Assembly: GCA_903938575.1 (NCBI GenBank)
Contig: CAJADV010000208.1
Location: 1-35,509 of the forward strand
Direction: 5' to 3'
DNA length: 35,509 nucleotides
Source of the DNA: an uncultured Gammaproteobacteria bacterium
Lineage (GTDB): Bacteria; Pseudomonadota; Gammaproteobacteria; Pseudomonadales; UBA5518
Positions 1 through 35,509 of this stretch are shown piece by piece. A program made the translations under genes and the position numbers. Below the pieces are notes generated by a model. It was not told the DNA's origin and did no database searches. It saw nothing but the letters and a program-made list of their open reading frames with translations. The stretch's first letter is position 1. Each line of letters opens with the position of its first letter.

Positions 1-9
1 GCAGGTCTG

Positions 10-29
10 GGGCCACATGCTCGTGGCCC
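10..29 (-). terminator. GC-rich hairpin downstream of atpC
   Basis: Perfect 7-bp inverted repeat (GGGCCAC / GTGGCCC) with a 6-nt loop, lying beyond the end of the ATP synthase operon. There is no T-tract, so it may be a transcript-stabilising or attenuating hairpin and not a true intrinsic terminator. Function is inferred from position only. Confidence 0.3.
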
Positions 30-35
30 GAGGTC

Positions 36-50
36 GCGGGCATGGCCCGC
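36..50 (-). terminator. short GC hairpin after the atpC stop
   Basis: Perfect 6-bp stem (GCGGGC / GCCCGC) with a 3-nt loop, about 20 nt after the atpC stop codon. No U-run follows. Together with the hairpin at 10-29 it could mark the 3' end of the atp transcript; alternatively both are leader structures of the next gene outside the window. Confidence 0.3.
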
Positions 51-71
51 TCCTACGCGTGGGCGCGGGGT

Positions 72-500
72 TCAGCCCCGACCCATTTTCTTGCGCAGGG
101 CCTGAATGGTGCGCAGTTGCGCGGCGGCTTCGGCGAGTTGCGCTGCGGCGCGGCCGTAGTCGAATTCGCCGGCCGGGTTGCTGAGGGCTGTCACGGCGAC
201 TTTCTGGGCCTCGATGGCAGCGGCCTCGTCAACGTCGTCTGCCCGCACGGCGGTATCTGCCAGTACGGTGATGATGCTCGACTGTACTTCGAGGAAACCA
301 CCCGAAACGTAGAAGATCTGCTCCTCGCCACCCTGCAGTTTGACCCGCACCGGGCCGGGTTTGAGGGCGGTGAGCAAGGGCGCGTGGCCGGGACCCACAC
401 CCAGATCACCCAGCGCGCCGTGCGCCACCAGCAACTCGACGAGACCCGAGAAGATCGCTTGCTCGGCGCTGACGATATCGCAGTGAACGCTCATGGCCAT
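72..500 (-). CDS. atpC: ATP synthase F1 subunit epsilon
   Basis: Epsilon subunit of the F1 sector (142 aa; E. coli 139). It belongs to the central stalk with gamma and inhibits ATP hydrolysis. The N-terminal beta-sandwich begins [19 protein letters not shown] and contains the family-typical [16 protein letters not shown] stretch near residues 36-51. The C-terminal part (about 90-142) is the alpha-helical hairpin, rich in Ala, Glu and Arg. The ATG at 500 follows an AGGA Shine-Dalgarno at 7-nt spacing; an in-frame ATG two codons later is a less likely start. Last gene of the operon, 33 nt after atpD. Confidence 0.97.
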
Positions 501-533
501 GTCTCTTTCCTGCTGTTGGCGTGCGGCGGCCGA

Positions 534-1934
<1,401 letters not shown>

Positions 1935-1938
1935 TTAA

Positions 1939-2802
1939 TCAGGAAATGGCGGCTGCGCCGCTCACGATCTCCGCAAGTTCCTGCGTGATCGCGGCCTGGC
2001 GGGCCTTGTTGTAAACCAGTTTGAGTTCGCCGATGAGTTCGCCGGCGTTCTCGGTGGCGTTCTTCATGGCCACCATCCGGGCGGCCTGCTCGCAGGCGAT
2101 GTTCTCGACCACGCCTTGGTAGACCTGCGACTCGACGTAGCGCGTGAGCAGTCCGTCGAGGAGCTCCTTGGCATCGGGCTCGTAGAGATAGTCCCAGCGA
2201 TGCTTCAGCCCTGTGTCTTCGGAAGCCACGAGAGGCAGGACCTGGGCAACGGTGGGCCGCTGGGTCATGGTGTTGACGAAGTCGTTGCTCGCGATGAACA
2301 GGCGGTCGATGCGCTGATCGCCGTAGCTGTCGAGCATGACCTTGACGCCGCCGATCAGATCCGCGGCCGCAGGTGCATCACCGATCTGCTTCAACGCCGC
2401 AACGATGCGTCCACCCAAGCTGCCGAAGAAGCTCGCAGCCTTGGTGCCGATCACGCAGAGATCAACCTCGACGCCCTTGTCGTCCCATTCCTTCATTGCC
2501 CGCACCACCTGTTTGAACAGGTTGGTGTTCAGGCCGCCGCAGAGGCCGCGGTCCGACGAGATGACGACGTAGCCGACGCGCTTGATCTCGCGTTCCTGCA
2601 GATAAAGGTGCTTGTACTCCGGAGCCGCGTTGGCGATATGGCCCACCACCGAGCGGATGCGCTCGGCGTAAGGTTTACCGCGGACCATAGCCAACTGCGC
2701 CTTGCGCATCTTGCTGGTGGCCACCTTTTCCATCGCGCTGGTGATCTTCTGCGTCGAGGAGACGCTGGCGATCTTGGTGCGAATCTCTTTTGCGCCTGCC
2801 AT
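1939..2802 (-). CDS. atpG: ATP synthase F1 subunit gamma
   Basis: Rotor shaft of F1 (287 aa, identical to the E. coli length). The N-terminal helix begins [20 protein letters not shown], includes [13 protein letters not shown] and packs in the alpha3beta3 core. The middle Rossmann-like part has the typical [11 protein letters not shown] segment near residues 84-94. The C-terminal helix ([20 protein letters not shown]) carries the conserved coiled-coil contact residues. Lies between atpA and atpD with 21- and 28-nt spacers, as in the standard operon. Confidence 0.98.
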
Positions 2803-2823
2803 GGAGGAACTCCCTTCAGCCGC

Positions 2824-4368
2824 TTACCAGGCCTGCGTCGCGACGAAACTGTCGAGGGCCGCCTTGAATTTAGCCATCATGTCTTTGTCCCACGCGCCGG
2901 TCTCGTTCACCTGCTTCATGAGCTCGGCGTGCTCGCTGGCCATGTAGGAGTGCAGCGCGGCTTCGAAATCGAGGACTTTCTTTACCTCGACATTCTTCAG
3001 GTAACCCTCGTTGGCGGCGAAGAGCGAGACGCCCATCTGTGCCACCGACATGGGCGAGTACTGCTTCTGCTTCATCAGTTCGGTAACGCGCTGGCCGTGC
3101 TCAAGCTGGGCACGGGTGGCTTCATCGAGGTCGGAAGCAAATTGCGAGAAGGCCGCGAGCTCGCGGTACTGCGCGAGCGCGAGTCGCACGCCGCCACCGA
3201 GCTTCTTGATGATGTTGGTCTGCGCGGCACCGCCCACACGCGATACGGAGAGGCCCGCGTTCATCGCCGGGCGTACGCCTGCGTTGAAGAGGCTGCTCTC
3301 CAGGAAGATCTGGCCGTCGGTGATCGAGATCACGTTGGTGGGTACGAACGCGGAGACGTCGCCGGCTTGGGTCTCGATGATCGGCAGCGCGGTGAGCGAG
3401 CCGGTCTGGCCTTTAACCTCGCCGTTGGTGAACTTCTCGACGTAGTCGGCGTTCACGCGGGCAGCGCGCTCGAGCAGGCGCGAGTGGAGATAGAAAACGT
3501 CGCCAGGGTATGCCTCACGGCCCGGCGGGCGACGCAGCAGCAGCGAGATCTGGCGGTAAGCCCAGGCCTGCTTGGTGAGATCGTCATAAATGATGAGGGC
3601 GTCCTGGCCGCGATCGCGGTAGTACTCGCCCATGGTGCAGCCCGAGAAGGGTGCGATGTACTGCATGGCAGCCGGGTTGGAGGCGCTCGCCACCACCACC
3701 GTGGTGTGGTCCATGGCGCCGTGCTCTTCAAGTTTGCGCACCACGGCGGCGATCGAGGACTGCTTCTGGCCGATGGCCACGTAGATGCACTTAACCCCGG
3801 TGCCTTTCTGGTTGATGATCGCGTCGATGGCGATGGCGGTCTTGCCGATCTGGCGGTCACCGATGATCAGCTCGCGCTGGCCGCGGCCTACCGGCACCAT
3901 CGCGTCGATGGCCTTGAGACCTGTCTGTACCGGCTGCGATACCGACTGGCGGGTGATAACACCCGGCGCCACTTTCTCGATGGGCTCGAAAATGTTGGAG
4001 TCGATGGGACCCTTGCCGTCGATGGGGTTACCCAGCGAATCGACCACGCGGCCGAGCAGCGCGGGTCCGATCGGCACCTCGAGCACGCGGCCGGTGCAGC
4101 GGCAGGTCTGGCCTTCCTGCAGGCCCTTGTACTCGCCGAGTACCACGGCGCCAACCGAATCGCGCTCGAGGTTCAGCGCGAGTCCGTAGACGCCGCCCTG
4201 GAATTCGATCATTTCGCCGTACATCACCTCGGCAAGTCCGTGGATGCGGACGATACCGTCCGACACACTGACAACGGTGCCCTCGTTGCGCGCCTGCACG
4301 CTGACGTCGAGGCGTTCGATGCGGCTCTTGATGATTTCGCTGATTTCGGCCGGGTTGAGTTGCTGCAT
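2824..4368 (-). CDS. atpA: ATP synthase F1 subunit alpha
   Basis: Non-catalytic nucleotide-binding alpha subunit of F1 (514 aa; E. coli 513). The P-loop GDRQIGKT is at residues 170-177. The family pattern around the adenine pocket and the arginine-finger region (VSRVGGAAQ, about residues 373-381) is present. N-terminal beta-barrel (about 25-95), central Rossmann domain and C-terminal helical domain are all complete. ATG at 4368 follows an AAGGAAA ribosome site. 25 nt after atpH. Confidence 0.99.
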
Positions 4369-4393
4369 CTCGGGTTTCCTTGGATAGGGTCCG

Positions 4394-4930
4394 TCAGGAA
4401 TTCATTGCTTCGGAAAGCTTGGACAAGCGCCCTCGCACCGAGCCGTCGATCACGAGGTCGTCGGTGCGGATGATCACGCCGCCGATCAGCGAGGCGTCGA
4501 CCTCGGTGCTGAGGCGAACTTCGCGCTGGAGTTTGCGGCCCAGAGCCTCGGCGATACGCGCGCCCTGTTCGGCGTCGATCTCGAAGGCGCTGGTTAGCCG
4601 CAGATCCACCGCGCGCTCCTGCTGCGCCTTGAGCGCCATAAAGAGCGCATGGACCTGCGGCAGCAGGGCAAGGCGGCGGTTTTCCGCGAGCACGCGCAGG
4701 AAGTTGCGTACCGGCTCGGGAAGCGCATCACCGCAGACATCGATCAGCGTGTCTGCTTTCTGCGCGGCGGTGTAGGAAGGCGAGCCGAGCAACTGTGCTG
4801 CACGCTCATCGCTCACCACCGCTGCGGCGGTGGCCAGTGCCTCGGCCCACGTCGCCAGTGCGCTGCCGGCGAGCGCATGCTCGAAGGCGGCCCGTGCGTA
4901 GGGTCGGGCGAGTGTGGTCAGTTCTGCCAT
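4394..4930 (-). CDS. atpH: ATP synthase subunit delta
   Basis: Peripheral-stalk delta subunit (178 aa; E. coli 177) that attaches the b-dimer to the top of F1. Starts [19 protein letters not shown], the standard helical N-domain opening. The C-terminal part contains [26 protein letters not shown] split over residues about 142-167, matching the family signature (GG..I..GD..ID.S). Start ATG is 11 nt after the atpF stop. Confidence 0.97.
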
Positions 4931-4941
4931 GGCAGTTCGCC

Positions 4942-5412
4942 TCAGAGTTCCGCTGCGAGCTGGTCGACCAGCTCGCGGTGGGCGCTGGCATCAACGACCT
5001 TGCCGAGGATGCGCGATGCGCCGGCCACGGCCAGCGCGCCGACCTGAGCGCGCAGCTGTTCGCGGGCGCGGTTCATCTCGTGCTCGACCTCTGCCTGAGC
5101 GGCAGTCTTGATGCGATCGCCTTCTTCGCGGGCCTTGGTTTTGGCCTCGTCAACGATCTGTGCGGCACGGCGGTTGGCCTGCTCCACGATCGCGGCGGCC
5201 TCGGTCTTGGCCTCGCGCAGCTGCTGCGCAACCCTGTCCTGGGCCAATCCGAGGTCTTTCTGGGCGCGCTCGGCGGCCGCAAGGCCGTCGGTGATGCGCT
5301 GCGTGCGCTCGTCCATGGCCTTGCGGATCACGGGCCAGACGAACTTCATGCAGAACCAGACGAACACCAGGAAGGTGATCGACTGGCCGATGAGCGTCAT
5401 ATTGATGTTCAT
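4942..5412 (-). CDS. atpF: ATP synthase Fo subunit b
   Basis: Membrane-anchored peripheral stalk subunit b (156 aa, the same as E. coli). The N-terminus [20 protein letters not shown] is the single membrane helix; [14 protein letters not shown] is the typical transition into a long Ala/Glu/Arg/Gln-rich coiled coil (about 35-140). The open frame extends 16 codons further upstream, but the ATG at 5412 is chosen because AGGAG precedes it at good spacing and because the family starts here. Sits 81 nt after atpE. Confidence 0.96.
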
Positions 5413-5493
5413 GCCATCACTCCTGCGGTCGATGGGCTCGACCGGCCCGCGCACCCGCAAGAGGCGCGCATGGCCGGGATTCGCGACTCGGTA

Positions 5494-6724
<1,231 letters not shown>

Positions 6725-7114
6725 TCAGACTGCGCCCGACCGGGCAAGCAGCACGCTGTTCAGTAAAAGCATCAGTACATACGCACCAAATAACCAAGGC
6801 GCATCAACCGGACCCGCTGCCGTGAAGGCAAGAGCGAACCCTGTTGCCACCAGCAGAAACTTCCCGGCCTCGGCCCGGTAGAAGCCCTGCGCCACCTCAA
6901 GGGCCGCAACAGCACCCCTGACGCGGAACGCGCGCCAAGAAAACCAGGCCTGCGGAAGCAGGAAGATCAACCCCCCGAGGAGGATGGACCAGGCAGTGGC
7001 GGTGTCGAGGCACCAGGCGACAGTGACCGCGAGCAAGAGCAAGGAGCCCTCGACCAGAAGCACCTTGCCGAGTGGCGGGCGCTGCAGGCCATTGTTGCCG
7101 GCGGTTGCATTCAT
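6725..7114 (-). CDS. atpI: ATP synthase protein I (AtpI family)
   Basis: Small membrane protein at the head of the atp operon (129 aa; E. coli 126), thought to assist c-ring assembly or cation supply. Four hydrophobic segments are visible (about 18-33, 39-55, 83-97 and 104-122 of the chosen protein). The open frame could start 31 codons earlier, but that would place the start upstream of the promoter's predicted RNA start, so the ATG at 7114 (MNATAGNNGLQ) is preferred; AGGATGA lies just before it. Low sequence conservation in the family; position is the main support. Confidence 0.85.
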   Translation of the reverse strand: MNATAGNNGLQRPPLGKVLLVEGSLLLLAVTVAWCLDTATAWSILLGGLIFLLPQAWFSWRAFRVRGAVAALEVAQGFYRAEAGKFLLVATGFALAFTAAGPVDAPWLFGAYVLMLLLNSVLLARSGAV

Positions 7115-7169
7115 CCTGTTATGTCGGGCCGTGTGCGGCAGAAACGCCACCGCCCAGACGCGGGCCCGG

Positions 7170-7199
7170 ATTATAGGGGTACGTTTGCAGCGGCGGCAA
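7170..7199 (-). promoter_or_regulatory. sigma70-type promoter of the atp operon
   Basis: On the minus strand: -35 TTGCCG (7194-7199), 18-bp spacer, perfect -10 TATAAT (7170-7175). RNA would start near 7163, about 50 nt before the atpI ATG at 7114. It sits in the roughly 100-bp gap between parB and atpI, the only sizeable gap ahead of the operon. Confidence 0.75.
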
Positions 7200-7216
7200 C
7201 CCGACAACTGGCTGAT

Positions 7217-8107
7217 TCATCGGCGGAAGTAGCCGAGCAATCCGTCCAGCTGCTCGAGGCTCGCGTAGTCGATCACCAAGCGCCCCTTGCCACCCCGGCG
7301 GTGCTCGATGGAAACCGCCGCGCCGACGGTCTCCGACAGTTCCCGCTCGAGCTGGCGAACATCGGCGCCGTGCGGTGGGCTGGCGGGTTTTGGCGTGGCC
7401 GGCGCCAGCAGACGGCGCACCAGTGCCTCGGTCTCCCGCACCGAGAGTCCACGGGCGACAACCTCGCGGGCGGCCTCGGATTGCCGCTCTGCCGGCAGGC
7501 CGAGCAAGGCGCGGCCGTGGCCCATCTCGAGCTTCTTTTCCTCAAGCAGTTGGCGCACGTCGGCAGGCAGGCTGAGCAACCGCATGATGTTGGTAACGGT
7601 GGTGCGCGACTTTCCCACGGCTTCGGCAATGCGCTCGTGCGTCAACCCGAACTCCTGTTGCAGACGCGCGAGGGCGGCGGCCTCCTCAATGGCGTTCAGG
7701 TCGGCGCGCTGGATGTTTTCGATGAGTGCCATCGCGATGGCGGCCTCGTCGGGCACATCACGGATCACTGCCGGGATGTCCTGCATCCCCACCATCTGCG
7801 CGGCCCGCCAGCGACGCTCGCCGGCGATGATTTCGTAACGCCCTCCAGGAACAGGCCGTACGACGACCGGCTGGATCAGGCCCTGGGCGCGGATAGAGCT
7901 GGCAAGCTCTTCAAGGGATTCGGCATTGAAATCACGGCGCGGTTGGAAGCGTCCGCGCTGGAGCAGGTCTATGGGGAGCGTGCTTGGCGCCGGCGCGCTG
8001 GCCCCGGGCGTGGTCGCGCCGGAAGACGTGTCATCGGGGCGACCAAGCCCGGCGGCACCGATCAGGGCATCGAGTCCACGTCCGAGTCCGCGCTTCTTGA
8101 TCGACAT
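7217..8107 (-). CDS. parB: chromosome-partitioning protein ParB
   Basis: CTP-dependent DNA clamp that loads at parS and spreads over the origin region (296 aa). It starts MSIKKRGLGRGLDALIG, the N-terminal ParA-interacting motif. ParB box II appears as GERRWRAAQMVG. A helix-turn-helix parS-reading segment is at LTHERIAEAVGKSRTTVTN, and a C-terminal dimerisation domain ends in YFRR. The open frame runs 132 codons further upstream but that part is a parA shadow; the ATG at 8107 follows GGAGATTGCC. Begins 29 nt after parA. Its target is probably the two palindromes in recF. Confidence 0.97.
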   Translation of the reverse strand: MSIKKRGLGRGLDALIGAAGLGRPDDTSSGATTPGASAPAPSTLPIDLLQRGRFQPRRDFNAESLEELASSIRAQGLIQPVVVRPVPGGRYEIIAGERRWRAAQMVGMQDIPAVIRDVPDEAAIAMALIENIQRADLNAIEEAAALARLQQEFGLTHERIAEAVGKSRTTVTNIMRLLSLPADVRQLLEEKKLEMGHGRALLGLPAERQSEAAREVVARGLSVRETEALVRRLLAPATPKPASPPHGADVRQLERELSETVGAAVSIEHRRGGKGRLVIDYASLEQLDGLLGYFRR

Positions 8108-8136
8108 GGCAATCTCCGGGAAAACAGGTGGCGTCA

Positions 8137-8946
8137 TCAATCCGATGGCGCGCTGCTTGGCGTGGGTATGGCGGCGACGGGGTTGCGGCCATGGCGACGC
8201 AGCATCTCTGAGGCCGCGGCAAGATAGGCAATCGCGCCACGCGATCCCGCGTCGTAGAAGAGCGCCGGTTTGCCGTGGGACGGTGCCTCGGCAAGGCGCA
8301 CGTTGCGGGGGATGAGCGTGGAGTACACGCGCGCCCCGAAGTGGCTGATCAGCTGCATCGACACATCGTTGCTCAGGCTGTTGCGGGCGTCGTACATGGT
8401 GCGAAGCAGACCCTCGATTTCGAGAGCCGGGTTCATGACCTTCTGTACCCGGGCGACGGTGCCAAGCAGCGATGAAAGCCCCTCCAGCGCGTAGTACTCG
8501 CACTGCACCGGGATCAGCACGCTGTCGGCGGCAACCAAGGCGTTAACGGTGAGCATGTTGAGTGAGGGCGGGCAGTCGATGAGTATGTAGTCGTACTCGT
8601 GTTTCACCCGCGCCAGGGCGTAACGCAAGCGGCTTTCCTTGGTGGTTGCCGTGACCAGTTCGACTTCGGCCGCTGTAAGGTCGTCATTGGCGGGCAGGCA
8701 GTCGAAGCCCGCTTCGCCGGCGCGTTGGCGCACGTCTTCAGCACGGGCGCCGTGCATCAGGATGTCGTAAACGGAGAGTTCGAGTGCGTGTTTGTCGACA
8801 CCACAGCCCATCGTCGCGTTGCCCTGCGGGTCGAGATCCACAAGCATTACGCGTTGCCGGTTGGCCGCAAGCGATGCTGCAAGATTGACGCAGCTCGTGG
8901 TCTTGCCGACGCCGCCTTTCTGGTTGGTGAGCGCGATGATGGTCAA
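8137..8946 (-). CDS. parA: chromosome-partitioning ATPase ParA (Soj type)
   Basis: Deviant-Walker ATPase that binds DNA non-specifically and drives segregation of ParB-parS complexes (269 aa). The deviant P-loop is KGGVGKTT at residues 10-17, with the signature Lys in KGG; the Walker A' acid region DLDPQGN is at 37-43, and Walker B appears as ILIDCPPSL. Translation appears to begin at a TTG at 8944-8946 whose last bases form the rsmG stop (TTGA overlap). A GCAGGACGG ribosome site precedes it. No ATG fits the conserved N-terminus [12 protein letters not shown]. Confidence 0.96.
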   Translation of the reverse strand: MTIIALTNQKGGVGKTTSCVNLAASLAANRQRVMLVDLDPQGNATMGCGVDKHALELSVYDILMHGARAEDVRQRAGEAGFDCLPANDDLTAAEVELVTATTKESRLRYALARVKHEYDYILIDCPPSLNMLTVNALVAADSVLIPVQCEYYALEGLSSLLGTVARVQKVMNPALEIEGLLRTMYDARNSLSNDVSMQLISHFGARVYSTLIPRNVRLAEAPSHGKPALFYDAGSRGAIAYLAAASEMLRRHGRNPVAAIPTPSSAPSD

Positions 8947-9617
8947 GGGTTATGCCCGTCCTGCGGGGTGTCGTGGTCGATGCAGACGATCTGCCGGACC
9001 GCGTTGGCACCCGGTACCTGAAGCGTCTGTACCGAGCGCACAGTATAGGGTGGCTCCACTTCCGCAAGCTCGCTCGCAGCGAGCTTGCCTTTCATGGCCA
9101 GCATACAGCCCGTGGGGCCAAGGAGCGGGGCGCTCAGTCGAACCAGGTCGCCGAGCGAAGCGACGGCACGCGAAAGTACGGTGTCGAAGCCCTGCTCGTA
9201 ACGGTAGTCCTCGGCCCTGCCGTGGATCAAGACCAGGTTTGAGAGTCGCAGCCGTGTTTTTACCTCGAAGAGAAAGCGCATTTTCTTGCCATTGCTGTCT
9301 AGCAGATGGAATTCTCGTTCGGGACAGCAGATTGCAAGCGGCACACCCGGAAGACCCGCCCCGGTACCGATGTCCAGAACACGATCCCCTTGCAGAAAAG
9401 GCAGGATGCTAAGACTGTCCAGGAGATGCCGTTGGAGTATCTCGCGCGGATCGCTGGTCCCGGTGAGGTTGTAAGCCCGGTTCCACCTGATCAGGAGGTC
9501 GATGAAGCCCAGCAACGCGTCACCGTGCGGCGGTGATAATTCGATATCGAGCGCTGCAAGCCCTGAAGCCAGCTCTTCGCGCAGCGCGACAATGGACGGC
9601 GGCAGTCCGGCACTCAC
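8943..9617 (-). CDS. rsmG: 16S rRNA (guanine527-N7)-methyltransferase
   Basis: SAM-dependent methyltransferase (GidB) modifying G527 of 16S rRNA (224 aa; E. coli 207). The SAM-binding motif is [16 protein letters not shown] near residues 84-99. The neighbouring [10 protein letters not shown] (about 44-53) and RHLLDSLSI (64-72) segments are family hallmarks; [11 protein letters not shown] follows later. It starts with GTG at 9615-9617, overlapping the mnmG stop by 4 nt (GTGA), and ends in a 4-nt overlap with parA, so all three are probably translationally coupled. Confidence 0.97.
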
Positions 9618-11500
9618 GCGCGCTGGCGCTCGAGGCGCCCCAGCTTCTTCAGATGAATGAGCAAAAGCGACACCGCAGCAGGTGTGACTCCTGGAATTCG
9701 CCCTGCTTGTGCGAGCGTTTCAGGGCGAATTTTTATCAGCTTCTGGCGGACTTCGTTGGATAGTCCATCAACGTGGGCGTAATCGAGGTCGCTGGCAAGC
9801 ACGGCGTCTTCATAGCGCTTCATGCGGTCGATCTCGTCACGCTGACGATCGATATAGCCTGCGTATTTGGCCGCGATCTCTACTTGCTCGGCCACGTCTT
9901 CGGCGACATCCGGAAGGATCCCGAGCCCTGCCAGTGCGGCATGATCAAGTTCCGGACGCTTCAGCAGCTCGGAAACGCGGTACTCGCGTACCAGCGCCTT
10001 GCCAACGCGTTGCCCGATGGCATCCGCGGCTGGTGTGCCCGGGTGCACGAAGAGGGCATGGAGCGCTGCGGTATGCGCCTCGACAGCCTCCTGTTTGGCA
10101 CTGAAGCGGGCCCAGCGTTCCGCGCTGACCAACCCGAGCTCATGGCCTGTGGGGGTGAGTCGGCGATCGGCATTGTCTTCGCGCAGCAGCAAGCGGTGCT
10201 CTGCGCGACTGGTGAACATGCGGTAGGGCTCAGCAGTACCCAGTGTCACGAGGTCATCGACCATCACGCCGATATAGGCCTCGTGGCGTCGCGGATACCA
10301 AGGTTCGCGACCCAGTACACGGCATGCCGCGTTGATGCCGGCAAGCAACCCTTGCGCGGCAGCTTCTTCGTAACCGGTAGTGCCGTTGATCTGGCCCGCA
10401 AAGAACAGCCCACGGACAAATCGTGTCTCCAGCCAATGGTGGAGTCCACGGGGGTCGAAAAAATCGTATTCGATGGCGTAACCGGGGCGTGTGATGTGAG
10501 CGTTCTCGAACCCTTTGATCGACTGCACCAGCGCGAGTTGTACATCGAAGGGCAAACTGGTGGAGATACCGTTGGGGTAGAGCTCGATCGAATCCAGGCC
10601 CTCAGGCTCGATGAACACCTGGTGGGAGAGCTTGTCGGCAAAACGAACCACTTTGTCTTCGACCGACGGGCAGTAGCGTGGACCAATACCTTCGATGACG
10701 CCCGCGTACATTGGCGAGCGATGCAGGGAGGCGCGGATGATGTCGTGGGTACGCTCGTTGGTGTGAGTGATGTGGCACGGGAGCTGACGGGGATGCTCGG
10801 AGGTGCTGCCCATGAAGCTCATCACAGGTACGGGTGTGTCGCCCGGTTGAGCTTCGAGCTCGCTGAAATCCACGGATCGGGCGTCGATGCGGGGAGGCGT
10901 TCCCGTTTTCAGACGACCGACTGCAAAGGGCATCTCGCGCAGCCGGGATGCCAGTGCATTGGCGGCAGGATCGCCCGCCCGTCCGCCGCCGTAGTTCTCC
11001 ATGCCGATATGGATCAGACCGCCCAGAAAAGTGCCTGTCGCGAGCACGACGGACTCGGACCTGAAGTCGAGCCCCATCTGAGTACGCACCCCCAACACCT
11101 TGTCACCCTCCATCAGGAGGTCGATCACTGGTTGCTGGAAGATATCGAGGTTGGCTTGTTGCTCAACGACCTGCCTGACTGCCGCACGGTAGAGCACCCG
11201 ATCTGCCTGAGCGCGGGTGGCGCGCACTGCCGGGCCTTTGCGTGAGTTCAATACCCGAAACTGGATGCCAGCCTTGTCAGTGGCTCGGGCCATGGCGCCG
11301 TCAAGGGCGTCGATCTCCTTCACCAGATGGCTCTTGCCGATTCCACCTATGGCTGGGTTGCAGGACATCTGCCCGAGTTGCTCGATGCTCTGGGTCAGCA
11401 GGAGCGTGCGTACCCCCATCCTTGCGGAGGCAAGCGCTGCCTCGGTGCCGGCATGACCGCCACCAACCACGATCACGCCGTAATGTCTGGGATAGTCCAC
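9614..11500 (-). CDS. mnmG: tRNA U34 modification enzyme MnmG (GidA)
   Basis: FAD- and NADH-dependent partner of MnmE that adds the carboxymethylaminomethyl group to wobble U34 of tRNAs. The dinucleotide-binding motif is [10 protein letters not shown] at the N-terminus. [14 protein letters not shown] and KTGTPPRID are family signatures, and the C-terminal helical tRNA-binding part is complete. I place the start at the GTG at 11500 ([14 protein letters not shown]): it is preceded by GGGAG at 8-nt spacing and gives 628 aa against 629 in E. coli. The ATG at 11569 would add 23 unconserved residues without a clear ribosome site. Confidence 0.93.
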
Positions 11501-11623
11501 GTTGTCCGCTCCCGGGACAGGGCGGCGCAGTATATCTGCGGGTGGCGCTGTCGTTGAAAATTTCGCCATGGGGAATTTTGGGTAGCGCCCGTCTCTTGGG
11601 ATACAGATTAATTAATGAAATAC

Positions 11624-11639
11624 CTTTCCGGAGGGAAAG
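11624..11639. repeat. inverted repeat in the mnmG leader
   Basis: Perfect 6-bp stem CTTTCC / GGAAAG with a 4-nt loop, in the leader region upstream of mnmG. Role unknown; no T-tract. Confidence 0.3.
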
Positions 11640-11712
11640 AGAGGAAATCTTGAATCTGTAGTTAATAGGGATGGGCTTGCCTGTGGAAAAGCCTTGTTAA
11701 TCCTGCTGTGAC

Positions 11713-11753
11713 AAGGGCTTGGAAGAATGACAAGCCTGTCGGTAAGGGCTTGG
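11713..11753. repeat. 10-bp direct repeat AAGGGCTTGG, 31-bp pitch
   Basis: AAGGGCTTGG occurs at 11713-11722 and again at 11744-11753, 31 bp start to start (about three helical turns). Between them lies GACAAGCCTGTC, an imperfect palindrome sharing the AAGCC core in inverted form. This could be a protein-binding array, but could also be chance in a GC-rich spacer. Confidence 0.4.
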
Positions 11754-11850
11754 TAAGGGGGGGGCGGAGCGTGTGCGTCCTGTGTGTCCTTTCGAAGGCG
11801 CGTGCTGCTGAAAGTGGTCCGGATTTTTGCCCACAGTCTAAGGGGTATCT

Positions 11851-11867
11851 TGCACACAGCTTGTGCA
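11851..11867 (-). terminator. hairpin just after mnmE
   Basis: Perfect 6-bp stem TGCACA / TGTGCA with a 5-nt loop, starting 4 nt beyond the mnmE stop on the minus strand. No run of T follows, so termination here would be weak or factor-assisted. Confidence 0.35.
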
Positions 11868-11871
11868 GAGC

Positions 11872-13242
11872 TTATTTCCCGATGCAGAAGCTGCTGAATA
11901 TCTCACCGAGAAGCTCGTCTGCTGTCAGCTGTCCTGTGATTTCGCCCAGTGCTTGTTGGGCATCGCGCAGATGCTCTGCGAGTAGTTCCACGGCGGCCTG
12001 CTCATTCAGAGTGACCAGGCCTTCGGTAAGGGAGTTACGGGCTCGGGCTATGGCGTCTAGATGGCGCCGTCGTGCGCTGAAGGCACCGCTCTCGCCCGGG
12101 CTGAATCCAACGAGCCTGCTGATGTGGGCGCGTAGTGCGTCCAAGCCAGCACCGGTCAGTGCTGAAACGGCTATTTGGATGTGGCCATCAACCCTGCATT
12201 CTCCGGGTGTCAGGCCACTCAGGTCGCTCTTGTTCAGCACGATACACAGTGGAGGCAGTGATTCAGCCAGAGATGAGAAGTGCTCTTCGGCGATCGACTG
12301 CGGGTTATCAGCACTGCTGCTGTCGACCACCAGTAATAAAAGATCCGCCTTGCCCGCTTCGCGCAGTGCGCGGCGGATACCTTCGCGCTCGACGTCATCC
12401 CCGCTTTCCCGCAGACCGGCGGTGTCGATCACGTGGACCGGCATACCGTCTATGAGTATCTGTTCCCGCAGCACATCACGCGTGGTGCCGGGTGTGGCGC
12501 TCACTATCGCTGCATCGTGCCCGGCGAGGCAGTTCATCAGGCTAGATTTTCCGGCATTCGGTTTTCCGGCAAGGACCACGGTCATACCGTCTCGCAACAG
12601 GCTACCCACGTGAGCTTTGTGGTGGAGATCGTGCATGCGTTCGAGGAGAGCGTTCATTCTGCCGTTTACGTTAGCGGCGGTAATGAAGTCGATGTCTTCG
12701 TCTGGAAAGTCGATGCAGGCCTCAACGAGTACCCGCAACCGCGTCAGTTCTTCGATGAGTGCGTTGACGAGTTTTGAGAACTCGCCTTGCAGGCTTCGTG
12801 ATGCACCGCGCGCTGCTTCTGTGCTGGCGCTGTCGATGAGATCTGCGATGGCTTCAGCCTGGGCAAGATCGATTTTTCCGTTGATGAAGGCGCGTTCCGT
12901 GAATTCGCCGGGTCGAGCGAGGCGCGCTCCAGCGGACAGAATGCTCTGCATCAACAGTTGAAGTACAACGGGGCCGCCATGCCCATGGAACTCAACGACG
13001 TCTTCACCGGTGAAGCTTGAAGGCGCCGGGAAGTGGAGAACGATGCCGCTGTCTATAACATCGCTTGCGGATGGAGCAAACGCACGGAAGCCAGCAACCC
13101 TCGGCAGTGGGAGGGTACCGCAGAGGGTTACAGCTATTTTCTGTGCCGCCGGGCCTGAGATGCGCACGATGCCGATCCCGCCGCGACCGGGCGCGGTGGC
13201 GACGGCAGCAATGGTGTCAGTGTGGCCGCCCGGCCGTGGCAT
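11872..13242 (-). CDS. mnmE: tRNA modification GTPase MnmE
   Basis: Potassium-activated GTPase acting with MnmG on tRNA wobble uridine (456 aa; E. coli 454). The N-terminal folate-binding domain starts DTIAAVATAPGRGGIGIVR. The G1 motif GKPNAGKS is at residues 226-233, followed by the G2 region TPGTTRD, G3 DTAG and G4 NKSD. The protein ends in FCIGK, carrying the conserved C-terminal CIGK cysteine. ATG is 3 nt after the yidC stop, so expression is probably coupled to yidC. Spacer of about 370 bp to mnmG on the same strand. Confidence 0.98.
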   Translation of the reverse strand: MPRPGGHTDTIAAVATAPGRGGIGIVRISGPAAQKIAVTLCGTLPLPRVAGFRAFAPSASDVIDSGIVLHFPAPSSFTGEDVVEFHGHGGPVVLQLLMQSILSAGARLARPGEFTERAFINGKIDLAQAEAIADLIDSASTEAARGASRSLQGEFSKLVNALIEELTRLRVLVEACIDFPDEDIDFITAANVNGRMNALLERMHDLHHKAHVGSLLRDGMTVVLAGKPNAGKSSLMNCLAGHDAAIVSATPGTTRDVLREQILIDGMPVHVIDTAGLRESGDDVEREGIRRALREAGKADLLLLVVDSSSADNPQSIAEEHFSSLAESLPPLCIVLNKSDLSGLTPGECRVDGHIQIAVSALTGAGLDALRAHISRLVGFSPGESGAFSARRRHLDAIARARNSLTEGLVTLNEQAAVELLAEHLRDAQQALGEITGQLTADELLGEIFSSFCIGK

Positions 13243-13245
13243 GTC

Positions 13246-15000
13246 TCAGGTGCCGCGCTCGATCTGTCGGGTGATCACCCACTGTTGAGCGATGGAGAGC
13301 GCGTTGTTCACCAGCCAGTACAAAACCAGGCCGGCGGGGAAGAACAGGAAGAAGACGGTGAAGATGATCGGCATGAACTGCATCACCTTCGCTTGCATGG
13401 GATCCGGGGGCGGCGGGTTAAGCGTCTGCTGGTAGTACATCGATGCGCCCATCAGCAGCGGCAGCACGAAATACGGATCCATCACGGACAGGTCCTTGAT
13501 CCAGCCCGCAAGCGGCGCTTGGCGCAATTCCACGCTTTCGAGCAGCACCCAGTAAAGCGATAGGAACACCGGCATCTGGATCAGGATGGGCAGACAGCCA
13601 CCGAGCGGGTTCACTTTCTCCTTGCGGTAAAGGTCCATGGTCTCCTGCGACAGCTTCTGGCGATCGTCGCCGTAGCGTTCGCGCAGTTCCAGCATTTTTG
13701 GCTGCAGCTTGCGCATCTTTGCCATCGATTTGTAGCTTGCGGCGGAGAGCTGGAAAAACACCGCCTTCACCAGAACCGTGAGCAGAATGATCGCAACACC
13801 CCAGTTGGCGATGCCATGGGCGATATTGATTTCGACGCCGAAGGCATTCAGATGGCCTGTCGCAAAGAAGTAGAGCAGTGCAAACAGCGGTTGCGCTATC
13901 CACCACAGCCAGCCGTAGTCCACGGTCAGCTCGAGCCCTGGCGCGATTTTAACCAGGCGGTACTGGTCTTTGGGGCCCGCGTAGAAGCGGGCGCTCATGA
14001 TGCCCGAGGCGCCTGGCTGCAGTGTTACTGCCGGGCTGGTGAATCGGCCGATGTTCTGGCCGCTCTGACTGCGCAGCATCTGGTAGCTGTTTGTCTGTGA
14101 GGCAGACGGTATCCAGGCGCTGATGAAATAGTGTTGTACCAGCGCGATCCAGCCGTCGGTGGTCTGGGCCTTGTAAGGCTCCTCTTCCAGCGAGTCGAAA
14201 TCGTGTTTGAGGTACGGTTCTTCTTCGGTTCGGGTCGCGAAACCCACGAAAGGTTGGATACCCAACGCACCGCCCGCTGCGCTCGGGTCGGCACTGTTGT
14301 CGCGCCGTAGTTGCCCGAATAGTGCGGCCTCCCACGGTTTTGCGCTTTTATTGTCTATCAGGTACTCCATGTCGACGACATAGGCACCGCGGTCGAGACG
14401 GAAGCGTTTGGTTATGCGCACGCCGTCCGCAGTGGTATGCAGCAGGTCCACGGTCAGGCTTTTTTGGCCATTTTCCAGAGTGGAGGCGTTTCTGAGCGCG
14501 GTGAATACGGGACGTGTTTCTGCAGTGTCGGTGCCATTTGGTCCGATCAGTCCGCTCTGTGCCGTGTAATTGCGAGCCGGGCTCTGAAGCAGGAGCTGGA
14601 ACGGCAGGTCGGTGCGCCCGAGTTCAGCGTGATAGCGCGGCAGCGATGCGGCGATGATGTCGCCGCCGAGGAGTGATATTTCAAGGCTCAGCGTATCGGT
14701 GTGAATCTGGATGGCGCCTGACTCTTTTGCGCTCGATGTCGAGGCCGCAGCCGAAGAGTCGGCCACGGGAGGAATCGTGGATTCCAACTGGGGGAGTTCA
14801 GTTGGCACCGTCCCGGGCAGGTCATCGCTGCCGGTTCCATCAGCTATCGTTCCCGCGACCGGTGTTTCCGGCTGCACGCGCTCTATTGTCGGCGGCGGAG
14901 CAGATGCTCGATGTTGTTGCTGGAAACCATTCCACTCGACCAGCAGCATCCAGCCGACCAGCGCCAGTGCAATCATAAGAGCGTATCGCGGGATATCCAT
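13246..15000 (-). CDS. yidC: membrane protein insertase YidC
   Basis: Inner-membrane insertase and Sec partner of the Oxa1/Alb3 family (584 aa; E. coli 548). An N-terminal membrane helix (about 6-22) is followed by a Pro/Ser/Thr/Glu-rich linker and the large periplasmic P1 domain (about 95-350). The conserved C-terminal core has the cytoplasmic coiled-coil hairpin (AASYKSMAKMRKLQPKM, about 423-439) and helices including GGCLPILIQMPVFLSLYWVL. The hydrophilic-groove arginine probably falls within KAVFFQLSAASYKSM's neighbourhood but was not assigned. ATG overlaps the yidD stop by one base (TGATG). Confidence 0.98.
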   Translation of the reverse strand: MDIPRYALMIALALVGWMLLVEWNGFQQQHRASAPPPTIERVQPETPVAGTIADGTGSDDLPGTVPTELPQLESTIPPVADSSAAASTSSAKESGAIQIHTDTLSLEISLLGGDIIAASLPRYHAELGRTDLPFQLLLQSPARNYTAQSGLIGPNGTDTAETRPVFTALRNASTLENGQKSLTVDLLHTTADGVRITKRFRLDRGAYVVDMEYLIDNKSAKPWEAALFGQLRRDNSADPSAAGGALGIQPFVGFATRTEEEPYLKHDFDSLEEEPYKAQTTDGWIALVQHYFISAWIPSASQTNSYQMLRSQSGQNIGRFTSPAVTLQPGASGIMSARFYAGPKDQYRLVKIAPGLELTVDYGWLWWIAQPLFALLYFFATGHLNAFGVEINIAHGIANWGVAIILLTVLVKAVFFQLSAASYKSMAKMRKLQPKMLELRERYGDDRQKLSQETMDLYRKEKVNPLGGCLPILIQMPVFLSLYWVLLESVELRQAPLAGWIKDLSVMDPYFVLPLLMGASMYYQQTLNPPPPDPMQAKVMQFMPIIFTVFFLFFPAGLVLYWLVNNALSIAQQWVITRQIERGT

Positions 15001-15296
15001 CAGTGGCGTGTATCCGTCAGGCTGGTTGGAAACGGGAGCGGCGGCACAGGATCGTCACCGCCATCGGCCCAGGGTTGGCAGCGGGCCAAGCGCCATAGAG
15101 TTAGTCCAGTTCCCCGCAGGGCACCGTGTCGCACCAGAGCTTCGCGAGAATACAGCGAGCAGCTCGGATGGAAGCGGCAATGTTGGCCCATGAAGGGACT
15201 GAGGAAAAGCCTGTAAACCGAAATCAGGCCGAGGAGGAAGCGGACGACAGGAGAGGGGCTGGGGCTTTTGACGAGCGCTTGAGGAGTCGGGTCCAT
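15000..15296 (-). CDS. yidD: membrane protein insertion efficiency factor YidD
   Basis: Small membrane-associated protein assisting YidC-dependent insertion (98 aa; E. coli 85). The conserved core runs from residue 18: VRFLLGLISVYRLFLSPFMG, then the paired-cysteine signature CRFHPSCSLYSREAL. The only usable start before the core is the ATG at 15296, which lies inside rnpA, giving a 73-nt overlap. It has no obvious Shine-Dalgarno, suggesting translation coupled to rnpA. The C-terminal tail after WADGGDDPVPP is unconserved. Overlaps yidC by one base. Confidence 0.93.
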   Translation of the reverse strand: MDPTPQALVKSPSPSPVVRFLLGLISVYRLFLSPFMGQHCRFHPSCSLYSREALVRHGALRGTGLTLWRLARCQPWADGGDDPVPPLPFPTSLTDTRH

Positions 15297-15622
15297 AAGG
15301 TGTCGAGACGTTGCCTGATGCCGGGGTTGTCTAGTTTGGCGATACCGCCGCGCGCAAGGATGATGATGTCCAGCTCGCCGAGCGCATCCTGCCTCAAACG
15401 GTAGGACTCTCGCACCTGTCTCTTGAAGCGGTTACGGCCAGTTGCAAGCTTGCAGGCCTTTTTTGGGGCCACCACACCTAGCCTGGGCGCTCCCAGTTCA
15501 TTGGGGCGAGCCAGCAACAGCACCTCTCCCGCGGAGAAGCGGAACGGTGGGTTGTCGAAGACCGCCCTAAACTGCGCCGGCAGCAGCAAGCGGGCGTTGC
15601 GCGGAAACTGGTGGTTTTCCAT
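15224..15622 (-). CDS. rnpA: ribonuclease P protein component
   Basis: Protein subunit of RNase P, needed with the catalytic RNA for 5' maturation of tRNAs (132 aa; E. coli 119). The RNR motif is RNRFKRQVRESYR near residues 63-75, the RNA-contacting helix. The N-terminal LLLPAQFRAVFDNP (about 12-25) is the typical opening. The C-terminal tail is Ser/Ala-rich and overlaps yidD. The ATG at 15622 is 21 nt downstream of the rpmH stop; rpmH-rnpA is a conserved bacterial operon. Confidence 0.96.
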   Translation of the reverse strand: MENHQFPRNARLLLPAQFRAVFDNPPFRFSAGEVLLLARPNELGAPRLGVVAPKKACKLATGRNRFKRQVRESYRLRQDALGELDIIILARGGIAKLDNPGIRQRLDTLWTRLLKRSSKAPAPLLSSASSSA

Positions 15623-15643
15623 GCATCCGCCCGCTAAGACGAA

Positions 15644-15778
15644 TCAAGCCGAGAGACGCTTGCGGCCCTTGGCCCGACGGCGTGCCAGAACGATCCGACC
15701 GTTACGGGTTGCCATGCGGGCACGAAAACCGTGGGTGCGTTTGCGCTTGAGATTGCTCGGCTGGAATGTGCGCTTCAT
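15644..15778 (-). CDS. rpmH: 50S ribosomal protein L34
   Basis: Ribosomal protein L34, 44 aa, translated by hand from the minus strand. It begins [20 protein letters not shown] and ends [10 protein letters not shown], matching the universally conserved, very basic L34 sequence and length. It heads the rpmH-rnpA-yidD-yidC-mnmE run. A promoter candidate lies about 55 nt upstream (15834-15863). Confidence 0.98.
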
Positions 15779-15833
15779 GGTGCTCGTGCCTCAATGCCCC
15801 GGGACGGGGTGTCTTGACCGGAAAGGGGGCCGG

Positions 15834-15863
15834 ATTCTAGTGAACTCGAAGGCTTAAGGTAAA
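15834..15863 (-). promoter_or_regulatory. candidate promoter of rpmH-rnpA operon
   Basis: On the minus strand: -35 TTTACC (15858-15863, 4/6), 18-bp spacer, -10 TAGAAT (15834-15839, 5/6). RNA would start near 15827, leaving a leader of about 50 nt before the rpmH ATG at 15778. Confidence 0.6.
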
Positions 15864-15994
15864 CCCGCCTGGTGCCCATGCCGGCGGGAATATTCCGGAC
15901 GCACGGTGAACAGGCCTGCCATCCCGGTCTCGTGCACGGCTCAAAGTCCCGCAAAGTGACCCGTGCAGGCTGAGCGGCTAGTCGCCTGGAAGAA

Positions 15995-16003
15995 TGTGGA
16001 AAA
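15995..16003 (-). promoter_or_regulatory. DnaA box (TTTTCCACA)
   Basis: TTTTCCACA on the minus strand, fitting the relaxed DnaA consensus TTWTNCACA. It is the rpmH-proximal box of the candidate origin. Confidence 0.6.
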
Positions 16004-16152
16004 CACCGGCAGGCTGTTGTTTGTCAAAGAAAAGCAGCTGTAGACATCCTGTGGGCCGGCAGGGATTAACTGTTAACGGGGAGCGCAGACCCTGAAAAGA
16101 CGGCAAAGGCGCGCACTGAAATCACACAGGAAACCCATAAGATATATACAGG

Positions 16153-16161
16153 TTATCCACA
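16153..16161 (+). promoter_or_regulatory. perfect DnaA box (TTATCCACA)
   Basis: Exact match to the high-affinity DnaA box TTATCCACA on the plus strand, on the rpmH side of the AT-rich tract. Confidence 0.8.
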
Positions 16162-16207
16162 GATAGGCGTGTTTAAGCGTTGTGACTCTGGTCGATTCAG
16201 CACGGCA

Positions 16208-16264
16208 TCAAGTTTTATAAAAGACAATAAAAACAATATGATACGGAATAATCAAAATTCTTTC
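16208..16264. other. AT-rich tract, candidate unwinding element
   Basis: About 57 bp strongly enriched in A and T (for example TTTTATAAAAGACAATAAAA and AATAATCAAAATTC) in an otherwise GC-rich window. It lies between the two perfect DnaA boxes, as expected for a DNA-unwinding element. Assignment is by composition and position only. Confidence 0.55.
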
Positions 16265-16272
16265 GCGGAGCG

Positions 16273-16281
16273 TGTGGATAA
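16273..16281 (-). promoter_or_regulatory. perfect DnaA box (TTATCCACA), minus
   Basis: Exact TTATCCACA on the minus strand (TGTGGATAA on plus), just dnaA-proximal of the AT-rich tract. It overlaps the -35 of the candidate dnaA promoter, suggesting autoregulation. Confidence 0.8.
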
Positions 16282-16303
16282 GCTCTGTGGACAAGGTTAG
16301 AAT
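16275..16303 (+). promoter_or_regulatory. candidate dnaA promoter under DnaA boxes
   Basis: -35 TGGATA (16275-16280, 4/6), 17-bp spacer, -10 TAGAAT (16298-16303, 5/6). RNA would start near 16310, about 90 nt before the dnaA ATG. One DnaA box covers the -35 and another (16286-16294) fills the spacer, so DnaA binding would block it. The match is moderate and other promoters may exist in the AT-rich tract. Confidence 0.45.
16286..16294 (-). promoter_or_regulatory. DnaA box (TTGTCCACA), one mismatch
   Basis: TTGTCCACA on the minus strand, one base from the perfect box, 4 bp beyond the box at 16273-16281 and in the same orientation. Such close tandem boxes favour cooperative DnaA binding (established for DnaA in general). 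Confidence 0.6.
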
Positions 16304-16401
16304 GGGGTCGTCCGGTTTTCCACGGGCCAAATCACCATAATTCGAATGCATTGACGCTGTTGTTCCAACGCGTCACCGGCGGGGTTTGAGGGCAACACCT
16401 A

Positions 16402-17781
16402 ATGGATGTCACTTGGCAGCGCTGCAGCAGTTTCCTGCGCGACGAAATGCCGCCCCAACAGTTCAACACCTGGATAAGACCCCTGCGAGCCACTGAGTCT
16501 GCGGGTGCGCTGCAACTGATCGCTCCGAACCGGTTCGTGAAGGACTGGGTGCATGACAAATACATCGAGCGCATCCGCCAGATAGTGAGTGAGATATCGG
16601 GTGGGCGCATAGCGAGCGTTCTACTGGACGCTGCAGGGCGCGATGCCCCTCTCCGCGCGCCGCTTGTGAAAGCTGCTGTGAGCTCGCCCTCGGTTCGTGT
16701 GGGTGGGCTCGAGGCGGCTCCGGCTCTTCGGCGTGCTGAGCCAGAGGCTCTGGTGAGACAGCACCACTATCTGATCGAGGGCTACACCTTTCAGAATTTT
16801 GTGGAGGGCAAGAGCAATCAGCTCGCCAGAGCCGCCGCACAGCAGGTAGCCCAGAACCCGGGCGGCGCTTACAACCCCCTGTTCATCTACGGTGGCGTTG
16901 GCTTGGGCAAGACGCACCTCATGCACGCGGTGGGTAATGCCTTGCTGGGTGGCGACCCCAATGCCCGCGTTGTCTACCTGCACTCCGAGCGTTTCGTCGG
17001 GGACATGGTCAAAGCCCTGCAGTTAAACCAGATCAATGATTTCAAACGGTATTACCGGTCGGTTGATGCGCTGTTGATCGACGACATCCAGTTTTTCGCC
17101 GGCAAGGAGCGCTCCCAGGAAGAGTTCTTCCACACCTTCAACGCCCTCCTCGAGGGTGGGCAGCAGATGATCCTTACCTGCGATCGCTACCCCAAAGAGA
17201 TCGACGGCCTTGAGGAGCGCCTAAAGTCGAGGTTCGGCTGGGGGCTGACGGTGGCGGTGGAGCCGCCCGAGCTGGAGACCAGGGTTGCGATCCTGTTGAA
17301 GAAAGCCGAGCAGGCCGGGGTTGATCTTCCTGCAGAGGCCGCCTTTTTTGTGGCGCAACGCATAAAATCCAACGTGAGAGAGCTCGAGGGCGCCTTGAAG
17401 CGGGTGATCGCCAGTGCGCATTTCACGCATCGGCGGATCGACATCGAATTGGTGAGGGAGTCGCTCAAGGATCTGCTGGCCTTGCAGGACCGGCAAATAA
17501 GCCTGGATAACATCCAACGCACCGTGGCGGAGTATTACAAGATAAAGCTGTCTGATCTCCTGTCGGCGCGGCGTAGTCGCTCGGTGGCGCGCCCGCGCCA
17601 GTTGGCAATGGCTTTGTCCAAGGAACTGACCAACCACAGCTTGCCGGAAATTGGCGAGAGTTTTGGTGGGCGTGACCATACGACCGTGCTCCATGCCTGT
17701 AGAAAAATCAAAGAGTTGCGTGATTCCGACCCGGATATGCACGAGGATTACAAAAATCTTTACCGTTTGTTGTCGGCCTGA
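16402..17781 (+). CDS. dnaA: chromosomal replication initiator DnaA
   Basis: AAA+ initiator that binds oriC and opens the duplex (459 aa; E. coli 467). Domain I (about 1-75) opens with [22 protein letters not shown] short linker domain II (about 78-118) follows. The AAA+ domain has Walker A GGVGLGKT (164-171) and Walker B LLIDDIQF (224-231). Domain IV contains the DnaA signature [15 protein letters not shown], which reads the box. The short domain II explains the length below that of Pseudomonas. Probably autoregulated through the boxes at 16273-16294. Confidence 0.99.
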
Positions 17782-17820
17782 GCGGCCGGCGCGTAAATAG
17801 CCCTGACGGAGACTGCTTGC

Positions 17821-18927
17821 ATGAAATTCTCTATCTCGCGCGACGCCCTTTTAAAGCCCCTGAACCTTGTTGCCGGGGTCGTGGAGCGGCGGCAGACGCT
17901 GCCCGTACTGTCGAACGTGCTGCTGTCGCTTGATGGTGACCGCTTGTCTTTGACCGGCACGGACCTGGAGGTCGAGCTTGTCGGGCACATCCGTCTGAGC
18001 CAGCCTGGAGAGAGTGGGGAGGTCACGGTCCCTGCTCGAAAGCTTGCCGATATCTGCAAGTCTCTGCCGGAAGCCGGCGTCCTTGAGTTTTCGCTCGATG
18101 ACCAGCGTCTCAATCTGCGTTGTGGCCGCAGCCGCTTTGCGCTGTCGACGCTGCCCGCCAGCGACTTCCCGAGCATCGAGCATTCGCCAGCAATGGTCGA
18201 ATTCGCCATTCCCCAGGGTCAGCTCAAGCGTTTGATTGACCGGACTGCTTTTTCGATGGCTCAGCAAGATGTGCGCTATTACTTGAACGGGACGCTTTTC
18301 GAGTTGACCCCGAAACGCCTGCGCGCCGTCGCGACAGACGGCCACCGCCTTGCGCTTTCAACGTTGGAGGCGGATTTGCCGGGTGTGAAGGCCGATATGC
18401 ATGCCATCCTTCCCCGCAAGGGCGTTCTGGAGCTGCAGCGTCTGCTGCAGGATCCGGATGCAGAGGCCAGAGTATCGCTGGGGGGCTCGTTGTTCCGGGT
18501 AGTTACTCCTGACTATGCCTTCAGCTCCAAACTCGTCGACGGAAAGTTTCCGGACTACACCAAGGTGTTGCCCAAGCCGGCGGGGCGCAGTCTCGTCGCG
18601 GCACGCTCGGAGCTTAGAGACTCTCTTAGCCGTGCCTCGATCCTGTCAAACGAGAAGTTTCGCGGCGTGCGTCTGGTTATTGATCAGGGCGGGATCCAGA
18701 TTCTCGCGAGCAATCAGGAGCAAGAAGAGGCCGAAGAGAGCATTGCCGTTGATTACGACGGCGATCGCGTGGAGATTGGCTTCAACGTGAGCTATTTGAT
18801 CGATGTACTCGGTGCGCTCAACGGGGAGTCTGTACGGATTCAGTTTTCGGATGGCAGCAGCAGTGTCCTGATGGAGGATCCTGCGGCCGAAGGCGCACTG
18901 TACGTCGTTATGCCGATGCGCCTGTAA
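17821..18927 (+). CDS. dnaN: DNA polymerase III beta sliding clamp
   Basis: Ring-shaped processivity factor for DNA polymerase III (368 aa; E. coli 366). It starts MKFSISRDALLKPLNLVAGV and ends in the conserved YVVMPMRL, which forms part of the partner-binding pocket. Three repeated clamp folds (about 1-120, 128-250, 251-368) are complete. The gene begins 39 nt after dnaA with a CGGAGA ribosome site, so it is probably cotranscribed with dnaA. Confidence 0.99.
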   Translation: MKFSISRDALLKPLNLVAGVVERRQTLPVLSNVLLSLDGDRLSLTGTDLEVELVGHIRLSQPGESGEVTVPARKLADICKSLPEAGVLEFSLDDQRLNLRCGRSRFALSTLPASDFPSIEHSPAMVEFAIPQGQLKRLIDRTAFSMAQQDVRYYLNGTLFELTPKRLRAVATDGHRLALSTLEADLPGVKADMHAILPRKGVLELQRLLQDPDAEARVSLGGSLFRVVTPDYAFSSKLVDGKFPDYTKVLPKPAGRSLVAARSELRDSLSRASILSNEKFRGVRLVIDQGGIQILASNQEQEEAEESIAVDYDGDRVEIGFNVSYLIDVLGALNGESVRIQFSDGSSSVLMEDPAAEGALYVVMPMRL

Positions 18928-18939
18928 ACAGTTTCAGGC

Positions 18940-20040
18940 ATGTCGCTTCGGCGCCTCAGGATCCAGGAGCTTCGGAATATTCACGACGCAGAGCTCGATC
19001 TTGCGAGGGTGAATGTATTCGCAGGGGCCAACGGTAGTGGGAAGACGAGCATTCTGGAGGCGGTATACCTGCTGGGCTCGGGGCGCTCCTTCAGAAGCAG
19101 CAGGCTTGAGCCCGTTATCAACCATGAGGCGAGTGGTTGCGTCGTTCATGCCTTGGTGAGCGACGCGCAGCACGCGTCCCCGCTGTCTATCGGGGTTGCC
19201 AGGCGGCGAGACGGTGAGTTCGAGGGGCGGATTCAGGGAAGAACGGTTCAGAATACGGCTGAGCTGGCGCGTTGCCTTCCGGTTCAGCTCATAAACTCTG
19301 ATTCCTTTGACTTGCTTGAGGGGGGGCCCAAAAGCCGCAGGCAGTTTCTTGATTGGGGCGTGTTCCACGTGGAACAAGAGTTTCACGGAGTGTGGCTTGA
19401 CGTGCAGCGGGTTCTGCGTCAGCGCAACGCGTTGATTCGCCATGCTAGAATCGCGCCGGATCAGCTGGAGGCGTGGGATACGCGGCTTTCAGCCAGTGCT
19501 GAAAGGCTTGATGGGTTCCGCAGGCAGTATTTCGAGGCTTTTTATCCTCAGTTCACGGCCACGCTCGCTGATTTGGCCAATATTGAGGGAATCGAGCTTT
19601 CCTATCAGCGTGGTTGGGACAAGGAGCGCGGCCTGTTGGAGGTTCTGCGCGATCAGCACGATCGGGATCGTGAGAGAGGCTTCACGGTAAGTGGCCCCCA
19701 CCGCGCCGATATCCGGCTTCGTCTTCATGGGCAGAGCGCGGATGAAGTCCTTTCCAGGGGGCAGCAGAAATTGGTGGTCTGTGCCATGAAAGTGGCTCAG
19801 GCGAGGATTTTTACAGTCGCTCGCGGCCGGGCTTGCGTGTTTCTGGTAGACGATTTGCCGGCAGAGCTTGACCGCAAGCACCGACAGGCACTGTGTTCGT
19901 TGTTGAGTAGCCTGAACTGTCAGGTGATGGTGAGTTGCGTGGAGCGGTCCGATCTTGAGGACTGTTGGCCCTTGGTCCCGCCGGATGAGCTAAGGCTGTT
20001 CCACGTGGAACAAGGCCTGTCGGGCGGCACCGTGGTATGA
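18940..20040 (+). CDS. recF: DNA repair and gap-repair protein RecF
   Basis: SMC-like ATPase that, with RecO and RecR, directs RecA loading onto gapped DNA (366 aa; E. coli 357). Walker A GANGSGKT is at residues 29-36; the ABC signature appears as LSRGQQK, and Walker B as FLVDDLPAELD. The pentapeptide FHVEQ occurs twice (142-146 and 354-358) because each copy is encoded by a 16-bp parS palindrome. The second lies in the poorly conserved C-terminal tail. It starts 12 nt after dnaN with only a weak ribosome site, suggesting coupling. Confidence 0.98.
   Translation: MSLRRLRIQELRNIHDAELDLARVNVFAGANGSGKTSILEAVYLLGSGRSFRSSRLEPVINHEASGCVVHALVSDAQHASPLSIGVARRRDGEFEGRIQGRTVQNTAELARCLPVQLINSDSFDLLEGGPKSRRQFLDWGVFHVEQEFHGVWLDVQRVLRQRNALIRHARIAPDQLEAWDTRLSASAERLDGFRRQYFEAFYPQFTATLADLANIEGIELSYQRGWDKERGLLEVLRDQHDRDRERGFTVSGPHRADIRLRLHGQSADEVLSRGQQKLVVCAMKVAQARIFTVARGRACVFLVDDLPAELDRKHRQALCSLLSSLNCQVMVSCVERSDLEDCWPLVPPDELRLFHVEQGLSGGTVV
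19361..19376. promoter_or_regulatory. parS: parS site 1 (inside recF)
   Basis: TGTTCCACGTGGAACA, a perfect 16-bp palindrome with the core GTTCCACGTGGAAC described for Pseudomonas-type parS. It lies 3 kb from the candidate oriC, and a ParA/ParB pair is encoded in the window. It falls in codons 141-146 of recF (V-FHVEQ). Confidence 0.88.
19997..20012. promoter_or_regulatory. parS: parS site 2 (inside recF)
   Basis: Second exact copy of TGTTCCACGTGGAACA, 636 bp from the first and in the same reading phase of recF (codons 353-358, L-FHVEQ), near the recF 3' end. Identical 16-bp palindromes recurring within one gene are very unlikely by chance. Confidence 0.88.
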
Positions 20041-22497
<2,457 letters not shown>

Positions 22498-22500
22498 GTC

Positions 22501-23256
22501 TCAGGCCTGATCGGCGGAAGAAAATTCCACTAATCGGGCCTCGATCCACGACTGCGCCTCGCGTGTGAGCGCTGCTGCGTCGGCCCCGGTGCTTGATAGA
22601 GGTGCGGAAATCGCCACGTTGATGGTGCCGGGGAATTTGATCAGCCTGCGTCCGGGCCAGCACTTGCCGGCGTCGTGCGCCACGCAGAGGATCTCGACGC
22701 CGCCGCGAATCGCGAGTTGCGCGGCTCCCCGCGTGAAACGGATTGCCTGGCCACTTTCCACTCGCGTGCCTTCCGGGAAAACCAGCACGCTGTTTCCCTG
22801 GCCCAGGCGAGCCGCACCCTGCTCCACCAGTTGTTTGAGCGCTGCGCGTGGGTTGTCGCGGGCGATGGCGATAGGCCGCAGCAGCCGCAACGCCCATCCG
22901 AAAAAAGGAATCGAGAGCAGTTCCTTTTTCAGCAGGATGCAAACCTGCGGAAAAAGCGTTATCAGGAAAATCGTCTCCCAACTGCTTTGATGATTTGACA
23001 CCACCACGCAAGGCCTGCCACTCAGGTTCTCGAGTCCCTGTATCCGATAATGAATGCCGCAAGCCACCCGCGCCCAGCGAATCGCAAAACGGTTCCAGGC
23101 CACCATCATCCGGTAGCGCCGCGGGTAATCAGCGAAGGGTGCAATCGCAAACATGAACATGCAATGCAAGCACACGCTCAAGCCGTAGCCCGTGTAGAAA
23201 ATCACTGAGCGCAGCGCTGCCGCCAGCTGCTGCAGTGGCCCCCGCTCAGCCTTCAT
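22501..23256 (-). CDS. plsC: 1-acyl-sn-glycerol-3-phosphate acyltransferase
   Basis: Membrane acyltransferase making phosphatidic acid from lysophosphatidic acid (251 aa). An N-terminal hydrophobic segment covers about 17-40. The catalytic box is NHQSSWE (88-94), an HX4E form of the HX4D motif seen in many proteobacterial PlsC proteins; the substrate box FPEGTR is at 160-165. The open frame continues 42 codons further upstream, but that part overlaps gmhB out of frame, so ATG 23256 (MKAERGPLQQ) is chosen; it overlaps the gmhB remnant by 11 nt. Same position as PA0005 (lptA) in Pseudomonas. Confidence 0.92.
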   Translation of the reverse strand: MKAERGPLQQLAAALRSVIFYTGYGLSVCLHCMFMFAIAPFADYPRRYRMMVAWNRFAIRWARVACGIHYRIQGLENLSGRPCVVVSNHQSSWETIFLITLFPQVCILLKKELLSIPFFGWALRLLRPIAIARDNPRAALKQLVEQGAARLGQGNSVLVFPEGTRVESGQAIRFTRGAAQLAIRGGVEILCVAHDAGKCWPGRRLIKFPGTINVAISAPLSSTGADAAALTREAQSWIEARLVEFSSADQA

Positions 23257-23446
23257 GGGCCAGTGCCTCTGCAACCCCAGCCAGCCCCGACTGCTTGGTG
23301 GCGACAACGATCCCGAAACCCAGATTGCAGAGTCTGGCGATGGCGTTGATGCTACCCGGCAGGGGCCTCCACTCATCCGCACTGCGGATGAAGCTCGGAG
23401 AATCCTCGTTCATCACGCCACCGCGATCGAGGATAGAAAATTTCAT
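23246..23446 (-). pseudogene. gmhB: internally deleted gmhB (heptose-bisphosphate phosphatase remnant)
   Basis: The 66-codon frame starts [19 protein letters not shown] and continues DEWRPLPGSINAIARL and VVATKQSGLA, which is the N-terminus of D,D-heptose 1,7-bisphosphate phosphatase (normally about 180 aa). It then jumps to GVAEALAHEG and stops, resembling only the end of the family's C-terminal helix. So roughly 110 central codons appear deleted in frame, including the zinc loop and motifs III/IV. Asp of the DxD pair is Gly9 (D7 is kept), and the TNQSG motif reads TKQSG (K51). Start overlaps the glyS stop by one base. Gene order matches Pseudomonas glyS-gmhB-plsC. A functional short protein is unlikely. 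Confidence 0.8.
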
Positions 23447-25521
23447 CAGCTGACGGCCAGCGCCGAGATATCCGCGACAGCGAGAAAAGCGTGGCGCAGT
23501 CGCGACAGCAGCGCGATCCGGTTGGCGCGCAGCGCAGGATCCTCGCTCATCACGAGAACCCGCTCGAAAAAGGCGTCAACGGGCGTACGCAGGCTGGCCA
23601 GGGCGAGGAGCGTGCCGGTGTAGTCGCCCTCGGCAAGCAATGGCGCTGATACCGCCAGCGCAGACTCCAGCGCGGTGAAGAGATCTCCCTCCGCTGCATC
23701 CTCAAAGAGCGCCGGATCGATATCCACGGGGGCGCTGTCATCGCGCTTCTGCAGAATATTGGCAACCCGCTTGTTGGCTGCCGCAAGCGCCGCCGCTTCC
23801 GGCAGCGCTGAAAACGCTGATACGGCGCGGACCCGACGATCGAAGTCGAGCGGTGCCGTCACACCGCGCGCCTGAACCGCCGTCACGCACTCGATGCGAA
23901 CACCCGCCTCTGTGTACCACGCACGGAATCTCTCGAGCATGTAGTCGCGCACACTGCCTACAACGGTAGCCGCCTGCGGCAGCGCGCCGTGTGCAGCAGC
24001 CGCACGCTCAAGTAGCGGCACCAGATCCAACGGCAACCCGCCCTCGACGATTATTCGCAGCACACCAAGTGCCGAGCGGCGCAGCGCGAAGGGGTCCTTG
24101 GAGCCGGTGGGGGGCTGCCCGATACCGAAAATTCCCACCAGCGTATCCACGCGGTCGGCGATCGCGAGCGCGGCTCCCGCGGCGCTCTGCGGCAGCGCGC
24201 CACCGGACTGCCGTGGCAGATACTGCTCGAGCAGGGCTTGTGCCACCGCCGGAGACTCACCGTCGTTAAGCGCGTAATAGCGTCCCATCGTGCCCTGCAG
24301 TTCGTCGAACTCCAGCACCATCTCGGATACGAGATCTGACTTCGACAGCTCACCGGCCCGCCGGCAGTCCGCCACATTCGCGCCCAACACATCGGCAACG
24401 AAGGCGGCCAGTCCGGCCACGCGCTCGGTCTTGTCCCACACCGAGCCGAGCTCCGTCTGGAACACCACGCTGCGCAGACGCTCGCGCCGTGACGCGAGCG
24501 TGCTGAGTTTGTCCTGCGCGAAAAAAAATGCGGCATCCGCAAGTCGCGGCCTGATCACCCGTTGATTGCCGGCGATCACCTGCGAGGGATCCGTGCTCTC
24601 GATGTTTGCGACGGTGACGAAACACGGCAGCAATGCACCGCTGGCATCGCGCACCGGAAAGAATTTCTGATGGCCCTTCATGGAAGACACCAGCGCCTCG
24701 GCGGGTACATCAAGGAAGCGCTCCTCGAATCGCCCGGCCAGCGCGCAGGGCCACTCCACGAGGCTGGTGACCTCCTCAACAAGGGCCTCGTCCAGTTCGG
24801 CTATGCCACCTGCGGACTTCGCTGCTTGCTCTACCTGTGCCGCGACGATCGCACGACGCTCTTCGTGATCGGCGATCACGAAGCCGCGCTGACGAAGCGC
24901 ATCAACGTAGTTACTCGCGTTCTCGAGGCTGATACGCGCCTCGCCGTGAACGCGATGACCACGCGTCACGCGCCCCGCCTCGAGGCCCATCACCGTACCG
25001 CTCACGACAGTGCTTCCATGCAGCAGCACCACCCAGTGCACGGGGCGTACGAATTCCGCCCGGCGCCCGCCCCAGCGCATGCGCTTGGCGATGGGCAGTG
25101 CGCCGAGTGCGGCCTCGACGATCCCCGGAAGAAGGGCGTCGGATGGCCTTCCCGGCACGGTCTGCCGGAACGCGAGCCGCTCTCCCTTGTCGCCCTGCGC
25201 ACGGCCAAGCGCCGAGACCTCCACGCCGCATCCGCGCGCAAAACCAAGTGCCGCGCCCGTGGGCTTGCCGCTGGCATCGAAGGCTGCGGCGAGCTGCGGT
25301 CCGAGCTTCTCGATCAGGGCGTCTTCCTGCAACACGGCAACGTTGTCGATCAGTACGGCCAGGCGCCGTGGTGCCGCGAACCAGCGGGCGTCACCATGGG
25401 TGATGCGCTGTTCGGTGAGTCTTGCGCAGAGCTCGCTGCGCAGTGCCTCGCCCAGTGCGCGCAGGCTTCCCGGCGGTAGCTCCTCGGTGCCCAATTCAAA
25501 AAGCAGGTGCTGTGCGCTCAT
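23446..25521 (-). CDS. glyS: glycyl-tRNA synthetase beta subunit
   Basis: Beta subunit of the alpha2beta2 bacterial glycyl-tRNA synthetase (691 aa; E. coli 689). It opens [20 protein letters not shown], the family signature. Mid-protein segments [19 protein letters not shown] and [13 protein letters not shown] are also typical. The C-terminal anticodon-binding-like domain (about 580-691) is present. Start overlaps the glyQ stop (ATGA); its stop overlaps the gmhB remnant start (TGATG), so the run is a tightly coupled operon. Confidence 0.98.
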
Positions 25522-26471
25522 GCGCGCTCCTCTGCCGCAGCCAGCAGCTCGTTGCGCAAGGCCTCGCTGGCCATCGGAAAGCCGAGCGATTTGCGTTTAC
25601 CGTAATAACTTTGCGCCACGGCCCGGGCGAGCGTGCGCACGCGCAAGATGTATCGCTGGCGCTCGGTGACGGAGATGGCCTGGCGCGCGTCCAGCAAGTT
25701 GAAGGTGTGGGAGGCTTTGAGCACTTGCTCGTAGGCGGGCAGTGGCAGCTCTCGCTCGATCAGGCGCTGGCATTCGCTCTCGTGCTTCTCGAAGCAGCTG
25801 AAGAGCCACGCCACGTCGGCTTCCTCGAAGTTGTAGCGCGACATCTCCACTTCGTTCTGGTGGAATACATCACGGTAGCTGACCGGACCTTGCGGCCCGT
25901 TTGCCCAGACCAGGTCGTACAGGCTGTCGACCCCTTGCAGATACATGGCGATGCGCTCGATGCCGTAGGTGATCTCGCCCGTCACCGGGTAGCACTCGAG
26001 GCCCCCCGCCTGCTGGAAATACGTGAACTGGGTGACTTCCATGCCGTTCAGCCACACTTCCCAGCCGAGCCCCCACGCGCCCAGGGTGGGTGACTCCCAG
26101 TTGTCCTCGACGAAGCGGATGTCGTGCACCGCGGGGTCGATGCCAAGCTGGCGCAAGGACTCTATGAAGAGATCCTGGAAATCATCGGGCGAGGGTTTCA
26201 TCACTACCTGGAACTGGTAGTAGTGCTGAAGGCGATTCGGGTTTTCGCCATAGCGGCCGTCCTTGGGGCGGCGCGACGGCTGCACATACGCGGCGTTCCA
26301 GGTTTCCGGCCCGATCGCGCGGAGGAAGGTCGCCGGGTGCATCGTGCCGGCACCGACTTCCATGTCGAGAGGTTGCAGGATCACGCAGCCCTCGCGGGCC
26401 CAGAACTGCTGCAGCCGCAGGATGAGTTCCTGAAAGGTTTCGGGGGCAGAAGGGGGCGCGGGTGTGCTCAT
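25518..26471 (-). CDS. glyQ: glycyl-tRNA synthetase alpha subunit
   Basis: Catalytic alpha subunit (317 aa; E. coli 303) with the class II synthetase fold. [20 protein letters not shown] opens the conserved domain, followed by [20 protein letters not shown], the hallmark block, and [19 protein letters not shown]. The C-terminal helices end in the basic [11 protein letters not shown] region. ATG at 26471 is preceded by a GGAGG-like stretch (CCCTCCG on the complement is the promoter-side sequence). First of glyQ-glyS-(gmhB)-plsC. Confidence 0.98.
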
Positions 26472-26505
26472 CGGAGGGCGTCGATGCCGGATTTTGAGGC
26501 CGCCT

Positions 26506-26511
26506 AGTATA
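26506..26511 (-). promoter_or_regulatory. possible -10 element upstream of glyQ
   Basis: TATACT on the minus strand, 35 nt upstream of the glyQ ATG, in the 78-bp gap between rsmB and glyQ. No convincing -35 is seen at 16-18 bp, so this could be a weak or activator-dependent promoter; glyQS may instead be read through from rsmB. Confidence 0.35.
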
Positions 26512-26549
26512 GGCGAAGGCGCGCTGTGGCCGGTGCCGCCGCGGGGCTC

Positions 26550-27845
26550 TCAATACGGGGGTTTTTGCAGCAGCGCGTAGAAGAATCCGTCGTTCCCGCC
26601 AGGCTGCGGCAGAAGCTGTCGCCCGTGCACGCGAGGCATGCCCCAAGGGGCCTCGATTGCGCATTCGCGGGCATCCGGCGTGGCAGACAGGAATGCGCTT
26701 ATGGTCCCTTCGTTCTCCTCGGGGAGTACGGAGCAGGTCGCATAGAGCAGCCTTCCGCCGGGCTTGAGCAGCGGCCACAGCGCGCTGAGAATCTGGCGTT
26801 GCAGCACGGCCGAGGCGTGGACCTGCCCGGGTGTGCGCAGCAGCTTGATGTCTGGATGGCGTCTGATCACGCCGGTTCCGGAACAAGGCGCGTCGACCAG
26901 CATGGCATCGAAGGCTTGGCCATCCCACCAGCTGTCAGGGGCGGTCGCGTCCCCCTCGAGCAGCGTGGCTTCCAGCGCCAGCCGCGTGAGATTCTCCTGC
27001 ACCCGCTGCAGCCGCTGTGGCTGTGCATCCAGAGCCACAAGATGGATTCCAGCGCAGCGCTCGAGCAGGTGGCAGGCTTTGCCCCCCGGTGCCGCGCAGG
27101 CGTCCAGGATGCGCTCCCCGGGCTGTGGCGCCAGTAGCGTCGCTGCAAGTTGTGCCGCCTCGTCTTGCACGCTCACCTCGCCGCTCTGGAAGCCCGGCAG
27201 CTCCGCCACGTCCACCGCGCGCTCCAGTACCACGCCCTCTGGCGTGAGCGCACTCGGGTGACAGGCAAGTCCGGCGTCGCTTGCCAGTTCGAGCCAGCGC
27301 TGGCGGTTTCCGCGCATAGCGTTCACCCGCAGGCTGAGCGGACCCGGCTGGTTGTTAGCGGCGAGTACTGATTCGGCGTGCGCGGGCCATGCTGTCTCGA
27401 TGGCCGCGAGCAGCCACTGCGGATGCGACAGCTGTTGCCAGCGCAACAGGCGATGCTCCAGTTCCGCCGCGCGCGTCTGGTAGCCGCGCAGCACCGCGTT
27501 GACCAGCCCGCGCGCCCATGCCTTGCGCAGTCCGGCGCAGGCGGCAACGGTTTCACCGACGGCGGCGTGATCCGGGACCCGCATGTGGCGCATCTGGTAA
27601 ATGCCGAGCAGAAGCAGCGCCTGCACGTCTGCATCTCGAGACTTCAGGGGTTTCTGGAGCAGCGGGCTCAGCAGTCCCTCGAGTTCCTGGTAGCGGCGGC
27701 AGACACCAAAGCACAGCTCGCGCAGCAGCGCCCGCTCGCGCACAGCCGCTTTGGCGGAGGCGCGGCGCAGGCCTTCGTCTAGCGTGGACTCACCGAGCAG
27801 CACCGGTGCCAGCGCCCGGGCAGCGAGTAGCCTCACCCCGCTCAT
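26550..27845 (-). CDS. rsmB: 16S rRNA (cytosine967-C5)-methyltransferase
   Basis: SAM-dependent m5C methyltransferase of 16S rRNA (RsmB/Sun, 431 aa; E. coli 429). An N-terminal NusB-like RNA-binding domain covers about 1-140. The SAM site is LDACAAPGGKACHLLE near 248-263. The two catalytic cysteines are C321 in DAPCSGTG and C371 in YATCSVLPEENEG. The open frame extends 39 codons upstream, but ATG 27845 overlaps the fmt stop in an ATGA and starts the family sequence (MSGVRLLAARALAPVL). Confidence 0.97.
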   Translation of the reverse strand: MSGVRLLAARALAPVLLGESTLDEGLRRASAKAAVRERALLRELCFGVCRRYQELEGLLSPLLQKPLKSRDADVQALLLLGIYQMRHMRVPDHAAVGETVAACAGLRKAWARGLVNAVLRGYQTRAAELEHRLLRWQQLSHPQWLLAAIETAWPAHAESVLAANNQPGPLSLRVNAMRGNRQRWLELASDAGLACHPSALTPEGVVLERAVDVAELPGFQSGEVSVQDEAAQLAATLLAPQPGERILDACAAPGGKACHLLERCAGIHLVALDAQPQRLQRVQENLTRLALEATLLEGDATAPDSWWDGQAFDAMLVDAPCSGTGVIRRHPDIKLLRTPGQVHASAVLQRQILSALWPLLKPGGRLLYATCSVLPEENEGTISAFLSATPDARECAIEAPWGMPRVHGRQLLPQPGGNDGFFYALLQKPPY

Positions 27846-28807
27846 CCGAGACGGCTTCCCGGTGTGAACAGTCGCGCGCGTCCGTTCAAGAGTTGTGCAG
27901 CCGTCATCGCTTTGCCGCCACTCAATTGCAGCTCCGTCAGAAGTAGCGCGCCCTCGCCGCAAGCCACCAGGATGCCGGCGGCATCCGCCTGCAAAACCTC
28001 ACCGGCCGCGCCACTGCTGGCGTGGATCACGGGCAGGGCCATCCATACGCGGAGCATTTCGCCGGCGGCCGTGGTCTGGCAGACATTTCCGGGATTGAAA
28101 GCGCGCACCTGTCGCGCGAGCGCGGAGGCAGGTTTTTCCCAGTCGAGCAGGGACTCCTCACGCCGCAGCTTTGCGGCATAGATCGCCAGCGTGTCGTCCT
28201 GCGCGGTGCCGGTTAGCGTCGCGTTCAGAATGCCGGGCAATGCTGCCAGCAAGGCCTTCGCGCCGAGATCCTGCAGGCGATCGCGGAGGCTGCCGCCGGT
28301 ATCGGTGCCCAGGATCGCGCACTCGCGGCGCAGCAGGATGGCGCCGGTATCGAGGCCTGCGTCCATCTGCATGATGGTGATGCCCGTTGTGGTGTCGCCG
28401 GCCTCGATGGCACGCTCGATCGGTGCGGCACCGCGCCAGCGCGGCAACAGGGACGCGTGCACATTCACGCAGCCCAGCCGCGGCATCGCCAGCACCGCCG
28501 CGGGCAGGATCAGCCCATAGGCCGCAACGATCATCAGTGTGGGCTGCAGTGCGGCGAGCTCGGCCTGGGCCGCCGGTTCACGAAGCGAGAGCGGCTGCAG
28601 CACGGGCAGGTCATGTGCCAGCGCCAGTTCCTTCACCGGCGAGGGCTTCAGATTGCGGCCGCGACCAGCGGGTCGATCGGGTTGGGTATACACCGCCACG
28701 ATCTGCAGGCCCTCGGCCAGCAGGGCGGCCAGACTCGCGGCGGCAAATTCCGGTGTGCCCGCGAATACGATGCGGGGCGATGATGCAGTCGTTAGGGGCT
28801 GGGGCAC
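27842..28807 (-). CDS. fmt: methionyl-tRNA formyltransferase
   Basis: Formylates initiator Met-tRNA using 10-formyl-tetrahydrofolate (321 aa; E. coli 315). RIVFAGTPEFAAASL starts the conserved domain at residue 12. The catalytic block is VNVHASLLPRWRGAAPIERA (HxSLLP, about 110-129). The C-terminal OB-like tRNA-binding domain (about 210-321) is complete. The start is a GTG at 28805-28807, the only start codon before the conserved region, 4 nt after the def stop. It ends in an ATGA overlap with rsmB. Confidence 0.97.
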   Translation of the reverse strand: MPQPLTTASSPRIVFAGTPEFAAASLAALLAEGLQIVAVYTQPDRPAGRGRNLKPSPVKELALAHDLPVLQPLSLREPAAQAELAALQPTLMIVAAYGLILPAAVLAMPRLGCVNVHASLLPRWRGAAPIERAIEAGDTTTGITIMQMDAGLDTGAILLRRECAILGTDTGGSLRDRLQDLGAKALLAALPGILNATLTGTAQDDTLAIYAAKLRREESLLDWEKPASALARQVRAFNPGNVCQTTAAGEMLRVWMALPVIHASSGAAGEVLQADAAGILVACGEGALLLTELQLSGGKAMTAAQLLNGRARLFTPGSRLG

Positions 28808-28811
28808 TGGG

Positions 28812-29318
28812 TCAGGCGGGCTGCCGGTGCTGTTTTTCCAGCTTGCTGCGGATGCGCTGGCGCTTCAGCACCGAGATGTAATCGACAAAGAGTTTACCGT
28901 TCAGGTGGTCGAGTTCGTGCTGGATGCACACGGCGAGCAGGCCCTCCGGGCGTAACTCGAAGGCCTTGCCACGCCGGTCCTGGGCCCGCACGAGGATGTG
29001 TTCGGGGCGGATGACCGGCTCGTAGAAGCCCGGCACCGACAGACAGCCCTCCCGCCCCTCGTGCATGCCACCATCGAGCACCGTGATCTCGGGATTTGCA
29101 AACACCAGCGGATCGTTGCGATCTTCCGAGGTGTCGATCACGACCAGACGCTTGTGGACATCGACTTGCGTGGCCGCCAGGCCAACGCCGTCGGCCTCGT
29201 ACAGGGTTTCGATCATGTCGTCGATCAGCCGCGAAAGCTGGGCGTCAAAGTCCGTGACGGGCTTGGCAATGGTCCGCAGCCGCGGGTCGGGGAACTCGAG
29301 AATTTTCAAAAGGGCCAT
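28812..29318 (-). CDS. def: peptide deformylase
   Basis: Metalloenzyme removing the formyl group from nascent proteins (168 aa; E. coli 169). All three motifs are present: GVGLAATQ (44-51), EGCLS (90-94) and QHELDHLNG (133-141). The metal ligands are C92, H134 and H138, with E135 as catalytic base. First gene of def-fmt-rsmB, divergent from the LysM protein gene. A -10-like element lies 66-71 nt upstream (29384-29389). Confidence 0.98.
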
Positions 29319-29383
29319 GCGGTCGACCTGATTCGGTGCAGTTCGGCAAACAGCTGCCGATACTCAATGAGCGGGATGGACGC

Positions 29384-29389
29384 AGTATA
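29384..29389 (-). promoter_or_regulatory. candidate -10 of the def operon
   Basis: TATACT preceded by TT on the minus strand (TTTATACT) in the def/LysM divergent gap. RNA would start near 29377, leaving about 59 nt before the def ATG. The -35 is poor at 16-17 bp. Confidence 0.45.
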
Positions 29390-29445
29390 AACCGCCCAAA
29401 CGGATCCAGAAGATGCCTGCTATACGCAATTTCCCCGGCTTTGGC

Positions 29446-29451
29446 TACACT
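29446..29451 (+). promoter_or_regulatory. candidate -10 of the LysM protein gene
   Basis: TACACT on the plus strand in the divergent gap, 54 nt before the ATG at 29505. No good -35 is evident, so this is tentative. Confidence 0.35.
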
Positions 29452-29504
29452 CTGCCAAACCCGTCTCCCCGTCGGTGGGCCAGCCCCTGCGAAAGGACAT
29501 CGTG

Positions 29505-30530
29505 ATGAGAAAAACCTTGCTTGGCGTGTTGGCTGGCGCGTTATTGGCAATGGGCGTGATGGCAGAGAACATCGCGCTCCGCGAGGGTCATCCTGACGAG
29601 TACGTGGTGGCGCAGGGCGACACCTTGTGGGACATCTCGGGCCGTTTCCTCGAAAAGCCCTGGTTGTGGCCGCAGATCTGGCAGGCCAACCCGCAGATCG
29701 CCAACCCTGATCTCATTTACCCCGGTGATCGCATCACGCTGGTCTTTGTTGGCGGTGAGCCGCGTCTCATGCTCAATCGCGGCGCCGGCGGCACGGTCAA
29801 ACTGAGCCCGGAAGTGCGCTCCACCGCCATGACCGACGCCATCCCCACCATCCCGCTCGAGAGTATCAACGCCTTCCTGTCCCGCAGCCGGGTCGTTGAG
29901 GACGGTGAGCTGGATGCCGCAGCGTATGTGGTTGCAGGCGCGTCCCGCCACGTGATTTCCGGTGCGGGAGACCAGATGCACGCGCGCGGTGCCCTGCCTG
30001 AAGGCGATAGCAACTTCGGTGTATTCCGCGACGGTGGCGTCATCGCCGACCCGGAAACCAAGGAAGTCCTCGGTCACCTGGCCCGGGAGATAGGCGCTGC
30101 GCGCATCGTGGATACGGAAGGCGACATCTCGACGTTCTCCGTGAACCGTAGCCGTGAGGAGATCCGCAGCGGCGACAGACTGCTTCCGGTGGTCGAGCAG
30201 AAGATCACCGCAACTTTCTTCCCGAGCGCACCGGATTCCGAGGTGTCGGGCGTCATCCTGGCGGTCGAAAATGGCGTCAACCAGATCGGCGCCCTCGACG
30301 TGGTGGTCATCAACCGTGGTTCCCGCGAAGGGCTGGGCGACGGCAACGTCCTCGCCATCAGCAAGCGCGGCGAACTCGCGCGCGATCCCGTGACGGGCAA
30401 GTCCTTGCAGATGCCGGATTCCCGCGCAGGCCTGCTGATGGTGTTCCGCACCTTCGAGAAACTGAGCTTTGCGATTGTGCTCGAATCCACCCAGCCCCTG
30501 GCAGTGCTCGACAAGGTCGGCAATCCCTGA
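29505..30530 (+). CDS. secreted LysM-domain protein
   Basis: 341-aa exported protein. A signal peptide covers residues 1-20 (MRKTLLGVLAGALLAMGVMA, cleavage before ENIAL). A LysM peptidoglycan-binding domain covers about 31-80, with VVAQGDTLWDISGRF and NPDLIYPGDRI as its ends. The rest (about 90-341) is a beta-rich region without recognisable catalytic residues. It matches PA0020-type LysM proteins found next to dprA in Pseudomonas. The frame could start 10 codons earlier at GTG, but ATG 29505 follows AAAGGAC and gives a proper signal peptide. Function is presumably cell-wall binding; precise role unknown. Confidence 0.9.
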   Translation: MRKTLLGVLAGALLAMGVMAENIALREGHPDEYVVAQGDTLWDISGRFLEKPWLWPQIWQANPQIANPDLIYPGDRITLVFVGGEPRLMLNRGAGGTVKLSPEVRSTAMTDAIPTIPLESINAFLSRSRVVEDGELDAAAYVVAGASRHVISGAGDQMHARGALPEGDSNFGVFRDGGVIADPETKEVLGHLAREIGAARIVDTEGDISTFSVNRSREEIRSGDRLLPVVEQKITATFFPSAPDSEVSGVILAVENGVNQIGALDVVVINRGSREGLGDGNVLAISKRGELARDPVTGKSLQMPDSRAGLLMVFRTFEKLSFAIVLESTQPLAVLDKVGNP

Positions 30531-30536
30531 TTCCCC

Positions 30537-30561
30537 GCCGGCCTCTGGGGCCGGCTCATTT
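30537..30561 (+). terminator. candidate terminator after the LysM protein gene
   Basis: Perfect 7-bp GC stem (GCCGGCC / GGCCGGC) with a 5-nt loop, starting 6 nt after the stop codon and followed by TCATTT. Short T-run; termination would be partial, so dprA may be partly read through. Confidence 0.5.
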
Positions 30562-30609
30562 CCGGGCTGACAGGATGTCGGCCGTGATGCGCAAGGAGGC
30601 GCGAGTCGC

Positions 30610-31728
30610 ATGGATCCCGATGAGCTCACTGCAGCGCTCAGTCTGTTGGCACTGCCGCAGGCGGGCGCCGCAACCATCACCCGCCTTGTTGATGCGGCCG
30701 GCACTCCCCGTAAAGCCCTGCGCCTGCCGTTCGATCGCGTGCAGGCCCTGCGCCTGCGTCCAGCCACGCTTCAGGCCTATGTCGCATTAGGCGGATGCAT
30801 CAGCGCCGATGCTGCCCGACAACGGGATTGGCTGTTGGAGAACGAGGTGCAGGTGATCGCCCGCAGCGATCCGGAGTATCCGCCGTTACTCCGGGAGATA
30901 CCCCGCCCGCCCCCGTTCCTTTTTCTTCGCGGCTCGGCCGATCTGATCGGCCTGCCGCAGGTCGCCCTGGTCGGCAGTCGCAGCCCCACACCCGCGGGGC
31001 GGGAGTTTGCCGCCGAGCTGGCTGCAGATCTGGTGGGCTATGGGCTGGCGGTCAGCTCGGGTCTCGCCCGCGGCATCGATACCGCCGCCCACGCCGGCGT
31101 GCTGGCCGCGCGCGGTCGCACCGTGGCGGTCATGGGTACGGGTCCTGACCGTATCTATCCCGCAGCCAACCGCCAGCTCGCGCGCCGGATCCTCGATACC
31201 GGCGGCGTGCTGCTTACCGAGTACCCGCCCGGTGCGGCGCCCGACGCCGCGCACTTCCCGCAGCGCAATCGCATCATCAGCGGGCTTGGCCTGGGCGTAG
31301 TGGTGGTCGAGGCCGCCTTGCCGAGCGGCTCTCTGCTGAGCGCCCAGCACGCCGCTGAACAGGGCCGCGAGGTCATGGCCGTGCCGGGCCCCGTTCGCTC
31401 GGCCACCAGTCGCGGTTGCCATGAGCTGCTGCGCAACGGCGCGGCGCTCATAGAAACCGCCGAGGATGTGATACGGGCTCTCGGTGACCGCTTCAAGCCC
31501 TCCGCGCTGCCAGCCACCTGCACAGGAACGCCCACCCCGTTTGACGCTGCGGCTCTGGATGATGATGAACGCCGCATCTTCGAGGCGACTTCCATGGAGC
31601 CCTATTCCGTCGACCGGTTGGTGGAGAGGACCGGTCTCGGTGCGGCAAGGGTCAGTGCGGCGCTGGTCCGACTGGAGCTCGCGGGCCTTATCGAAACGAG
31701 CGCCGGCGGTGTCGCCCGCTTGCGCTGA
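30610..31728 (+). CDS. dprA: DNA-processing protein DprA
   Basis: Single-strand DNA-binding RecA loader for natural transformation (Smf, 372 aa). An N-terminal SAM-like helical part (about 1-70) is followed by the extended Rossmann DprA domain (about 95-300), with VGSRSPTPAGREFA, SSGLARGIDTAAHAG, GTGPDRIYPAANR and FPQRNRIISGL. The C-terminal winged-helix domain (about 315-372) ends LIETSAGGVARLR. ATG 30610 follows a strong AAGGAGG ribosome site. Presence alone does not show competence; DprA is widespread. Confidence 0.96.
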   Translation: MDPDELTAALSLLALPQAGAATITRLVDAAGTPRKALRLPFDRVQALRLRPATLQAYVALGGCISADAARQRDWLLENEVQVIARSDPEYPPLLREIPRPPPFLFLRGSADLIGLPQVALVGSRSPTPAGREFAAELAADLVGYGLAVSSGLARGIDTAAHAGVLAARGRTVAVMGTGPDRIYPAANRQLARRILDTGGVLLTEYPPGAAPDAAHFPQRNRIISGLGLGVVVVEAALPSGSLLSAQHAAEQGREVMAVPGPVRSATSRGCHELLRNGAALIETAEDVIRALGDRFKPSALPATCTGTPTPFDAAALDDDERRIFEATSMEPYSVDRLVERTGLGAARVSAALVRLELAGLIETSAGGVARLR

Positions 31729-31796
31729 TCCGGCACGCTTGCGCTCACTAAGGGCTTCCGCTAGTTTTCCGCCCCTTTCCAGCGTGAGTGCGTGCG

Positions 31797-32299
31797 ATGA
31801 CGCAAGTCTTTGTTGCTGTATTGATGGGTTCCGATTCCGACCTGCCCGTCATGGAGACGGCTATCAGCACGCTGCGCGAGCTGGGCATCCGGGTGGAGGC
31901 CAAGGTCACCTCGGCGCACCGCACCCCGGTCGCGACCCACGACTATGTAAAGGATGCCGAGAGCCGTGGCTGTGCCGTGTTCATTGCGGCCGCCGGGATG
32001 GCGGCTCACCTGGCGGGAGCGGTGGCGGCCAACACCCTTCGGCCGGTGATCGGTGTGCCGATCGCCAATTCCCTGGAGGGCTTGGACGCGCTGCTTTCCA
32101 CCGTCCAGATGCCCGGCGGCGTTCCGGTTGCCACCGTTGCCATCGGCAAAGCCGGCGCCAAGAACGCCGCCTACCTTGCCGCCCAGATGCTCGCGCTCTC
32201 GGACCCCGAACTGGCCAGGCGCCTTGTCGATGACCGCGCTGCCTCCGCCGCTGCGGTCGCGGCCAAAGACGCAGCCCTGCAGGAGAAGCTGGCCCGGGC

Positions 32300-32303
<4 letters not shown>
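31797..32303 (+). CDS. purE: N5-carboxyaminoimidazole ribonucleotide mutase
   Basis: Class I PurE (168 aa; E. coli 169) converting N5-CAIR to CAIR in purine synthesis. [10 protein letters not shown] (10-19) and SAHRTP (39-44, with the conserved His41) form the active site; [14 protein letters not shown] and [16 protein letters not shown] follow. Start uncertain: ATG 31797 fits the family, a GTG three codons earlier is possible, and neither has a strong ribosome site. No purK follows; tsaC starts in a 4-nt overlap. PurK, needed to make the substrate, must be elsewhere. Confidence 0.95.
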
Positions 32304-33828
<1,525 letters not shown>

Positions 33829-33835
33829 GCCGGCC

Positions 33836-35134
33836 ATGACAGACCGTTATGCCGTGACGGGCAACCCGGTGGCGCATTCGCGCTCTCCCTTCATCCATGC
33901 TGCCTTCGCGCGGCAGACGGGTCAGGACCTCGAATACCGGCGCATGCTGGTGCCCCTGAAAGGCTTTGACGCCGCGGTCGCCGACTTCTTCAAAAGCGGC
34001 GGCAAGGGGTTGAACGTCACGGTCCCGTTCAAGCTCGAGGCGCACGCCTTGGCCACCCGTCTGACGCTGCGGGCCGCTGCGGCTGGCGCGGTGAATACCC
34101 TGGCACTGCAGCCGGATGGCGATGTGCTGGGTGACAACACGGACGGTGCCGGGTTGGTGCGCGATCTGTGTGACAACCTCGGCTGGACAATAAAGGATGC
34201 TCGGGTGCTGCTCATTGGTGCCGGTGGCGCAGCGCGGGGGGTGCTTGGACCCTTGCTCGCGGCGCGACCCGCGAAGCTGGTGGTGATGAATCGCACCGCA
34301 GCCCGAGCCATCGAGCTGGCTCGCCTCTTCGGGAGCGCGGGCCCCGTTGAAGGTGGCGGCCCCGAGGTTCTGGAGGGTGCGAGCTTCGACCTCGTCATCA
34401 ACGCAAGCAGCGCCGGCCTCTCCGGCGAACCCCCGGTCTTGCCCGATGGCCTGATTACTGCCGCCACCGTCTGTTACGACATGATCTACGGCAACGAGCC
34501 CACCCCTTTCCTGCGGGCTGCTTCCGCCCGGGGTGCGGTGCGGTTGGCCGATGGCCTTGGCATGTTGGTCGAGCAGGCCGCCGAATCTTTTTATCTGTGG
34601 CGCGGTATCCGGCCAGACACCGCGGCGGTAATCGCAGGGCTACGCCACGCTTACAGCATCCGGCCTGCGCGCGGGCTGACCGACATGCAGGCTGCGGCGC
34701 GCCTTTTTCGCGAGTACCAGGCTTGGCTCGGCGTCGACCTCTGCTTTCAGGGTTTCGAGGAGGAGCTCGCCGCGCTCCCGGGATCCTATGCGCCTCCCGC
34801 CGGGGAACTCCTGCTGGCGGAGGCAGGCCATGAGCTGCTGGGCTGCGTGGCACTGCGCCCGCTCGCGGCCGGCATCTGCGAAATGAAGCGACTCTACGTG
34901 CCGGCTGCCTGGCGTGGTGCCGGGCTGGGGCGCTCCCTCGCGCGCGCCATCATTGCCGCGGCCCGCAGCGCGGGCTATGCCCGGATGCGACTCGACACCC
35001 TGGACCGGCTTCGCGAGGCGAACACGCTCTATCGCGATCTCGGATTCCGTCCCTGCGCTCCCTATAACGACAACCCTCTGGAGGGTGTCGTCTACTGGGA
35101 GTTGGATCTGCATGCCCCGGAGCCTGCTGCATGA
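33836..35134 (+). CDS. aroE: fused shikimate dehydrogenase - GNAT acetyltransferase
   Basis: One uninterrupted 432-codon frame. Residues 1 to about 272 are AroE (E. coli 272 aa): SRSP (15-18), catalytic Lys66 in NVTVPFK, Asp103 in DNTDGAG, NADP-binding GAGGAA (128-133) with NRT (152-154), and EQAAESFYLWRG near the end. Residues about 283-425 form a complete GNAT fold: LFREYQAWLGVDLCF, then CEMKRLYVPAAWRGAGLGRS with the acetyl-CoA-binding RGAGLG (360-365), and LYRDLGF (398-404). AroE reduces 3-dehydroshikimate; the GNAT substrate is unknown. ATG is 7 nt after hemF; the stop overlaps the next gene (ATGA). The fusion is unusual; a missed stop or frameshift in assembly should be excluded. Confidence 0.95.
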   Translation: MTDRYAVTGNPVAHSRSPFIHAAFARQTGQDLEYRRMLVPLKGFDAAVADFFKSGGKGLNVTVPFKLEAHALATRLTLRAAAAGAVNTLALQPDGDVLGDNTDGAGLVRDLCDNLGWTIKDARVLLIGAGGAARGVLGPLLAARPAKLVVMNRTAARAIELARLFGSAGPVEGGGPEVLEGASFDLVINASSAGLSGEPPVLPDGLITAATVCYDMIYGNEPTPFLRAASARGAVRLADGLGMLVEQAAESFYLWRGIRPDTAAVIAGLRHAYSIRPARGLTDMQAAARLFREYQAWLGVDLCFQGFEEELAALPGSYAPPAGELLLAEAGHELLGCVALRPLAAGICEMKRLYVPAAWRGAGLGRSLARAIIAAARSAGYARMRLDTLDRLREANTLYRDLGFRPCAPYNDNPLEGVVYWELDLHAPEPAA

Positions 35135-35364
35135 CCGTACTACGACGATTTATTGCCGGCGCCCGGTGCCCGCGTTGCGAGGCGCTCGACACGCTTGCTC
35201 TCGCCGAGCGCGATGGCCAGCGGATCTGCGAATGCGTTGACTGCGGTTTTTCGGACGCGCAGGACCGTGCCGCGGGCGATGCCACCGACCCGCGCAATCG
35301 CGGGCTCGGCGAGCCCGCCGCCGCCACCGGGATCATCCGTATCATCGACCCGCGCAGCGACTGA
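35131..35364 (+). CDS. small zinc-ribbon-like protein, YheV family
   Basis: 77-aa protein of the YheV/DUF2387 kind. It opens MTVLRRFIAGARCPRCEALD, sharing the RFIAGA-CP-C pattern of E. coli YheV. Two Cys pairs, C13/C16 and C35/C38 (with C33 nearby), form a likely zinc ribbon in the first 40 residues. The C-terminal half is low in conservation, Ala/Gly/Asp-rich, ending IIRIIDPRSD. Start overlaps the aroE stop by 4 nt, so it is coupled to the fusion gene. Molecular function unknown. Confidence 0.85.
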   Translation: MTVLRRFIAGARCPRCEALDTLALAERDGQRICECVDCGFSDAQDRAAGDATDPRNRGLGEPAAATGIIRIIDPRSD

Positions 35365-35439
35365 TCCGGAGCCACGCAGCGCGAGTACCTGCCGCAACTG
35401 AACAGTGCCCTTGATGAGGTCGCGCACTGTGGGAAGCGT

Positions 35440-35448
35440 TGTTATACT
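35440..35448 (+). promoter_or_regulatory. extended -10 promoter leading out of the window
   Basis: TGTTATACT, matching an extended -10 (TGnTATAAT-like), 76 nt after the YheV-family gene stop. No -35 at normal spacing: the nearest TTGATG (35411-35416) is 26 bp away. It may drive a gene beyond the right edge; the remaining 60 bp contain no start codon with a clear frame. Confidence 0.4.
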
Positions 35449-35509
35449 TCGCGCGCTTCGTTGCGCCAGCAGCGAGAGTTGTGCACCCCGCCGCGGGAAG
35501 CGGTGTCAA

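Follow-up and report, generated by a model that had tools for sequence, protein, structure and literature searches.

In Pseudomonas aeruginosa, the sites parS1 and parS2 lie within recF (PMC5521831, PMC3909081). ChIP-seq located ParB of this species at parS1 to parS4, of which parS2 and parS3 read TGTTCCACGTGGAACA (PMC5098823), and any one of the four sites is enough for segregation, as reported in work in which the intragenic sites were mutated without a change to the protein (PMC4368675). A location of parS in recF is thus no new idea, having been published for P. aeruginosa, and the locus described here is a further example. It lies in a stretch of uncultured gammaproteobacterial DNA of 35,509 nt, which was analyzed as a whole and is referred to here as the window. 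The recF gene of the window (18940..20040, plus strand) encodes a protein of 366 amino acids that matches TIGR00611 with 353 bits against a cutoff of 172, and it hosts two copies of TGTTCCACGTGGAACA, neither assigned to a strand. Site 1 (19361..19376) is a perfect palindrome and codes for V-F-H-V-E-Q, with FHVEQ as residues 142 to 146. Site 2 (19997..20012), close to the 3' end of recF, has the same sequence and codes for L-F-H-V-E-Q, with FHVEQ as residues 354 to 358. Translation places the start of both 16-mers at codon position 2, and the preliminary description, which had reported identical 16-mers in the same phase at these coordinates, both coding for FHVEQ, is exact on these points.

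Both copies are 16-bp palindromes that fit TGTTCCACGTGGAACM and the parS-type 14-mer GTTYCACGTGRAAC exactly. Scanning the rest of the window for TGTTCCACGTGGAACA at up to 3 mismatches returned nothing beyond the two sites; 0.15 occurrences are expected by chance at this threshold, and none of the shuffled sequences reached 2. We also searched the assembly (4.36 Mb in 661 contigs, 97% complete), where we estimate that ~0.02 exact 14-mers would occur by chance at 62% G+C. Sites 1 and 2 are its sole matches to GTTYCACGTGRAAC, although with 661 contigs a further copy could be missing from it. The genome-wide palindrome search that the preliminary description had proposed as a check returned only the two recF copies, both near oriC, with no even spread over the assembly. 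The sole other sequences within 2 mismatches of the 16-mer, C122:64-79 and C365:63-78 of the same genome (G000), were set aside, being nonpalindromic and close to the ends of small contigs. These two contigs are of almost equal size and probably represent a repeat or a duplicated contig. An Rfam scan of the window gave no match, and the search for related loci comprised 7 loci.

The genes around recF are those of a partition locus beside a likely replication origin. As the preliminary description had placed them, at 7.2 to 8.9 kb, parB occupies 7217..8107 and parA 8137..8946, both on the minus strand. ParB starts with MSIKKRGLGRG and contains the motif GERRWRAAQ, and it aligns to Caulobacter ParB (6t1f) with an E value of 6e-56. 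Residues 173 and 201 of ParB have described roles in parS versus Noc specificity (PMC7383237), and in this alignment the window's protein carries the equivalents of R173 and G201, the parS-type pair, not the Noc-type Q173 and R201. At position 162 (Caulobacter numbering) it has His, where the ParB/Noc consensus is Gln; His also occurs there in four other sampled ParB proteins. ParA, a Walker-type partition ATPase, is matched by ParA-type models below their equivalog cutoffs, and its gene adjoins rsmG-mnmG, so that the order mnmE, mnmG, rsmG, parA, parB on one side faces dnaA, dnaN, recF, gyrB on the other. Because a motif scan found DnaA boxes at 15995 (minus strand), 16153 (plus strand), and 16273 (minus strand), we place the likely oriC in the rpmH-dnaA gap (15840..16401, approximate limits, no strand assigned), ~3.0 kb from site 1 and ~3.7 kb from site 2. 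The window thus has a pair of oriC-near sites within recF, as in Pseudomonas, together with a cognate ParA and ParB in the same genome.

To see how widely recF carries parS, we compared 214 recF genes, 125 from genomes of the same order and 89 from others of the class. The sequence GTTYCACGTGRAAC was found at both homologous positions in 162 of the 214 genes and at no fewer than one position in 197. The two parts of the sample behaved alike: both sites were parS in 96/125 genes of the order and 66/89 of the rest of the class, and at least one was parS in 114/125 and 83/89, respectively. When a single genome per family was kept (n = 132), 102 had both sites, 21 had one, and 9 had none, leaving 123 with at least one. 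Exactly two parS copies were present genome-wide in most of the 37 relatives sampled, the window's genome included. In 31 genomes that belong to the phylum but to other classes, a comparison of coordinates found no parS in recF among the matches listed. This depth of conservation across the class is the part that goes beyond the known P. aeruginosa finding; a literature search for the class-wide pattern found nothing beyond P. aeruginosa, although the pattern may have been described earlier. In one family (f12), some genomes (L104, L106, L064, and L067) have a further parS close to the 5' end of the recF reading frame; in L067 and L106, it precedes site 1 by ~430 bp. About a dozen genomes of the class had no RecF match; most of these retain ParB, so their centromere must be elsewhere. 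One sampled locus (L005, CAMAXE010000007.1) is titled as a Klebsiella pneumoniae metagenome-assembled genome; its RecF is 97% identical to that of the window, and it looks mislabeled.

Codon use at the two sites is far more restricted than the encoded residues require. The preliminary description had called for a look at the FHVEQ codons across relatives: CAC-GTG-[G/A]AA is used in 359 of 369 FHV[E/K] stretches (97%), compared with 7 to 9% expected from codon use in the same genes. When 100 conserved recF columns were scored for codon bias, the top seven were all parS columns, with scores of 0.62 to 1.22 against a median of 0.04. The Phe codon moreover pairs with the residue that follows Val, TTC with Glu and TTT with Lys, giving arms of TTCC..GGAA or TTTC..GAAA. 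Counts of TTC-E, TTC-K, TTT-E, and TTT-K were 109, 3, 46, and 24 at site 1 (Fisher P = 7e-9) and 93, 7, 46, and 41 at site 2 (Fisher P = 3e-10), tests that overstate independence since the sampled genomes are related. The association persisted given third-position A+T and with one genome per family (P = 1e-5 and 5e-5), and clade-stratified shuffles gave P of ~0.002 or less at cuts of 0.6 and 0.65; the tightest clade cut, with few informative groups, gave P = 0.08 and 0.04. Perfectly palindromic arm states exceeded their expectation under independence, both C..G (198 versus 167) and T..A (61 versus 30). Upkeep of the palindrome demands matching arms and accounts for this covariation of TTC/TTT with Glu/Lys.

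We then turned to genes in which a site is no longer parS. In parS-negative genes, the Val column had an entropy of 3.57 bits at site 1 and 1.88 bits at site 2, and the Glu column 2.64 and 2.94 bits, respectively; control columns of like conservation changed by no more than 0.66. The comparison with parS-positive genes is partly built in, as these must read FHV or FHM, and only the diversity within the parS-negative group is informative. Phe was kept without parS in 30/32 genes at site 1 and 20/23 at site 2, and His in 23/32 at site 1; that Phe mostly stays after site loss marks it as a constraint of the protein. The preliminary description had assigned site 2 to a tolerant C-terminal tail, and this holds in part: in the 23 genes that have lost site 2, His, Val, and Glu vary, but Phe stays in 20. 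Three Enterobacterales genomes (Erwinia, Tatumella, and Arsenophonus) had neither a ParB match nor a GTTYCACGTGRAAC site, in agreement with the published absence of par genes from Enterobacteriaceae (PMC3909081). In the RecF proteins of these three, the site 1 stretch is FHNE or FHNY and that of site 2 is F[T/S/C]V. Another genome (G174) has a weak ParB match without the parS-type residues, no parS, and alterations in both RecF stretches. Where a recF site is lost, parS is often found nearby outside recF. Several lineages without site 1 have one ~2.5 kb past recF, near the end of gyrB as expected from gene length, and G030, which like its family mates has lost both recF sites, carries two parS ~10 kb away. 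These two copies (L178, positions 4449 and 5335) lie in an RsmB-like open reading frame (16S rRNA methyltransferase) and in the gap before a TrkA-like one, both named by eye.

Three other explanations of the palindromes were weighed against this evidence. FHVE might be a functional RecF motif, with the parS-like DNA a by-product of protein conservation, and the persistence of Phe at both positions and of His at site 1 in genes without parS indicates that part of the motif is indeed protein constrained. Conservation of the protein, however, cannot explain why the codons are CAC, GTG, and GAA or AAA in nearly every case, leaves unaccounted for a silent Phe codon that predicts Glu or Lys, and does not fit the high diversity of Val and Glu once parS is gone. 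On codon use, covariation, and residue diversity after loss, we reject the pure protein-motif reading and regard it as highly improbable. It is also conceivable that the palindrome is read by a DNA-binding factor other than ParB, given that CACGTG is a generic palindromic core that other regulators can bind; but the 14-mer is the known parS, a parS-type ParB is encoded 11 kb away, and loss of ParB accompanies loss of the sites, so that we give this possibility next to no credence.

The main role of the sites could instead be to let ParB control how the dnaA-dnaN-recF-gyrB operon is transcribed, and not segregation. Excess ParB in P. aeruginosa lowers expression of genes around parS1 to parS4, and an effect of the recF sites on the operon was suggested by the authors; at the native ParB level, however, only genes in the vicinity of parS3 and parS4, both intergenic, responded (PMC5521831). 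The sufficiency of a single one of these four sites for segregation (PMC4368675) likewise speaks against a mainly transcriptional role, and the frequent presence of parS nearby in lineages without the recF sites fits a centromere better. We consider operon control as the main function very unlikely.

Sequence, place, cognate ParB type, and class-conserved positions all agree with the identification of the sites as parS made in the preliminary description, and we conclude that the two palindromes very probably make up the parS centromere of the bacterium's chromosome. By analogy with P. aeruginosa and with what is known of ParB biology, ParB from the parAB operon, ~11 kb away across oriC, would bind to both 16-mers, where it would load as a CTP-dependent clamp before spreading over the dnaA-dnaN-recF-gyrB region, while ParA would move newly copied origins apart. 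We infer that the recF pair is the primary ParB loading center here. Since recF codes for protein across both sites, selection to keep the palindrome would fix RecF codons and part of its residues, namely, Val and Glu at both sites and His at the second. The DNA-level conservation of the sites, independent of their coding role, supports this: codon bias, covariation, residue drift after loss, and site movement point to a palindrome selected as DNA that shapes RecF, and codon use, covariation, and the loss lineages bear out the earlier proposal that a segregation signal constrains the protein. For the class Gammaproteobacteria as a whole, recF was likely the ancestral carrier of the centromere, in which case the two RecF stretches would be the footprint of ParB sites and not of RecF function.

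The core of the palindrome also varies in some genes. The arms are intact at both sites in 174 genes; of these, 6 had an off-core sequence at both sites, 3 at site 1 alone, and 3 at site 2 alone (P = 2e-7, uncorrected for relatedness). The same noncanonical core occurs at both sites in L236 (G213; CATATG), L074 (G151; CACATG), L164 (G091; CATGTG), and L008 (CACGTA). G213 has GTTTCATATGAAAC twice, with the palindrome kept, and its RecF reads FHMK at both places: a shift of the palindrome from TTC..GAA to TTT..AAA turns Glu into Lys, and its shift from CACGTG to CATATG turns Val into Met. Its ParB has SRSR (S170/R171) where GKSR is usual, and that of G151, with CACATG twice, has GLSR (L171). The shared core variants suggest an altered ParB specificity in these four lineages, and the ParB changes in G213 and G151 possibly match the palindrome shifts, which we offer as a lead.

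Across the class, one gene appears to carry two messages, a repair protein and a centromere, and recF is thus a natural place for studying overlapping selection. The conserved FHVE residues call for caution against reading them as RecF function. Through the recF parS, the centromere can also be located simply in genomes of uncultured organisms, thousands of which are available, and lineages in which both sites have changed alike are ready-made cases of ParB-parS coevolution.

The known systems resemble this locus to different degrees. Vibrio cholerae chromosome I shares a gammaproteobacterial ParABS centromere with it but is a class exception, its parS lying 63 to 69 kb from oriC (PMC5098823) and not next to oriC in recF. 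The parS sites of alphaproteobacterial repABC replicons are likewise intragenic, and their upkeep by selection has been proposed (PMC9040568); unlike the window, these are plasmid replicons whose RepB is not a chromosomal ParB, with another parS consensus and no single conserved host gene. In Caulobacter, R173 and G201 of ParB contact parS (PMC7383237), as their equivalents in the window's protein may do, whereas the other-class genomes (n = 31) lacked parS in recF among the matches listed. P. aeruginosa differs in having two more high-affinity sites further on, parS3 and parS4, while the window's assembly has no other exact copy. It otherwise shows the same arrangement, with two ParB sites in recF, ~4 kb from oriC there, and parAB across oriC (PMC5098823, PMC5521831, PMC3909081); its parS1 differs from the window's sites at the last base, and its parS2 is identical to both of them at 16 of 16 positions.
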